DNA from: Undibacterium piscinae
Lineage (GTDB): Bacteria > Pseudomonadota > Gammaproteobacteria > Burkholderiales > Burkholderiaceae_D
DNA: 64,000 nt
Assembly (NCBI GenBank): GCA_003970805.2
Contig: CP051152.1
Coordinates: 1,178,001 to 1,242,000, forward strand
Reading direction: 5' to 3'
The notes under the pieces were generated by a model. The model saw only the letters and a list, made by a program, of their open reading frames with translations. It was not told the DNA's origin and did not search any database. Positions 1 through 64,000 of this stretch are shown in pieces (within the stretch, counting starts at the first letter, position 1; every line of letters begins with the position of its first letter). A program made the translations under genes and the position numbers.

Positions 1-116
1 GAGAAGACTCCGTGCAGCTTTTCGATTGAAGCCTGAATTTTATTATTTCAGTAAATTGTACTGCTAATTCGAACAAGTAGCTGATTAATTAACATCTACC
101 GCCACTTGCTAAGGAA

Positions 117-1388
117 TTATGATTTCGCACCTGAAACTTTTGGTTGTTCGTCATAAATCAGCAAAGGCTTAGCACCGTTTGCGATAGTATTTTCGTCAAT
201 CACCACCTTCACCACATTTTGCTCATTTGGCAATTCATACATAATATCAAGCAAAGCGTGTTCAAGAATCGAGCGTAAGCCACGCGCACCAGTTTTGCGG
301 GCAATCGCTTTTTTAGCAATCGCTTGCAATGCAGCAGGGCGAATTTCCAGTTCCGCGCCCTCCATTTCGAGAAGCTTAGAATATTGCTTGATTAACGCAT
401 TTTTTGGTTCAAGCAAAATCTGGATGAGCGCTGCCTCATCTAACTCATTGAGTGTTGCAATAACAGGCAAACGCCCAACCAACTCAGGAATCAAACCAAA
501 TTTAATCAAATCCTGCGGTTCGGCATCTTGCATGATCTGACTGGCACTTTTCTCAGTCTGACTCTTAACGCTCGCCGAAAACCCTATACTACTGCGCTCG
601 GAGCGCTCAGAAATAACCTTCGCCAAGCCATCAAACGCGCCACCACAAATAAACATGATATTGGTCGTGTCAATTTGAATGAAATCCTGATTTGGATGCT
701 TACGCCCACCTTGTGGTGGCACCGAAGCCATCGTACCTTCGATCAGTTTCAACAGGGCTTGCTGCACACCCTCACCGGAGACGTCACGGGTAATGGATGG
801 GTTATCAGACTTGCGTGAAATCTTGTCGATTTCATCGATATAAACAATACCTTTTTGAGCGCGTTCAACTTCATAATTGCAATTTTGCAGCAATTTTTGA
901 ATGATGTTCTCTACGTCTTCACCCACATAACCGGCTTCAGTCAAGGTCGTCGCATCAGCAATCACAAATGGCACATTGAGCATGCGCGCCAAGGTTTGTG
1001 CCAGCAAAGTCTTACCAGAACCTGTAGGGCCGACCAGCAAAATATTACTCTTGGATAATTCAACATCGTCCTTCTTACCCAAATGCTTTAGGCGCTTGTA
1101 ATGATTGTAGACCGCTACGGCCAAAATACGCTTCGCAGTGCTCTGGCCAATCACGTACTGATCAAGCAATCCGGTAATTTCAGATGGCGTAGGCAATTCT
1201 GTTTTAGCACTTGCAATCGTATCGAGGCTACTTATCTCGTCAGTAATGATGTCGTTGCAGAGATCAATACATTCATCACAAATAAATACGGATGGCCCAG
1301 CAATCAGTTTTTTAACCTCATGTTGGCTCTTGCCACAAAATGAGCAATAAAGCAGTTTTTCGCCAGTGGAGGATTTTTTATCGGGCAT
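117..1388 (-). CDS. clpX: ATP-dependent Clp protease ATP-binding subunit ClpX
   Basis: AAA+ unfoldase that recognises tagged substrates, unfolds them with ATP and feeds them into ClpP in the cytoplasm. The 423-aa product has the N-terminal zinc-binding domain (Cys15, Cys18, Cys37, Cys40), a Walker A motif GPTGSGKT at residues 120-127, a Walker B/DEID box (VYIDEIDKI) and the C-terminal D2 small domain. Length is normal for the family. It lies downstream of clpP on the same strand, separated by 160 bp that contain a hairpin terminator, so it probably has its own promoter or depends on read-through. In related bacteria lon follows; that position lies beyond the window edge. Confidence 0.98.
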
Positions 1389-1496
1389 GGTGCGGATTTA
1401 TATTTAACGGAGTAAGTGTAATATTACCTGCAAATTCATCATTCGTCATGACGACATGCAGGCCGAATTGGCAAACAGCAGATTATCGAGCGGAAT

Positions 1497-1534
1497 AAAA
1501 AAACGCCCGCTACAGAAAGATGCGGGCGTTTTTG
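1497..1534 (-). terminator. Rho-independent terminator after clpP
   Basis: A perfect 10-bp stem (AAACGCCCGC / GCGGGCGTTT) with an 11-nt loop lies 15 bp beyond the clpP stop codon. A-rich sequence on the plus strand gives a T-tract on the minus strand. It should end most tig-clpP transcription before clpX. Confidence 0.8.
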
Positions 1535-1548
1535 TCTATTTCAATGTA

Positions 1549-2175
1549 TCAAGAACGATGAGTCAGAACTTTGTCGATCAAACCATATTCTGCAGCAGCA
1601 TCGGCAGACATAAAATTATCCCGTTCAGTATCTTTGGCGATCTGCTCTATGGTCTGGCCAGTTTTTTCAGCCAATATGCCATTTAAGCGTTCGCGCAAAT
1701 ACAAAATTTCGCGGGCTTGAATTTCTATATCGGTAGCCTGACCTTGCGCGCCGCCAGAAGGTTGGTGAATCATGATACGTGAATTAGGCAAAGAAAAACG
1801 CTTGCCTTTAGCACCTGCAGCCAACAGGAACGCCCCCATTGAAGCAGCCAAACCCGTGCACAAAGTAGACACATCAGGTTTGATAAATTGCATCGTATCA
1901 AAAATAGCCATACCCGCCGACACCGAACCACCAGGAGAGTTGATGTAAAAGGAAATATCCTTATCAGGATTTTCACTCTCCAAAAACAACAACTGGGCAA
2001 CGATCAAGTTTGCAGCGTGGTCATTTACAGGACCAACCAAAAAAATCACACGCTCTTTCAACAAACGAGAGTAGATATCGTAAGAACGCTCGCCACGTCC
2101 ACTTTGCTCCACAACCATCGGCACCATGCCTAGCATGTTGGTTTCAAGTGCGGAATTACGGATGATACCTGTCAT
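1549..2175 (-). CDS. clpP: ATP-dependent Clp protease proteolytic subunit ClpP
   Basis: Serine peptidase (family S14) that forms the double-heptamer proteolytic chamber used by ClpX and ClpA. The 208-aa protein carries the Ser-His-Asp triad: Ser112 in GLAASMGAF, His137 in [10 protein letters not shown] and Asp186 in the DTERDNF segment. The oligomerisation and active-site strands are intact. It sits 17 bp downstream of tig on the same strand, the usual tig-clpP-clpX order of Proteobacteria, and is followed by a terminator before clpX. The start gives the short N-terminal propeptide typical of the family. Confidence 0.98.
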
Positions 2176-2192
2176 GTGATTTCCTTATCGAT

Positions 2193-3539
2193 TTACGCTT
2201 GGTTATTACCCATCAACTCATCGAAAGGCAGAATTTTTTCTGTTACTTTCGATTTACCAAGTACATAAGTAACGACGTTTTCCTCTAACACAAGGGCTTC
2301 GACTTCAGCTAAACGGCTACGGTCGCTGAAATAATACTTAACAACTTGCTGAGGATCTTCGTAACTTTGCGCGAAATCTTCAACTTGTGCCTTGATTTGC
2401 TCGGCAGTTGCCTGCAAGTTGTTTGACTTGACCAATTCAGCCAAAATCAAACCTAAACGCACGCGACGTTCCGCTTGAGCGGTAAACAATTCTGGCGGGA
2501 ATGGAACATCTTTAACATTCATGCCACGCTGAGCCATATCCTGGCGAGTCATTTCGGCCAGACGCTGACCATCTTGCTCAACCAATGATTTAGGCACATC
2601 AAATTCAACGGCCTTAACCAGAGTATCCATCACGCTGTCTTTAGTCTTCGCCTTGACGCGACCTTTAACTTCACGCTCCAGATTTTCCTTGATATCGGTA
2701 CGCATCTTGACCAGGTCGCCATCTTCAACGCCCAAAGTTTTAGCGAATTCAGAATCAACTTCCGGCAAATGTGCCCATTCCAACTGCTTCAATGTGATCG
2801 TGAATTCTGCAGTCTTACCAGCGACATCCTTGCCGTGATAATCCTCAGGGAACGACAACGGGAAAGTCTTGCTGGAACCAACAGTCAAACCGATTGTGGC
2901 AGCTTCGAATTCCGGCAACATGCGACCTTCGCCCAATACAAAAGCGAAGCCTTCAGCTTTACCACCGGCAAATTCCACACCATCAAGAGTACCGACGAAA
3001 TCCAGCGTAGCGCGATCACCAGTTTGAGCGGACAAATCTGCACCGCCATCACCGTGCTCGCCTTGCTCACCTTTTACATGGTAATGCACGCGTTGTTTAC
3101 GCAGAATATCAATAGTCTTATCGATTTCAGCATCGGACACTTCCGTCTTAACTTGCTCAACTTCAGCAGCAGACAGATCGCCAACGGTAAATTCCGGGTA
3201 AACTTCGAATGTAGCTTCAAAAGCCAAAGTGCCTTCAGCTACAGCGTCGCCTGATTTAGGCTCGATACGCGGATAACCTGCTACACGCAGTTTATTCTCA
3301 TTGGCGGCAGCGCTGAACGCCTGACCAACTTTGTCGTTCAACACTTCAGTTTCAAGTTGATAACCGTATTGAGCGGCAACCATCTTCATTGGCACTTTTC
3401 CAGGACGGAAACCAGGTGCCTTCGCGGTACGCGCACGCACTTTCAAACGCTTTTCCACTTCAGTTTGCACTTCTGTAACTGGGAAAGAGATAGTAAGGCG
3501 GCGTTCCAATTTATCTAAAGTTTCGACTGCAGTTGCCAT
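2193..3539 (-). CDS. tig: Trigger factor (ribosome-associated chaperone and prolyl isomerase)
   Basis: Ribosome-bound chaperone that shelters nascent chains at the exit tunnel. The 448-aa protein has the N-terminal ribosome-binding domain with the signature GFRPGKVPM near residue 45, a central FKBP-type PPIase domain (about residues 160-260) and the helical C-terminal chaperone arms. The open frame extends 21 codons upstream to 3602, but that extension overlaps the tRNA gene, and the family start [13 protein letters not shown] fits position 3539. It leads the tig-clpP unit. Confidence 0.97.
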
Positions 3540-3567
3540 GAAAATCGTCCAAATAAAAAAAATTCTG

Positions 3568-3654
3568 TGGTGCGAGAAGGGGGACTCGAACCCCCACACC
3601 ATTTCTGGCGCCAGGACCTAAACCTGGTGCGTCTACCAATTTCGCCATCCTCGC
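3568..3654 (-). tRNA. tRNA-Leu, anticodon UAG
   Basis: The reverse strand folds as a class II tRNA. It has acceptor stem GCGAGGA pairing with TTCTCGC, a D-loop region typical of tRNA-Leu (GGCGAAATTGGTAGACGC), anticodon stem-loop CCAGG-TTTAGGT-CCTGG with anticodon TAG, a long variable arm and the T-arm GGGGG-TTCGAGT-CCCCC. The 3' CCA is encoded (3568-3570). It lies just upstream of tig, in the same orientation. Confidence 0.96.
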
Positions 3655-3687
3655 AGGATGAGATACTTACTGGCCTAAAACCAGCAC

Positions 3688-3723
3688 AAAAGCAAAGGGC
3701 GACCTAAAATTCAAGTGTCGCCC
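3688..3723 (-). terminator. Probable terminator after the RND efflux operon
   Basis: On the minus strand, GGGCGAC and GTCGCCC form a 7-bp stem with a 13-nt loop followed by TTTGCTTTT. It lies about 150 bp past the stop of the RND pump gene and before tRNA-Leu. A second weaker hairpin (GCCCTA / TAGGGC, about 3836-3860) without a T-tract lies nearer the gene. Confidence 0.55.
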
Positions 3724-3874
3724 AGAACTGTAACTATTGCATTTCAACTCCAGCCGCATATTCTACTGGATTTTAAACTGGTGCGTCACTATTTTTCTTC
3801 GCTTTAAGCTTAGATTTCATAGGATAAAGTGACGCTGCCCTACTCCATGATGAAATAGGGCAAGCACTTCTTGC

Positions 3875-6800
3875 TTATGCCGGCCGCTTCACCCTAAACC
3901 ATGCTGCATACAAAGCAGGCAGGAAAAGCAAAGTCAGGGCAGTGGCGATGATCAAGCCACCCATAATTGCCACCGCCATCGGGCCCCAGAACACCGATCT
4001 GGACAAAGGAATCATCGCCAGCACCGCTGCAGCCGCAGTCAGAATGATAGGCCTACAACGCCTCACGGTAGCCTCGACAATGGCATCCCATACCGCGGAC
4101 CCGGCCTGGATATCCTGCTCAATCTGATCAATCAAAATAATTGAATTACGGATAATCATGCCAAACAGAGCAATCACACCCAACAGTGAAACAAAGCCAA
4201 ATGGTCGCTGGAAGATCAACAAAGCCGCTGCAGCACCAGCAATCCCCAGAGGTCCGGTCAAAAACACTAACAGAGCACGTGAAAAACTGTGCAATTGCAA
4301 CATAAGCAACGTGAAGATAATGAAGATAACCAAAGGAAATATCGCCGCAATCGCCGCCTGTGCCTTACCACTATCAGCAGCGGCTCCGGCAAGCTCGATC
4401 TTATAACCAGGCAACAAACCGGCGCGTATCAGATCGAGTTTCGGAGAAATTTGCGAAGAAACCGTTGGTCCCTGAATGCCGTCAACCACATCCGATTGCA
4501 CTGTAACCGCCCATTCGCGACCTTCGCGCCAGACTACACCTGGTTCCCATACCAGTTTAATTCTTGCCAATTGAGACAATGGGACCGATTTACCGCCGGA
4601 GGTTGGGATATTCGCACCACCCAAAGCCGCAACGGTTGAGCGCTCATCAACTGGTTGACGCACCACGATATCGATCAGTTTATTACCGTCACGGAATTGA
4701 CCAACGGTAGTACCAGTCAAAATCGTATTTGCGGCGCGCATCACACTTTGCGAAGTAACGCCCAAGGCGCGTAGCTTATCCTGATCCATATCGATACGAA
4801 TTACCTTTACCGACTCGTTCCAGTTGTCGTTCACGCCCACGGTATTAGGATTATCACGCATCACCGCCTTCACCTGATCGGCAATTTCACGGACTTTACT
4901 TACTTCTAAGCCTGTCACACGGAACTGAACCGGATAGGGAACCGGAGGGCCATTCGGAAGCAACTTCACGCGACCGCGCACCTCGGGGAAATCGGTCTTG
5001 AACGCCTGGATGATCTTCAGGCGTAATTCTTCACGCGCCTTCAAATCCTTAGGCAAAACCACGATTTGCGAGACATTGGTTTGCGGAAAAATCTGATCCA
5101 GCGGCAAATAAAAACGTGGGCTACCGGTACCGACATACGTGGTCACGCTCTCGATACCACTCTGCTTTTGAATAAACGCTTCAAATTTTTTCGCCTGCAA
5201 TTCGGTGGCAGCAAATGAGGAACCTTCCGGCAACCACAACTCCACCATCAATTCAGGACGACTGGAGTCAGGGAAAAATTGTTGCTCAATAAACTTAAAG
5301 CCAAACACGCCCAAGCCAAAAATTGCCAGCGTGATCGCAATGGTGGTCTTGCGCCATTCAACGCACCAACTAACCATAGATCGAAATCTATTGTAAAACG
5401 GAGTGTCAAATAGCTCATGGTGACCATCGGCGGATGAAGACGGCTTTACTTTCAGCAACAAATAACCCAGATATGGAGTAAATAATACGGCAACCAACCA
5501 GGAAATGATCAATGCAAGGGTATTTACCGAAAACATCGAAAAGGTGTATTCCCCGGCCGATGATTTCGCCAGGCCTATAGGTAAGAAACCCGCAGCGGTA
5601 ATCAGGGTGCCGGTCAGCATAGGCATCGCCGTCGATGTGTAGGCGAATGTGGCCGCATCAAACCGTGAGAAGCCCTCCTCCATCTTGCGCACCATCATTT
5701 CAACCGCAATGATGGCGTCGTCAACCAGCAAACCCAAAGCGATGATCAAGGCCCCCAATGAAATCTTATGCAGATCAATATCCAGAAAGCGCATGAAAAG
5801 GAAAGTCACGGCCAACACCAGCGGTATCGTCAGGCCAACCACCAGTCCCGGGCGGATATCGAGGCGAAATGGTTTGGTATGCAAGCCCAAGGCCAGGAAA
5901 CTGACGGCGAGCACAATCACTACCGCCTCTATCAAGGTATTAACAAATTCACCCACTGAAGAAGCGACCATTTTTGGCTGGTCGGACACACGTTCTATCT
6001 GTATTCCGACCGGCAACTTCGCCTTGAGCGCCGCCATGGAAACTTGTAAATTCTTACCCAGATCAATGATGTTGCCACCCTTGTCCATGGAAATGCCAAG
6101 CCCTATCACCTCTTTGCCATTGAAACGCATCTTATCTTGCGGCGGATTTTTATATTCCCGCTTGACTGTCGCAAAATCGCCCAAGCGAAAAGTGTTTCCG
6201 TTGGCACGCAATCGCAAATTTTCCAAGTCCTTGACACCAATCAAAGCACCGGAAACGCGCACTTGCAGGTTATCAGTGGCGGTTGTCAAGACACCGGTAG
6301 ATTCAACCGTATTTTGAGAGTTGATTTGCCCTACGATGGCATCAAACGGAACACCAAGCTGCGAGAACTTTTTTTGCGAAAATTCAATATTGATTTTCTC
6401 GTCCTGCACACCAAACAATTCCACCTTAGAAACCGAAGGAATGCGCAAAAATTCCTGACGAACAAAGTCAGCATATTCCTTCACCTGCTCATAAGTAAAA
6501 CCATCGCCTGACAATGCAAAGATAGAGCCATACGTATCGCCAAACTCGTCATTGAAAAAAGGACCTTGCACGCCCGCTGGCAAAGTAGGCCTGATATCAC
6601 CAATTTTCTTACGTGTCTGATACCACGACTGGGTCGTGTCTTTCGGCGAGGTTGACTCGCGCACCTGCAGAATAATCAGGGTTTCGCCGGGCTTGGAATA
6701 GCTGCGAATCTTGTCTATATTCGGCACTTCCTGCAATTTCTTTTCTAGCTTATCCGTTACCTGCTCCGCCATCTGCAAGGCAGTTGCGCCTGGCCACACC

Positions 6801-6967
6801 GCACGCACCACCATTGCCCGGAAAGTAAACGGAGGATCTTCATCCTGCCCCAATCTGGCGTAACTAAATATTCCGCCCAGTAACAAGGCTACAATGAGGT
6901 AGCGTGTTAGCGGTATATGTTCCAGCGCCCAGCGCGACAAATTAAACCCACGGGACGAATCGCTCAT
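3875..6967 (-). CDS. Efflux RND transporter permease subunit (HAE1/AcrB-like)
   Basis: Proton-driven inner-membrane pump of a tripartite efflux system. The 1030-aa protein begins with a cytoplasmic segment and TM1 (residues about 20-38), has two large periplasmic loops and a second TM cluster, giving the usual 12-TM, two-fold RND layout. The proton-relay acidic pair is visible in TM4 (GLLVDDAIIAVE, around residue 410). The gene overlaps the upstream adaptor gene by 4 bp, so both are one operon. No TolC-type outer-membrane gene is adjacent. The family covers drug, solvent and other substrates; sequence alone does not show which is exported, but the metal-pump (CusA) class is not suggested. Confidence 0.95.
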   Translation of the reverse strand: MSDSSRGFNLSRWALEHIPLTRYLIVALLLGGIFSYARLGQDEDPPFTFRAMVVRAVWPGATALQMAEQVTDKLEKKLQEVPNIDKIRSYSKPGETLIILQVRESTSPKDTTQSWYQTRKKIGDIRPTLPAGVQGPFFNDEFGDTYGSIFALSGDGFTYEQVKEYADFVRQEFLRIPSVSKVELFGVQDEKINIEFSQKKFSQLGVPFDAIVGQINSQNTVESTGVLTTATDNLQVRVSGALIGVKDLENLRLRANGNTFRLGDFATVKREYKNPPQDKMRFNGKEVIGLGISMDKGGNIIDLGKNLQVSMAALKAKLPVGIQIERVSDQPKMVASSVGEFVNTLIEAVVIVLAVSFLALGLHTKPFRLDIRPGLVVGLTIPLVLAVTFLFMRFLDIDLHKISLGALIIALGLLVDDAIIAVEMMVRKMEEGFSRFDAATFAYTSTAMPMLTGTLITAAGFLPIGLAKSSAGEYTFSMFSVNTLALIISWLVAVLFTPYLGYLLLKVKPSSSADGHHELFDTPFYNRFRSMVSWCVEWRKTTIAITLAIFGLGVFGFKFIEQQFFPDSSRPELMVELWLPEGSSFAATELQAKKFEAFIQKQSGIESVTTYVGTGSPRFYLPLDQIFPQTNVSQIVVLPKDLKAREELRLKIIQAFKTDFPEVRGRVKLLPNGPPVPYPVQFRVTGLEVSKVREIADQVKAVMRDNPNTVGVNDNWNESVKVIRIDMDQDKLRALGVTSQSVMRAANTILTGTTVGQFRDGNKLIDIVVRQPVDERSTVAALGGANIPTSGGKSVPLSQLARIKLVWEPGVVWREGREWAVTVQSDVVDGIQGPTVSSQISPKLDLIRAGLLPGYKIELAGAAADSGKAQAAIAAIFPLVIFIIFTLLMLQLHSFSRALLVFLTGPLGIAGAAAALLIFQRPFGFVSLLGVIALFGMIIRNSIILIDQIEQDIQAGSAVWDAIVEATVRRCRPIILTAAAAVLAMIPLSRSVFWGPMAVAIMGGLIIATALTLLFLPALYAAWFRVKRPA

Positions 6968-8160
6968 TTAGTCACTCCGGCAGCCACAGACTTATTTGCA
7001 GCGCTAACTTTATTGTCCACATTAGCGACAGGTTGGGCGCCAAGTATGCTCACCTTCTGACCTGGCTTGAGTAAATTCACGCCAGCGGTCACCACGGTTT
7101 GTCCTATCGATACGCCGGACGCCAGCAAGACGTCAGAACCGGAAGAGTCGGCCAACTGAACCGGAACCAGCTTGACAGTACCGTTATCCACAATCCAAAC
7201 CGACGTGACATTTTTATCCTGAAACAAGGCTGTCATAGGCAATTTAATCATCGCATTAGGATTTTTGGTAACGAAAGTCACGACTGCCGTCATCCCCAGC
7301 CTGATATCCTTTGCCGTTAACGGCAATGCCAGTTTTGCCGTGTAAGTGCGGGTAACCGGGTCAGCGATAGGAGAAAGTTCGCGCAGTTTCGCCGTAATAC
7401 TTTCAGTTGGGTTGGCCCACATACGGACGCGAATATCCTTCATTTTGCGTATGCTGCCTACCTTATCTTCCGGTATTCCTATGACCACGTCCATTTCACC
7501 CGCCTGGGCGATTCTCAGTACAGGCACGCCCGCCGCAACAACTTGCCCAGCTTCTGCATCAATCGCTGTCACGACGCCATCCACATCAGCGACCAGAGTG
7601 GTATACCCCGCCTGGTTAGATTGATTTTTGAATGCCGCCAGCGCTTGTTCATAATTCGCCTGGGCCGCCTTATAAGCACCTTCTTTACCATCCAACACTG
7701 CAGCACCGACAAAATTTTTCTCTCTTAAATCCTGATAACGCTTCAATTCTGTCCTGGCAAGATCACGGCTACTTTCCGCAGCACTCAAGCCTGCCCTAGC
7801 TTGCGCTTGCGCCAACCCGAGATCCTGCGGATCTAACTGCATCAAGACTTGGCCGCGCCTGACCTCAGTCCCCAGGTCAACTTTGCGAGAGATAATTTTC
7901 CCGCCTACGCGAAAACCTAATTTAGACTCGATACGAGGGCGTACTTCTCCGGCAAATTCAGCCGCAATCTCGGCATTTTCCGCCGCGACTGTCATGGCCC
8001 TGACCGGCCGGATTTCCTCGACCTTCTCTACCTGCCTGGAGCAGGCTGTCAACACCATAAGGCTCGCCATACCGAAAGCCGCGGAATACTTCATCCAGCG
8101 TTGACGATCGCCAAGTGCGTGCATTGCGGTGGGAAGCATTACTTTTAGTGATGTGAGCAC
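6964..8160 (-). CDS. Efflux RND transporter periplasmic adaptor lipoprotein (MFP)
   Basis: Periplasmic membrane-fusion protein bridging the RND pump to an outer-membrane channel. The product has a lipoprotein signal (LTAC lipobox, Cys40 with the start used here), a split biotinyl-lipoyl domain (FRVGGKI near residue 83 and the ADVDGVV region), a helical hairpin rich in Ala and Gln, then beta-barrel and membrane-proximal domains. The GTG at 8160 is preceded by AAAGGA at 8-nt spacing. An ATG at 8094 would give a more conventional short signal peptide (MKYSAAFGMAS...) but has no clear ribosome site. Its stop overlaps the pump start by 4 bp. Confidence 0.93.
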   Translation of the reverse strand: MLTSLKVMLPTAMHALGDRQRWMKYSAAFGMASLMVLTACSRQVEKVEEIRPVRAMTVAAENAEIAAEFAGEVRPRIESKLGFRVGGKIISRKVDLGTEVRRGQVLMQLDPQDLGLAQAQARAGLSAAESSRDLARTELKRYQDLREKNFVGAAVLDGKEGAYKAAQANYEQALAAFKNQSNQAGYTTLVADVDGVVTAIDAEAGQVVAAGVPVLRIAQAGEMDVVIGIPEDKVGSIRKMKDIRVRMWANPTESITAKLRELSPIADPVTRTYTAKLALPLTAKDIRLGMTAVVTFVTKNPNAMIKLPMTALFQDKNVTSVWIVDNGTVKLVPVQLADSSGSDVLLASGVSIGQTVVTAGVNLLKPGQKVSILGAQPVANVDNKVSAANKSVAAGVTK

Positions 8161-8353
8161 GAGGATTTTCCTTTACTATTCCGGCCTAGGATGTGATGCG
8201 GGCGCACGAAATACATGGGCGCTACACGTCCTGAAAACCGAGACTATTTATTAATGGAGAGCGGACTATTGCCACTTACCGGCTAATTTTCTGCCTGAAC
8301 CAAGTTACTGACTCTGGGGTTAGTAATTATAATGGCGACTCATTTTTTTCTCC

Positions 8354-8371
8354 AATGACTTTTGAGTCATT
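8354..8371. promoter_or_regulatory. Perfect inverted repeat upstream of hpnC
   Basis: AATGACT and AGTCATT form a perfect 7-bp palindrome around TTTG, ending 18 bp before the hpnC start. The position fits an operator or a leader hairpin. A related ACTCAT half-site lies about 15 bp upstream. No regulator is assignable from sequence. Confidence 0.35.
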
Positions 8372-8389
8372 AATTTATTTATTCAGAAC

Positions 8390-9199
8390 ATGTCCGTAGA
8401 CCATTACGAAAATTTCCCTGTCGCCTCGGTGTTGATGCCCGCACATTTAAAACCTGCTGTCGTCGGCATCTATGCATTTGCCAGAACCGCAGATGATATT
8501 GCGGATGAAGGAAATGACGCTGCAGAGCAAAGGCTGGCGTCACTACGAGCATACGAAGATGAACTAGACAAGGTAAGACGCGAGATCGTCAGCGAGATGC
8601 CACTATTTCAAAATTTACGGATCATTATTCAGAAACACCAGCTACCGACTTCGCCTTTCTATGCTTTACTTTCGGCCTTCAAACAAGACGTAATAACAAC
8701 ACGCTATCAAAATTTTGCTGATCTGCTCGATTACTGCAATCGCTCAGCCAATCCGGTCGGCGAAATTATGCTGCACCTCTACCGCGCGGCATCCCCCGAA
8801 AACATGAGGGATTCAAACGCGATTTGCTCTGCATTGCAGTTGATTAATTTTTGGCAAGATGTAGCAATCGACTGGCAAAAACAACGCATTTATTTGCCGC
8901 AAGAAGATTTACTGGCGTTTGGCATTGAGGAGCAACAAATAGCGGATGGCCGAGCTGACCTCGCATGGCAAAAACTAATGCTTTTTCAAACTGACCGGGC
9001 CCGCCGCATGCTCATTAGCGGCAGCCCCTTATGCAAACGCCTGCCCGGTCGTATCGGCTGGGAATTGCGCTTTGTGGTTCAAGGTGGCTTACGCATCCTG
9101 GAGCGACTAGATCAAATCAAGGGTGACATATTCACGCAAAGGCCAAAACTGGGAAAATTTGATTGGTTGGTAATTCTTGGTCGCGGAATCAGGATGTAA
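8390..9199 (+). CDS. hpnC: Squalene synthase-family protein HpnC
   Basis: Member of the trans-isoprenyl diphosphate synthase, head-to-head family. In the HpnCDE route, HpnD makes presqualene diphosphate from farnesyl diphosphate, HpnC converts it to hydroxysqualene and HpnE reduces this to squalene for hopanoids. The 269-aa protein has the first Asp-rich motif DDIADE near residue 32 and the second region FWQDVAIDWQKQRIYLP near residue 165. It begins a plus-strand cluster, but unlike the usual compact hpnCDE it is separated from hpnD by 2.4 kb that hold three unrelated genes. Confidence 0.93.
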   Translation: MSVDHYENFPVASVLMPAHLKPAVVGIYAFARTADDIADEGNDAAEQRLASLRAYEDELDKVRREIVSEMPLFQNLRIIIQKHQLPTSPFYALLSAFKQDVITTRYQNFADLLDYCNRSANPVGEIMLHLYRAASPENMRDSNAICSALQLINFWQDVAIDWQKQRIYLPQEDLLAFGIEEQQIADGRADLAWQKLMLFQTDRARRMLISGSPLCKRLPGRIGWELRFVVQGGLRILERLDQIKGDIFTQRPKLGKFDWLVILGRGIRM

Positions 9200-9372
9200 G
9201 CACAATCGCATAAACGACGAGTAGGCGACTGTTTCCGCGAATATTTTGTGGTTTTATGATTTTAATTTTTTTACCCTCATTTACATAGCGTAAAAAATTC
9301 ACATTGCCTTGAGCGACAAACCCGACTTACTATTCACAATTAATCATTTCTACAACTTCAAAGGCAACCTTC

Positions 9373-9555
9373 GTGCGAACTTGTATATTCCGTATTGCGC
9401 TTCTATTATGCAGCTTATCCCTGAATGCCTGCACCGTCATCGCAATCGCTGACGTCGCCGTATCCACCACAGTAAAGCTCGGCGGAGCCGTGGTCGGAAC
9501 CGCCATTGATGTCACCAAAGCGGGAATTGATGTTGCCACAGGCAGTAACAAATAA
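9373..9555 (+). CDS. Small putative lipoprotein (60 aa)
   Basis: Starts with GTG. The first 20 residues form a lipoprotein signal ending in the lipobox LNAC (Cys20). The mature part is about 40 residues, Val/Ala/Gly-rich, with two similar segments (VGTAIDVTKAGIDVATG). This resembles the very short lipoproteins common in Proteobacteria, often noted beside unrelated genes; no function is known. It lies 173 bp after hpnC and 55 bp before the M24 gene on the same strand. The clear signal sequence supports a real gene despite its size. Confidence 0.65.
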   Translation: MRTCIFRIALLLCSLSLNACTVIAIADVAVSTTVKLGGAVVGTAIDVTKAGIDVATGSNK

Positions 9556-9610
9556 GTAAAAGAAACAGAGAAACACCCCCTGTCTTTACCTTCTTTTGGA
9601 CTGGCTAAAC

Positions 9611-10315
9611 ATGCCTACAAGCACGCAAATTTCGGAACATCGCAAGGCGCAAGATGCCGCGAAATCGGTTCTTGAACGTTTACCGGAAGTAATTACGGCG
9701 CGCGACACCGAGCAAAGCATTGCCAACAAAGCGCACGAAATGCTGCGTGAACTTGGCTACCCGGACACTTGGTACTACCATTGCCCGGCCTTAGTTTTAC
9801 TAGGCTCCCGCAGTTGCATGTCCGTTTCCGGCAAGACCTATCAGGCCAGCGATGAACAGGTAGGAAAATCCAATTTGATTACCATAGACCTGAGCCCGAC
9901 ACGCGAACAGTACTGGGGTGATTGTGCCCGCTCATTCCCGGTTGAACATGGCAAGGTCGCGATCCGGCCTGAAACACTGGAGTTTAACAATGGAATTCGC
10001 TTTCTCGAACAACTCCATCTGAAGATGCTCAATCTGGTAAAGCCTGAGACCACCTTCGGGCAATTATTTGAGTGGACCAATGTCTGCATACGGGAAAGCG
10101 GTTTTGTGAATCTGGACTACCGAAGCAATGTCGGGCATAGCATCGCCACCCGCAAGGAAGACCGGCAGTTCATAGAAGCAAACAATCCGGTACCACTGGG
10201 AAGTATTCCGTTTTTCAGCTTTGAGCCGTTTGTCAGATTAAAAGGCGGCAACTGGGGATTTAAACACGAGGATGTGTTTTTCTTCAATCAAGCAGGCAAG
10301 CTTGAAATGCTCTAA
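9611..10315 (+). CDS. M24 family metallopeptidase-fold protein
   Basis: Creatinase/aminopeptidase P (pita-bread) fold protein of 234 aa, without the N-terminal domain of full-length Xaa-Pro peptidases. Recognisable segments are the DLSPTREQYWGDCARSF metal-ligand strand, a VGHSIATRKED segment and the C-terminal FFSFEPFVRLKGGNWGFKHED strand carrying the late acidic ligands. The frame is open from a TTG at 9596, but the ATG at 9611 is the better start. Substrate unknown; members can be peptidases or have lost catalysis. It is followed by a strong bidirectional terminator. Confidence 0.85.
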   Translation: MPTSTQISEHRKAQDAAKSVLERLPEVITARDTEQSIANKAHEMLRELGYPDTWYYHCPALVLLGSRSCMSVSGKTYQASDEQVGKSNLITIDLSPTREQYWGDCARSFPVEHGKVAIRPETLEFNNGIRFLEQLHLKMLNLVKPETTFGQLFEWTNVCIRESGFVNLDYRSNVGHSIATRKEDRQFIEANNPVPLGSIPFFSFEPFVRLKGGNWGFKHEDVFFFNQAGKLEML

Positions 10316-10351
10316 ATTTAACGAGTCAATTTCAGAGCAAGCCAACTCCAT

Positions 10352-10386
10352 AAAAAAGGCCGGACATCCGATGTCCGGCCTTTTTT
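10352..10386. terminator. Bidirectional terminator between convergent genes
   Basis: AAAAAGGCCGGACATC and its complement surround a CGAT loop, with an A-run on one side and a T-run on the other. The hairpin can end both the plus-strand M24 gene and the minus-strand repeat lipoprotein. Confidence 0.9.
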
Positions 10387-10403
10387 ATGTCTGCGCCAAT
10401 GAA

Positions 10404-11291
10404 TTAGTTATTTACACAATTGACCGCAATATTACTTGCTGTCGAAGGGGTGGCAAGAACAGCGGTACCACTTCCGTTAGTGACGGTACAAGTTTGGCCG
10501 GTAGGTTGCGTACCCACTGTAACAGAGTAAGTACTACCATTAAGCAAACTGCTTGGGAAAGTGAATGCGCCAAGCGCGGTGCGACCCAGAGCATCGCCAC
10601 CATTATTGAGCAACACCAGGCTTAAGCCAGAACCAAGGCCGGTGACCGTACCCGCAATAGGTACGCCAGCAACGCAATTGACAGCAACCTTAGTCGCTGC
10701 CGGCAGATTAGTATTATCCGCAACGCCATCACCATTGAGAACCGTACAAACTTGTGCGGCAGGCTGAACCGCGACCACTACCGAATATTTATATCCGTTG
10801 ACGATATAGTAAGGCAAGGTAAATGCGCCATTTTTGGCAATCGCCCCCTGATCGAGAATCAAGGCAGTAGAATCAATAGGCGCGCCAACGCTCGCTCCTG
10901 TCTTCGTCCCCATAGTTAATGAAGTAGAGGCGGCCAAGCCGGTCAAAGTACCGGCAACCGGCACATTCGGTGCGCAATTGACAGCAATATTATTGACCGG
11001 AGCGTCTCCCGTCATTTGCCCATTACCATTGATCACAGTGCAATGATCTGTATTCGGCTGAGATCCGACAGTGATAGCGTAACTACCATTACTTGCGACC
11101 CGAAAGCTGAACGGTCCGTCCGCAATAAGTCTCTCGGTGTAATTGCCTTCATTTTTCAAGACCAAGAGACTTCCGGAAGTCAGCCCTTTAACATTACCAC
11201 CAACTGTTGTGTACACGAAGCCACCACAACCAATCAATGCCGACGCCAGGACTGCACTGATAAGAATTACTTTATTTTTTGCTTTAGCCAC
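10404..11291 (-). CDS. Lipoprotein with three tandem ~85-residue repeats, function unknown
   Basis: The 295-aa product has a lipoprotein signal with Cys22 (LIGC), then three tandem repeats of about 80-95 residues. Each begins GxxxGL, contains a GAFTF/GPFSF strand, a Tyr-containing strand YxVxVxxQP, the motif CTVxNGxG and ends VAVNC. Each unit therefore has two conserved Cys that could form a disulfide. The pattern suggests small beta-sandwich modules on the cell surface or in the periplasm. It starts with GTG (AAGG about 11 nt upstream) and is convergent with the M24 gene, which interrupts the hpn cluster. I do not recognise a named family. Confidence 0.8.
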   Translation of the reverse strand: MAKAKNKVILISAVLASALIGCGGFVYTTVGGNVKGLTSGSLLVLKNEGNYTERLIADGPFSFRVASNGSYAITVGSQPNTDHCTVINGNGQMTGDAPVNNIAVNCAPNVPVAGTLTGLAASTSLTMGTKTGASVGAPIDSTALILDQGAIAKNGAFTLPYYIVNGYKYSVVVAVQPAAQVCTVLNGDGVADNTNLPAATKVAVNCVAGVPIAGTVTGLGSGLSLVLLNNGGDALGRTALGAFTFPSSLLNGSTYSVTVGTQPTGQTCTVTNGSGTAVLATPSTASNIAVNCVNN

Positions 11292-11612
11292 GATAAATTC
11301 TGCCTTAAAAATACACTGTATCGATCATCACTACTCACAGAGAAAGTGACTGATTATTGTAAAACCATTTAACTTCAAAGCACCATATCGAGAGCATTTA
11401 CCATCGACCATTGCAAGCGTGCTTAACTAAACTTAAAGGCTTGCGTCAAAGAATGAGCTTGCAGCATTGTACAGCAAGCGATGTCTGCATTTCCATAAGG
11501 CTGACGTGCTTGAAGATGAGTTCTGGTTTGTGATCTGGGCTACTTCGGCTAACATACTGAATTCTCGCTACCGATTTCGGGTAGCCAACCGCCTCTACCC
11601 ACCCGAACCAGC
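11292..11612. other. Intergenic region without a recognised gene
   Basis: 321 bp between the divergent repeat-lipoprotein gene and hpnD. It must hold both promoters. No convincing ribosome site precedes the hpnD ATG. I see no clear hairpin, repeat or small gene. Confidence 0.5.
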
Positions 11613-12446
11613 ATGTCCCCAGACGAATATTGCCAACAAAAAGCTGCCCAGAGCGGCTCCAGTTTTTACTACAGCTTCCTATTTCTGCCATTGGAAAGGC
11701 GCCGCGCCATTACCGCCCTGTATGCGTTCTGCCGCGAAGTCGACGACGTGGTCGATGAAAGCACAGATGACGCCATTGCCCGCACCAAACTGACCTGGTG
11801 GCGCAAAGAAATTAAGGCGATGCTCGCTGACCAGCCTACCCATCCTGTGACGAAAGCCCTGTTGCCGCATATGAGTGCCTATGCACTTGATGGCGCGCAT
11901 CTGCTGGCGATTATCGATGGCATGGAAATGGACCTGAATCAAAACCGCTACCTCGACTTTATCGCCTTGCAAAAATACTGCTGGCACGTTGCTGGCGTAG
12001 TTGGCATACTTTCTGCCAGTATTTTCGGCATCAGCAATCCGCGCACCAAGGAATTTGCGGAAAAACTCGGTCTGGCATTGCAAATGACCAATATCATTCG
12101 CGACGTCGGTGAAGATGCCCGCAAAGGCCGCATTTACCTACCTGTCAATGAATTACAGCAATTCAATGTGCCGGCCAACGACATCCTCAACAACCGACAT
12201 AGCAAAGAATTTGAAGCGCTGATGCAATTTCAGTTTGAACGTGCCCAGAGCCTGTATGACGATGCGCTGCAATCATTACCCGCCGAAGACCGCAAGGCAC
12301 AACGCACCGGCCTGATCATGGCAACGATCTATCGCGCCTTGCTGGTCGAAGTGCAGCGCGATGGCTTTCATGTATTAAATCAACGTATTTCACTGACTCC
12401 TATCCGCAAACTGTGGCTGGCCTGGAAGACTTACATCCGTGGCTAA
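11613..12446 (+). CDS. hpnD: Presqualene diphosphate synthase HpnD
   Basis: Condenses two farnesyl diphosphates to presqualene diphosphate in bacterial squalene/hopanoid synthesis. The 277-aa protein shows the paired Asp-rich motifs of the family: REVDDVVDE near residue 47 and NIIRDVGEDARKGRIYLP near residue 160, plus the FYYSFLFLP N-terminal signature. Its stop overlaps the hpnE GTG start by 8 bp, so the two are co-transcribed. A role in carotenoid synthesis cannot be excluded, but the pairing with HpnC- and HpnE-like genes favours squalene. Confidence 0.94.
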   Translation: MSPDEYCQQKAAQSGSSFYYSFLFLPLERRRAITALYAFCREVDDVVDESTDDAIARTKLTWWRKEIKAMLADQPTHPVTKALLPHMSAYALDGAHLLAIIDGMEMDLNQNRYLDFIALQKYCWHVAGVVGILSASIFGISNPRTKEFAEKLGLALQMTNIIRDVGEDARKGRIYLPVNELQQFNVPANDILNNRHSKEFEALMQFQFERAQSLYDDALQSLPAEDRKAQRTGLIMATIYRALLVEVQRDGFHVLNQRISLTPIRKLWLAWKTYIRG

Positions 12447-13398
12447 CACTAGCGGAGGCAAGAAAATTGCCGTGATCGGCGCCGGTTGGGCCGGTTGCAG
12501 CGCTGCAGCTACGTTGGCAAAGCATGGTCATCAAGTGACACTGATAGAGGCGGCACGCACTTTGGGGGGGCGTGCCAGACGCGTAGACCTGCATGACTAC
12601 GCGCTCGATAACGGCCAACATATTTTGCTCGGCGCTTATAGCGCGACACTTGCCCTCATCAAAACACTGGGCATCAACACCAGCACCGCCCTACTGCGCC
12701 TGCCGCTGCAGATGTGCTATCCGGCAAGCGGTAGCGGTAGCGGCATGCACTTTGTCGCCCCCAAACTTCCCGCCCCTCTGCATTTGCTAGTCGCCTTAAT
12801 AAAAGCAAAAGGCCTGGACCGCGAAGACAAGCTATCGCTGGCCAGGTTTTCTACCACCGCGCGCTGGATGGGTTGGCAACTCCATCAGGATTGCAGCGTC
12901 AGCGAACTATTGCAACGTTTTGATCAGACCGAGAAACTTTGCCGGCTGATGTGGATTCCGCTTTGCATCGCCGCCTTGAACACACCGCCGGAAACCGCCT
13001 CGGCACAAGTTTTCCTCAACGTCTTGCGCGACAGCCTGGGCGCCAATCGCACCGCCTCCGACATGTTAATTCCACGCGTGGACTTATCCGGATTACTGCC
13101 GGAGGCTGCAGCCAGCTATATTAGCAACTGGCAGGCAACAGTTCGAGAGCAAGGTATCGTCGGCTTGACCTGCTCCTCGGCACAGAATGACCCCAGAGCA
13201 TATCGCAGGTCATCGGTGGACTACAAGGCGGTTTGCCAATTGCCTAGTTCAGCTGCCAATCGGTTTAGGCGAAGTGCTACCCGCTCATTGCTTTGGTCTA
13301 CGCCTATGGCCGATGAAGTGCATCCTTGCAAGGTTAGTTCAGGGCATTGTCATCACCTTGAAGGCGGCAAACGGAACAGTGCAGCAGCCTCTTTGTAG
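12439..13398 (+). pseudogene. hpnE: hpnE, squalene-associated FAD-dependent desaturase, 3' part lost
   Basis: The first ~230 residues are a clear amine oxidase-fold flavoprotein of the HpnE type. The N-terminal FAD-binding GAGWAGCSAAATL follows the VIG strand, then LGGRARRVDLHDYALDNGQH and the DLSGLLPEAAASYI segment. After about position 13165 the frame runs into sequence that is a noisy antisense copy of the neighbouring Sel1 gene, so the C-terminal ~190 residues, including the second FAD-contact motif, are missing (319 aa against about 420-440 expected). Starts with GTG inside the end of hpnD. The break is either a real inactivation or an assembly error; the noisy tandem repeat here favours the latter. 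Confidence 0.85.
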
Positions 13399-13905
13399 TG
13401 TGCATTACGCCTTCGCACACTTTCATAGAACCGCCCATGCGCTATCACCTGAAGCTAGCGTATTGACCAGCGCAAGCTTGTCTAGCAAAAGGAGGTGCGG
13501 TGCTGACGGTGGGGAAAGCAACGAGCCGCATTCACCGCTGACGCGGATTACTGCCGGAGGCTGCAGCCAGCTATATATCGCTTACTCCTCGTCCCATGGA
13601 GTATTGCAATCCAAGGTGGTAAAGGGCGAATGAATTGCCTAGAGCCAATCGGTTTAGGCGAAGTGCTTCCTCATTGCTTTGGTCTACGCCTTGGCCGATG
13701 AAGTGCATCCTTGCAAGGTTAGTCAGGGCATTGTCATCACCTTGATCGGCGGCAAGACGGAACAGTGCAGCAGCCTCTTTGTAGTCTTGTACTACGCCTT
13801 CGCCACTTTCATACAACCGCCCAAGACTATCCTGAGCTAGCGCATTGCCCTTGTCTGCTGCCTGACGGTAAAGACGAGCTGCTTCCCCGTGATCCTGCGC
13901 TACAC
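13090..13905. repeat. Imperfect tandem repeat joining hpnE to the Sel1 gene
   Basis: A 32-bp stretch of hpnE at 13090-13121 recurs exactly at 13545-13576 (offset 455). The sequence between (about 13165-13545) is a noisy copy of the Sel1 gene 3' region at about 13585-13905. The differences are mostly short insertions in the first copy, together with substitutions. One example is ATCGGTTTAGGCGAAGTGC, present at 13259 and again at 13649, with indels on either side. The first copy spoils the reading frame; the second retains it. Confidence 0.85.
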
Positions 13906-14662
13906 CTAAGCCTCGCTCATACATGGCACCGAGGTAGGCTTGGGCGTCGCTATTGCCTTGAGCTACGGCCAAGCTGAATTGGCGGGCAGCTTCGTTGGCA
14001 TCCATAGATATACCTCTGCCACTTGCGTACATTACACCGAGGTTTTTGTGGGCTTCAGCATGGCCTTGGTTGGCGGCGAGACTGAAGAATCGAGCGGCCT
14101 CCTTATAGTCTTCTATAACTCCATGGCCATTTTCGTACATTGCACCTAGGCTGGTCTGCGCGAAGGCATTGCCTTGATTTGCGGCCAGGCGGTAAAGCCG
14201 AACTGCTTCTTTGTAGTCCTGAGGTACGCCATGCCCATTGGCATATATCACAGCAAGGCCGGTCTGCGCATCCACATAACCTCGATTTGCAAGTGCTTGC
14301 CACTCCTGTATTGCTGTGGCGAAGTCGCCTATCTTGGTTGCTTCCAGACCTTTGGCAAAATCTGCATTTGCTTTGATTTCGTTGCCTGAAATACTTCGGT
14401 CTTCAAGGCGCCAGTAGACGATTGGCACGAAGACAGAAAACGGCAGCAGCAAAAGCAGAAGCAGCCACAAAGTTGACCGCCCTTTCGACCGTAGGTAAAG
14501 AGCGCATGCAGACAAGAGCATCAAAGTACTACACAAGATAGCCCATACAATGCTTCTTCTTTGTCCGTGCTTTGCAAATGCCACTACGACAGCCAGGAGT
14601 GGTAACGACAAGAGCCACAACCCGGCGACAAATTTAGCTTTATTTCGATATTTCTCGATCAC
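13571..14662 (-). CDS. Membrane-anchored Sel1-repeat protein
   Basis: Two to three N-terminal membrane segments (a signal-like helix near residue 15, then Leu-rich helices to about residue 85) are followed by six full Sel1/TPR-like repeats of 36 residues (GxxYxxGxGVxQDYxEAARLYRLAA pattern) and a partial seventh. Sel1 proteins are scaffolds for protein-protein contacts; the partner is unknown. The GTG at 14662 has AGAGAGAG upstream; an in-frame GTG at 14707 has none. The last repeat is irregular: RLALGN lacks two residues, and the end lies exactly at the duplicated junction, so the true C-terminus may be missing. Confidence 0.8.
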   Translation of the reverse strand: MIEKYRNKAKFVAGLWLLSLPLLAVVVAFAKHGQRRSIVWAILCSTLMLLSACALYLRSKGRSTLWLLLLLLLPFSVFVPIVYWRLEDRSISGNEIKANADFAKGLEATKIGDFATAIQEWQALANRGYVDAQTGLAVIYANGHGVPQDYKEAVRLYRLAANQGNAFAQTSLGAMYENGHGVIEDYKEAARFFSLAANQGHAEAHKNLGVMYASGRGISMDANEAARQFSLAVAQGNSDAQAYLGAMYERGLGVAQDHGEAARLYRQAADKGNALAQDSLGRLYESGEGVVQDYKEAAALFRLAADQGDDNALTNLARMHFIGQGVDQSNEEALRLNRLALGNSFALYHLGLQYSMGRGVSDI

Positions 14663-14798
14663 GAAACTCTCTCTTTTGCCATCGGCAGTGTGCGTATAGA
14701 AAAACACTGTGATGTGCGCCGCAGTCGAAGTGCAACTACAATTCCTTTCAATTGGTTAATTACTGATAACCTTACTTAAGGGGCGCGCTGATTCGGCA

Positions 14799-16019
14799 CT
14801 AGCGAACCAACTGATTAATTTCAATAATCGGCATTAATACCGCTAGCACGATCAGCAAGACCACGACCCCCATCGCCAGAATCAGTGCAGGCTCCAACAG
14901 GCCTGCAATGGTCAGCGCACGACGCTCCAGATCCTGCTCCTGCGCATTGGAGGCCCGTTCCAGCATGGCCGGCAATTCGCCTGTGACCTCGCCAGCCCGT
15001 ATCATGTGTATCAGCATAGGCGGAAAATGCTTATGTGCAGATAAGGCACGTGCCAGACCTACACCTTCACGCACGCTGGCAGTGGCCTCTTCGACCTGAG
15101 CCCGCATCGCCACATTAGACAAGGTCTCGCGGCTGGTTTGTAATGCTTGCAGAATAGGGACTCCGGAGCCTGTCGTAATCGCCAAAGTACTGGCAAAGCG
15201 CGAGGTATTCAAGCTACGTTCAAATTTCCCATATAAAGGCGCAGTCAGCAGCCAGGTATGCCAGCGCATTTTAATCTGAGGATTTTTCAATGCAGCACGC
15301 CATGCCATCGCCCCGCCGACCGCAAGCAAGGCCAGCAGCCAACCCCAGGCCCGCACAAAATCAGAGATCGCCAGCATGATCACCGTCAGCAAAGGCAATT
15401 TTTGCTTGGTATTGGCAAACACAGAAACGATTTGCGGCACTACGTAGGTCAGCAAAAAGATAACGATAGCAAATGCGACAATGGTCACGATCGCAGGATA
15501 GGTAAACGCCAGCTTCACCTTTTGCACCAGGGCATTACGTCTTTCGATATAGTCCGCCAGTCGTGACAAAACCCGGGATAAGTGCCCGATCTGCTCACCG
15601 GACGCAACCAGGGCGCAATAAATATCAGCAAAATCATTCGGATGCTGCTTGAGCGCATCCGACATGGCGGCACCAGCCATTACCTCAGACCGAATCGAGG
15701 CGATCAGATCGCGAATATACACACGCTCGGATTGATCAAGCAAGGCAGACAGGGATTGTTCCAGCGGCAAACCTGCTTCCAGCAAACTGGCTAACTGCCG
15801 GGTAAATAAGGCAAGTTCAACGGTGGATAAATGTTCTCCGAACAGGCTGCGGCCTTTCTTGCCGTCTCCCTCCATTTGAGTCGCTATCAACTCAACCAGA
15901 ACCGGCACATTACCCTGCGAACGCAACTCAGCCCGCGCAGATCGTGCGCTATCGGCCGTAAGTACGCCTTTTTTGCTGACACCGTTATTATCAACGGCTT
16001 CGTATCTGAATGCTGGCAC
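14799..16019 (-). CDS. gspF: Type II secretion system inner-membrane protein GspF
   Basis: Polytopic platform protein that couples the GspE ATPase to pseudopilus assembly. The 406-aa protein starts MPAFRYEAVDNNG and has two T2SSF domains, each a helical cytoplasmic bundle, with membrane segments near residues 170, 220 and 375. It is the last gene of the operon, 57 bp after gspE. Length and layout are normal for GspF rather than PilC. Confidence 0.96.
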   Translation of the reverse strand: MPAFRYEAVDNNGVSKKGVLTADSARSARAELRSQGNVPVLVELIATQMEGDGKKGRSLFGEHLSTVELALFTRQLASLLEAGLPLEQSLSALLDQSERVYIRDLIASIRSEVMAGAAMSDALKQHPNDFADIYCALVASGEQIGHLSRVLSRLADYIERRNALVQKVKLAFTYPAIVTIVAFAIVIFLLTYVVPQIVSVFANTKQKLPLLTVIMLAISDFVRAWGWLLALLAVGGAMAWRAALKNPQIKMRWHTWLLTAPLYGKFERSLNTSRFASTLAITTGSGVPILQALQTSRETLSNVAMRAQVEEATASVREGVGLARALSAHKHFPPMLIHMIRAGEVTGELPAMLERASNAQEQDLERRALTIAGLLEPALILAMGVVVLLIVLAVLMPIIEINQLVR

Positions 16020-16076
16020 TGTGTATGACTCTCGCTATGTAGGACTGCCGTTTACGTGATCCGGAAAATTATGCGC

Positions 16077-17507
16077 CTATGCTTTAGTTACGCGCAAAAC
16101 CTCTTCTTGCGTCGTAACTCCGGCAGTCAGCCAACGCTCGCCATCTTCACGCATGGTGCGCATGCCATCCGCTTGCGCAGCCAGGCGAATGTCCGCTTCA
16201 GCAGCCTGATGATGAATTTGCGAACGAATCGCGTCCGTGGTATGCAGCAATTCATAGACGCCGACCCGGCCCTGATAGCCGGTATGGCCACAATGCTCGC
16301 AGCCTTCGGCATGCCAGCGTTCGCCATCGTAGCGTTTGCAATGACTACATAGCTTCCTGACCAGGCGCTGCGCGACCACACCGAGTAGTGAAGACGACAG
16401 CAGAAAAGGCTCAATTCCCATATCCAACAAACGCGTCACCGCTGCAGCGGAATCATTGGTATGCAAGGTTGCCAACACCAGATGCCCGGTCAGCGATGCC
16501 TGTACCGCGATCTGCGCAGTTTCCAGGTCACGGATTTCACCTATCATGATGACATCCGGATCCTGACGCAAAATTGCACGTAAGGCCTTGGCAAAAGTCA
16601 TGTCTATCTTGGCATTCACCTGAGTCTGCCCTACTCCGGCCAACTCATATTCGATAGGATCTTCGACCGTCAGAATATTGGTGGTACCGGCATTGACACG
16701 AGATAAGGCGGCGTACAAAGTAGTGGTTTTCCCTGATCCGGTCGGACCGGTCACTAACACGATACCGTGCGGTTGCGCGATCAGCTTATCAAACTGCCGC
16801 AACACATCTTCACTCATCCCCAGATTACTCAGATCAAGCTTACCCGCCTCTTTATCGAGCAGACGTAATACCGCGCGCTCGCCATGTCCGGTAGGCAAGG
16901 TCGAAACCCGCACATCCACCGGTTTGCCACCAATTCGTAGGGTAATCCGGCCGTCCTGCGGCAAGCGTTTCTCCGCAATATCGAGCTGCGCCATGATCTT
17001 GATACGTGAGATCAAAGAGGCGTGGATTGCTTTCTTGGGCCTGACGACATCACGCAAGGCACCATCGACACGAAAACGCACCACCGAGATTTGCTCAAAC
17101 GGTTCGATATGAATATCCGACGCACCTTCACGCAACGCCTGCGTCAGCAAGGCATTGATCATGCGTATCACCGGGGCATCATCAGCCGATTCCAGCAAAT
17201 CTTCAATCGCCGGCATTTCCTGCATCAGCTTGGCCAGATCAAGATCGGACTCAACCTCACCGACCACATCGGCAGCATCTCCGCCGGAGCCAGCATAGGC
17301 TTTGGCAATCACGTCCAGTAACTCAGCGTGAGGAATCACCTTAAGTCTGACCCGGCCGAAACGACGCCCTGCCTCGGTGATCGCCTGTGGATTAGTCTCT
17401 TTTGATACCGTCAACTCTATCTGAGCGGCATCACCGTCAGTATCCCGGCTAGCGAGAACAGAATAGTCACGCGCAAAGGCGTAAGGCAATAAGCGGTTTT
17501 CTAACAT
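16077..17507 (-). CDS. gspE: Type II secretion system ATPase GspE
   Basis: Cytoplasmic hexameric ATPase powering pseudopilus growth. The 476-aa protein has an N1E-like domain, a Walker A motif [10 protein letters not shown] near residue 258, the Asp box, a Walker B region with DPDVIMIGEIRD, and the CM zinc subdomain with two CxxC pairs (LCSHC...GCEHCG) near residues 395-420. It follows gspD by 5 bp and precedes gspF, the normal T2SS order. Confidence 0.97.
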   Translation of the reverse strand: MLENRLLPYAFARDYSVLASRDTDGDAAQIELTVSKETNPQAITEAGRRFGRVRLKVIPHAELLDVIAKAYAGSGGDAADVVGEVESDLDLAKLMQEMPAIEDLLESADDAPVIRMINALLTQALREGASDIHIEPFEQISVVRFRVDGALRDVVRPKKAIHASLISRIKIMAQLDIAEKRLPQDGRITLRIGGKPVDVRVSTLPTGHGERAVLRLLDKEAGKLDLSNLGMSEDVLRQFDKLIAQPHGIVLVTGPTGSGKTTTLYAALSRVNAGTTNILTVEDPIEYELAGVGQTQVNAKIDMTFAKALRAILRQDPDVIMIGEIRDLETAQIAVQASLTGHLVLATLHTNDSAAAVTRLLDMGIEPFLLSSSLLGVVAQRLVRKLCSHCKRYDGERWHAEGCEHCGHTGYQGRVGVYELLHTTDAIRSQIHHQAAEADIRLAAQADGMRTMREDGERWLTAGVTTQEEVLRVTKA

Positions 17508-17512
17508 GCTGA

Positions 17513-19681
17513 TTACTTCACACCTGTAACGTCAGTTTTTGATTTTCCGGAAGGTTCCTTGACGTTTGGATTTACCAGCTTTCCCTTCTCCATTTGCAGT
17601 GAAAAATCGGACTCTCCATTATCTTTGCTCAGCCCATATTGTTTTTTCAGGTAATCGTACCGATCCAGGGACACATTCGTGGCTTGATCGGCATTTCTGA
17701 TCACGGTGGGCCGTAAAAACACCATTAAATTGGTCTTCCCGAGTTTTTTAGTCTCATACTTAAACAGACTACCGACAAAAGGGATATCACCAAGCAGAGG
17801 CACTTTCTCCACGCCGTCATCTGATGAGTTTTCTATCAAGCCGCCCAGGGCGATAATGTCACCGTCATCTACCAGTACATTGGTAGAAATTGCGCGCTGC
17901 CGGGTAATCGGGCCGGATGTCGAATCACTCAGCACACTGGATACTTCCTGATAAATTGCCAGCTTGACGGTGCCTCCCTCGGAAATCTGCGGCTTAATCG
18001 TCAACTTAATACCAACATCCTTGCGCTCTATGGTCTGAAATGGATTGGCATTGGGTGTTCCGGCGGTAGGCTGGGCATAAGATCCGGTAAGAAATGGCAC
18101 ATTTTTACCGACGATGATTTTTGCTTCCTCATTGTCCAGCGTCAGCAGAGTTGGGATCGATAACACATTACTGGTGCCGTCCTTGGCCATCACATGTGCC
18201 AGCGCACCCAAGCCTAGCTGGCCGCCGATTTGCTTAAACAATCCTACCGTCATACCATTCCCCGGCAAAACCGAACCCAATGTGGTTTTATTGCCAGCAG
18301 CCAAGTTCAACAGATTGTTTCCGGCGGTGTTAAACGCAGTACCTCCGGCCAAACGGTAATTACTGTCTTTATCACCGGTAGCACCTAGCCACTGAATACC
18401 AAAATCAAGTTGATTATCAGCCGACACCTCAACGATCAAGGCCTCGACATACACCTGTGCGCGACGCGCATCAAGTTGTTCAATCACACCGCGTAAATTG
18501 CGGTAAACCGCCTCACTGGCAGTAATGATCAAGGTATTGGTAGCTGCATCGGCTTGAATAAAGCCACCGCCACTACCAGAAGACTGGGAACCGCTTGATG
18601 CACTAGAGCCTGAACCGCTTGTAATCCCCATACCGGAGATGGCCGTACCGAGATTACCAGCCCCATCTTTGGCCTGTGCGGCATTGCTAGCGTTTGCAGC
18701 AGAAAGTGAGGAGGTTCCGCTGGCACTGCTAGGCAATGCGCTATCAGAACTGATGATGGAACGTAGAGTCTGGGCTAACTTTACCGCTTCCGCATTCTTC
18801 AGATACACCACGTGTACATTGCCTGGCAAGTTAGTTGGCTGATCCAGCTTTTCGATCAAAGATTTGATCAGATTCGCTCTCGCTGCAGAGGGTGCTTTAA
18901 CCAGCACAGAATTGGTCCGCGAATCGGCAAGCAGTACCGTCCGGCCAGCATCACTTCCCGCCTGCGCATTCTCAGTCAAGCGCTGTACCATGGTGGCAAT
19001 ATCGCTGGCGATCGCATGCTTGATTGGTACCACATCAAGATCATTATTAGCAGGCACATCTAGCGAGGCAATAATTTTCCCCATGCGCTTGAGATTATCC
19101 GCATAGTCAGTAATGACAATGGAATTATTCCCGGGATTAGCATTGATCGTATTATTCGGTGAAATCAGCGGACGCAATACGGTAACGATATTATTGGCCG
19201 ATTCGTAATTCAAACGATAAATCTGTGTGGCGATCTGATCACCTTTTACCGTACTGACCTGGGTAGGCCCAGCCTGTAATTTCGCATCAGCTTCCGGCAC
19301 CACCTTGGTGTACCCATCGGCCGTGACAATCGCGTAGCCTTGCAGTCGCAAAGTCGAGGCTAGCAACTTAAATGCCTGTTCTTTGGTCAGCGGCTTTTCA
19401 GAGACCAGATTAATCTGCCCTTTGACGCGCGGATCAATGATGAAAGTGTTACCGGTATAGTGACCTATCGCCTTCACCACAGACTCTATGTCCGCACCGA
19501 CAAAATTCAATGCCGCAGCATTTTGCGTCGGATCCTGAGCATAGGCATTTGGCATCGTCGAGCATATGCAACTAACGCTCAACAGAGCAATACCCGGCAG
19601 TCGACGCCATCGCAAGGCGCGCTGCACTGAGGCATTCATTGCTGTCATGGTTGGTATAACCTTCAATGGATTTTTTCTCAT
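17513..19681 (-). CDS. gspD: Type II secretion system secretin GspD
   Basis: Outer-membrane secretin forming the exit channel. The 722-aa protein has a Sec signal peptide ending near AYAQ, an N0 domain (FVGADIESVVKAIG), N1-N3 KH-like domains, a Ser/Gly-rich linker around residues 330-370 and the C-terminal secretin domain with VPFLTGSY and VPLLGDIPFVGSLF. The ATG overlaps the gspN stop by 4 bp. The N-terminal region has several possible starts (Met1, Met12, Met15); the signal peptide begins after Met15. Confidence 0.97.
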   Translation of the reverse strand: MRKNPLKVIPTMTAMNASVQRALRWRRLPGIALLSVSCICSTMPNAYAQDPTQNAAALNFVGADIESVVKAIGHYTGNTFIIDPRVKGQINLVSEKPLTKEQAFKLLASTLRLQGYAIVTADGYTKVVPEADAKLQAGPTQVSTVKGDQIATQIYRLNYESANNIVTVLRPLISPNNTINANPGNNSIVITDYADNLKRMGKIIASLDVPANNDLDVVPIKHAIASDIATMVQRLTENAQAGSDAGRTVLLADSRTNSVLVKAPSAARANLIKSLIEKLDQPTNLPGNVHVVYLKNAEAVKLAQTLRSIISSDSALPSSASGTSSLSAANASNAAQAKDGAGNLGTAISGMGITSGSGSSASSGSQSSGSGGGFIQADAATNTLIITASEAVYRNLRGVIEQLDARRAQVYVEALIVEVSADNQLDFGIQWLGATGDKDSNYRLAGGTAFNTAGNNLLNLAAGNKTTLGSVLPGNGMTVGLFKQIGGQLGLGALAHVMAKDGTSNVLSIPTLLTLDNEEAKIIVGKNVPFLTGSYAQPTAGTPNANPFQTIERKDVGIKLTIKPQISEGGTVKLAIYQEVSSVLSDSTSGPITRQRAISTNVLVDDGDIIALGGLIENSSDDGVEKVPLLGDIPFVGSLFKYETKKLGKTNLMVFLRPTVIRNADQATNVSLDRYDYLKKQYGLSKDNGESDFSLQMEKGKLVNPNVKEPSGKSKTDVTGVK

Positions 19682-20469
19682 TTGAACTCTAACGCTATCA
19701 CATCTTTATCACCGTCTTTACGACGCTGCCCAAGCAAATTTAATAAATTTGCCAACTTTTCTTTCTGTCCGACTTCCGCCTGAGCGGTTCCTGAAAACTG
19801 AAAACGTCCGGCATTCAAACTGCCTTTCCCGTTTAACAACATAGGTCCTTTCAGCGACGATAAAGCCACGTCAGCAATTTGCCCGTGCCAGTCAAACACC
19901 AGACGATAACTACCTAAAGGCTTAATGGAAGACAACCTCGAGCCCATATCATCTAGTTCCAATTGCATCTTGCCGTTGATGTCGAGCTTAGCTTCATACC
20001 TGGTAAACTCCAACGCATGCCAGCTCAAGCGTACCTGCCCCGAAGGGCCTATTGTATTCAGTGGCGCACCCAAGCCCTCCAAGCGCTCCGGCGGCAACGA
20101 CAAACTAGCGGCAGTAACATGCCACTGACCGAGATTACCACTCAGCTTTACCGCCTGCGACAATACAGCAGGATTCTCAAGTCCAACTTCCAACTGCCCC
20201 AATATCATCATGGGCGAGATATGCCAGCTAAAACGCCCGGGAAACAAAGGCGTAACCGGACCGTTGATACCTGAAGCCACGCCGACAAACGCCGATCCCC
20301 GCCAAAAGCTACCCTGCACATCCCCCAAACTAAGCCGTCCTGAAGTTTGCTTCTCTAGCAACAATGCCAGCCAACTGGCCGGCAAAAAAATCAGCATCGT
20401 TACTATCACACTAAGAATTGCGGCGCCCCCCCACAACATCCCTGCTTTTTTTGACATATCAGAGCGCAC
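19678..20469 (-). CDS. gspN: Type II secretion system protein GspN
   Basis: Accessory T2SS protein with one N-terminal membrane helix and a periplasmic beta-rich domain. The 263-aa product has a TM segment at about residues 12-34 and the GspN pattern (GDVQGSFWRGSA). It is not present in all T2SS operons; its role is uncertain. The ATG at 20469 overlaps the gspM stop; the Met at 20457, just after that stop, is an equally good start (MSKKAGMLWGG). Its stop overlaps the gspD start by 4 bp. Confidence 0.9.
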   Translation of the reverse strand: MRSDMSKKAGMLWGGAAILSVIVTMLIFLPASWLALLLEKQTSGRLSLGDVQGSFWRGSAFVGVASGINGPVTPLFPGRFSWHISPMMILGQLEVGLENPAVLSQAVKLSGNLGQWHVTAASLSLPPERLEGLGAPLNTIGPSGQVRLSWHALEFTRYEAKLDINGKMQLELDDMGSRLSSIKPLGSYRLVFDWHGQIADVALSSLKGPMLLNGKGSLNAGRFQFSGTAQAEVGQKEKLANLLNLLGQRRKDGDKDVIALEFK

Positions 20470-20962
20470 TCTTCTGCTGCTTAAGGGTTACGACCACCCC
20501 CACCTGTCCGACTTCGGTCAAAGCGGTAAATTTAGCTTCCTCCACCGTCAAACGTGCCGCTTTTTGCATCTCCAGCAGCCACTCCATGATATTCACATAA
20601 GCAACCGATGTTACTTGCAAGCGAACGATGTCATCGGCACTTGTCAGGGTTTGCGCCTTGATTCCCCGCCGCAACAATGACGCCTCCACCACCTCGCGCG
20701 TCACGGGTGGCACATCACTGCTCATCTCGACCGCCATTTTGGCATATTGACTAGACATAACAGCCATTTCCGCCACTTGTTGTCGTAGTTGCGGTATTGC
20801 CTTTTCCAGAATTGCCTTGTTGCTCAGCGCAGGATTGATGAAAATCAAATAAATCAACGCCAGCAATATCGAAACCATACCGATACTAAGCCAACGCCGC
20901 TCTCTTGCGTCGCGCTGTTGCCAAAATAAACCAATTTCTGCCACGATCATTCCCTGCTTCAT
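20459..20962 (-). CDS. gspM: Type II secretion system protein GspM
   Basis: Small inner-membrane protein that stabilises GspL and the platform. The 167-aa protein has a short cytoplasmic N-terminus with the family-like WQQRDARERRW, one TM helix at about residues 24-44, a coiled stretch and a ferredoxin-like periplasmic domain. It overlaps gspL by 4 bp at its start and gspN at its end, so it is translationally coupled. Confidence 0.92.
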   Translation of the reverse strand: MKQGMIVAEIGLFWQQRDARERRWLSIGMVSILLALIYLIFINPALSNKAILEKAIPQLRQQVAEMAVMSSQYAKMAVEMSSDVPPVTREVVEASLLRRGIKAQTLTSADDIVRLQVTSVAYVNIMEWLLEMQKAARLTVEEAKFTALTEVGQVGVVVTLKQQKSAL

Positions 20963-22245
20963 TTTCCATCCCCTGTTCCCGGGCGAATCTGCAGCAGCCC
21001 ATCAACCGACGACACCAACATCAGGGAATGCGACTGCAATCCTGCCTTAAATTGATCCAGCGGTAACAATCCTGCAGATTTAAGCTTAACGAACAAACTA
21101 TGTTCTCGATATTCGATAGTGACAATAGACGGCGCGTTCGGTTTGCTGACCACGACAGAATCCCATACCTGACCGAATTGCGATGACAGCACCAGAAAGT
21201 CATCGGGAGTAGATTCACCGACACTCTTGCGGGAAAGATTAATTTTTTGCTGCATCTGTGCGACGGGATCCCGGATGACATTTTCCTTTGGAAAGGTAGT
21301 TTTATACGTTTGCGTCAAAGATTCCGTCAAAGCCTGCGCCTCACGCTTCATCGACAGCCACTGTAAATTCAAACCTGCCAAATTAACCGTCAATGCAGCC
21401 ATCGCCAAACCCAAAGGCCAGCGCCACTTAGCCCAGTCAAAAGAGCTCTGATTGGCATGAGACACTGAAGACATTAAATCAATCGAAGAAGCATTGAGAC
21501 CAGCGATACGCGCCGACCAATTAGTCTCGTGAAAATGAAAACGCACCGCGAGATCTGCATCACTCTCTGCGGTTTGCTGATACAGCGCTAGCTGATCGAC
21601 CGGAAGCGATACATTCACCACCATTCCCGTCGAGAACAAATTTAATGTTTGCAGTATCTGCTGCACTAATTCAGTAGCCTCGCCATCGTTTAGGCCGAGG
21701 TCAAACGTCAAGCCAGCACCGGGTTGGGCAGGCTTAGCGAAAGCCAACTCAAGGACTTGCGCTTCCGCTTCCACCAACACAGACATCGAATCCGCATCGG
21801 CTCGCATAGAACTCGACAGCGCATATGCCATCAACTTTCTTGGGTGCAGCACTTGTGCCTGGGCGTGTAAAACCTCCATCCACGACTTATCAACGGCAGC
21901 TATCGTACACATACCACCGGCAGGCGGCGCAGATAACAATATCAGTTCGGACGAGTCGGTTAACAGTTGATCTTCCAAAAGGTTGGGCAAGGCCGCCTTA
22001 AGCTTAGCGGCCGACATAGGAGGTATTTTTACCGTCAGTAAGCTCACATCGCTGGCTGCCAGCAAAAGGATGACCTGACGTGCACTGGCAGCTGCTGTCT
22101 GCAACTCATCGAGAGCCTTGCACCCTTGTTGCAGCACCTCACCCTCATCAGTGATCAACGCGAACGGGCGTGGAAAGCCGGCCAAATGCGGCACGGAACG
22201 CGCCACATTTTTTGACGGTAGCAGTATATACAGTGTGCTTGCCAT
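20959..22245 (-). CDS. gspL: Type II secretion system protein GspL
   Basis: Bitopic inner-membrane protein whose cytoplasmic actin-like domain binds GspE. The 428-aa product has the N-terminal cytoplasmic domain (STLYILLPS..., IPPMSAAKLKAALPNLLEDQL), a TM helix near residue 275 and a periplasmic ferredoxin-like C-terminal domain. Order K-L-M is conserved, and the stop overlaps gspM. Confidence 0.93.
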   Translation of the reverse strand: MASTLYILLPSKNVARSVPHLAGFPRPFALITDEGEVLQQGCKALDELQTAAASARQVILLLAASDVSLLTVKIPPMSAAKLKAALPNLLEDQLLTDSSELILLSAPPAGGMCTIAAVDKSWMEVLHAQAQVLHPRKLMAYALSSSMRADADSMSVLVEAEAQVLELAFAKPAQPGAGLTFDLGLNDGEATELVQQILQTLNLFSTGMVVNVSLPVDQLALYQQTAESDADLAVRFHFHETNWSARIAGLNASSIDLMSSVSHANQSSFDWAKWRWPLGLAMAALTVNLAGLNLQWLSMKREAQALTESLTQTYKTTFPKENVIRDPVAQMQQKINLSRKSVGESTPDDFLVLSSQFGQVWDSVVVSKPNAPSIVTIEYREHSLFVKLKSAGLLPLDQFKAGLQSHSLMLVSSVDGLLQIRPGTGDGK

Positions 22246-22291
22246 ATCTTATGAGTACCTTTGATCGTCTTTCATGAGCTGAAACAGCATC

Positions 22292-23326
22292 TTAATTCTC
22301 TCTTATCCACAATACCTTGTTCGCGACTGCGGTACGTTCCAGCAGGGCATTCACTTCCAACGCTGAACGGCTGAGCTTGACTTTACCATTGATGAAAAAA
22401 TAATTGGTCCAAAATGAGATATCTTTCGCAATATCGGTAGTGATTCTTCCGGGAAAACGATTCTCAAAATCGGGCAGATCTCGAAAATAGGCGCGCTCGC
22501 GCCCTGCAACAATCAAGGCCGCATCCGTAAGACTGATATTCAAACACGCTGCCATCACTTCTTTCGACGTCGTGTTCAGGTTAACCGGTGTCTTCTGAGG
22601 TAGCACTACAACAAAATTTTTAAGGCTAACGATCATTTCAGGCGTATATCCGGGAATCGACAACAAATCGTCTAATTGGCTAAACCGCAAGAATTGTACG
22701 TCAGTATTAATATCGGAAGCACCCGGATTAACGGAAGATCCGGGATCATTGGTCGTTCCTGCGGATGACGCTGACGATGATGTACCGGGATTGGGCAAAT
22801 TATTTTTATTTCCGGTTCCGGCAGCGGGAATCAACTTCCCCTGAGTTGACGCAATCGCCGCTGCAGCATTTTTCGCCAGCGACGGATTAATGCGTACGTT
22901 TGAAAATAAACGCGCCAACACCTCCACTTGGCGGGCATCAATTACACCATTGAGGGCCAGGCTATTCAAATTAAACCGCGACTGTGCATCCGTGATTTGC
23001 CCTGACAAACTAGCCTCACTACTTTCGGTATCCGCTTTGCCGTTCTCAACATATTGATCCAGATGGGTGTCACCCAGAGTAACTGCCCACGGCTCGCCAA
23101 GGTGATCGACATTATGTGAATTTCTTACATCCTCACGCAAAATAAGCCGAGCCCAATCCAAGGCTCCACGCAGCACCCATTTTTTTTGCAGCTGAAAACG
23201 TTGATTTTCAATCGAGCGCACCTGCACTTGCTGTTGCCAAAATAAGCTGGCCACAATAGTAATGGCCAAGGTCGTCAGCAATAGAGCGGTCACCACGGCG
23301 ACACCGTTTTGCTTTTGCCTTTTCAT
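22292..23326 (-). CDS. gspK: Type II secretion system minor pseudopilin GspK
   Basis: Large minor pseudopilin that caps the pseudopilus tip with GspI and GspJ. The 344-aa protein begins KRQKQNGVAVVTALLL, a short prepilin leader with Gly-Val at the cleavage site and, typically for GspK, no Glu5. A hydrophobic N-terminal helix and a long alpha-rich domain follow (SRFNLNSLAL, TPVNLNTTSKEVMAA). A Ser/Gly/Asn-rich insert lies around residues 180-205. It overlaps gspJ by 4 bp. Confidence 0.95.
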   Translation of the reverse strand: MKRQKQNGVAVVTALLLTTLAITIVASLFWQQQVQVRSIENQRFQLQKKWVLRGALDWARLILREDVRNSHNVDHLGEPWAVTLGDTHLDQYVENGKADTESSEASLSGQITDAQSRFNLNSLALNGVIDARQVEVLARLFSNVRINPSLAKNAAAAIASTQGKLIPAAGTGNKNNLPNPGTSSSASSAGTTNDPGSSVNPGASDINTDVQFLRFSQLDDLLSIPGYTPEMIVSLKNFVVVLPQKTPVNLNTTSKEVMAACLNISLTDAALIVAGRERAYFRDLPDFENRFPGRITTDIAKDISFWTNYFFINGKVKLSRSALEVNALLERTAVANKVLWIREN

Positions 23327-23973
23327 GCAGCTCCCAGCAAAAATATCTTCAGCAAAGGATGCTCGCGCCCCTGCAATTGCAGGGAAACTTCCAGGCCTGT
23401 TTTCGGCGTCACTGTTTTACCGCTCTTCACGCCAGACAGGGTGGCATCGCCACCATCGCTACCGGCAATCCGCCAGTTATTTTCATTCGGATTCCATGTG
23501 CGCATTTCCAGGGCGATGACTTTCGACTGCAGCTCAACCACAGCCATATTATCGGTATCACTGATCGCGCTTTGCCAGACTTCGTCCAGCATCTTCAGAT
23601 CACGGGTCGCTGGAGACTCACGTCGGCTCAATACTCCCTCGACTAACCTATACGCCACAACCTGTAAACGCGTCGGCTGCTGATCCTCATTGACCGTGCG
23701 TACCATCACCAAGCTCTGCTGTGAAGCACGCAAACTTTCGCGCCCCGCAAGCAAGTTATCTCCCGCCAGATGGGCGCAGTCATTTTCAAGCTGGGCAAAA
23801 CTGATCTGTATTCCCCTGGTCTGCTCCAGTTCACTGGTCAGGCTCATACGTGCACGCACGATACTATCGAGACCGCGCCAACCGAGCACGGCAATAATCG
23901 CCAGTATCGAGATCGCCACCAGCAACTCAATCAGGGTAAAGCCCGATGCTTTTTTCAAAATATTACAGCGCAT
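23323..23973 (-). CDS. gspJ: Type II secretion system minor pseudopilin GspJ
   Basis: Minor pseudopilin of the tip complex. With the Met at 23973 the protein is 216 aa and has a classic type III prepilin leader KKASGFTLIELLVAI, cleaved after Gly, with Glu at position 5 of the mature chain. The open frame extends to 24078 but overlaps gspI deeply, so the inner start is preferred. It overlaps gspI by 11 bp and gspK by 4 bp. Confidence 0.93.
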   Translation of the reverse strand: MRCNILKKASGFTLIELLVAISILAIIAVLGWRGLDSIVRARMSLTSELEQTRGIQISFAQLENDCAHLAGDNLLAGRESLRASQQSLVMVRTVNEDQQPTRLQVVAYRLVEGVLSRRESPATRDLKMLDEVWQSAISDTDNMAVVELQSKVIALEMRTWNPNENNWRIAGSDGGDATLSGVKSGKTVTPKTGLEVSLQLQGREHPLLKIFLLGAA

Positions 23974-24352
23974 TCGGAACCACCTGAGTGAGCTTGACGA
24001 TACGACGCTCTGGGTGCGAAGCTTCAAACACCAGCACCTCAACGCGCCGGAACGAGGGATTCGGTGTAGCGAGAACATGTTCTTCGCAGATCAGGTTCAT
24101 CTCCGCTTGAGGGCAAGGAAAACTACGCTCACCAAACGCCGGCCATTCATGAGCAAGGCGAATTTGCGACAAGCGATTCTCCGCCGACCAGCTCGCCATC
24201 ATTGCCGCCCGCAGATCACCGCTATTTTGCGTCAGACTGCCGACGGCACGCAAACTCGCACCAAGCGCAGTGCCAACGATGACAAGTGCAACCAAGACTT
24301 CCAGTAAAGTGAAGCCAGCCGACAAAGGCGTGCGGAAACGGGGCATTAACAT
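23963..24352 (-). CDS. gspI: Type II secretion system minor pseudopilin GspI
   Basis: Minor pseudopilin that initiates pseudopilus assembly. It has a prepilin leader ending SAGFTLLEVLVALVIV and a small C-terminal domain. The start could be the Met at 24352 or at 24346; the longer frame to 24430 overlaps gspH and is unlikely. About 129 aa, typical for GspI. It lies 17 bp after the intact gspH copy. Confidence 0.9.
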   Translation of the reverse strand: MLMPRFRTPLSAGFTLLEVLVALVIVGTALGASLRAVGSLTQNSGDLRAAMMASWSAENRLSQIRLAHEWPAFGERSFPCPQAEMNLICEEHVLATPNPSFRRVEVLVFEASHPERRIVKLTQVVPNAL

Positions 24353-24368
24353 AAAACTTAGCGATGAC

Positions 24369-24848
24369 TCATTCAACGACAAAATGGCCGATGCCATCTG
24401 CCTTAATCGCGACATGATCTTCACCCACACTCAGATCAAGCACAAAGGGTTTATCCACTGGCTCACGCCCAAAAACGATGCGTAATCCGGCACCTGAACG
24501 CACGGCAGGCGTCATCGACAGCTTCATAGGGGAACGCACGAACTCACGCTCGCGCAGCATCTCGACATCATTAATCCGTTCCCACTTATTTTCGTTACGA
24601 ATCAAAAAATAATAACCATTCTGATTCGCCTCAAATGCCGTCGGACTATTCCGCACAATAGCCTCTTCACGCACCAGTTGCATCAGCAAAGCGATACGCT
24701 GGGCATCGGTCTGCAGTTGCTGGCGACTACTTTGCATGGTACCAAACGAAACGGCACCGAGCATGATGCCGATAATCACCAGCACCACCAGTAACTCAAG
24801 CAAGGTAAAGCCGCGCTGCCGCTTAGGCGATGAGACCAGATGTGTCAT
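24369..24848 (-). CDS. gspH: Type II secretion system minor pseudopilin GspH (complete copy)
   Basis: 159-aa pseudopilin with leader KRQRGFTLLELLVVLVIIG and a full C-terminal domain ending HFVVE. It is the only copy with a complete 3' end. The frame remains open to 24998, but upstream of the Met at 24848 it reads through a damaged gspG remnant. The coding stretch 24471-24848 is identical to the truncated copy at 25007-25384. In a normal operon this gene would directly follow gspG. Confidence 0.9.
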   Translation of the reverse strand: MTHLVSSPKRQRGFTLLELLVVLVIIGIMLGAVSFGTMQSSRQQLQTDAQRIALLMQLVREEAIVRNSPTAFEANQNGYYFLIRNENKWERINDVEMLREREFVRSPMKLSMTPAVRSGAGLRIVFGREPVDKPFVLDLSVGEDHVAIKADGIGHFVVE

Positions 24849-24879
24849 ACCGGACTGTGTACCTGAATGAGTGATTACA

Positions 24880-25006
24880 CTTTGCGAACCTATATCGGCA
24901 TCACGAAACGATTTCTGCCTTAATTCCCGGCGACAAATATTGATAGGAATTACCCCAAGGATCTTTCGGCATCGAATAGCCGCCAGTCTTCCATCCATTG
25001 GCGGAA
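24880..25006 (-). pseudogene. Damaged remnant copy of the gspG 3' end
   Basis: This stretch matches the end of gspG (25416-25590) but carries about 50 bp of deletions, including a gap of about 40 bp after ATATCGGCATC and a 6-bp gap after CTTTCGGCA, and a few substitutions. It lies between the two gspH copies as part of a 536-bp tandem repeat unit. It is not a gene. Confidence 0.85.
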
Positions 25007-25384
25007 AAAAACGATGCGTAATCCGGCACCTGAACGCACGGCAGGCGTCATCGACAGCTTCATAGGGGAACGCACGAACTCACGCTCGCGCAGCATCTCG
25101 ACATCATTAATCCGTTCCCACTTATTTTCGTTACGAATCAAAAAATAATAACCATTCTGATTCGCCTCAAATGCCGTCGGACTATTCCGCACAATAGCCT
25201 CTTCACGCACCAGTTGCATCAGCAAAGCGATACGCTGGGCATCGGTCTGCAGTTGCTGGCGACTACTTTGCATGGTACCAAACGAAACGGCACCGAGCAT
25301 GATGCCGATAATCACCAGCACCACCAGTAACTCAAGCAAGGTAAAGCCGCGCTGCCGCTTAGGCGATGAGACCAGATGTGTCAT
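24950..25384 (-). pseudogene. gspH, truncated second copy
   Basis: From the Met at 25384 it encodes the same leader and core as the complete gspH for about 126 residues, with no base difference over 25007-25384. It then runs out of frame into the gspG remnant and stops at 24950, without the last ~32 residues. The 27-bp gap to the gspG stop is what one expects for the original gspH start, so this copy holds the native 5' context while the other holds the native 3' context. Confidence 0.85.
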
Positions 25385-25410
25385 ACCGGACTGTGTACCT
25401 GAATGAGTGA

Positions 25411-25875
25411 TTACAGGTCCCACGAACCTATATCGGCATCATTGCCGGCGCCACCAGGTTGCCCATCGGCTCCCAATGAAAAAATCTCGATTTCTGCCTT
25501 AATTCCCGGCGACAAATATTGATAGGAATTACCCCAAGGATCTTTCGGCAGCTTATCGATATAGCCGCCAGTCTTCCATCCATTGGCGGAAGGGCCTGCG
25601 GTAGGCTTGGTGATCAGGGCTTGCAAGCCCTGATCAGTACTCGGGTAATGCATGTTATCCAACTTATATAACTTCAATGCCCCCATCATGGTGGAGATAT
25701 CCTGCTTAGCTGCGACTATCCGCGCATCATCGGTACGGCCCATCAGTTTCGGCACTACTAAGGCCGCCAATATCCCCATGATCACCACTACAACCATGAT
25801 TTCTATCAAGGTAAAACCGAGGGCGCGTCGCATCTGCTGTTGACGCGGGAGCTTGAGAAAACTTTGTTTGTTCAT
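25411..25875 (-). CDS. gspG: Type II secretion system major pseudopilin GspG
   Basis: Main subunit of the pseudopilus. The 154-aa protein has a leader RRALGFTLIEIMVVVVIMG (cleavage after Gly, mature Glu5), the long N-terminal helix, the conserved LPKDPWGNSYQYLSPG region and the C-terminal Ca-site region (SLGADGQPGGAGNDADIGSW). It is the first gene of the operon as seen here, with no gspC ahead of it. The leader carries two perfect inverted repeats. Confidence 0.97.
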   Translation of the reverse strand: MNKQSFLKLPRQQQMRRALGFTLIEIMVVVVIMGILAALVVPKLMGRTDDARIVAAKQDISTMMGALKLYKLDNMHYPSTDQGLQALITKPTAGPSANGWKTGGYIDKLPKDPWGNSYQYLSPGIKAEIEIFSLGADGQPGGAGNDADIGSWDL

Positions 25876-25894
25876 AAATATAAAGAGAAATTAC

Positions 25895-25920
25895 GCTAGT
25901 TTTTACAAACAAAAACTAGC
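25895..25920 (-). promoter_or_regulatory. Leader hairpin ahead of gspG
   Basis: A perfect 10-bp inverted repeat (GCTAGTTTTT / AAAAACTAGC) with a 6-nt loop ends 19 nt before the gspG start codon. On the transcript it would fold next to the ribosome-binding region, which lacks a good Shine-Dalgarno sequence. It could control translation or act as an operator. Confidence 0.5.
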
Positions 25921-25944
25921 AAGAATGATCAGTCGGAAATCCTA

Positions 25945-25979
25945 GCATGAAACTTGCTCACAGATTCAAAGTTTCATGC
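25945..25979. promoter_or_regulatory. Candidate operator of the gsp operon (11-bp inverted repeat)
   Basis: GCATGAAACTT and AAGTTTCATGC form a perfect 11-bp dyad with a 13-nt spacer, 70-104 bp upstream of gspG. The spacing of about two helical turns between half-sites fits a dimeric regulator. The identity of the regulator cannot be read from the sequence. Confidence 0.5.
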
Positions 25980-26269
25980 AAAGTAACACAATACAAACCA
26001 ATTCCTTTGTGATTTACCATGCCTGACAAATTTCACGAGCCTGGCATGGTTAGGGTAGCCAGCGAGTTTACACCAGATATATTTAAGCATGATTACAACA
26101 ACGGCCCTGATTGAGCGTCAGGAATATTGTTTTCCCAAGAAAAATAACTGGAGACAAACGCTAATTGGCATCGGAAACACAATTAAATATAAATCAAATA
26201 TATTATAAATCGACTTTACAGGGAAACAAGCCAATTACAAAATATTACATTCCTTACCAATTACCCGCT

Positions 26270-28534
26270 TTACGCCAAACGCAAAGGTAAACTACGCAAG
26301 CGTGTTCCGGTTAAATGAAAGATCGCATTGGCAACCGCAGGCGCGACGGGAGGCACACCCGGTTCACCTATACCCTCAGGCGACTCCGCACTCTTGATGA
26401 TGATAGTCTCAATTTCCGGAGTTTCGTTGATGCGTAGCGCGGCATAATCATGGAAATTGCTTTGTTCGACCTGACCGTTTTTGATCGTAATTTCCCCGTA
26501 TAAGGCGGCGCTAAGGCCAAAAATTACGGCAGATTCCATTTGTTGCGCAATGATATTGGGATTCACCGCGATCCCGCAATCAACGGCACAAGTCACCTTA
26601 TGCACACGGATTTGCTTATCCTGAACCGATACCTCAGCCACTTCAGCCACGATCGTACCGAACGATTGGTGCAAAGCCACACCTAAGGCTCGGCCAGCCT
26701 GAGGCTGCCCGGCTTTGGCCACTGCCGCATTGAGCACGGCAAGATGGCGCGGATGTTTTTGCAACAATTCGCGCCGGAATGCCACCGGATCTTTGCCGGC
26801 CGCATGCGCCAGCTCATCAATGAAGCTTTCTTTGAAAAAAGCATTATGCGAATGCCCGACCGAGCGCCAGAACCCAAGCGGCACCGGAGTCGGCACAATC
26901 ACATGGGCAATTTTCTGATGCTCGAATTCATAGGGCATATCAAACTCCCCCTCCGCCGTGGTCTTATCTGGCCCTGCACCCATCAGGCCAAAAGTACGCT
27001 TCAAGACCTGATGCGTAATCGATCCGGAAGCGGATTTATTATCGTAAGCACTGACCTTGCCGTTCGCATCAATGGCGGCACTAAAACGCGCCAACGCAGC
27101 GGGCCGGTACATATCGTGCGATGTATCTTCTTCGCGACTCCAGATCAACTGCACCGGCACGCCTTTAGTCTGCATGGCAATTGCCACTGCCTGCACCACC
27201 ATATCAACTTCCAGCCGACGACCAAAACCACCGCCAAGGTAGCTCATGTGCAGATTCACATCTTCAGATTGGATGTTGGCAATCTTGGCGGCAACGCCGA
27301 CGGCGATACTTGGCACCTGAGTCGATACCCACAGATCCAATTTGCCATTCTTAAATTGCGCGGTGCAATTGATAGGCTCCATGGCGGCATGCGCCAGAAA
27401 TGGCGCACGGTATTCCGCTTTAACGACTTTGCCGGAATTAGCCAGCAAAGCTGCGGCAGGATCTCCCTGTTTGTAATAGGTAAAGCCAGATTCCGTATCG
27501 AGTTTTTCACTCAGTTCCTGGAAAACTCCCGCACTGGAGAGCCCGACATGCGGCCCGGCATCCCAGCTTACCGGTAAGGCGGCAATCGCCTGTTTAGCCG
27601 ACCAATACGACTTAGCCACCACAGCGACACCAGAGACGCCAAGCTCACCCACCGCATGGGAAAAATCGACAACCTGGATCACGTCACGCATGGATTTCAC
27701 CGCATCAGCATCGACTGTCTTTAGCTTACCGCCGATCACCGGACTCATTTTCAAGGCAGCATACAGCATGCCGGGCAAGCGTATGTCGATACCGAATTGC
27801 GCCGAGCCATTGACCTTGGCCGCAACATCGGTGCGTGCCTGCGCAGTGCCGATGAGCTTGAAATCTTGCGGCTGCTTCAGGCGAATTTCACCCGGCTCAC
27901 TGCCAACCGCCTTGGCGGCCAAATCGCCATAGCTGGCATTTTTTCCGGATGGATGTGATACCACACCTTCGTGTACGGTACATTCGGCCGCAGGCACGTC
28001 CCACTGTTTGGCTGCAGCGGCAACCAGCATGGCGCGCGCAGTTGCGCCAGCCTCACGCAAGGGCATCCAGGCATCCTTGACGCTGGAAGATCCGCCCGTC
28101 ACCTGCAAGCCTAACTCACGCGCCAGCTTCGATGTCATCCATTGGGCAGTCTTCTTCAATGCACCAGTATCATCCGTATGAAAAGGCAAACCATCGGCCA
28201 TGATAGCGATGTTGCCGTAAATTTTATCGATAGGCGCATGCATGGTTTTCACCCTGCTCATAGGGACATCAAGCTCTTCGGCCACCAGCATCTGCAATGC
28301 CGTATGTATGCCCTGCCCCATCTCACTTCTATGCATAGCGACAGTGACGCTACCGTCCTTGGCAATCTTGACCCAGCCATTAAAAGCCACTTCACCGTCA
28401 GCCACAGCCAAAGGTGACGCTCCCTGCAGTCGTTGGCGTGGCGGCATAACACCCCAACCGACCACTAAGGCCCCTGCTACACTTAGCCCACCCAGGATAA
28501 ACCGGCGGCGGGATTTGCTTTTTGCTTCTGTCAT
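26270..28534 (-). CDS. Molybdopterin-binding hydroxylase large subunit (isoquinoline 1-oxidoreductase beta-like)
   Basis: Large subunit of a xanthine oxidase-family molybdenum hydroxylase. The 754-aa protein has a twin-arginine signal (SRRRFILGG, residues 8-16), so it is exported folded to the periplasm. It also has the tandem MoCo-binding domains of the isoquinoline/aldehyde oxidoreductase type (HRSEMGQGIHTALQML, YLGGGFGRRLEVDM, GEPGVPPVAPAVANAIF). Such enzymes need a [2Fe-2S] small subunit and usually a cytochrome c; neither gene is adjacent here. Substrate is unknown (aromatic N-heterocycle or aldehyde). Confidence 0.9.
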   Translation of the reverse strand: MTEAKSKSRRRFILGGLSVAGALVVGWGVMPPRQRLQGASPLAVADGEVAFNGWVKIAKDGSVTVAMHRSEMGQGIHTALQMLVAEELDVPMSRVKTMHAPIDKIYGNIAIMADGLPFHTDDTGALKKTAQWMTSKLARELGLQVTGGSSSVKDAWMPLREAGATARAMLVAAAAKQWDVPAAECTVHEGVVSHPSGKNASYGDLAAKAVGSEPGEIRLKQPQDFKLIGTAQARTDVAAKVNGSAQFGIDIRLPGMLYAALKMSPVIGGKLKTVDADAVKSMRDVIQVVDFSHAVGELGVSGVAVVAKSYWSAKQAIAALPVSWDAGPHVGLSSAGVFQELSEKLDTESGFTYYKQGDPAAALLANSGKVVKAEYRAPFLAHAAMEPINCTAQFKNGKLDLWVSTQVPSIAVGVAAKIANIQSEDVNLHMSYLGGGFGRRLEVDMVVQAVAIAMQTKGVPVQLIWSREEDTSHDMYRPAALARFSAAIDANGKVSAYDNKSASGSITHQVLKRTFGLMGAGPDKTTAEGEFDMPYEFEHQKIAHVIVPTPVPLGFWRSVGHSHNAFFKESFIDELAHAAGKDPVAFRRELLQKHPRHLAVLNAAVAKAGQPQAGRALGVALHQSFGTIVAEVAEVSVQDKQIRVHKVTCAVDCGIAVNPNIIAQQMESAVIFGLSAALYGEITIKNGQVEQSNFHDYAALRINETPEIETIIIKSAESPEGIGEPGVPPVAPAVANAIFHLTGTRLRSLPLRLA

Positions 28535-28606
28535 TATGCGGTCTCTGTAATTTTAATTATTCGGGCACTTCATATTGAACGTCCAACGCTTCAACGCCTC
28601 AACGCC

Positions 28607-28798
28607 TCAACGATTGCGGCGAGGATATCCTTGCGCAAGAATTCTGCTCCAGACTATTTCTTTTTGCTCCTGATTCATGAAAACCCAATCGGCTACTTCA
28701 GCCACAGTGCGTCCGCAACCACGGCATACATCGTCAAAGGTGGTCGAGCAAACCGCGACACAGGGAGTATCAGGACGTTCTTTTGCTTCATTCATCAT
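28607..28798 (-). CDS. DUF1289 family small Cys-rich protein
   Basis: 63-aa protein with the DUF1289 pattern: TPCVAVCSTTFDDVCRGCGRT, four Cys suited to metal binding, then WVFMNQEQKEIVWSRI and a basic tail. Function unknown; widespread in Proteobacteria as a small cytoplasmic protein. Its stop lies 72 bp from the hydroxylase start, so it may be co-transcribed as the first gene, though no functional link is known. Three near-copies of CTCAACGC lie just beyond its end. Confidence 0.88.
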   Translation of the reverse strand: MMNEAKERPDTPCVAVCSTTFDDVCRGCGRTVAEVADWVFMNQEQKEIVWSRILAQGYPRRNR

Positions 28799-29264
28799 TA
28801 AATCTTGTCATCATTTTTAGCATTAAAGGATAAGCCTTCGTCAGCTTAAGTCACACTCATTATAGTAACGTCAATCTTCCACGTCTGGTTTGGTGCATCT
28901 CTTCTATTTGCAGACTCGCTGAATGCAAGGATCGCCATCAGAACAAAATGACGGTGCAGGTTGACACCTACCCAAGCTCGGTAGGACAATCTTGCAAACG
29001 CGCTATTTTCCACGCTGCAATCCGCATTGCAACCCACATCGCAATTCAAGCATACATTGTTCAATCAATACCTATCTGGAGACGCAATCCGCATGCGGCC
29101 TACCGGAAAGATAGCTTGAAAACCCGCATGTCCACTGCGTCTGCAGCTAGTGCCATGTAACACAACAATAACGCAGATCGAGGTTAGTCTTGAACTCAAG
29201 CGAGATTCCTCTCCTGATTCGACACCCTTACCGCGCTAAACCATTAGCCTCCAAGAGAACAACC
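28799..29264. other. Intergenic region without a recognised gene
   Basis: 466 bp between the divergent DUF1289 gene and marC. Short open frames on both strands here have no ribosome sites or family features. A small CCTACC/GGTAGG dyad lies near 28970. Otherwise I see nothing. Confidence 0.45.
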
Positions 29265-29867
29265 ATGACCCAAAATTTCTTTCAATCTTTTATCCTGCTG
29301 ATCCTGGTCACAGATCCGTTCGGCAGCGTACCGATTTTTGTCAGCGCCCTCAAAAACGTTGCGCCCGAGCGGCGCTGGCGCGTCGTGGTACGCGAATGTG
29401 CGATCGCGTTTGCACTGCTGTTGCTGTTTATGTTTTTTGGCAAACACTTTTTGGTCGCGCTGCAATTATCCGAAGTGTCGCTGCGCATAGGCGGCGGCGT
29501 AATCCTGTTCCTGATTGCCTTACGTATGGTTTTCCCGCAAGAAGGCGGGATTTTTGGCGATGCCGAAGGAGATCACGAACCTTTCATCGTTCCGCTGGCG
29601 ATCCCCTTGCTAGCCGGTCCTTCGGCACTGGCGACCGTGTTACTGTTTTCGTCGGATAACCGGCTTGATGTGGCAATTCATGTCGCGGCATTAACCGCCG
29701 TAGCGGTCGTCTGGCTAATTGTCCTGTTGAGCGCGGAACGCCTGCAACGCGTATTAGGGATACGCGCCATGACCGCGTTTGAACGCTTAATGGGCCTGAT
29801 TCTGACTGCGATGTCAGTAGAAATGCTATTGGCAGGTATCAGGGAATACCTGAAAACCCTGGGCTGA
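29265..29867 (+). CDS. MarC family integral membrane protein
   Basis: 200-aa inner-membrane protein with six predicted helices. It has the MarC/YchE/YhgN signature near the N-terminus (LLILVTDPFGSVPIFVSAL) and PLAIPLLAGPSALATVLL in the middle. Despite the historic name, a role in antibiotic resistance is not established. The ATG at 29265 follows AAGAGA; the upstream TTG at 29190 would add an unrelated N-terminus. Confidence 0.92.
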   Translation: MTQNFFQSFILLILVTDPFGSVPIFVSALKNVAPERRWRVVVRECAIAFALLLLFMFFGKHFLVALQLSEVSLRIGGGVILFLIALRMVFPQEGGIFGDAEGDHEPFIVPLAIPLLAGPSALATVLLFSSDNRLDVAIHVAALTAVAVVWLIVLLSAERLQRVLGIRAMTAFERLMGLILTAMSVEMLLAGIREYLKTLG

Positions 29868-30005
29868 TCCGACTATTTCAGAGTTAAGCTGAGATGCGCC
29901 CGCCAGCGGCATCTCAGCGGCAAACAAATTGCTATTGAAGGTGAAATAGCCGAGCAAGAACAGTATCAGTGCGATGGCAAATTGCTTGAAAAATTGCTTG
30001 TTCAT
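29826..30005 (-). CDS. Possible small secreted or membrane protein (59 aa)
   Basis: An open frame of 59 codons begins MNKQFFKQFAIALILFLLGY, a plausible signal sequence or membrane anchor with Lys-rich start and an AAEM cleavage-like site, and is preceded by GGAAGATCTCC. It overlaps the 3' end of marC by 42 bp and contains the marC hairpin, which argues against it. It lies 18 bp beyond the stop of the CoA-transferase gene on the same strand. No family recognised. Confidence 0.3.
   Translation of the reverse strand: MNKQFFKQFAIALILFLLGYFTFNSNLFAAEMPLAGASQLNSEIVGSAQGFQVFPDTCQ
29888..29918. terminator. Hairpin downstream of marC
   Basis: GCTGAGATGC and GCATCTCAGC form a perfect 10-bp stem with an 11-nt loop 20 bp after the marC stop. 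No T-tract follows, so it may be an mRNA-stabilising hairpin or a weak terminator. It overlaps the small minus-strand open frame. Confidence 0.45.
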
Positions 30006-30023
30006 GGAGATCTTCCAAATAAG

Positions 30024-31274
30024 TTAAATGATTTTGTCTTCGTGCATCTGATCTATCTCAGCCTGACTATAACCGAGACTCTGTAAAACTTCCGCATTAT
30101 GCTGACCCAGTTTTGGCCCCAACCACAGGGTTTGCCCTGGCGTGACCGATAACTTAGGACTAATCGCCGGCAACTTGACCGGTGTGCCATCGGTAAACGC
30201 ATGCTGCTCAAACATCTCTCGCGCGATGAATTGCGGATCGCTCATCATATCGCGCACCGAATAAATCTTCCCTACCGGCACATCGGCAACAGCGAGTATT
30301 TGCAATGCCGTATCGATAGTCTGGGTCGAGCACCAGGATTGGATCGCCGCATCTATCTCAGCGGTACGCGGCACCCGGCCGTCGTTACGCGCCAGTTGCG
30401 CATCACTCGCCATATCACTGCGTCCGATCGCCAGCATCAGGCGGTGAAAAATCGCATCACCATTACCGGCAATCACAATATTTTCGCCGTCACCGGTGGT
30501 ATAGGTATTCGAGGGCACAATGCCTGGCAAAGCGCCGCCGGTACGTTCACGCACCACACCGGCATGATCAAACTCAGGCACCAGGGATTCCATCAGGTTA
30601 AACACCGATTCATATAAGGCAACGTCAACCATCTGGCCCTGACCGGCAATACACTCTGCGCCCGTCTTGCCATTCCAACGCCCGCCGGTAACATCGCGGT
30701 GTCGCAAGGCCATCATGGCACCGATCACGCCATGCATGGCGGCCACGGAGTCGCCGATGGAAATGCCGACGCGTACCGGCGGCCGGTCCGGATGACCCGA
30801 TACATAACGTAAACCACCCATAGACTCAGCAATCGCGCCAAAGCCCGGCATGTCTTTCATCGGGCCACTCTGGCCGTAACCCGACAAGCGTACCATGATA
30901 GCGGCAGGATTAATCGCCTTTAGATCGGCGTAACCCAATTGCCATTTCTCAAGCACACCAGGCCGGTAATTTTCTATGATGATGTCGGCGTCCAGCGCCA
31001 GTTTGCGCGCAATCTCCTGGCCTTGCGGCGACTTCATATTGAGGGTAATACATTTTTTATTGCGCGCCTGCACACTCCACCACAAAGAGGTGCCGTCCTT
31101 TAACACCCGCCACTGGCGCAAGGGATCGCCACCATCGGGCGATTCGACCTTGATCACTTCGGCACCAAACTCGGCCAGCATGCGAGAACAAAACGGCCCC
31201 GCTATCAGCGTGCCAAGTTCCAATACCTTAATACCCGCCAACGGGCCGGTGTTTTTTTTAGTCGCGTCTGTCAT
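30024..31274 (-). CDS. Class III CoA-transferase (CaiB/BaiF family)
   Basis: Transfers CoA between carboxylic acids through an Asp-linked anhydride. The 416-aa protein has the family start GPLAGIKVLELGTLIAGPFCSRMLAEFGAEVIKVE, shown here as GIKVLELGTLIAGPF then FGAEVIKVE, followed by ADIIIENYRPGVLEKW and LSGYGQSGP. Substrate not deducible; relatives act on oxalate, carnitine or methylacyl-CoA. It follows recR by about 70 bp on the same strand. The pairing is probably positional rather than functional. Confidence 0.92.
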   Translation of the reverse strand: MTDATKKNTGPLAGIKVLELGTLIAGPFCSRMLAEFGAEVIKVESPDGGDPLRQWRVLKDGTSLWWSVQARNKKCITLNMKSPQGQEIARKLALDADIIIENYRPGVLEKWQLGYADLKAINPAAIMVRLSGYGQSGPMKDMPGFGAIAESMGGLRYVSGHPDRPPVRVGISIGDSVAAMHGVIGAMMALRHRDVTGGRWNGKTGAECIAGQGQMVDVALYESVFNLMESLVPEFDHAGVVRERTGGALPGIVPSNTYTTGDGENIVIAGNGDAIFHRLMLAIGRSDMASDAQLARNDGRVPRTAEIDAAIQSWCSTQTIDTALQILAVADVPVGKIYSVRDMMSDPQFIAREMFEQHAFTDGTPVKLPAISPKLSVTPGQTLWLGPKLGQHNAEVLQSLGYSQAEIDQMHEDKII

Positions 31275-31347
31275 CAGAAGTTAGCTCGCAAGAATGAGAC
31301 CAATAAATAAAGCCGATAATTGAAACCGATAAGTAAAACCAATAATT

Positions 31348-31944
31348 TTAGGTTGCGCGCCGGTCCAGCATCGCACGGGCGATGGTGCCGGCATCGACAT
31401 ATTCCAATTCACCACCAACCGGTACGCCGCGCGCCAGACGAGTCACGCCCAGGCCGCGCACCTTCAGCGTTTCGCTAATGTAATGCGCGGTCGCCTCACC
31501 CTCATTAGTGAAATTGGTCGCCAGCACTACCTCTTTAACCACCCCGTCAGTGGCTCTGGTAATCAGTCGATCCAGATGAATATCTTTTGGTCCTACCCCA
31601 TCCAGCGGCGACAAACGCCCCATCAAGACAAAGTACAAACCCTTATAGGTCAGGGTTTGCTCTATCATCAACTGATCGGTCGGTGTTTCAACCACACACA
31701 ACTTGCTAGCATCACGCTCAGCATCAAGACAGGTTTCGCATTGCTGATGTTCAGTGAAGGTGTTACAGGAAATGCAGTTCCTCACTTTATCCACCGCATT
31801 CAACATGGCGCGACCTATCATCGCAGCGCCTTCACGATCATGCTGCAGCAAGTGATAAGCCATACGCTGCGCCGATTTCGGCCCGACTCCGGGCAAGCGA
31901 CGCAAGGCTTCGCCAAGTAATTCAAGACTGCTGAGGGATTTCAA
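31348..31944 (-). CDS. recR: Recombination mediator protein RecR
   Basis: Ring-forming DNA-binding protein of the RecFOR pathway that helps load RecA at gaps. The 198-aa protein has the N-terminal HhH segment ([17 protein letters not shown]), a zinc finger with CISC...CETC, and a Toprim domain ([14 protein letters not shown]). It lies in the conserved dnaX-ybaB-recR order. Confidence 0.98.
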
Positions 31945-32036
31945 GGGAGGGTCTTTGGAAAAGGGATGTGTTCAGGGAGAAAGTGCGTACCAGGTGCGCC
32001 CATAGAAAGCGCACCTCATGGCGATAGCGTATAGAC

Positions 32037-32363
32037 TTAAAACGGCATTTTAAAGCCAGGAGGCATAGGCATGCCAGCCGTCAAGCCAGACATTTTTTCC
32101 GCACTGGTCGCTTCTGCCTTACGCACTGCGTCATTGAAAGCGGCCGCCACCAGGTCTTCCAGCATGTCTTTGTCGTCACCGAACAGGGATGGATCTATGG
32201 TGACACGCTTGACGTCGTTTTTACAAGTCATGACCACCTTCACCAGGCCGGCACCGGACTGACCTTCGACTTCAACCAGAGCCAGTTGATCCTGGGCTTT
32301 TTTCATATTGTCTTGCATCGCTTGCGCTTGCTTCATTAAGCCTGCGAGTTGGTTTTTCATCAT
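32037..32363 (-). CDS. YbaB/EbfC family nucleoid-associated protein
   Basis: Small DNA-binding dimer of 108 aa, starting [19 protein letters not shown], with the family's amphipathic N-terminal helix and C-terminal [12 protein letters not shown] tail. The two adjacent ATG codons at 32363 and 32360 follow GGAGAA at good spacing; the frame extends to 32381 but that would skip this site. Between dnaX (20 bp) and recR, as in most Proteobacteria. Confidence 0.95.
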
Positions 32364-32383
32364 AATGTTCTCCTGAAACAAAT

Positions 32384-34621
32384 TTAAATAGGTTTAACGC
32401 TGCCGGTGGCGATAGTTGCACCGAATTCTCTCATTAAAGTCTGCACGAAGGAATCGCTTCGTATAGATTTTTCTGCCTGTACCTGACGTGCGGCGCGCTC
32501 CGCTACCGCTTGTGCATTCGCGGTTTGCTCTACCGCGCCAATTTGCGTTTCTATACGCACATCACGACCGAATCGTTCGGACAATGCGGCGATCAGTTTA
32601 TCTACGCTGCCCGATGACAATAAGGTCGGCAAAGGCACGCGCAAGTGGAACACCACGGCATTGCCATTGATCTCGCATTTAACCAACTCACTCTGCTGAG
32701 CCAATTGCTGTGCGACGGCACGTACCGGCAAGGAGGCGGCCAGATTCGGCCAATGGCCGTCCCAACCCAATTCGGTAACCGGAATCGAGACAAAGGGCTT
32801 GGCAAGCGTCTCACTGCCAGCTTCGATTGCAGCCGGCACCTTAATCTCGGAACTTTGCTCAACACGTGGCACCACTGCGACCAGCGGTGGAGCGGCAACC
32901 TGAGTACGCACCGTATCGGTCTGCGCCATCAAGGGTTTGGCGGCAACCACCGGGGAAGACGAAAACATGACATCGTCATCCCATGGCGGTGGCATATCAT
33001 CCATACCAACCGGCTCAAATTGCACCTCCCTACGCACGGGCGCTGCAGCAACCGCTGGCACAACTGCGGGCTGAGGCGGCGCTGAGCGTACCGGCGGCAC
33101 TACCGCAACCGCAGGTGCCACAGTTGCTACAGAGGCAAGCGGTGGATTGCTGGCGGACGCAGGAGGAACAGGGGTAACAGCGGGAACGGCAACTGCGTCG
33201 ACCGCTGCGGCAAGCGGGGCCTTAGACGCTCCGCCCATCGCCTTATTGCTGCCGGCACGGGCGGCCGCCAATGCGGCCATCGCCGGACTAATCGCCGGTC
33301 GCGCTGACGCAGAACTATCTACCGCAACAGCTGACGCCGGACCGGACTGGGCCGGTGCAGGTACTGGTGCAGATGCCGGTACTGTCGCCGGTACTGTCGC
33401 TGGCGCTGGTGCAGCAACCGACAGCGGGCTGCTGCGCACCGCATTAACTGGCGTTACCGCCAGCGGAGCACTGGCCGGTCTGGCGGCAGGCGTACGCGCG
33501 ACGGAAGGATTTGCCGGAGCCTGCTCACTGCCACCCTCAGTCGGACGGAAGGCCAGCATGCGCAGCAAGGTCATGCTAAATCCGGCATATTCATCCGGAG
33601 CTAGTCCAAGCTCGTTGCGGCCATGTACGGTGATCTGATAAAACAGTTGTATTTCCTCTTTGCCGAAAAGCTGTGCCAGACGCATCAGATCGGCACGTTC
33701 CGGCAAATCCTCGGCGACCGCAGCAGGCACCATTTGCGCAATCGCGATCTGATGTAACAGGCTACCCAAATCTTGCAGGGCTGCCTTATACGAAAGGCTA
33801 CGCGCCGCCATTTCATCGGCGATATCCAATAAGCCTTTGCCGTCTTGCAAAGCGAGGGCATCAAGCAAACGGATCAGATACGACTGATCCAGCGAACCTA
33901 GCATGCTTTGTACGGCATCAAGCGTAACCTTGCCGGCGGCATAGGCGATTGCCTGATCAGTCAGCGACAGGGCATCGCGCATGGAGCCGTGCGCCCCCTG
34001 CGCCAACAGACGCAAGGCCGGCACATCAAACCCTATCTGTTCTTGCCCTAAAATATTATCCAGATGGCTGACGATATGCCCGGGCGGCATCTGCTTCAAA
34101 TTAAATTGCAGGCAGCGCGACAGCACCGTCACCGGAATTTTCTGCGGATCGGTAGTGGCAAGGATAAATTTCACATGCTCAGGCGGCTCTTCCAGCGTCT
34201 TCAACATCGAGTTGAACGCATGGTTGGTCAGCATGTGGACTTCATCGATCATATACACTTTGAAGCGTGCATTCGATGGTGCATAAACGGCTTGTTCCAG
34301 CAAAGACGCCATCTCATCGACACCACGGTTGGATGCGGCATCCATCTCTATGTAATCAACGAAGCGACCGGCATCAATCGCGGTACAGGCGCCACACACG
34401 CCACAAGGGTGAGCGGTAATACCGGTTTCGCAATTGAAAGCCTTGGCTAAGATACGCGACAGCGTGGTCTTACCGACCCCGCGTGTTCCTGTGAACAGAT
34501 AGGCGTGATGCAGCCGCTGCTGCTCCAGAGCGTGGGATAAGGCACGAACCACGTGCTCTTGCCCAACTAGCGTTTCAAAGCTCTTGGGACGGTATTTGCG
34601 GGCGAGGACTTGATATGACAT
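32384..34621 (-). CDS. dnaX: DNA polymerase III subunit gamma/tau
   Basis: Clamp-loader ATPase organising the replicative holoenzyme. The 745-aa protein has a Walker A motif GTRGVGKT near residue 45, a zinc module with CETG...CGVCGAC, the DEVHML box and SRC motif (LSRCLQF), then the domain III collar. Residues ~365-560 form a long Ala/Pro/Val-rich linker before the tau C-terminal domain. I did not find an obvious gamma-producing slippery site. Its start overlaps the arfB 3' end by 47 bp. Confidence 0.97.
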
Positions 34622-34949
34622 GTCGTAATTTTACCTTATCTGAAGCGCAAAAAAAACGCGCCGTGGCCGCTTCGGCCTTGTTTTTCTCCAGACTGCGCGA
34701 ACTCTGAGCCTTGATCACCAACACCCCGGCATTGCTAATACGCTGGTCCGAACAAGCCAGCAAACGCTGTTGATACTCCAGCGGCAAGGAAGAAGCGGCG
34801 ATATCGAAACGCAGATGAATCGCGCATGAGACCTTATTCACGTTTTGCCCACCTGGACCCTGCGCCCGTATCGCATTAAAAGCGATTTCACTGAGGTGTA
34901 TCGCAATGCCTGGGCTAATTTCAAAATATTTGGTGTCTGCACTTTCCAT
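34575..34949 (-). CDS. arfB: Peptide release factor-like protein ArfB, short C-terminus
   Basis: Rescues stalled ribosomes by hydrolysing peptidyl-tRNA. The 124-aa product has the catalytic GGQ in [14 protein letters not shown] near residue 33 and the core through [11 protein letters not shown]. Family members of about 138 aa end in a Lys/Arg-rich tail that enters the empty mRNA channel; here the tail is replaced by a non-basic stretch that runs 47 bp into dnaX. A run of eight T lies where the frame departs: with seven T it would read ARFFALQIR and stop before dnaX, matching the usual helix but still without a basic tail. Function is therefore uncertain. Confidence 0.82.
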
Positions 34950-35007
34950 ACTATTGATTTCTATTTTCTATATTAAAAGCCAGGTAACTGTTCCGCCAAC
35001 GATGAGA

Positions 35008-35165
35008 ACTCCCTCGCCCGCTGGCGGGAGAGGGCCGGGGTGAGGGTGATTGAGCAACACTTGCTTTCAAATTACTGATGCGCTTAGCACTGTGAAGTAT
35101 CAAACATTGTGCTCAATTTGAACCACCCTCATCCCAACCCTTCTCCCGCGAGCGGGGGAAGGGCT
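35008..35165. repeat. Intergenic inverted repeat with GC-rich palindromic arms
   Basis: Two arms of about 46-50 bp face each other (35008-35057 and 35111-35165). Each carries its own palindrome (CCCGCTGGCGGG; CCCGCGAGCGGG) flanked by CCCTC/GAGGG-type sequence and GGTGAGGGTG. The arms are diverged by several indels. This type of element is common between genes in many Proteobacteria and can form large hairpins. Function unknown. Confidence 0.75.
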
Positions 35166-35222
35166 TAGTATAGCGAGCTAAATAGACACCATGACTAGCA
35201 AAAATTTAAAGCACCTGCCCGC

Positions 35223-35283
35223 TTGCGCATATCCCATGCGGGTTTGCGGGCAGATAGGCTGGCAAGCCGCATGGAATATGCGC
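35223..35283. repeat. Dispersed palindromic element, copy 1
   Basis: TTGCGCATATCCCATGCGG pairs with CCGCATGGAATATGCGC across a loop of about 26 nt with one mismatch. The right arm AGCCGCATGGAATATGCG (35265-35282) occurs exactly at 43595-43612 in a second hairpin of the same design. The layout resembles a REP-type or miniature mobile element. Confidence 0.6.
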
Positions 35284-35332
35284 CTCAGCCTATGCCAATT
35301 TAAAATCTAAATTCGTCCTTGCGCAGACTCAT

Positions 35333-37873
35333 TTAGGCTCTCAGCAAGCGCTGCCTCATCTCGGCGGCCGACAAGGGTTTACTGTACAAATAGCCCTGAA
35401 ATTGATCACACTCTTGTGCTTGCAAGAACGCCAGTTGTTGCGCGCTTTCTACTCCTTCTGCGATCACTTTCAGATTCAAACTGCGCGCCATCGCGATGAT
35501 GGCAGCAACGATCGCAGTACCATCCTGAGCGTCACCAATATCCATGACGAACGAGCGATCTATCTTCAAGGTATCGATAGGCAGGCGCTTCAAATAACTC
35601 AAGCTCGAATAGCCGGTTCCGAAATCGTCGATAGAAATCTGCACACCAAGTTGGCTCAATGCGCTCAAGGTGGCGACCACCTCATCGGTATTATTCATCA
35701 GACTGCCCTCGGTAATCTCCAACTCTAGCGCGCTGGCAGTCAGGCCGGTCTCGGCCAGGATGCGCGTGACTGTCTGCAAAATCGAGCTATGGTGTATCTG
35801 TATCGCCGAGAGATTAATCGCTAAATGCGGCAAGCGGTAACCGAGCGAGCGCCACTCTTGTAGCTGGGTACAGGCAGTGCGCAATACCCACTCACCGATC
35901 GCCACGATCAAGCCCGAACTCTCCGCCAGCGGGATAAACTCCACCGGACTGACCAAGCCCAAGACCGGATGCTGCCAGCGCAATAAAACTTCCATAGATT
36001 CTATCTGGCCGCTCTGAACCCCGACGATGGGCTGGAAATTCAAGAAAAATTCATCACGCGCTATGGCATGCCGCAAGTCTGCCGTCATGGCATAGTGGCT
36101 AACCGCTAAGCGACTCATGTCGGCATGGAAGAACATAAAATGATTGCGCCCAGCCGCCTTCACCTGGTACATCGCAGTATCGCTATTTTTGAGTAAAACA
36201 TCGACCTCGCCCCCATCCTGCGGCGACACTGCGATACCGATGCTAGAACCAATGTAGAGCTCACGTTCGCCTATCTTAAAAGGCGTAGATAGAATTAATT
36301 GCAGTTTGCTCGCCAAGGTCGCGGCATTACTAGGGTCCTCAATTTTCGGCATAAAGACGATGAATTCATCGCCGCCCTGGCGCGCCAACACATCATCGGC
36401 ACGCACACAGGAGCGCAGGCGATCCGCCACTTCGATTAATAAAAGATCGCCGACGTCGTGACCGATAGAATCATTGATTGCCTTAAACTGATCTAAGTCG
36501 ATAAACAATACTGCGGTCATGTTCTGTTTAACGCGGGCCAGGTCCAGAGCCTCCTGCATACGTTCACGCAATAGACTGCGATTGGCTAAGTCAGTCAAAG
36601 CATCGTGGGTCGCCATGTGCAGCATCTCTTGCTCAACTTTTTTACGCTCCGTGATATCGATGCGTATCGAGATATAACTGACCACCACGCCATGCGCATC
36701 TTTCATAGGCACGATGGCAGAGTCTACCCAATACAATAGCCCCAACTTACTGCGATTACAAATCACGCCACGCCAGATTTCACCCTGCGCGATAGTTTTC
36801 CACATGTCCGAAAAAAAACTAGCTGGATGCAGACCCGAGTTAAGAATACGGTGATCCTGACCGATCAACTCGTTCGTTTCAAAGCCACTGATCGCGACAA
36901 ACTTGGGGTTAACTTTGAGTATGCGCCCGGCGCTATCTGCCACTGAAACGATGGCATGCTGATCGATTGCCTGCATGTAGGTCGATAGCTCAGAGAACGC
37001 CTGCTCTACCCCTTGCTTGGCAAACAGCAGGGTATTGGCGGTGAGCGCTTCCAGCTCGGATTTCTCTAGCTGAGTTTGGGCATTCTGCAAATATTTAGCT
37101 TGCCGAACGAAGCGCCAGTTGAACCAAAATATGGCTGCAAAACTGCCAAATAAAATCGCAAAAATAAAAATACTGGTGCGATTAATCTGGCTACCTGCCA
37201 ATAGCTCGGTTTTATCAAGGGGAATCGTGATCGACAAGGCACCGAGCAATTGATGTTGCTGCCACTGCTTGCCTATCTGTATTCCTTGGGCACCGCGTAA
37301 CTTTAAAATTTCCGGAGTTTTTTCATACGCGTTATGGCAACTGGCGCACGACATTTGCGAGGCCGGATCGGCCGACAAGTAACGCAATACCCGGCGTCCA
37401 TTTTGTATCTCAAAGCGCGACACCGCTTGCCAATCAATTGCTGCCTTTGGTTGCGCCTGATCCTGCGACTCTAGTTGCGGCCAGGCCCAACGCAAGAAAT
37501 CATCGGCTAAGCCCTGGCTCACTTCCAGGTTCCACTTACTGACGGGTTTGTATTCGTAGAGCTTATCGGCATTGGTCGAGGAAGCCTGCCCCACCAATTT
37601 TAAAAACTGGGCGGGGATAGGCACATGACCAGGCTTATTTGCCGAATCAACGCTAGGACCAAAACCATCCTGAAGAAGTTTACCGACGATCTCGTGGGCA
37701 TACACCGAGCGTGCCGTGGTGGCCTGACTTGCCACAATTTTTGCGATAGTTAAGGCCTGATGTTCTATGGTGCGATTAACTGCCTGGCGCACCACCAGAT
37801 AGCCCAGCACACAGGCCAAACTAAACACGGCAATTAAAACCACAAAGGATCGCGAACTACGACGAAGACGCAT
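35333..37873 (-). CDS. Heme-type sensor diguanylate cyclase/phosphodiesterase (DUF3365-PAS-GGDEF-EAL)
   Basis: Predicted c-di-GMP enzyme of 846 aa. An N-terminal TM (residues 10-32) is followed by a periplasmic Tll0287-like/DUF3365 domain with a c-type heme site (CASCH near residue 176), and a second TM near residue 240. Then come a coiled stretch, a PAS domain (VADSAGRILKVNPKFVAISG), a GGDEF domain with intact GGDEF and an EAL domain whose signature reads EVLLRW with downstream DDFGTGYSSL. Both catalytic domains look competent. The heme suggests redox or gas sensing. It stands alone, with repeats downstream. Confidence 0.93.
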   Translation of the reverse strand: MRLRRSSRSFVVLIAVFSLACVLGYLVVRQAVNRTIEHQALTIAKIVASQATTARSVYAHEIVGKLLQDGFGPSVDSANKPGHVPIPAQFLKLVGQASSTNADKLYEYKPVSKWNLEVSQGLADDFLRWAWPQLESQDQAQPKAAIDWQAVSRFEIQNGRRVLRYLSADPASQMSCASCHNAYEKTPEILKLRGAQGIQIGKQWQQHQLLGALSITIPLDKTELLAGSQINRTSIFIFAILFGSFAAIFWFNWRFVRQAKYLQNAQTQLEKSELEALTANTLLFAKQGVEQAFSELSTYMQAIDQHAIVSVADSAGRILKVNPKFVAISGFETNELIGQDHRILNSGLHPASFFSDMWKTIAQGEIWRGVICNRSKLGLLYWVDSAIVPMKDAHGVVVSYISIRIDITERKKVEQEMLHMATHDALTDLANRSLLRERMQEALDLARVKQNMTAVLFIDLDQFKAINDSIGHDVGDLLLIEVADRLRSCVRADDVLARQGGDEFIVFMPKIEDPSNAATLASKLQLILSTPFKIGERELYIGSSIGIAVSPQDGGEVDVLLKNSDTAMYQVKAAGRNHFMFFHADMSRLAVSHYAMTADLRHAIARDEFFLNFQPIVGVQSGQIESMEVLLRWQHPVLGLVSPVEFIPLAESSGLIVAIGEWVLRTACTQLQEWRSLGYRLPHLAINLSAIQIHHSSILQTVTRILAETGLTASALELEITEGSLMNNTDEVVATLSALSQLGVQISIDDFGTGYSSLSYLKRLPIDTLKIDRSFVMDIGDAQDGTAIVAAIIAMARSLNLKVIAEGVESAQQLAFLQAQECDQFQGYLYSKPLSAAEMRQRLLRA

Positions 37874-37986
37874 ACTCTCTACCTAATAAATTCTGTCAAT
37901 TTTCTAGCGTTTAAACCCTGCACTTGTAAGCTAAGGCGACTAAGGCGAGGTCTAGACACCAATACTGAAGCTGCTTTGTATATGTC

Positions 37987-39453
37987 TTAAGGATAAAGCC
38001 TGCGCAAGATCTGCGACATACTGCTCAGCAGCTGCGCAGCCAAGCGCTGTTGCAGTTGACTACGCTCAAGCTGCTCAGGCGCACTGCGCGCCGACTGCCA
38101 GAGCGCCACAAAGTCCGGCTTGTTTTCGTTCAGCACCGCCTCTACCTCGGCTTGCCAAAACGAGGGTGCTTCACCCTCGGCGAAATTACCACGCCCACGG
38201 CCGAAATGCGCCACCGCCAGATAGCGCAGTAGCGCTGCGACTAACAGCGAATGTAAAAACTCATCTGAAAAGCGCAGCTGTGGATGCTTTCTATCGGTAC
38301 TGGCATTAAAGGCCCAGGCCGCACCGGCAAAACTGAGCGCACCGAGAATACCACCAACTAAGGCCCCAGCACCAAAACTTAAGCCGCCCGCCATCAAATC
38401 AGCAGACACCCCAGTGGCAGCACCGGATAACATAGCGCCGAGTAAGCCCGCCTGTTTAGCATCCAAGGGCGCGCGCACCACATACTGCTGATGCACGCGC
38501 TGATTAATTTTATGCGCGGCACCAGCATCTAGCCTATGCAGTTTGAGCAAATCAGCGGTGCTGGCGAGCACATTCTCGTTAAGCCGTAACATGAGTTGCT
38601 GCAGCGCTTGATCATGGCGTTTTTGCTCGCGCTGCTTACCCATGCCTATCACCTTCAAGACCGTGCTTAACATCGCCGTCTCTTCTGGCGCTAGCGCTTC
38701 CACATCTTGCGCAGCCCTGATCAATTGCAGCGCTATCAATTCCATCGCTGCCTGCAAGCGCTGCTCATTATCGCGCTGCCAGAGCGCAAACAGGCTGGCA
38801 TAAGCCAATTTTTTATGGTCAGGTAGCAACTCGGCTAAGGCATCGTAAAACACGCGCTCATGCACCCAGCAGCGCGCAAAAGCATCCAGCGCCAGCACTT
38901 TCTGAACCACCGGATACGCCGCCAGATAGCTCTGCCAGCGTTGTAACTCGGCCAATTCTTCCTGCGGCGGCCGCGGCGGCCCCATTTGATTGAGCAAAAC
39001 GATGACCGGCTTACCTAACCATTGGAGTATCGCCATCTCAGGCGCCAGATAGCCAGCATCCTGCGGATCCTCCGATGAATTGACCAGATACAGCACCACA
39101 TCGGCGGTTTCGCGCGCAGTTCTCAGCGCCTGCTGGCTCAGCCAAAAAGTGCGGTCGCGATAGCGATCCAGGACTTCGCGCAAAAACCAACCGATAGGAT
39201 TATCCGCCATGCCCAAACGCTTAGATAGACGCACCGTATCACCAAAACCTGGCGTATCCCAGAGCAGCAATTGATCTCCGCCAGCGTTCTGCAACAAAAT
39301 ATGCGATTCGGAAAAACTGGTTACGTGCGGAGCATCCCGCACCTCGCCCACATCGAGCCCGGTCAGAGTTCTGGCCAGCGTGGTTTTACCGGCATTGGTG
39401 TGCGAAATCAGCGCAATTTGTATCTGCAAAGGAGTACTCGTGGTGGTCGGCAT
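37987..39453 (-). CDS. DUF3482 domain GTPase
   Basis: 488-aa TRAFAC-class GTPase. G1 is SHTNAGKTTLART near residue 17, G3 DTPGFGDTVRL near residue 65, G4 NQMG near residue 155. The C-terminal half contains DUF3482 with a glycine-rich hydrophobic hairpin near residue 345 (GGLSFGAGALVGGILGAL), suggesting membrane association. It follows the DUF2868 gene by 44 bp on the same strand, the usual pairing in Betaproteobacteria and Pseudomonas. Biological role unknown. Confidence 0.9.
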   Translation of the reverse strand: MPTTTSTPLQIQIALISHTNAGKTTLARTLTGLDVGEVRDAPHVTSFSESHILLQNAGGDQLLLWDTPGFGDTVRLSKRLGMADNPIGWFLREVLDRYRDRTFWLSQQALRTARETADVVLYLVNSSEDPQDAGYLAPEMAILQWLGKPVIVLLNQMGPPRPPQEELAELQRWQSYLAAYPVVQKVLALDAFARCWVHERVFYDALAELLPDHKKLAYASLFALWQRDNEQRLQAAMELIALQLIRAAQDVEALAPEETAMLSTVLKVIGMGKQREQKRHDQALQQLMLRLNENVLASTADLLKLHRLDAGAAHKINQRVHQQYVVRAPLDAKQAGLLGAMLSGAATGVSADLMAGGLSFGAGALVGGILGALSFAGAAWAFNASTDRKHPQLRFSDEFLHSLLVAALLRYLAVAHFGRGRGNFAEGEAPSFWQAEVEAVLNENKPDFVALWQSARSAPEQLERSQLQQRLAAQLLSSMSQILRRLYP

Positions 39454-39497
39454 AAGGAGATTATTCTGAGGTCAAAGTGGCGCGCAAAGTGCCGCGA

Positions 39498-41024
39498 TCA
39501 GGCTGCTAAGCCAGCAGCGCCAGGCCAGCCGCGCCCGATATCATCGCTACTTTTCTGCAGCTCGCGTAGATTGAGCACCATGCAAGCGGCCTGCTGAGTG
39601 GCACAAAATTGCCGCCATAGGGCGATACGTTCATGCAGACGTTGCTCAGCTCCGGCTTGCGCACCTAGCCGTTCCAGATAAGCCGATTGGTCCACTAACA
39701 CTAGCACACGGGCGAGCTGATCAGACGCTGGCCGCGGACCCGCCTGCAAGAAAGAGTTTAAAAATTCAGCATGATTCTCTGGCTCTGGCGTCGCGCTAAG
39801 ATTAAATAAAACGATCGTCAATCCTGCGCTGCCTTTATCTGACACGTCCAGTTTCGAGGCAGCATGCAATTGCACGCCATAGCCGGTTGAGGGCCGCAAC
39901 ATCACATTCACCTGCTCACCGAGCAAGCTGTGCGCCACCGCCCTTAGAATTTTTTCACGGCCCTCATCGAGGGTAAAGCCATAAGGAAAAATTCTTAGCA
40001 GCGGCACCTGCGCAGGGCCAATTTTTGCAGTCAGTGTTTGAAAGTAAGGCTGCGCCAGATTCAAACTGAAATGTTTGCCCAACCAGCGTTCCCGCGCATA
40101 CCCCAGCAAAGCGAGTAGCGTTCTTGGAATAATCACCAGCAATAAGAGCGTACTGGCATATAAATGCACCCACAAAGCACCGTAGCCGCTGGTGTCGGTG
40201 TGTGGTATTTGCAGTGGTGCTAGTTGCAGCGCCTGCACTTGCGCCAGCGAAAACCCCGGCATAGAAAAGAGCTGCTGCACCGGCATAAACAACATCGACA
40301 AAATCGCATGTAGCTGCGCCGCATTGAGGAAAGTACTCTCCCATCCGGCCACATACTGTGACAGCATGCCACGCAGATATAAAGACGCAATCACGCCCAG
40401 CGAAAAACTGGCGGCGCTGAGATGGATGATGCGACTGGCGCGGGCGCTCAGCAGCGGGCCGCTCAGCACTAACCACTCCGCATTAAATTTAGTCAGGGCG
40501 CTAGCCAGAACCACAGGCGTAGCACGCGGCAATTGCGGCGATGCGGCCAGTGCAAAAACCGCGCCACGCTTAAGCGCATCCCAGGGAGTACGCCCCAACT
40601 GAGGAAAAACCATCTGCACTAGTAACAACAGATAGACCACTAAATTCCACAAAATAATCAGCAGCAAAGGCGCCGCTAACAAATCGACTCTATGGGTGTC
40701 GCCCATCCGGTCGAGTAAGCCACCGCACAAAAAAGCCAGCAAAGGTAAGCCCCAGCCTAGCCCTGCCAAGCGACTCTTACCCGCCACCAAGCGCGCCAGA
40801 CCGGCATGACGTTCAATCAGTTTTTTTAAAATTTGCTCGGCCCGCGCTTGCAGAAACAACTCAGAGCTAAGCGCCACCTGCTTCTCGGCCGCCGCCCATT
40901 GCGCCAACTCATGCGCACTACGACTGGCGTAGCGTCTATCATCCTCGCTTAGAATCTGGCGCTCCGCGTCCGCATTCTCTATCGCCTGCACCAACACTAT
41001 GTTTCGGAAAAACGACTGATTCAT
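39498..41024 (-). CDS. DUF2868 domain membrane protein
   Basis: 508-aa protein with an alpha-helical N-terminal domain, about four TM helices (near residues 95, 130, 205 and 310 of this start) and a cytoplasmic C-terminal domain. The DUF2868 family is nearly always next to a DUF3482 GTPase, as here, which suggests a membrane receptor or effector controlled by GTP; this is inference. The Met at 41024 is preceded by AGGAG; the longer frame to 41057 is not supported. Confidence 0.88.
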   Translation of the reverse strand: MNQSFFRNIVLVQAIENADAERQILSEDDRRYASRSAHELAQWAAAEKQVALSSELFLQARAEQILKKLIERHAGLARLVAGKSRLAGLGWGLPLLAFLCGGLLDRMGDTHRVDLLAAPLLLIILWNLVVYLLLLVQMVFPQLGRTPWDALKRGAVFALAASPQLPRATPVVLASALTKFNAEWLVLSGPLLSARASRIIHLSAASFSLGVIASLYLRGMLSQYVAGWESTFLNAAQLHAILSMLFMPVQQLFSMPGFSLAQVQALQLAPLQIPHTDTSGYGALWVHLYASTLLLLVIIPRTLLALLGYARERWLGKHFSLNLAQPYFQTLTAKIGPAQVPLLRIFPYGFTLDEGREKILRAVAHSLLGEQVNVMLRPSTGYGVQLHAASKLDVSDKGSAGLTIVLFNLSATPEPENHAEFLNSFLQAGPRPASDQLARVLVLVDQSAYLERLGAQAGAEQRLHERIALWRQFCATQQAACMVLNLRELQKSSDDIGRGWPGAAGLAA

Positions 41025-41477
41025 GAAGCTCCTGATTGATCTGCGGACCACACGCAAGAAAGAAAAATAGATAAGAGCACATTATAACGCGATAGATTTG
41101 ATGCAAAAAGACAAAGAAACGACAAAGAAACGACTAGGAGATAAGTTTCTCCCTTTATCTCGCTTTAACAATCATCTCATCAAGTTCAACAACAAAAAAC
41201 CGCTATGCGCAGATTGTGCGAACCAGCTGGGGCGGATAAAACACGCTGCGATCAGATGCGACAGCTCCCGTCAAAGCGCTAAGTTTTAGCGTGGCCTGAC
41301 GATACACCGTCGCTGAGTAGCCCTTTGAGATTAAGCAAATAGAGGGAGTATTTTTAGAAGCCCGCATCCGGTATGCGCGAACCACCATGAATTCTCTGGT
41401 ACTGGCAGGAGTATAACTGAGCAGCGCAGGCCAGTGGCTTAGCGCGCGGGGCGGCGGTTTGCGTTGGCGCTTTGAAT
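41025..41477. other. Region without a recognised gene before the cassette array
   Basis: 453 bp. A tandem 11-bp repeat (GACAAAGAAAC twice, 41110-41131) and a small GAGATAA/TTATCTC-type hairpin near 41140 are visible. Open frames here have no support. The expected attC of the last cassette (after the gene ending at 41478) is not recognisable, so the array may be broken here. Confidence 0.4.
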
Positions 41478-41969
41478 TTAGCCACCGTCGGAACTGCGCC
41501 TCTGCAATGACTGCTTAGGGTACTGGCGCCACCGCCAAACCCCATAGAAAACCAGTGCACCCACTACGCCATGCAGCGCAAAGAGCGCCACTCCCTCTGC
41601 ATAGGTGAACCACGCATAAGCAGTCGGCACACCATCAACATAAGTTTCGATGTACTTGCCATGCCAGTTCTGCCCGGCCGAGTAGCCATCAAGACGACTA
41701 GGCCAAGAGGTCGCAGCGGATAAGGCACCAAGCACAAAACCGACTATGCCAAGTGAACGCCAACTATCGCGACGAAGTTTTCGCAGCGCCAAAAATGCAG
41801 GAACACCAAGTACTAGTACTAGCGTCGCACTGACAGCCACCACCGCGAACAGCACGAAGCCAATACCGTAATGCGACTGGGGAGACGAGAGATAGTCGGG
41901 CAACATGCGCAAGAGAAGCAACATGGGCTGAGCAGCCACCGCTGCGATTGCAGAAATCCAGATGTTCAT
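41478..41969 (-). CDS. Cassette gene: four-helix membrane protein, unknown
   Basis: 163-aa protein from the Met at 41969, with about four hydrophobic helices (residues ~1-22, 35-60, 73-93 and 123-145) and a hydrophilic loop with Trp and Tyr residues. The frame extends upstream to 42044 but that part translates the attC site (NPSIKRDALRRPSCQ), a well-known artefact. No family recognised. It is the last cassette of the array in the direction of transcription. Confidence 0.7.
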   Translation of the reverse strand: MNIWISAIAAVAAQPMLLLLRMLPDYLSSPQSHYGIGFVLFAVVAVSATLVLVLGVPAFLALRKLRRDSWRSLGIVGFVLGALSAATSWPSRLDGYSAGQNWHGKYIETYVDGVPTAYAWFTYAEGVALFALHGVVGALVFYGVWRWRQYPKQSLQRRSSDGG

Positions 41970-41972
41970 GTG

Positions 41973-42030
41973 GGTTAACGTTTGACATGATGGGCGCCGC
42001 AAGGCGTCCCGCTTGATGGATGGGTTAGGT
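41973..42030 (-). other. attC site 1 (58 bp)
   Basis: On the minus strand it runs from ACCTAAC (R'') to GTTAACC (R'). The inner parts GGGACGCC and GGCGCCC face each other across TTGC, giving a short-tip attC. The TAA of the DUF4160 gene lies inside R'' (42025-42027). Confidence 0.8.
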
Positions 42031-42456
42031 GCCCTGATAAGCACCTACCGAACAATTTGTTGGTCTTGTTGAATTCCATATTTCAATTAGAAGAGGTTTT
42101 GCATGTTTGTGCCAATACTCTATTTTCTTTTTATCTCTGCCCTCAATTTCACCCTTTAACAAATTGCAATTTTCAATATTAAAACTGGCATCAATGTTTG
42201 GCGACTTTACATGAAAGTGCGGTGGTGGGTGTTCATCTGGGTAAATTTCTATTTTAAGTCCATTTACTTTAGCTACAAGCTGCTTAATTTCAATTAGAAA
42301 CATTTCTCCATTTTCTTCCCATACATTGCATGGGTTATGAAGAATTGCCTCTAGCCAAGCAGCAAAATCATCAAATGATTTTAATTGCTCAGGTTCGACA
42401 TTATGAAACCAAGGTGTTTTTTTTAATTCTTCAACTGACATTTCGGAGAATTTCAT
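42025..42456 (-). CDS. Cassette gene: DUF4160 domain protein
   Basis: 143-aa protein. The C-terminal part has the DUF4160 signature IYPDEHPPPHFHVKS followed by GEIEGRDKKKIEYWHKH. DUF4160 proteins are small and often sit beside toxin-antitoxin-like or cassette genes; no function is proven. The N-terminal ~55 residues are an acidic helical extension (FSEMSVEELKKTPWFHNVEP). The ATG at 42456 is preferred over a GTG at 42465 that falls inside the preceding attC. AT-rich compared with flanking genes, a sign of separate origin. Confidence 0.8.
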   Translation of the reverse strand: MKFSEMSVEELKKTPWFHNVEPEQLKSFDDFAAWLEAILHNPCNVWEENGEMFLIEIKQLVAKVNGLKIEIYPDEHPPPHFHVKSPNIDASFNIENCNLLKGEIEGRDKKKIEYWHKHAKPLLIEIWNSTRPTNCSVGAYQGT

Positions 42457-42463
42457 AAATTGC

Positions 42464-42532
42464 ACCTAACGTTTGAGATGAGAGGCGGCGCCCGGCTTGC
42501 CGGGTGACGTCCTCTCGATTGAAGGGTTAGGC
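42464..42532 (-). other. attC site 2 (69 bp)
   Basis: On the minus strand it runs from GCCTAAC (R'') to GTTAGGT (R'). GAGAGGACG pairs with CCTCTC across the tip, which holds a further CCCGGC/GCCGGG hairpin. The DUF1801 gene stop TAA lies inside R'' (42527-42529). Confidence 0.88.
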
Positions 42533-42931
42533 CTCAGATTTCGCATGAGTACTTTGCGCGGCAATTGCATTTTTTAGCAGAGCCAAAACTGAAGGTGAGG
42601 CGACCTGCGCGAGGGTACTGATTTTGACGTGACGAAGGGATTTGCCAGTTCCTTCAAGGAGTACTGCGGGATCGGAAAGCGAGGTTCCGCGGTAGAAGCC
42701 CAAATTTGTGTGCTTCGCTTGGATGCCTATATATGCATAGTGATCAAGCATCTTTCGAGGACCAAAGCCGTAGCTGACGATGCCTTGCTTTGGCCAAGCA
42801 AGCATGTAGGCACCTGGGTGCACGCTTAGGATTTTCTGATGAAGCGCCTCGACTATTGGGCGTTGCTCTTCGGAAGCAAGTGCGAACACGGCTTCAAAGG
42901 AACTAAGCGTTGGATTTTTTGAGGCAGCCAT
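42527..42931 (-). CDS. Cassette gene: DUF1801 domain protein
   Basis: 134-aa protein of the DUF1801 (YdhG-like) fold. Segments typical of the family are PGAYMLAWPKQGIVSYGFGPRKM, of which YGFGPRKML and AYIGIQAKHTNLGFYRG are visible, then GTGKSLRHVKI. Members are small proteins of unknown biochemistry; some bind iron or copper compounds, which is not shown here. Start ATG at 42931 lies 9 bp after the preceding attC. Confidence 0.85.
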   Translation of the reverse strand: MAASKNPTLSSFEAVFALASEEQRPIVEALHQKILSVHPGAYMLAWPKQGIVSYGFGPRKMLDHYAYIGIQAKHTNLGFYRGTSLSDPAVLLEGTGKSLRHVKISTLAQVASPSVLALLKNAIAAQSTHAKSEA

Positions 42932-42939
42932 TTTCTGAG

Positions 42940-43029
42940 GCCTAACGCCGAAATGACGAGATCGCCACGACGGTCATAAATTTATGCGAAATAGTCATTG
43001 GCGATTCTCCGTCGATTGACCTGTTAAGG
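42940..43029 (-). other. attC site 3 (90 bp)
   Basis: On the minus strand it begins CCTTAAC (one departure from RYYYAAC) and ends with a perfect GTTAGGC. GACGGAGAATCGCCA and TGGCGATCTCGTC pair with an extra base in one arm, the usual extrahelical feature. The longer tip contains ATTTCGCATAAATTTATGACCG. The zinc-ribbon gene stop (TAG, 43030-43032) abuts it. Confidence 0.75.
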
Positions 43030-43338
43030 CTAGTCCTCGGATTCATCTTTAACCTGAATGCTTCCATAGGTGTCCACCAATAAGAATAATAATGCAAAAA
43101 ATACAGCTCCACTGATGGATATGCGTAGAACAAAACCAGGCCACCAATCTGTACCAGCAACGCCATACACAAATGGATAAATAATAAAATCTGCGAAAGT
43201 TGAGAGCACAAACGCACAAATAAATAGACCAGTTGTTTTACATTTCAAAGCAACGGAGCAGGAACTACAAACAAAATTTTCGCTAACCTTCAGCGCATTA
43301 ATACGTACCCCGCACTTGGGACATGCAAGTGACATCAT
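43030..43338 (-). CDS. Cassette gene: zinc-ribbon membrane protein
   Basis: 102-aa protein with an N-terminal zinc ribbon (CPKCG ... CSSC, residues 6-28) and three hydrophobic helices (about 36-60, 68-88, overlapping the C-terminal third), ending in an acidic tail. Two adjacent ATG codons at 43338 and 43335 are possible starts. Similar small ribbon-membrane proteins are frequent in cassette arrays, but no function is known. AT-rich. Confidence 0.7.
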   Translation of the reverse strand: MMSLACPKCGVRINALKVSENFVCSSCSVALKCKTTGLFICAFVLSTFADFIIYPFVYGVAGTDWWPGFVLRISISGAVFFALLFLLVDTYGSIQVKDESED

Positions 43339-43551
43339 GAGCCTTAACGTGTTTTAATTTTCATTTTGCAATATTAACCGAGCGTGTTAAAAAAGACAAT
43401 TTGTTTCAAGTACCTTGAAACCCGCGTGGATATTGACTAAATCTGGTTATACTGACTATTTATACAGTTGAACAAAATCGACAAAAACATCACTTTAACG
43501 CAGCAAGGTGCGATCGTAGCTTTGCATGAAATCTCAAAAGCATCCTGCCAC

Positions 43552-43617
43552 TTACGCATATTACAATGCGATTCTTCAAGCACACTGGCCTGCGAGCCGC
43601 ATGGAATATGCGTAATG
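43552..43617. repeat. Dispersed palindromic element, copy 2
   Basis: TTACGCATATT...ATGCG pairs with CGCATGGAATATGCGTAA across a loop of about 25 nt. The right arm 43595-43612 is identical to 35265-35282, and the preceding GGC...GCGAGCC is similar too, so both hairpins belong to one family. Confidence 0.6.
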
Positions 43618-43661
43618 CGGCAGCCTGTTTTTGGTTTGCTATTGCCTGGTTTTATTCCATT

Positions 43662-44285
43662 TCTGTCGTGCAATGTGCGATTGCCGACCGGGGTAAACGC
43701 CCGGTAGCTACTTCCTTTTCTTGCTTCGCCAAGAAAAGGAAGCAAAAGAAGGCACGCAAAAGTCGCTGCCCTTCGGGTGCCCCAATTATGCAGGGAAAAA
43801 TGGGGAACGAAGCAAAACTCGCTACGCTCAGACAGCTTAATTCCTGTCATTTTCTGCCAAGCACAATTGGCAGCGCCACATGGAAAAAAACGAAAGTCAA
43901 CACATCCGTAGGTGCGACTTCCGTCACTTGCGCAGGCAACATCACAGCACTTCGAACTACGACAATCTACTTGCTTTTTGACCTGGGTTTTGAATTGGGT
44001 TTTGAAATTGGGTTTTGAATCTGCTTTTGACGTTGGCTTTTTGAAATTTCGAATTTTCGCATGTGGGCGCTGCGCCTTGTGCTGGGCAGAAAATGGATCA
44101 GGAATGAAGCTTGTCTGAAGCGAAGCGAGTTTGCTTCGTTCCCCATTTTTTGACTTGCACAGGCGGGCACCCGAAGGGCAGCCGACCTTTGCGTCGCCTT
44201 CTTTTGCTTACTCTCTTGGCGAAGCAAGAAAAGTAAGTAGCTGTCCCGGTCCTACCACCGGCCCGGCAATCGCAAACAACGACAG
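43662..44285. repeat. Large imperfect inverted repeat with ~220-bp arms
   Basis: The left arm 43662-43883 and the reverse complement of the right arm 44060-44285 align along their whole length with small indels. Shared blocks include TTCTTGCTTCGCCAAGA, GCAAAAGAAGG, GCTGCCCTTCGGGTGCC and AATGGGGAACGAAGCAAA. The ~175-bp centre has three near-copies of GGGTTTTGAATT. Open frames in it are shadows of the repeat. Translations of this kind (YFSCFAKR...) recur in Burkholderiales genomes, so it is probably a dispersed repeat present here as two inverted copies (recollection, not searched). Confidence 0.8.
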
Positions 44286-44387
44286 AAGCGAAAACACCTG
44301 CACGCCAGAAAAATGCAAGGGACAGGTATCGAGAATGCAAGGGCGATACTGAGTCACGGCCCTATTTCACGTCCCTATCTTAAGCCC

Positions 44388-45338
44388 CTATTGTGAGATT
44401 AGCTTCGCGACCTCGATTGCTGGCAATACGCCCGCATATTGGGGAATGCCGTTTTTATCGAGCTTGGCGACGTGGATCTTCCACTCCATTTTTTTATCCT
44501 TATCCACCATCAATTCCAGCGCCCAACCCGTCTGTGAATCTTCCGTGTGAAAGCCATTGAATATGAAATTTCCCAGACTGTAAAATATCGGCTTGTTTTG
44601 GTAGATCTCGATATTTTGCGTCACATGCGGGTGACCGCCAACAACCGCGTCTGCGCCCGCCTCTATCATCAAATGAGCCAATTGAATCTGACGTGGTGAG
44701 GCCATTTTTTCATGCTCCCAACCCCAATGCGGATAGACAATCACAATATCGGCCTTATGCGTAGTCTTGGCGGCACGAATATCAAACACGATCTGATCAT
44801 CATCGGCCCACGCCACGCCTGGCCGGTCTTCCAAGGCTTCAAAGCTACGAGGAAAAAAATCATCATAGGCCAAAATAGCAATGCGCACGCCCTTAACTTC
44901 GCTCACATAAGGCGCATGCGCAGCACGGACATCGCGCCCTCCGCCAAAATAAGGAATCCCTTTTTTCTCTAACAAATCCATCATCTTGCCAAAGGCAGCA
45001 GGACCATAATCACCAGTGTGATTATTCGCCAAGGACACCGCATTAAAATGCTGCTTGATGGTCGATAACACGCGCGGATGCGCCTGAAAGGTAAACGGTT
45101 TTGTTTCGCGTTTGCCGGTATTACCGACGCTGCATTCCAAATTACCGAAACGCAGATCAGCTTGCGAAAACTGGGCCTCAAACGCCGCAAAAGGGTTTTT
45201 GCCTTGTTTAATGAGCTGCCCTGGCAACTCATCGACCATCAGATCGCCGACAAATAACAGCTTGACAGCGGTCTGCTGGGCATGCGCGGAAGCGGCAAAA
45301 ATAAGTGCCGCGATGAACGCAAAATAAGACTTATTCAT
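44388..45338 (-). CDS. CapA family metallophosphatase-like protein
   Basis: Secreted member of the CapA/PgsA poly-gamma-glutamate family with a calcineurin-like metal-binding fold. The 316-aa protein has a signal peptide ending SAHA-QQ and metal-site motifs VGDLMVDE, FGNLECSVG, SLANNHTGDYG, PHWGWEHE and VGGHPHVTQ, all in order. True PGA synthesis needs capB/capC, which are absent, so the role is probably another cell-envelope phosphoesterase function. The ATG at 45338 follows AGGAG and overlaps the upstream gene's stop by 4 bp. Confidence 0.92.
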   Translation of the reverse strand: MNKSYFAFIAALIFAASAHAQQTAVKLLFVGDLMVDELPGQLIKQGKNPFAAFEAQFSQADLRFGNLECSVGNTGKRETKPFTFQAHPRVLSTIKQHFNAVSLANNHTGDYGPAAFGKMMDLLEKKGIPYFGGGRDVRAAHAPYVSEVKGVRIAILAYDDFFPRSFEALEDRPGVAWADDDQIVFDIRAAKTTHKADIVIVYPHWGWEHEKMASPRQIQLAHLMIEAGADAVVGGHPHVTQNIEIYQNKPIFYSLGNFIFNGFHTEDSQTGWALELMVDKDKKMEWKIHVAKLDKNGIPQYAGVLPAIEVAKLISQ

Positions 45339-45745
45339 TTTTGCTCCTTGTCTGCGCAAACTGGTGTGCATTGAAATAGTAACTCTCGTTCGAATTTTGC
45401 CGAGTAAATACGATGGAGCCCAAAGCCCTGTGCATGACTGGCGCAGACATTCTCTTGAATAATATTTTCGCTTAAATGTATCAACACATAACGCTCTTTT
45501 GATTCGTGATACACATAGGTTTTGAATTTATTTTCATTCGCAAGATATTGCATAGAAAAGCGATAACCGCCATCCAAATCAAGCGTCTTGTAGACGTAAG
45601 GATCAGCACTCTTGGCCACTTGCAGTGTATTGACAGTACCCGACACTTTAATCTCACAACGCAGCTCAACCGCAGAGGCAGAAGTAGTGGCAAGGCTAGC
45701 GAAAAAAAGGCCGACTAGTCCCATGATCCAAATTATTTTATGCAT
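45335..45745 (-). CDS. Small secreted protein of unknown function
   Basis: 136-aa protein with a signal peptide (MHKIIWIMGLVGLFFASLATTSASA) given here by its start MHKIIWIMG and cleavage after SASA. The mature part is beta-rich with four Cys (RCEI, NVCAS, QCTPVC) that could form disulfides. It overlaps capA by 4 bp and is upstream of it, so the two are translationally coupled and probably act together in the envelope. The longer frame to 45859 adds a non-homologous hydrophobic stretch and has no ribosome site. No family recognised. Confidence 0.75.
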   Translation of the reverse strand: MHKIIWIMGLVGLFFASLATTSASAVELRCEIKVSGTVNTLQVAKSADPYVYKTLDLDGGYRFSMQYLANENKFKTYVYHESKERYVLIHLSENIIQENVCASHAQGFGLHRIYSAKFERELLFQCTPVCADKEQK

Positions 45746-45954
45746 AAAAGTCCGGTAAAAAATGAAAATGACAAAAATCGTCTTGTCGTTGATTGCATAT
45801 GCCCCCGCCATGATAGCGGCAGAAGCAATTCTGGAGACGAATTTATTATTTAAATACAATAGTATTGAAAAGTATTGAACAACGCAGCAGAGAGCAAGGT
45901 CTTCATCATGATTTGCGACGATTCAACATAAAAGCGGTACGTGCTAAGTAAGTA

Positions 45955-47166
45955 GCCGCCGCTCTACCAGTTGCCAGCAATGGCACAGCAACGTAAGCGT
46001 CCAACAGATCCGTCTAGCATTTATTCCTAAAGCGCATTAACAAGGCAGCGGTAGCAGTTCATCAATCCGGCTGTTTGGATGCGTCGGTAATTTTTCGAGT
46101 GTGCCTTTAAGCCATGCCAAAGGTTCTATGCCATTGGCTTTCGCGGTGGCGAGCAGGCTTTGAATGGCGGCAGCTTGTCGGCCTGCTCGTTCAGAACCGG
46201 CGAAGAGCCAGTTCTTTTTGCCAATGGCAATAGGGCGAATGGCGTTTTCAATCGGATTATTGTCGATTGGCAGATGACCGCTATTGGCGTAGCGTTCAAT
46301 CGCGCTCCAGCGTTTGAGGCTGTAGTCGATGGCTTTGGCGAGACTGCTGCCATCGGCGCTCTGTTGGCGTGTGTGAATCAGCCAGGCATGCATCGCTTTG
46401 AGTTCTGGCAGCGCCTGTGTAGCACGTCGTTGTTGTCGTTGTTCGATACTGTCGCCTTTACCCTCGGCCTCAATGTGATACAGCTTTGCAATGCGTGTAA
46501 GTGCCTCATTGGCAATCGGATGCCCATTGGCGGCGTGCAGGTCGAAGAATTTGCGACGGGCGTGCGCCAGGCAGGCCAGTTCGGTGATGCCCAGCGCGAA
46601 CAGGGCTTTGTAGCCGGCATAATCATCCACCATAAGATGGCCTTGCCAATGCCGCAGAAACGCGCGCGCATGACTGCCACTGCGTCCGGTTTGGAAATCG
46701 AACACGATGATGGCAGGCTGGTCTTCTAAGGCATTGCTGCGATATGCCCATAGATAGGCACGCTTGGTCTTACCATTGCCGGGGTCGAGCAGCGGCACCG
46801 GGGTTTCATCGGCATGCAGCACTCGTCCTTGCTTGAGTATTTCTGCCAACCGGTCACTGAGCGGTTGCAGGGCGACGCCAATCCGTCCTACCCACTCGGC
46901 CAGTGTGGAGCGGGCAATGCCAACACCGTGTCGACTGCTGATTTGCTCAATCCGATACAGTGGTAAGTGATCGAGATATTTTTGAATTACCACCCATGCC
47001 AATAATCCTGGTGCCGCCAGACTACGATCGATCACTGCCGGGGGAATGGCTGCTGCGGTGACTGTCTCACAAGCGCGACAGGCGTATTGAGGGCGAATAT
47101 GCCGATGCACAAAGAAGCGTGCTGGTTCGACGTCGAGTTGTTCACTGATGTCTTCACCGCATTGAG
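45955..47166 (-). mobile_element. IS66-family element remnant
   Basis: Only the 3' two-thirds of tnpC and about 80 bp of downstream sequence, including TTGGACGCTTACG typical of IS66 ends, remain. tnpA, tnpB and the tnpC 5' part are missing, and the left boundary coincides with the relA stop codon. The right boundary is approximate. Confidence 0.7.
46037..47110 (-). CDS. IS66 family transposase TnpC, N-terminally truncated
   Basis: 357-aa fragment of a DDE transposase (full length about 510-530 aa). The catalytic parts are present: HADETPVPLLDPG (first Asp), MVDDYAGYKALF (second Asp), and the C-terminal LPIDNNPIENAIRPIAIGKKNWLF with the Glu, then LPTHPNSRIDELLP. The Zn-finger region just upstream is still encoded in the same frame to about 47160 (CGEDISEQLDVEPARFF), where the sequence abruptly becomes relA. 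Lacking its N-terminus and TnpA/TnpB, it is probably inactive. Confidence 0.92.
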   Translation of the reverse strand: MHRHIRPQYACRACETVTAAAIPPAVIDRSLAAPGLLAWVVIQKYLDHLPLYRIEQISSRHGVGIARSTLAEWVGRIGVALQPLSDRLAEILKQGRVLHADETPVPLLDPGNGKTKRAYLWAYRSNALEDQPAIIVFDFQTGRSGSHARAFLRHWQGHLMVDDYAGYKALFALGITELACLAHARRKFFDLHAANGHPIANEALTRIAKLYHIEAEGKGDSIEQRQQRRATQALPELKAMHAWLIHTRQQSADGSSLAKAIDYSLKRWSAIERYANSGHLPIDNNPIENAIRPIAIGKKNWLFAGSERAGRQAAAIQSLLATAKANGIEPLAWLKGTLEKLPTHPNSRIDELLPLPC

Positions 47167-49404
47167 CTATTGACGCCTCACCTCTTGCACGCCAGTCACC
47201 TCACGAATCACCGTCAAGGCTTTTTGCAGCTGCGCAGTACCGCCTATCTCGGCGGTAAATGACATACGCGCCTGGGATTTGGCGCTTTGGGTATTAACCC
47301 CGATGACATTGATTTTTTCCCGCGAAAACACCTCTGAAATATCTCGCAACAGACCCTGCCGGTCTTGCGCCAGCACAAAAATATCCACCGGATACACCGT
47401 TTCCTTGCCATGATCACCCCAGGTCGTTTGAATCACGCGCTCCGGTGCCTTGTGGCGCATTTCGGCAAAATTTTTGCAGCTCAGCCTATGGATAGATACT
47501 CCTTTGCCGCGCGTGACGAACCCGACGATTTCGTCCGGAGGCGCGGGTTTGCAGCAGCGTGCCAGTTGCGTCATCAATCCCTCCGTGCCCACCACCAGTA
47601 CGCCCGACTTGGCGCCCTGCATCACACTGGAAGCGCGGCTTTTATTGGTGATGCTAAGTTCATCCGTCGCTACCGGCTCAGGATGGTCGCGCAACACATT
47701 TTCAATCTGACGCAAGCTGAACTCATCTTTGCCGACCGCCAGAAATAAATCGTCTACATTGGCAAAGGCGAGCTTACGCGCCAACTCATCAAGATTCACC
47801 GCAGTCTTGCCTTCGCGCTGCAAGGTCTTCTCCACCAAGGCACGTCCGTTACCGAGGGTTTCCTGCTGATCGATCAGATTGAACCATGCGCGTATCTTGC
47901 TGCGGGTACGGGTACTTGCCGAATACTCGGCAGCCAGCCAGTCTCGCGAAGGGCCGGTTTGATTCGATCCGACCTTAATTGTGATGATCTCTATCGTCTG
48001 GCCATTCTTCAAGGGCGTATTGAGCGGCACCATGACGTTGTCGACACGCGCCCCGCGACAGCGGTGTCCCACATCGGTATGCAGATGATAGGCAAAATCG
48101 ACCGGCGTGGCGCCTCGCGGAAGCTCTATCACCCGCGCCTGAGGAGTCAACACATAGATACGGTCATCCAGCGATGCGGACTTGATCTTCTCCACCCATT
48201 CTCGCTGCAACTCTTCCTGTCCGACCACGACATCAGCAACCTCAGTTTTCCATGCCAGCAACTCCCTGAGCCAGGCAATCTTGGTATCGTATTCTTGCGC
48301 CGAGAAATTCGATCCGCCCGCCTCTTTATAGCGCCAGTGCGCTGCCACACCATACTCGGCAAACTGATGCATTTCACGGGTACGAATCTGCACTTCCAGC
48401 GGACGCCCGTCCTCCACCACCACGACCGTATGCAAAGACTTATAGCCATTCGATTTAGGACGGGAGATATAGTCATCAAATTCTTTAGGAATCGGCGCCC
48501 AAGCGTTATGCACGATACCGAGCACGGCATAACAATCCTTGATGTCATCGACGATGACACGAAATGCGCGAACGTCGTACAACTCATCAAAATTGACGTC
48601 CTTGCCCTTCATTTTTTTCCAGATGCTATAGATGTGCTTGGGCCGCCCCGACACTTCTGCTTTGATACCGGCGACCTTCAGTTCCTTTTCCAGGCGCGTG
48701 ATAGCTGAAATAACGAAACTCTCGCGCTCAAGGCGCTTTTCCTCCAGCATTTTGGCAATGCGCTTATATTGGACCGGCTCAAGAAAGCGAAAAGATAAAT
48801 CTTCCAGCTCCCATTTCAATTGCCAGACCCCAAGACGATTGGCCAGCGGCGCATACAAATCCATGGTCTCACTGGCAAATTGCTGGGTCAATCCATCATC
48901 GCGCTTACAATCGGCAAAATAGCGTAGTGTGGTAATTCTCGATGCCAACCTGACCAATACCACACGCATATCGGTAGCCATCGCCAACACCATTTTCCGC
49001 AGGGTTTCCATCTGCGTTGCCATTTTTTCCGCAGCATCCTTACCGCGTCCGACATCACGCTGAGTCAATGCCGCATCACGCAAACGCATCAGGCGGCGGA
49101 TACTCGATACCAAATTAGCGACTTCCTGTCCGAAGCGCGATTCAATCTGCTCAGCCGCCAAGGGATTGAGCTCGGGCAACTCAAACAACAGACCAGCAAT
49201 ACGGGTATCGACATCGGTCTTTAGCATTGCCAACGTGGATACCACGCCCTGCACAAACTGCAATGCATTTTGCTCTGTGACGACGTTACGGTTTTCGTAA
49301 AAAGGCGTGACATATTCCAATGCCGCCATGACCCGGGCAGACTCATGCTCCGACAAACCTTCCAGTAACGGAGAGTCCGACGATGTCGCTAAAATAGATA
49401 CCAT
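47167..49404 (-). CDS. relA: GTP pyrophosphokinase RelA
   Basis: Ribosome-associated (p)ppGpp synthetase of the stringent response, 745 aa. The N-terminal hydrolase domain is degenerate: the HD of SpoT is replaced by FELPEL in RIAGLLFELPEL, so it is the monofunctional type. The synthetase domain shows GRPKHIYSIWKKM near residue 250 and SNGYKSLHT. TGS (VIELPRGATPVDFAYHLHTD), a zinc-finger/helical region with CCKPAPPDEIVGF and a C-terminal ACT domain follow. The stop codon is the point where the IS66 remnant begins, but the ACT domain looks complete (EVTGVQEVRRQ). Confidence 0.97.
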   Translation of the reverse strand: MVSILATSSDSPLLEGLSEHESARVMAALEYVTPFYENRNVVTEQNALQFVQGVVSTLAMLKTDVDTRIAGLLFELPELNPLAAEQIESRFGQEVANLVSSIRRLMRLRDAALTQRDVGRGKDAAEKMATQMETLRKMVLAMATDMRVVLVRLASRITTLRYFADCKRDDGLTQQFASETMDLYAPLANRLGVWQLKWELEDLSFRFLEPVQYKRIAKMLEEKRLERESFVISAITRLEKELKVAGIKAEVSGRPKHIYSIWKKMKGKDVNFDELYDVRAFRVIVDDIKDCYAVLGIVHNAWAPIPKEFDDYISRPKSNGYKSLHTVVVVEDGRPLEVQIRTREMHQFAEYGVAAHWRYKEAGGSNFSAQEYDTKIAWLRELLAWKTEVADVVVGQEELQREWVEKIKSASLDDRIYVLTPQARVIELPRGATPVDFAYHLHTDVGHRCRGARVDNVMVPLNTPLKNGQTIEIITIKVGSNQTGPSRDWLAAEYSASTRTRSKIRAWFNLIDQQETLGNGRALVEKTLQREGKTAVNLDELARKLAFANVDDLFLAVGKDEFSLRQIENVLRDHPEPVATDELSITNKSRASSVMQGAKSGVLVVGTEGLMTQLARCCKPAPPDEIVGFVTRGKGVSIHRLSCKNFAEMRHKAPERVIQTTWGDHGKETVYPVDIFVLAQDRQGLLRDISEVFSREKINVIGVNTQSAKSQARMSFTAEIGGTAQLQKALTVIREVTGVQEVRRQ

Positions 49405-49414
49405 AAATTTACTT

Positions 49415-49771
49415 TTAAGCTAAGTTTTGCGCTGCCGTAACCACGATTTCTATCAACCAGTCAGGATTCGCCAAGGCCGCCTGCACGGTGGCACGCGGCG
49501 GCGAATTACCTTGCGCAACCCAGTCATCCCATGCCTGATTCATGCCGGAAATATGATTGATATCAGAAAGAAAAATCTGACACATCAAAATACGCGACTT
49601 ATCGCTACCAGCCTCGGCCAGCAAGCGATCAACATGCCCTAACACCTCTTTGGTCTGGCCAATGATATCGGCATCGGTGTTCTCCGGAATTTGTCCGGCC
49701 AGATAAATCGTCTGGTTGAAAATGGCGATTTCTGACAACCGCCGCCCTACATGAAAACGTTGAATGCTCAT
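49415..49771 (-). CDS. RidA family protein (reactive enamine/imine deaminase-like)
   Basis: 118-aa YjgF/YER057c/UK114-fold protein that may hydrolyse reactive enamines or imines. The core has VGRRLSEIAIFNQTIYLAGQIP, here visible as IYLAGQIPENT, and RATVQAALANPDWLIEIVVTA, where the Arg of RATV is the family's substrate-binding residue. The Met at 49771 follows AGGAAG; the open frame to 49996 overlaps the hydrolase gene. It lies 10 bp upstream of relA on the same strand. Confidence 0.93.
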   Translation of the reverse strand: MSIQRFHVGRRLSEIAIFNQTIYLAGQIPENTDADIIGQTKEVLGHVDRLLAEAGSDKSRILMCQIFLSDINHISGMNQAWDDWVAQGNSPPRATVQAALANPDWLIEIVVTAAQNLA

Positions 49772-49794
49772 TTGCTTCCTGATAAAAAATAAAT

Positions 49795-50658
49795 TTAACC
49801 CAGTAAAAATTCCCGGGCAATGGCAATTTGATCCGGCTGCACAAAAGTGGGGGCATGCCCTACTCCGGCCAGTTCTATCACTTTGGCACACGGGCCACGC
49901 AACATCATTTGCTGCGCCGCCTCTGCGGTCAATAAATCCGAGTCGCTGCCACGCACCAATAATGTCGGACACCGGATCGCATCGTAGGCGCTCCACAACA
50001 TCTTTTGGGCTGCTGCCGCCATCTCGGGCGTGGTAGCCATTACCGGTATCGCCAGTCCCAAATCATAATGGCGTATCCACTTACCGTCGGCATTTTGTCT
50101 CAGGACATCGCTGGCCAATTTGTGCCACTGCGCATCGGTATGCGGCCCGAAAGTCAGGGAGATTGCGCGGATATACGCAAGCGCCTCATCAAACGTATCG
50201 AAGCGCACATCCTGGCTAATGTACTCGCCTATACGCACGATCGCATCAAGGTTCAGTGCGGGACCAACATCGTTCAATATCAATTTTCTGACGGGATTAT
50301 CCGGCAAGGAAGCCAGGGCCATGCCAATTAAGCCGCCCATGGAAGTGCCGAACCAATCCACCGTATCGGCATTAATGCGCGCCAGCAAACTGACCATGTC
50401 ACCGACATATTGAGGAATCTGATATAGCTGAGGATTGCGCAACCAGTCTGATTGTCCGCGCCCGACCACATCGGGGCAAATCACGCGGTAAGTATCGGCA
50501 AGCGACCGCGCCAGAATATCGAAATCATCAGAGACCCGGGTAATCCCATGCACGCACAGCAGCACCTTGCCATTTGAGGGATCGCCCCACTCCTTATACG
50601 ACATCCTATGCAAGCCCGCAGGCGAAATGCATTGAACTGATTTGCGTGTGGCTTGCAT
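49795..50658 (-). CDS. Alpha/beta hydrolase
   Basis: 287-aa hydrolase with oxyanion-hole HGIT, nucleophile elbow GTSMGG (Ser near residue 105) and catalytic His in GVGHAPTF near the C-terminus. The acid is probably Asp in VRGSDSDLL. Substrate unknown. It heads the hydrolase-ridA-relA run and is divergent from bdhA, which suggests a possible ester or PHB-oligomer substrate; this is inference only. The ATG at 50658 has GAAAGG upstream; the frame extends to a TTG at 50673. Confidence 0.9.
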   Translation of the reverse strand: MQATRKSVQCISPAGLHRMSYKEWGDPSNGKVLLCVHGITRVSDDFDILARSLADTYRVICPDVVGRGQSDWLRNPQLYQIPQYVGDMVSLLARINADTVDWFGTSMGGLIGMALASLPDNPVRKLILNDVGPALNLDAIVRIGEYISQDVRFDTFDEALAYIRAISLTFGPHTDAQWHKLASDVLRQNADGKWIRHYDLGLAIPVMATTPEMAAAAQKMLWSAYDAIRCPTLLVRGSDSDLLTAEAAQQMMLRGPCAKVIELAGVGHAPTFVQPDQIAIAREFLLG

Positions 50659-50808
50659 AGTAAAACCTTTCAAACATGCTTAGGACAAACCCCAGTAGTT
50701 TTACTGTGGTTAATACCTTGCCATTTTACTGGTCGTTGGGCTTAAAATCACTGAAGACTTTGTCATAATTTAAATTTTCACTCAAATACCAATTCTACTG
50801 GAGTCACA

Positions 50809-51603
50809 ATGCACACTTTTTCACTCAAAGGCAAAACCGCACTGGTCACGGGATCGACTTCCGGCATAGGACTGGGCATCGCCAAGTCGCTGGCGGCGGC
50901 GGGTGCCAATATCGTTTTTAACGGCTTTGGCGACCTGACTGAAATTCATGCGCTATGCACATCGGTGGAACAGGAATTTGGTATCAAGACCGCCTACCAC
51001 GGTGCGGACATGAGCAAACCCGAGCAAATTGCGGCAATGATGGAAGAGGCGATCAGGCAATTCGACGGCATCGATATTCTGGTGAATAACGCAGGCATAC
51101 AACATGTCGCCGATATTGAAAATTTTCCGACCGAAAAATGGGATGCCATCATCGCCATCAATTTAAGTTCGGCCTTCCACACCACCCGCCTTGCATTGCC
51201 AGGCATGAAGGCCAAAAACTGGGGTCGCATTATTAACCTGGCCTCGGTTCACGGGCTGGTGGCATCAGCACAAAAATCTGCCTACGTGGCGGCCAAACAT
51301 GGACTGATAGGCTTCACCAAAACCACCGCCTTAGAGACCGCGCAGACCGGCGTCACCTGTAATGCGATTTGCCCGGGATGGGTATTGACACCGCTGGTGC
51401 AAAAACAAGTTGACGCCCGCGCAGAAAGAGATGGCGTCAGCAATGATGTCGCGAAAAAACTATTGCTTGCGGAAAAACAACCATCCGGTGAATTTGTCAC
51501 GCCCGAACAACTGGGGGCACTCGCGGTATTTTTCTGCAGCGATGCCGGTCAGCAAGTGCGCGGAGTAGCATGGAATATGGATGGCGGCTGGGTAGCTCAG
51601 TAA
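50809..51603 (+). CDS. bdhA: 3-hydroxybutyrate dehydrogenase
   Basis: NAD-dependent oxidation of 3-hydroxybutyrate to acetoacetate, the step after PHB depolymerisation. The 264-aa SDR has the cofactor motif TGSTSGIGLGIA, NNAG near residue 90, and catalytic Ser-Tyr-Lys (LASVHG, SAYVAAKHG). The specificity segment ICPGWVLTPLVQKQVDARAE, represented by ICPGWVLTPLV and KQVDARAE, is typical of BdhA. The nearby scoAB genes supply the next step, acetoacetate activation. Confidence 0.95.
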   Translation: MHTFSLKGKTALVTGSTSGIGLGIAKSLAAAGANIVFNGFGDLTEIHALCTSVEQEFGIKTAYHGADMSKPEQIAAMMEEAIRQFDGIDILVNNAGIQHVADIENFPTEKWDAIIAINLSSAFHTTRLALPGMKAKNWGRIINLASVHGLVASAQKSAYVAAKHGLIGFTKTTALETAQTGVTCNAICPGWVLTPLVQKQVDARAERDGVSNDVAKKLLLAEKQPSGEFVTPEQLGALAVFFCSDAGQQVRGVAWNMDGGWVAQ

Positions 51604-51613
51604 CCGAGAAATT

Positions 51614-51642
51614 CGGGGCGAAAGTTCTTTGCATTTCGCCCC
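51614..51642. terminator. Hairpin after bdhA
   Basis: GGGGCGAAA and TTTCGCCCC form a 9-bp perfect stem with a 10-nt loop, 11 bp after the bdhA stop. A good T-tract is lacking, so its strength is uncertain. Confidence 0.6.
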
Positions 51643-51667
51643 TAGGGCTCTATATTGACATTTATTC

Positions 51668-51702
51668 ATCTACCCGTCCACCCATCTACCCATCTACCCA
51701 TT
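51668..51702. repeat. Short tandem repeat CATCTACC
   Basis: Four to five near-copies of an 8-bp unit (CATCTACC / GTCCACC) lie 18 bp before the ribosome site of the DUF3617 gene. Copy number could vary by slippage and alter spacing in its leader. Confidence 0.55.
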
Positions 51703-51720
51703 TATCATTAAGGAGTAGCC

Positions 51721-52269
51721 ATGCCTGCTTTTAGCCCGAAACGACTAGTCTCACTGATCTCATTAACGGCAATCATCTTCACTTTCGGCAATGTCCATGC
51801 TGCAGGGAAAATGAAACCAGGCCTATGGGAAATGCGCATGCAATCAGATGAGATGAAAAACATGCCGCAACTCTCCCCTGAGCAACTTGAGCAAATGAAA
51901 AAAATGGGGGTAAAGATGCCCATGATGCAGGATGGCGCAATGGCAGTGCAGATCTGCGTCACCAAGGAAATGGCGGAGCAAGAACAACCGCCATTAACGC
52001 AAAAACAGCCTTCTGGCTGCAAGCCCCAGAACCTCAAGCAAAGCGGCAATAACTACTCGATGGAATTGCTCTGCGATAGCGCCGAACTGAAGGGATTGGG
52101 TGTCGTCAAGGGCAGCTACAACGGCAGCGACAGTCTACGTTCAAGCTATGATTTCAAAGGCGTCGCACATGGTCAGCCTATGTCGCAACACATGGAGAGC
52201 ACAGGCAAGTGGCTGAAGTCCGATTGCGGAGACGTTAAACCCATCAGCACGAGCGAGAGCAAGAAGTGA
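51721..52269 (+). CDS. DUF3617 domain secreted protein
   Basis: 182-aa protein with a signal peptide (SLISLTAIIFTFGNVHAAG) and the DUF3617 pattern KPGLWEMRMQSDEM. Four Cys (ICVT, GCKP, LLCDS, DCGD) suit two disulfides, and there is a Met-rich stretch around residues 55-80. Function unknown; common in Betaproteobacteria, several copies per genome. AGGAG precedes the ATG at 5-nt spacing. Confidence 0.88.
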   Translation: MPAFSPKRLVSLISLTAIIFTFGNVHAAGKMKPGLWEMRMQSDEMKNMPQLSPEQLEQMKKMGVKMPMMQDGAMAVQICVTKEMAEQEQPPLTQKQPSGCKPQNLKQSGNNYSMELLCDSAELKGLGVVKGSYNGSDSLRSSYDFKGVAHGQPMSQHMESTGKWLKSDCGDVKPISTSESKK

Positions 52270-52608
52270 TGTATCAAGATGGGCGATTCCATTCAAGGAT
52301 TCGCCCATCGCCAGCCTCAATGATGATTCAGTGACGAGTTTAGCGGGGGTATAAGAAAATCCTGGCCAATAGCTCTTGTATTCATTGCGTCACAGGCTAT
52401 TAATCCTTCATACCCCTACCTAGTATAGTAGGTCGCTACATGGCACCTTCCGCGAAACTGCCGCAGCGTTATTGGGTTCGCCTAGCGGTGGGGCAATTTG
52501 CGTAAGTTGATGTAAAAAGGTGCTTGCAAAAACACGGCAAGCACCTTTGTTCATTACCGGCTCAAAACGCGCAAACTCTTCAAGCTTGCACACCGGCTTG
52601 CCGGAACC
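52270..52608. other. Intergenic region between convergent DUF3617 and scoB genes
   Basis: 339 bp. A perfect 9-bp hairpin GATGGGCGA/TCGCCCATC (52278-52309) sits just after the DUF3617 stop without a T-tract, and a terminator serves scoB from the other side. Nothing else is recognised. Confidence 0.6.
52512..52548 (-). terminator. Rho-independent terminator after scoB
   Basis: AAAGGTGCTTGC and GCAAGCACCTTT form a 12-bp perfect stem with a 9-nt loop; on the minus strand it is followed by a T-run (CCTTTTTAC). It lies 60 bp past the scoB stop. Confidence 0.85.
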
Positions 52609-53250
52609 TCAGGCGAATGCGCTGACGTCCAGTTCCGCTTCGGTCTTGGCAATCACTTCTTCTTTGCTCACGCCAGTTGCCAACTCTATTAATTTCAATC
52701 CCTGTGACGTGACATCAATCACCGCCAGATCCGTAATGATACGATTGACCACGGCAACGCCAGTCAACGGCAAATTACAGGCTTTCAGTATCTTGTGCGC
52801 ATCGCCTTTTGCGACATGCTCCATCAATACCACCACACGGCCGACACCGGCCACCAGATCCATGGCGCCACCCATCCCCTTGACCATTTTCCCCGGTATC
52901 ATCCAGTTCGCCAGATCACCGCTCTGGCTGACCTGCATCGCACCAAGAATCGCCAGATTGATCTTGCCGCCGCGTATCATCGCAAAAGAGTCGGCAGAAC
53001 TAAATATCGATGACCCGGGCAAGGTAGTGACGGTTTGCTTGCCGGCATTGATCATATCGGCATCTACTTCAGCTTCAGTCGGAAAAGGCCCGATACCGAG
53101 TAAACCGTTTTCCGATTGCAGCCACACATCCATCCCGGCGGGAACATGGTTGGCCACCATAGTCGGCAAACCGATTCCGAGATTGACGTAATATCCGTCT
53201 TGTAATTCCAGTGCCGCACGCGCAGCCATTTCATCACGATTCCATGCCAT
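52609..53250 (-). CDS. scoB: 3-oxoacid CoA-transferase subunit B
   Basis: Small catalytic subunit of succinyl-CoA:3-oxoacid CoA-transferase, which activates acetoacetate. The 213-aa protein carries the active-site Glu in [11 protein letters not shown] near residue 46 and [15 protein letters not shown]. It follows scoA by about 42 bp. With BdhA it completes the path 3-hydroxybutyrate to acetoacetyl-CoA. Confidence 0.95.
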
Positions 53251-53292
53251 CTTGATTCTCCTGTGTATTCTTACTTATCTCTGAACGCTGGT

Positions 53293-53991
53293 TTACGAAG
53301 GGCGGACCGTACGTTGCTCTATGCGCTTCTCTGGCGTAGCGTTGACGACGATACGTTGCACATAAATGCCGGGAGTGTGTATCTCATCCGGATCCAGTTC
53401 ACCAATCTCCACCAACACCTCAACCTCGGCAACGGTAATTTTCCCTGCCATCGCCACGTTAGGATTGAAGTTACGGGCCGTCTTGCGATACACCAGATTG
53501 CCTGCCTTATCGGCCTTATAGGCTTTCACCAAAGAAACATCCGACACCAAAGAGCGTTCCATGACATATTGCTGACCGTCAAACTCACGTATTTCCTTGC
53601 CATCGGCAACAATAGTGCCGACGCCAGTTTTAGTGAAAAAGGCAGGTATCCCGGCACCACCGGCGCGCAATTTTTCCGCTAACGTACCCTGAGGCGTAAA
53701 TTCGAGTTGCAATTCACCGGCCAGATATTGGCGCTCAAACTCTTTGTTTTCACCGACGTAAGACGAGATCATTTTTTTTATTTGTCTCGTTGTCAGCAGT
53801 TGCCCGAGACCAAAACCATCGACTCCGGCATTATTCGAAATCGCGGTTAAATTCTGCACACCAGAATCGCGCAAGGCGGCGATCAGCGCCTCGGGAATTC
53901 CACATAAGCCAAAACCGCCAACCGCAATCGTCTGTCCGTCTTTTACGATATCAGCCAGCGCGCGATTCGCATCAGGATATACCTTGTCCAT
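53293..53991 (-). CDS. scoA: 3-oxoacid CoA-transferase subunit A
   Basis: 232-aa A subunit with the CoA-transferase glycine motif GGFGLCGIPEALI near residue 23 and NNAGVDGFGLGQLL. ATG at 53991 has AGGGA upstream; the open frame runs on to 54054. First gene of scoAB, divergent from the PAS-LuxR regulator gene by 224 bp, which makes that regulator a candidate controller. Confidence 0.95.
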   Translation of the reverse strand: MDKVYPDANRALADIVKDGQTIAVGGFGLCGIPEALIAALRDSGVQNLTAISNNAGVDGFGLGQLLTTRQIKKMISSYVGENKEFERQYLAGELQLEFTPQGTLAEKLRAGGAGIPAFFTKTGVGTIVADGKEIREFDGQQYVMERSLVSDVSLVKAYKADKAGNLVYRKTARNFNPNVAMAGKITVAEVEVLVEIGELDPDEIHTPGIYVQRIVVNATPEKRIEQRTVRPS

Positions 53992-54215
53992 AGTCGTCCC
54001 TTTTTTATGAAAAATATTTTTTAAGATACACGCCGTAAAATTGCGTAATTTCAAACTGTTTCACAGGATATGATGCCAGACTCTCGCACGCAATACCGTA
54101 AAACTACCTGATTAAGGCCTAGTTTGGCCGAAGTGCAAAATCAGCAAAAGCATGATATAAATTCACACATTACGCCATCTTATCCAGCCGCACAATCAAG
54201 AGAGCTCTATCCATT

Positions 54216-54776
54216 ATGAATGCAGTGCAGGCGATTAACTTTGAATCCATTTTTCAACATGCTCCGGTTGGCATGTGCGTCTCGAAAAACCGTAGCATTC
54301 TGGCCTGCAACGATAATCTTGCGCTGATGTTCGGTTATAAAAAAGACGACTTGATCGGACTCTCTTTTTTAGTTCTTTACCCCACCGTCGCCGAGTATGA
54401 GCGCACTGGTGCGCGCATCAGCCCTATCATTAACGCCAAAGGCTATTATTCGGATGAGCGGATTATGAAACGGGCTAACCAGGAATTATTCTGGTGCCAT
54501 GTTTCCGGTCGGGGCCTGGATAAGACCGACGCGCATGCGGAAGGCATCTGGACGTTTGAAGACCTGAGCTCCAAACGTACGGTCTCTGCGGAACTAACTC
54601 CAAGGGAGCGAGAAATCGCAGCTTTACTGGTTGAAGGAAAAACCAGCAAGCTAATTGCGCGTCAAGTCAACCTCAGCCCGAGAACCGTGGAAATGCACAG
54701 GGCCAAACTGATGCGTAAATTCGACGCTGCCACTTCAAGTGAACTGGTCCATAAATTATTAAGGATAGGCAGTTAA
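54216..54776 (+). CDS. PAS-LuxR type transcriptional regulator
   Basis: 186-aa single-protein regulator. A PAS domain occupies residues ~8-115 (FQHAPVGMCVSKN, FGYKKDDLIGLSF) and a LuxR/FixJ-type helix-turn-helix residues ~125-185 (LTPREREIAALLVEGKTSK, LSPRTVEMHRAKLMRKF). No receiver domain or signal peptide, so a small molecule or redox input through PAS is likely. Divergent from scoA; possible control of scoAB is inference. Confidence 0.88.
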   Translation: MNAVQAINFESIFQHAPVGMCVSKNRSILACNDNLALMFGYKKDDLIGLSFLVLYPTVAEYERTGARISPIINAKGYYSDERIMKRANQELFWCHVSGRGLDKTDAHAEGIWTFEDLSSKRTVSAELTPREREIAALLVEGKTSKLIARQVNLSPRTVEMHRAKLMRKFDAATSSELVHKLLRIGS

Positions 54777-54786
54777 GCCTATCCTT
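54761..54786. terminator. Hairpin across the stop codon of the PAS-LuxR gene
   Basis: AAGGATAGGC and GCCTATCCTT form a perfect 10-bp stem around the loop AGTTAA, which contains the stop codon. It lies between convergent genes and has only a short T-tract, so bidirectional termination is likely but not certain. Confidence 0.55.
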
Positions 54787-54802
54787 GCGGGCATATAAGC
54801 GC

Positions 54803-55261
54803 TCAGACCACCACCCTTTTGCGACGGCCTTCCGGCTTTAACTCGGCGAGCTTCTGGCGAATCACATCCGGCAAAGGCATAGATTTTTCGGTGCTGGCAT
54901 TGACCCATACCAGCTTCGCTCCACCTTCTGCGTACAGCGTATAACCATCTTCAACGCTGCGCATTTCCTGTATGGTTTCTACGCTACTACGGCCGGTGGC
55001 GCCGATGTAGGTGCAGACCTCTACCTGCCCCGGATATTTTAACGGCTTCTTAAAAGTGCAATAGGCATTGACGATGACCGGGCCGTTGCCCTGCTCATCG
55101 ACTAGGCAGCCCATCATGTTTAGCCACTCGATCCGCGCTTGCTCCATATAACGGAAATAGACGGTATTATTGACATGTCCCATAGCATCCATATCGCCCC
55201 AGCGTATCGGAATCGTCACCGTATACACCAGTCGCCTTTCCGCTATTTTTGCCTCTATCAT
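54803..55261 (-). CDS. Acyl-CoA thioesterase (4-hydroxybenzoyl-CoA thioesterase-like hotdog fold)
   Basis: 152-aa hotdog protein with RWGDMDAMGHVNNTVYFRYMEQAR, of which the core DMDAMGHVNNTVYFRYMEQ includes the active-site Asp of the YbgC/4HBT type. Substrate unknown. It starts within the last 4 bp of the SDR gene, so the two form an operon and may act in one acyl-CoA pathway. Confidence 0.92.
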   Translation of the reverse strand: MIEAKIAERRLVYTVTIPIRWGDMDAMGHVNNTVYFRYMEQARIEWLNMMGCLVDEQGNGPVIVNAYCTFKKPLKYPGQVEVCTYIGATGRSSVETIQEMRSVEDGYTLYAEGGAKLVWVNASTEKSMPLPDVIRQKLAELKPEGRRKRVVV

Positions 55262-56034
55262 TGCACGCTCATCCCGTCATCGGCGGTGACAATAGTCCCA
55301 TTTAAAAACCGCGACTCTTCAGCTGCCAGTAACAACAGTAATCCGTCCAAATCTTCCGGCACACCAACCCGCTTCCTAGGCAACATGTCTATCAGTTTTT
55401 TACCTTGTTCACTATTAAAGTGTTCGGCGTTAATCTCCGTAGAGATATACCCCGGGCAGATGGCGTTGACGTTGATACCAAACTTCCCCCACTCCACCGC
55501 CATCGCTTTCGTCATATGAATGACGCCCGCTTTACTCATGCAATACACACCGATTTGCGGCAATACGCGTAAACCGGCAACCGAAGCGATATTGATGATG
55601 CGGTGCTGCTTTTTAGGGTCGCCCTTGTAGCGCGCGATCATACGTTTGGCAGCCTCTTGCGCCACAAAAAACGCACCGCGTTGATTGGTATCCATGACGT
55701 AGGCATAATCTTCCGGTGTCACGTCCAGCAGTTTTTGAGTCGTAGAGACACCGGAATTATTAATCAGGATATCGATGGGGCCAGCCTCAGTCTCGGCATG
55801 AGCGATGGCTGATTTGATGCTGGCATAGTCTGTAACATCCAAAGCCACTACATGAGCGGCGCCGCCCTCGGCCTCTATCTCAGCGCGTAACTCTTTGAGC
55901 CTGTCGATGCGACGCGACGCGAGCACAACCTGAGCCCCGGCTTGCGCCAAAATTTTAGCAAAGCGGGCACCAAGACCGCTGGAGGCACCGGTAACGAGTG
56001 CGATTTTTCCTTCGAAGTTAACTTCAATGCCCAT
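55258..56034 (-). CDS. SDR family oxidoreductase
   Basis: 258-aa short-chain dehydrogenase with TGASSGLGARFA at the cofactor site, NNSGVST near residue 90, catalytic Ser-Tyr-Lys (IASVAGL, YCMSKAG) and ICPGYISTEIN. The ATG at 56034 follows GGGAGA; the frame runs on to 56049. It resembles 3-hydroxyacyl or acetoacetyl-CoA reductases, but the substrate cannot be named. Coupled to the thioesterase. Confidence 0.92.
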   Translation of the reverse strand: MGIEVNFEGKIALVTGASSGLGARFAKILAQAGAQVVLASRRIDRLKELRAEIEAEGGAAHVVALDVTDYASIKSAIAHAETEAGPIDILINNSGVSTTQKLLDVTPEDYAYVMDTNQRGAFFVAQEAAKRMIARYKGDPKKQHRIINIASVAGLRVLPQIGVYCMSKAGVIHMTKAMAVEWGKFGINVNAICPGYISTEINAEHFNSEQGKKLIDMLPRKRVGVPEDLDGLLLLLAAEESRFLNGTIVTADDGMSVQ

Positions 56035-56336
56035 CTGACTCTCCCGCAAATATTTTTGAATAATCGTACTACTCTAATTGGTTCGCTATCATGACATACA
56101 CACCATGTTACTGTTTTATATATTCCACATTTCATCCGGTTTTCAAGGAAATATCCAGCGAAGGTGCATGAAACTACTGCAACTTATGCATCGCTCTGAG
56201 ATAATTCTCCCGTTTTCCGGTGCAACAAAAATATTTTAGCGATATTGCACCGCTTGCAGAATACAGTCACAGCATATAACATGCTTACAACAAATAAGCA
56301 CGTTCGTTCGTAAAATTTTTTAAAGCGATAAAAGTC
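56035..56336. other. Divergent promoter region of the SDR and ETF-QO genes
   Basis: 302 bp, AT-rich. An inverted repeat GGTGCAA / TTGCACC (56219-56251, 19-nt spacer) lies about 85 bp upstream of the ETF-QO start and may be an operator. No small gene seen. Confidence 0.45.
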
Positions 56337-58001
56337 ATGACACAAAGCCTGATAGAGCAATACGGTCCGCGCGACGCGATGGAATATGACGTGGTCATTG
56401 TCGGCGGCGGTCCAGCAGGCTTGTCCGCTGCGATCAAATTAAAACAACTTGCCGCAGAAACAGGTCGCGAAGTATCGGTCTGCGTGCTGGAAAAAGGCGG
56501 TGAGCCTGGCGCACATATTTTGTCTGGTGCCGTCATGGACCCTAAGGCACTCAGCGAGTTATTCCCTAACTGGAAAGAGATGGGCGCACCGCTAAATACC
56601 GAAGTCACTGAAGACCGGGTATTAGTTCTGACCGAGAAAAAAGCCTATAAAACTCCAAACTGGATGCTACCAGCCTGTTTTGAAAATCATGGCAACTACA
56701 TTGTCTCGCTCGCTAACGTCACCCGTTGGTTGGGTCAGCAAGCCGAAGCGCTTGGGGTCGAAGTATTCCCGGGATTTGCCGCGGCCGAAGTCTTATACAA
56801 CGAAGATGGTTCCGTCAAAGGTGTAGCGACTGGCAATATGGGTGTAGACAGACATGGTGCCGCCTCGTCTTCATTCCAGCTCGGGATGGAATTGCATGCA
56901 AAATACACGCTGTTCGCAGAAGGCGCACGCGGTCATCTCGGCAAGCAAGTCATGGCCAAGTACGACCTGAATAAAGGTAAAGATCCGCAATCCTATGGCA
57001 TCGGGATCAAGGAATTGTGGGAAATTGATCCTAAACAGCATCAGGCTGGCTTGGTTGTACATACCACCGGTTGGCCTTTAATGGATCAATACAGTGGTTC
57101 CTTCCTGTATCACCTCGAAAATAATCAGGTTGCAGTTGGCTATGTGGTTGGACTCGCCTATGAAAATCCTTACCTGTCTCCATACGAAGAATTCCAGCGC
57201 TTCAAGACTCATCCTGCGATTCGCGGCTTCTTCGAAGGCGGAAAGCGTATTTCTTACGGCGCGCGCGCGATTACCGCCGGTGGCTTACAGTCTTTACCGA
57301 AACTTGTTTTCCCTGGTGGCGCCTTAATTGGCTGCGATGCCGGCTTCCTGAACATGAGCCGTATTAAAGGTAGTCATGCAGCGATCAAGACCGGTATGCT
57401 GGCGGCCACAGCGGCATTTGACGCCCTAGGCGCAGAACGTCAACATGACGAACTGTCCGCCTATTCAACCTCCTTTGAGCAGTCCTGGTTGCACGAAGAG
57501 TTGTACACAGCCCGCAATGTGAAGCCATTGCTGAAAAAAGGTACCTATGGTTCACCATTGGTCTGGCTTGATCAGATGATTTTACGTGGTAAAGCACCAT
57601 GGACCTTACATCACACTAAGGCCGATCACGAATGCCTGCGCCCGGCTTCTGAATTCACACCGATCACGTACCCGAAACCGGACGGCAAATTGACATTCGA
57701 TCGCCTGTCGTCAGTATTCATTTCCAATACGAACCACGCTGAAGACCAGCCTATCCATTTGACCCTGAAAGACGCGAATGTGCCTGTCAACGTCAATCTG
57801 GCGACCTATGCGGGTCCGGAATCACGCTATTGCCCGGCAGGCGTGTATGAGTTTGTGAAAACCGATGAAGGCGCTGATCGCTTACAAATTAATGCACAGA
57901 ACTGCGTCCATTGCAAAACCTGTGACATTAAGGATCCAAGCCAAAACATCATCTGGGTAACACCAGAAGGTGGCGGTGGCCCTAACTATCCGAGTATGTA
58001 A
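56337..58001 (+). CDS. Electron transfer flavoprotein-ubiquinone oxidoreductase
   Basis: Membrane-associated enzyme passing electrons from ETF (acyl-CoA and amine dehydrogenases) to ubiquinone. The 554-aa protein has the FAD motif VVIVGGGPAGLSAAIKL near residue 17, a quinone-binding middle (GGKRISYGARAI) and the C-terminal [4Fe-4S] ligands (CPAGVYEF ... NCVHCKTCDIKDPSQNI). Length is normal. A strong terminator follows. It links fatty-acid and ketone-body metabolism here to the quinone pool used by complex I genes downstream. Confidence 0.97.
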   Translation: MTQSLIEQYGPRDAMEYDVVIVGGGPAGLSAAIKLKQLAAETGREVSVCVLEKGGEPGAHILSGAVMDPKALSELFPNWKEMGAPLNTEVTEDRVLVLTEKKAYKTPNWMLPACFENHGNYIVSLANVTRWLGQQAEALGVEVFPGFAAAEVLYNEDGSVKGVATGNMGVDRHGAASSSFQLGMELHAKYTLFAEGARGHLGKQVMAKYDLNKGKDPQSYGIGIKELWEIDPKQHQAGLVVHTTGWPLMDQYSGSFLYHLENNQVAVGYVVGLAYENPYLSPYEEFQRFKTHPAIRGFFEGGKRISYGARAITAGGLQSLPKLVFPGGALIGCDAGFLNMSRIKGSHAAIKTGMLAATAAFDALGAERQHDELSAYSTSFEQSWLHEELYTARNVKPLLKKGTYGSPLVWLDQMILRGKAPWTLHHTKADHECLRPASEFTPITYPKPDGKLTFDRLSSVFISNTNHAEDQPIHLTLKDANVPVNVNLATYAGPESRYCPAGVYEFVKTDEGADRLQINAQNCVHCKTCDIKDPSQNIIWVTPEGGGGPNYPSM

Positions 58002-58021
58002 TTGATATCCGGATTTTGAAT

Positions 58022-58056
58022 AAAAAAAGCCGCTAATTTGATTAGCGGCTTTTTTA
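58022..58056 (+). terminator. Rho-independent terminator after the ETF-QO gene
   Basis: AAAAAAAGCCGCTAAT pairs with ATTAGCGGCTTTTTTA across TTG, 20 bp after the stop. A-tract and T-tract on either side allow action in both directions. Confidence 0.93.
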
Positions 58057-58122
58057 TGCTTCATTGATTATTTTAATCTGGCATGGTCTGGTAATTAGGT
58101 ACGAAGTAAACGCAACGCCAAA

Positions 58123-58689
58123 TTACCATTTCTCTTGGCTGATCTTTTCCAGCCAAAACGTACCTATAACAGTTTTTACATCGGTAATTTGCCCGGTTTT
58201 CACCCAATTGAGGACATCCGAGAGCGGTGCCTTAAAAGTATCCAGAAACTCACCATCATCTAGTTGTGCATCGCCGGCGGTCAAGCCCCGTGCCAGGAAA
58301 ATATCCAGATGCTCGTCAGAATAGGCAATTGCATTGTGTATCGTGCATAAAAACCGCCAGTCAGTAGCGGTATATCCGGTTTCTTCGCGCAACTCCCGTT
58401 GCGCACAAGCCAAAGCAGCTTCACCGGTATCGATTTTACCCGCGGGAAACTCTAGAAAAACCTGATTCAAGGGATAGCGAAATTGACGTTCTAGCAGCAC
58501 GCTGCCGTCATCAAACAAGGGCAAGATAACTACCGCACCGGGATGTTTGATGTATTCACGGCTAACGTGCTTACCATCGGGCAGACGTACCGTATCTTTT
58601 TCGACTTTCAGAAAACTGCCATTGTAAGCAAGCGTAGTCTCTGTGCAGATCTCCGCTAAATGTGGATTGCTTGCAGGGTCAAGTTTCAA
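58123..58689 (-). CDS. NUDIX hydrolase (ADP-ribose pyrophosphatase-like)
   Basis: 188-aa protein with a complete Nudix box: GKIDTGEAALACAQRELREE followed by TGY, near residue 83. The FPAG before the box is typical of the ADP-ribose pyrophosphatase (NudF-like) class, which recycles NAD breakdown products. It is the last gene of the minus-strand nuo run, 9 bp after the DUF2818 gene, as in other Burkholderiales. Confidence 0.93.
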   Translation of the reverse strand: MKLDPASNPHLAEICTETTLAYNGSFLKVEKDTVRLPDGKHVSREYIKHPGAVVILPLFDDGSVLLERQFRYPLNQVFLEFPAGKIDTGEAALACAQRELREETGYTATDWRFLCTIHNAIAYSDEHLDIFLARGLTAGDAQLDDGEFLDTFKAPLSDVLNWVKTGQITDVKTVIGTFWLEKISQEKW

Positions 58690-58698
58690 TGTGCCTGC

Positions 58699-58998
58699 CT
58701 ACTTCTTTAGATAACGATAGACAAAGCCAGGGAAAGCCATCACGACAAACAGACAGGCTGTAATCGCATAGAATTCCCAGGTTTGATTGAAGCGGTTTCC
58801 GGTGATTGACTCAAGCGTAAACGCCAGCGCACCCAAAGCAAAATACAATACGATGAGCTCTATCAAACGCAGAAAAAACGTTTTTTTCGGAAAGCGTTGC
58901 AATGCTATCAAAGCAAAGCAACGTTCATTAATAAACGGAAGATTTGCCGCGAATACTGCCAGCAAAATCACTAACCAACTAGCGGCAGAAACGTTCAA
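58699..58998 (-). CDS. DUF2818 family membrane protein
   Basis: 99-aa protein with three predicted TM helices (residues ~5-22, 40-62, 75-93) and conserved ANLPFINERCF near the N-terminus. Characteristically placed between nuoN and a Nudix gene in Burkholderiales, which suggests a link to complex I or simply conserved position; function unknown. Confidence 0.9.
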   Translation of the reverse strand: MNVSAASWLVILLAVFAANLPFINERCFALIALQRFPKKTFFLRLIELIVLYFALGALAFTLESITGNRFNQTWEFYAITACLFVVMAFPGFVYRYLKK

Positions 58999-59020
58999 AA
59001 CAAATCCTCTTGTGTCTCAA

Positions 59021-60514
59021 TTAAGAAGCTAAAGTTTTAACTATCGCCGCAGCGCATGTTGACATCAGGGAACCCGGCATCAAGCCCAATACCAAGACTG
59101 CCAAACCATTAATACTTAACACTATACGCATATCGGTACTGGCAACAATAACACCCTTATCGGCAGGCTCATCAAAATACATCAGTTTGACCACACGCAG
59201 GTAATAGAACGCACCGATCAAAGAGAAGATTACCGCGAGTATCGCCAACCAGATCTGACCGGTAGAAAGAACCGCCTGTAGCACAGACAATTTGGCGTAG
59301 AAACCCATCATCGGCGGAATACCAGCCAGCGAGAACATCAACAGCAGCATGATGAAAGCAAACCAAGGGCTACGCTTATTCAAGCCCTTCAGATCACTCA
59401 GATTTTCAGCTTCAAAACCTGAGCGCGCCAACAACATGATGACGCCGAAACTACCTAAGGTAGTAAATACATACGTGATGCTATAGAACATCGACGCGCT
59501 ATAAGCATCCGCCGCCAGACTGACATTCCCGTTGGAAACGCCAGACAACAAGCCCAGTAACATAAAGCCCATTTGTGAAATGGTCGAATACGCCAACATC
59601 CGTTTCAAATTTGTTTGCGCAATCGCGGTGATGTTACCAACAGCCATAGACATAACCGCCAGAACGATCAACATTTGCTGCCAATCTATCGCTCTCGGGA
59701 ACAAGCCCTCAACCAGCATACGGAAACAAATTGCGAATGCCGCCAACTTAGGTGCGCCACCTAACAGCAAGGTTACGGCAGTAGGGGAACCCTGATACAC
59801 GTCTGGTACCCACATATGGAATGGTACTGCGCCAAGCTTGAAGGCCAGACCGGCAACCAAGAACACGGTACCGAATACCAAGATCGTTTTATTTGCCGTT
59901 GGAGAGGCTGCCGCTTTCGCCATTTCGCTCAGATCGAGAGTGCCAGTTGCACCATACAACATGGAAATACCGTAAAGCAAAAAGCCTGAGGCCAATGCGC
60001 CAAGAATGAAATACTTCATTGCAGCTTCGGTAGAGACTGTGTGCTCGCGGCGCAATGCAACCAATGCGTACAACGACAATGACATCAATTCCAATCCCAG
60101 ATAGATAATCAAAAGATTATTTCCGGAAATCATAATCATCTGACCCAACAAGGAAAACAGTGCAAGAACATAAAATTCACCACCAAGCACGCCGCTAGTC
60201 ATACCCCGGTCTGCCACGTACTGGCGACCATAAATCATCGTAACGCCGACAGCAATATAGGAAAACAGCTTCAACAGATTACCCATAGGGTCAGACACGA
60301 ACATGTTGTTACTGACATAGACGGTGCCTCCGTCTGAATTCATCATTGTCAGCGCGCCACAAACGGCCAAGCTCAATAAACTCAGTACGTAAGTGACATT
60401 GCGCTTGTCATCAGCGAGGAACATGTCGATCACCAAAATTAAGCAGATGGCCAACAGCAAGAATATTTCAGGATAAAGAGGTATCAGGTTCATATTATTC
60501 ATTTGTACTAACAT
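59021..60514 (-). CDS. nuoN: NADH-quinone oxidoreductase subunit N
   Basis: Antiporter-like proton-pumping subunit of complex I, 497 aa with about 14 TM helices. Typical parts are [16 protein letters not shown], the discontinuous-helix region [16 protein letters not shown] and [14 protein letters not shown]. Starts at ATG 60514; two further in-frame Met (60502, 60493) are also possible. Follows nuoM by about 58 bp. Confidence 0.97.
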
Positions 60515-60572
60515 TTATCTGCACTTAGGCGCATCACGGATGCGCGTTAAGTCAGCAACTCAATAGGTCAAA

Positions 60573-62066
60573 TCAGGGCGCTATCTTTGATACCGCTACA
60601 TGCTTTAACAGATCGGTGACAGAAACCTGCATTGCGTCGGTAAATGGAGCCGGGTAAAGACCCATTGCGATCACTGCAATAGCCAACATACCAAGCATGA
60701 AAAATTCACGTTTATTTAAATCAGTCAACTGAGCAACGTGCTCATGAGTAACTGCACCAAACACAACCCGCTTAACCATCCACAAGGAGTAGGCTGCGCC
60801 GAAAATTAAAGCCGTCGATGCCAGCATGCCAATCCAGAAATTGTATTTCACGGCCCCAAGTATCACCATGAATTCTCCGACGAAACCGGAGGTCGCTGGC
60901 AGACCGCAGTTAGCCATAGAGAACAACACAAATAGAGCGGCAAACTTAGGCATGGTGTTTACCACTCCTCCGTAATCAGCAATATTACGGGAATGCACTC
61001 GGTCATACAAAACTCCGATACACAAGAACATCGCGCCGGAAATAAAACCATGGGAGATCATTTGCACGATCGCACCTTGCACCGACATATCGTTAAACAT
61101 GAAGAAACCTAATGTTACGAAGCCCATGTGAGCGATCGATGAATAGGCAACCAGTTTTTTCATGTCGGTCTGTACCAGTGCAACCAAACCGATATAAATG
61201 ACGGCGATCAGAGACAGGGTAATCATGAAACCGGACAAGTAATGACTTGCATCCGGAGCGATCGGTAACGAGAAACGCAAAAATCCGTAAGCACCTAACT
61301 TCAACATGATAGCCGCCAACACCACGGAACCACCGGTAGGCGCTTCAACGTGCGCGTCTGGCAACCAGGTATGAACTGGCCACATCGGCACCTTAACGGC
61401 AAAAGCCATGAGGAAGGCGATGAACAACATGATTTGCGTATCCAAGGACAATGCCAAACCGTGCCAGGTCAAGATATCAAAAGAATTACCTGACTTGAGG
61501 TAGAGATAAATAATCGCTACCAAGGTTAACAACGAACCCATCAACGTGTACAAGAAAAATTTAAACGCTGCATAAACCCGGTTCGGCCCCCCCCATACAC
61601 CGACGATGATATACATCGGGATCAGGGTCGCTTCAAAAAATACGTAGAACAGCAAACCGTCGGTAGCGCAGAACACGCCTATCATCAGACCAGAGAGAAT
61701 CAGAAAGGCCCCCATGTACTGAGCCACTTGCTTCTCAATCACTTCCCACGCTGCGATCACCACAATCACGGTAATGAATGCAGTCAGTGGCACCAGCCAT
61801 AGGGAAATACCATCAACACCCAAAGCATAAAATGCATGTATGCGTTCTATCCAAACACTTTTCTCGACAAACTGCATACCATGGGCAGCGTTATCAAAAC
61901 GCTGGACCAATGGAATAGTCACTAGAAAACTGGCGATCGCGCCAATCAGCGAGACGCTGCGCACCAGACCGGGATTATTGTCACGCCCAAAGGCCAGGAT
62001 GAAAAATCCGAACGCGATAGGACACCAGATCGCAAGGCTTAATAAGAAGGAGTTTGACTGCATCAT
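60573..62066 (-). CDS. nuoM: NADH-quinone oxidoreductase subunit M
   Basis: Antiporter-like subunit of complex I, 497 aa. The conserved Glu/Lys proton pathway is visible (FEATLIPMYIIVGVWGG, VPMWPVHTWLPDAHVEAPT, LMAFAVKV), and GLPATSGFVGEFM is present. Starts with paired ATG codons (62066/62063). Between nuoL (20 bp) and nuoN in the conserved order. Confidence 0.97.
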   Translation of the reverse strand: MMQSNSFLLSLAIWCPIAFGFFILAFGRDNNPGLVRSVSLIGAIASFLVTIPLVQRFDNAAHGMQFVEKSVWIERIHAFYALGVDGISLWLVPLTAFITVIVVIAAWEVIEKQVAQYMGAFLILSGLMIGVFCATDGLLFYVFFEATLIPMYIIVGVWGGPNRVYAAFKFFLYTLMGSLLTLVAIIYLYLKSGNSFDILTWHGLALSLDTQIMLFIAFLMAFAVKVPMWPVHTWLPDAHVEAPTGGSVVLAAIMLKLGAYGFLRFSLPIAPDASHYLSGFMITLSLIAVIYIGLVALVQTDMKKLVAYSSIAHMGFVTLGFFMFNDMSVQGAIVQMISHGFISGAMFLCIGVLYDRVHSRNIADYGGVVNTMPKFAALFVLFSMANCGLPATSGFVGEFMVILGAVKYNFWIGMLASTALIFGAAYSLWMVKRVVFGAVTHEHVAQLTDLNKREFFMLGMLAIAVIAMGLYPAPFTDAMQVSVTDLLKHVAVSKIAP

Positions 62067-62086
62067 GATTTATTTTTTATGGTCAC

Positions 62087-64000
62087 TTATTTTGCAAACG
62101 GGAAAGGCATGAAGTACACCAGGAATCCCAATACACCCAATATCATTACGAAAGCATAGTGATAGATATAACCGGTCTGGAACAAGCGAGCGCCTTTGGA
62201 CATCCAGGCAACTAGTTTCGCGCTGCCATTCACAACCAAACCATCGATCAAGCCTTTATCACCGACATTCCAGAATCCTTCACCGAGTATGCGTGCGCCA
62301 CGTGCGAAAAATACTTCATTGAATTTATCCAGGTAATACTTATTGTCGAGTAAGGCGTACACCGCGCCAGAGTGCTTCTTGATTGTCGCAGGGATGACAG
62401 GCTTCACCATATAAAAGAAATATGAAGTAGCAACACCAGCTACGGCCAACCAAAACGGTAAGGTAGTCAAACCGTGTATCGCCATTGCCATCGGACCGTG
62501 AAACGCATGGCGCAACTCTTCCATCGCATGATGATTTTCTCCGACCAGAATAACGCCATTGAAAAAGCTACCAAATAACATAGGTTCGATCGCTATGAAA
62601 CCTACAATTACCGAAGGTATCGCCAGCAAAACCAACGGCAACCAAACCACCATAGGAGATTCGTGCGGCTTTTGACCAGGAGCTAATCCATGATGATGGT
62701 CGTCGGCGTGATCATCATGCGCATCGGCATGGTGATCATTGTGATGCTCCTTACCAAAACGCTCTTCGCCATGAAATACCAGGAAATACATACGGAAAGA
62801 ATAAAATGCGGTGACAAATACACCGGCTAGCACGGCAAACTGGGCAAAACCAGCACCAGGTAAATTAGTCGCCAACACCGCTTCAATGATGCTGTCCTTA
62901 GAATAGAAACCGGAGAACAATGGGGTGCCTATCAAAGCCAGCGATCCCAATAGAGAGGTAATCCATGTAATCGGCATATATTTGCGCAAGCCACCCATAT
63001 TGCGGATGTCTTGATCATGATGCATACCGATAATCACGGAACCCGCGGCCAGGAACAATAAGGCTTTAAAGAACGCATGTGTCATCAGATGGAACACCGC
63101 AACTGAGTAGGCAGACGCACCCAATGCCACTGTCATATAACCCAACTGAGATAAAGTAGAGTACGCAACCACACGTTTGATATCGTTCTGGATAATCCCC
63201 AGAAAACCCATAAACAACGCGGTGATAGAACCGATGATCATAATAAACGACAGTGCCGTATCTGACAGTTCAAACAACGGCGACATACGGGCAACCATGA
63301 AGATACCGGCAGTTACCATTGTTGCGGCATGAATCAGTGCAGAGATAGGCGTTGGGCCTTCCATGGAATCAGGTAACCATACATGCAAAGGAAATTGTGC
63401 AGATTTACCCATGGCGCCGATGAACAGGCAAATACACGCGACGGTGAGCAGCAACCAGTCGGTACCAGGCAAGGTGAGCGCAAGCAATTGCTCTTTCTTA
63501 GCGAAAATCTCTGCATAATTCATAGAACCAGCATAAGCGACTAGCAATCCTATACCAAGGATGAAGCCAAAGTCACCGACGCGATTAACCAGAAAGGCTT
63601 TCATGTTGGCATAAATGGCCGTTGGCTTGGTATACCAAAATCCTATCAACAGATAAGAAACCAATCCGACTGCTTCCCAGCCAAAGAACAACTGCAAGAG
63701 GTTATTGCTCATCACCAGCATCAACATCGCGAATGTGAAAAGCGAGATGTAGGAGAAGAAACGGTTATAACCGTCATCATCCTTCATATAGCCGATGGTA
63801 TAAATATGCACCATCAGCGATACGAAAGTGACGACACACATCATCATTGCCGTGAGGCTATCAACCAGAAAACCCACTTCCAGTTTGAGGCCAGCAACGT
63901 TCATCCACTGGTATAAAGTTCCATTATAGCTAGCGCCATCCATGACTGCGGATAACGTCAGACAAGAGATAACAAAGGCGATCAACACGCCAAGTATCGT
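62087..64000 (-). CDS. nuoL: NADH-quinone oxidoreductase subunit L (5' end beyond window)
   Basis: Largest antiporter-like subunit of complex I with the lateral helix that spans the membrane arm. At least 637 codons are in the window; the frame remains open to the edge, so the N-terminal ~45 residues lie outside. Recognisable parts are FFGWEAVGLVSYLLIGFW, the FPLHVWLPDSMEGPTPISAL region (seen as HVWLPDSMEGPTPIS) and the C-terminal lateral helix. A His/Asp-rich loop (HNDHHADAHDDHADDHHHG) near residue 430 is an unusual-looking but known-type insertion that may bind metal. Confidence 0.97.
   Translation of the reverse strand, partial: TILGVLIAFVISCLTLSAVMDGASYNGTLYQWMNVAGLKLEVGFLVDSLTAMMMCVVTFVSLMVHIYTIGYMKDDDGYNRFFSYISLFTFAMLMLVMSNNLLQLFFGWEAVGLVSYLLIGFWYTKPTAIYANMKAFLVNRVGDFGFILGIGLLVAYAGSMNYAEIFAKKEQLLALTLPGTDWLLLTVACICLFIGAMGKSAQFPLHVWLPDSMEGPTPISALIHAATMVTAGIFMVARMSPLFELSDTALSFIMIIGSITALFMGFLGIIQNDIKRVVAYSTLSQLGYMTVALGASAYSVAVFHLMTHAFFKALLFLAAGSVIIGMHHDQDIRNMGGLRKYMPITWITSLLGSLALIGTPLFSGFYSKDSIIEAVLATNLPGAGFAQFAVLAGVFVTAFYSFRMYFLVFHGEERFGKEHHNDHHADAHDDHADDHHHGLAPGQKPHESPMVVWLPLVLLAIPSVIVGFIAIEPMLFGSFFNGVILVGENHHAMEELRHAFHGPMAMAIHGLTTLPFWLAVAGVATSYFFYMVKPVIPATIKKHSGAVYALLDNKYYLDKFNEVFFARGARILGEGFWNVGDKGLIDGLVVNGSAKLVAWMSKGARLFQTGYIYHYAFVMILGVLGFLVYFMPFPFAK

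Follow-up and report, generated by a model that had tools for sequence, protein, structure and literature searches.

A CALIN-like integron remnant with an attI leader in Undibacterium piscinae, and related leaders dispersed across the genus

Cassettes and attC sites

We analyzed a 64,000-nt stretch (the window; G000:C1, positions 1178001-1242000) of the single-contig, 4.19 Mb genome of Undibacterium piscinae. Four small genes lie on its minus strand, all present as open reading frames, as claimed in the preliminary description. From the head of the array these are cassette A (42946-43347), which encodes a zinc-ribbon, probably membrane protein (ORF 43030-43338); cassette B (42470-42945), a DUF1801 protein gene (ORF 42527-42931) with its attC; cassette C (41979-42469), a DUF4160 protein gene (ORF 42025-42465) with its attC; and cassette D (41478-41978), which encodes a 163-aa protein and starts as a cassette, its own attC missing. 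Three imperfect palindromes had been noted among these genes. All are attC sites on the bottom (minus) strand, at exactly the coordinates first proposed: 42940-43029 for cassette A (90 nt), 42464-42532 for cassette B (69 nt) and 41973-42030 for cassette C (58 nt).

Three hand-written attC scanners missed sites, and covariance models were used instead. The first, R1, was built from 8 cropped sites taken at the intI loci of other genus members. It matched the attC of cassette B (37.4 bits, E = 8.5e-8) and of cassette C (20.7 bits, E = 0.0031) and gave no match reaching E 10 on 42940-43029. Because this smaller model missed the attC of cassette A, a larger one, R2, was built from 27 sites that R1 had located in 11 loci fetched around intI of other genus genomes. 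The window was excluded from the training of both. R2 scored the sites of cassettes A, B and C at 29.8 bits (E = 3.4e-5), 47.9 bits (E = 1.2e-9, 64 kb) and 30.8 bits (E = 1.9e-5, 64 kb), and its fourth-ranked match in the 64 kb had 16.4 bits (E = 0.067). A cluster of at least two attC is expected of a CALIN; here three lie within 1.06 kb, and the cassettes that bear them share one orientation, as in a complete integron. The preliminary description would have yielded to a covariance search with zero matches; ours, run with R2, returned three. With Rfam at gathering thresholds, the sole match in the whole window was a distant tRNA, and no attC family was matched. At E <= 5, the matches in 40900-44500 were two eukaryotic miRNA models at a repeat cluster, far under their gathering scores, and were set aside.

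The sites fit R2, with its bulged positions, as bottom-strand hairpins with extrahelical bases and R and L boxes. The RYYYAAC/GTTRRRY ends ascribed to all three are found in full at 42464-42532 only; the other two have one non-canonical box each (R'' of 42940-43029, CCTTAAC; R' of 41973-42030, GTTAACC). Two stop codons do lie inside an R'' box, those of the DUF1801 and DUF4160 genes. The bottom-strand fold is the stabler one in 3/3 attC, clearly so in one (-19.5 vs -13.6 kcal/mol); it is barely stabler in the other two (-11.6 vs -10.6 and -7.7 vs -7.1 kcal/mol), which counts against the assignment.

In integron cassettes, the first bases past the crossover (TTRRRY) complement the cassette's own R'' box, the two being neighbours in the circle. 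The starts of cassettes A, B and C complement their own R'' by 9, 13 and 9 nt including the G, and R'' boxes match the starts of other cassettes, D included, by 4-6 nt. Such complementarity to the own R'' marks cassettes captured as single circles, one after another. Palindromes arising by chance among unrelated small genes could account for the two core boxes that depart from the strict consensus and for the site that R1 missed. However, E values of 1.2e-9 to 3.4e-5 for three successive sites, all oriented alike, together with the complementarity within each cassette, make coincidence a negligible prospect.

The count of four cassettes holds for three complete ones; the fourth, D, is a gene with no attC behind it. 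A filters-off search of 40000-45000 gave no attC match at E <= 10 in 40000-41972, and GGGTTAAC, the R'' expected for D, has zero minus-strand matches in the whole window. Its two plus-strand matches there include D's own start read backwards. The search with the D protein gave 38 proteins at E <= 1e-3 including itself (112-184 aa), from organisms named Ideonella, Undibacterium (a 64% identical homologue) and Lysobacter. Since most of these share D's length, D appears to be an intact gene that has lost its attC.

The labels given to cassettes B and C were borne out, both Pfam matches being over cut-off: PF13711 for the DUF4160 protein (44.4 bits, cut-off 23) and, barely, PF08818 for the DUF1801 protein (28.4 bits, cut-off 27.2). 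The zinc ribbon of the cassette A protein is under cut-off in Pfam, and its membrane helices were judged by eye; its search gave 2 proteins, an identical copy and one 63% identical. Cassette B had 3 distant relatives in a search of genome contigs. The cassette C protein had 251 relatives at E <= 1e-3, mostly of 143 aa and so starting at the fourth residue of ORF 42025-42465. The best 120 of the 251 are 56-96% identical, many of them on 1-2 kb contigs and some named Kangiella, Thioalkalivibrio and Pseudidiomarina; judged from these best 120, the gene appears spread widely and patchily, like a cassette gene. A profile search with the cassette C protein gave one match (E = 0.081), and its structure model (mean pLDDT 79.9) had no PDB match at E <= 0.001 (best E 0.21). 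The hint of defence or toxin cargo was weakly borne out: PADLOC gave one non-significant match (HEC-08, 11 bits, E = 0.041), and the DhiT toxin model (NF048015) gave the cassette C protein 37.6 bits, far below its cut-off of 100.

An attI leader without its integrase

Directly upstream of cassette A lies a 146-bp attI leader (43348-43493, minus strand) that ends at the crossover G, 43348. It contains attI, the intI promoter region and the first few intI codons, with no intI beyond 43493. The leader is 75% identical over 155 nt to the intI-attI spacer of a complete integron in one other genus genome (G036, locus L021; E = 6.8e-25 in a small set, and E = 3.3e-22 against that intI locus in a genome-wide search) and 75% identical over 151 nt to the spacer of a second (G018, locus L026). 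The far end of the leader falls about 17 bp ahead of the intI part matched by the HMM. As the intI ATG of L021 and L026 is 33 nt ahead of that part, it sits about 16 nt within the leader, which therefore takes in roughly six intI codons from the start. Residues DKNIT of the intI start can still be read in the window, and there the homology stops. Some tens of base pairs further on, a repeat cluster begins; 43490-44390 has 78 matches in the genome.

Cassette A begins at the leader's G|TT, and on this homology the array head is assigned as an attI, the element expected at the head of a complete integron. The leader also carries a LexA-like palindrome, CTGTATAAATAGTCAG (43452-43467, minus strand), which differs by one of its last four letters from what we take to be the LexA consensus, CTGT-N8-ACAG. 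CTG-N9/10-CAG is present in 12/20 leaders of alignment A3. For the cassette promoter Pc of a complete integron, one promoter-like match (9/12) lies in the leader at 43390-43363; a scan of the leader region found 4 promoter-like sites against a shuffle mean of 4.3, no excess.

No integrase gene was detected in the genome. None of its 7 TIGR02249 matches reaches the cut-off of 265 bits (best 82.5); in control genomes, sub-cut-off matches occurred in 14/14 and matches over cut-off in none. Among 43 genus genomes, 12 have intI over cut-off (16 matches in total). At the window locus, tblastn and nucleotide comparison detected no intI remnant past the first codons. The intI gene of a complete integron is thus absent, and no intI neighbours the array, as in a CALIN; only about its first six codons are left. 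The array had been called integrase-less, which is right as to intI and overlooked the attI at its head (43348-43493). The suggestion of a CALIN or a chromosomal integron remnant was supported, with attC found by a model trained elsewhere and a genome without intI over cut-off.

The cassettes might instead have been inserted at a non-attI genomic site (attG). The available parts of the reports describe frequent CALINs outside the integron locus in Xanthomonas (PMC12444791) and mention attG sites as targets for cassettes (PMC12901181). However, a 146-bp attI-leader homologue lies 5' of the first cassette here, not an unrelated GTT, which makes attG insertion very improbable. Because the leader is homologous to an intI-attI spacer, the array is read as an integron without intI, not as cassettes at a random site.

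We therefore favor, with a probability of roughly 0.88, an array of integron cassettes with a retained attI and no integrase, its cassettes captured singly, now static, and with the attC of D lost. An integron integrase would have taken in circular cassettes successively at the attI crossover, the G at 43348, with D the oldest insertion and A the newest. The leader would have kept attI, roughly the first six intI codons and the integrase promoter region, LexA-like box included, while the rest of intI went; D would have lost its attC, and no integron integrase was detected in the genome. The array is presumably static now. The attI and the three attC look, from their sequences, usable by an integrase supplied in trans.

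Related leaders across the genus

A sequence-only profile of 20 leaders, R3, matched 143 leader copies at E <= 1e-5 in 27/42 genus genomes, with up to 16 per genome; 17/27 leader-bearing genomes have no intI over cut-off. R3 includes a copy from another genus genome, G014, that is identical to the window's, and the window match is therefore not independent. In the family, leaders were found in 21/195 genomes and 6/44 genera. The follow-up took leaders of at least 50 bits plus the weaker G032:C14 group and left out the intI-bearing leader on G029:C80 (84.6 bits). The examined set comprised 76 sources and 91 leaders, after removal of one duplicate (the first match of L203, equal to L129).

For the attC counts, 14/91 leaders without 1.5 kb on both sides were left out. 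A correctly oriented attC (R2, E <= 0.5) lay within 1.5 kb downstream of 41 of the remaining 77, and any attC upstream of 7/77. With the strand flipped, 0/77 had a downstream attC, and 1000 draws of random positions and strands within those loci gave a mean of 10.8 with an attC and a maximum of 21. No attC was detected within 1.5 kb of 36/77 leaders, those under 60 bits being poorest (7/26 with one). Among the 22 leaders of at least 85 bits with room, 18 had an attC downstream and 0 upstream. The leader end matched the R'' of the downstream attC by at least 6 nt in 29/42 cases (5/47 leaders without GTT at their end were left out); shuffled pairings gave 6.2 on average and 14 at most. The excess of downstream attC and this matching argue that leaders of this kind are used attI sites.

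After 7 leaders under 120 nt were left out, 29/84 had their nearest relative in the same genome (shuffled mean 4.0, maximum 15), and leaders thus seem to multiply within genomes. One genome (G001) has four leaders in a tandem row, with one or more separate genes behind each. The window leader clusters with three copies of G014. A MITE with two fixed ends was considered and found unsupported: the crossover edge is common to the leaders, and their upstream sequences fall into many groups.

Window and G014 are 74-90% identical over most aligned stretches. They are 100% identical in the 500-bp bins 35000-43499 and 44500-46999, within a block from about 34.67 to 47.16 kb that ends at an IS66 gene; the repeat cluster between those bins differs (82-91%). 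From this shared block, the array seems to have passed from one species to another very recently, barring contamination of either assembly.

A search for intI beside leaders by tblastn (5 IntI queries, E <= 1e-3, 1.3 kb) found 2 complete genes, 5 pieces and 15 cases of none among 22 strong leaders, and intI in none of 55 weaker ones. Nucleotide comparison is more sensitive, and the tblastn count is therefore too low: intI homology past the leader exceeded all 200 shuffles in 20/91 leaders (2 complete intI, 18 a piece), 2 of these 20 being alignments of only 14 nt, and in 71 none was detected. By leader score, homology was found in 14/25 at 85 bits or more, 3/37 at 60-85 bits and 3/29 below. 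By these comparisons decay in place appears common among leaders of the kind found in the window, and most others lack detected intI. The homology beside strong leaders weighs for in-place decay at the window, and against both orphan copies filled in trans and the distributed reading considered below.

How the window array came by its state can be read in two ways. A complete integron may have filled its own attI here and then lost intI. The homology reaching about the sixth intI codon fits this, as do the 14/25 strong leaders, whose intI homology varies in length and is complete in 2, and losses of intI described, in the parts available, for Xanthomonas (PMC12444791) and Treponema (PMC3607928). 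Against it, the window locus has no intI remnant past the first codons, and the leader is known at this place from the window and G014 alone, both with the same cassettes and with no intI-bearing ancestor seen. We give decay in place an even chance.

The leader may instead have arrived without a working intI and been filled by an integrase encoded elsewhere and now lost. Such an orphan attI would accord with the spread of leaders over 27/42 genomes, many of them without intI over cut-off, with the 71/91 leaders lacking a detected intI piece, and with nearest relatives that lie in the same genome (the window leader itself clustering with copies of G014). Leaders at the same place in different genomes bear on it most directly. 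When leaders were grouped by upstream flank, the flank was 78-96% identical between genomes in several groups, and the leader was kept to its end at 82-92%. Over the first 300 bases past those leaders, identity was 60-69% (gapped), compared with 63% for random pairs (5-95% range 58-68%).

Groups with different cassettes were L160/L161/L172, L162/L172, L124/L127 and L126/L152. L124/L127 and L126/L152 carry intI pieces. In L160/L161/L172 and L161/L162/L172, no intI was detected; each genome has the leader abutting the same flank, and different sequence past the crossover. If the ancestor they share already lacked intI, the cassettes that arrived later did so in trans. Several orphan attI sites hence seem to have been filled in trans. 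Counting against trans filling, two leader pairs in different genomes, L133/L159 and L174/L179, keep the same cassette; the 36/77 leaders lacking a detected attC within 1.5 kb also speak against it; no cassette exchange was seen at the window's own leader, and strong leaders of its kind often have an intI piece. For the window array, an orphan origin is a tentative reading that we place somewhat short of even.

In the genus and some related genera, these leaders may together form a distributed integron: many fixed orphan attI leaders at distinct chromosomal sites, each open to cassettes delivered in trans by a one-site or transient integrase. The window array would be an outlying port that a chromosomal block has taken from species to species. 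We consider this possible but would wager slightly against it. If one integrase serves up to 16 ports per genome, cassettes could be captured, and perhaps expressed, at many places simultaneously. Some arrays listed as CALIN debris might then be working ports, which software ignoring attI outside class 1 would overlook. Species that share a port location on the chromosome would offer a clean comparative test of trans activity.

Relation to known integrons

The available part of the IntegronFinder 2.0 paper (PMC9024848) defines a CALIN as an attC cluster without an integron integrase, describes integrons as typically having one attI, beside the integrase, and calls attI outside class 1 poorly described and undetected by IntegronFinder. 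On that account, array heads such as this one would go unseen. The window array appears, by homology, to be more than a bare CALIN, as it keeps an attI and an integrase-promoter region with a LexA-like box. We file it as a CALIN-like integron remnant with attI. CALIN arrays, loss of intI and arrays at other loci are already known, as far as the consulted parts of PMC9024848, PMC12444791 and PMC3607928 go. The new part is the dispersal of attI leaders genus-wide, for which a literature search thin on subscription papers showed no published description among the papers listed. Many scattered attI, usually without a working integrase adjoining, are unusual.

The closest likenesses come from sources available in part. 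In Xanthomonas (PMC12444791) and Treponema phagedenis (PMC3607928), intI is lost or truncated while attC cassettes stay, and in Xanthomonas arrays also occur at other chromosomal loci (PMC12444791). In contrast to the multicopy leader of this genus, with up to 16 copies per genome, Xanthomonas intI is described at one locus (ilvD) with few exceptions (PMC12444791), and the T. phagedenis paper gives integrons one attI each (PMC3607928). Delta-attI-type cassettes of class 1 and 2 integrons likewise place attI away from the integrase, within cassette arrays (PMC12901181). As the accessible sections of that report describe them, they carry mostly short attI remnants at the cassette 3' end, replacing attC, whereas here a leader of up to about 146 bp precedes the cassettes, at separate loci and sometimes in tandem.

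Block shared with another genome of the genus

Every 500-bp bin of the window at 35000-43499 and 44500-46999 is 100% identical to contig C1 of G014, another genome of the genus, within a block at 34669-47159 (about 325.5-338.0 kb in G014:C1) that has an IS66 transposase gene (46037-47110) at its end. Outside this block, window and G014 share mostly 74-90% identity across the other aligned stretches. Either the block passed between species very recently, or one of the two assemblies is contaminated. Inside it, a repeat cluster with inverted repeats (43500-44499) has just 82-91% identity to G014, yet its flanks are 100% identical on both sides. Positions 43490-44390 also have 78 matches within the window's own genome. 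This pattern suggests conversion between repeat copies.

Further arrays in the window and its genome

The region at 13238-14788 is what remains of a second array. Its Sel1-repeat gene (13571-14707) is 98.8% identical to a G014 gene placed after an attC and an attI leader; the leader and first cassette that precede this counterpart are absent at 13238-14788. The Sel1-repeat gene region appears partly duplicated.

Searching the whole genome with R2, the attC covariance model, gave nine matches at E <= 0.05. Further attC-like sites lie on its single contig at 1130013, 1616140, 2490014, 2914928-2915322, 3070853 and 3981402, all covered by fetched loci L097-L101 except 2490014. The array at 2.915 Mb is headed by a different attI-like sequence, which outscored all 300 shuffles in the comparison with each of four intI-linked leaders; in the same test the attI-like head at 1.130 Mb was borderline.

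Tandem leaders

Another genome of the genus, G001, carries four attI leaders in tandem (L162, G001:C28:217500-230000), with a single attC detected, after the last leader. Behind each leader lies at least one gene of its own; judged by eye, these include methyltransferase-like, oxidase-like and other genes.
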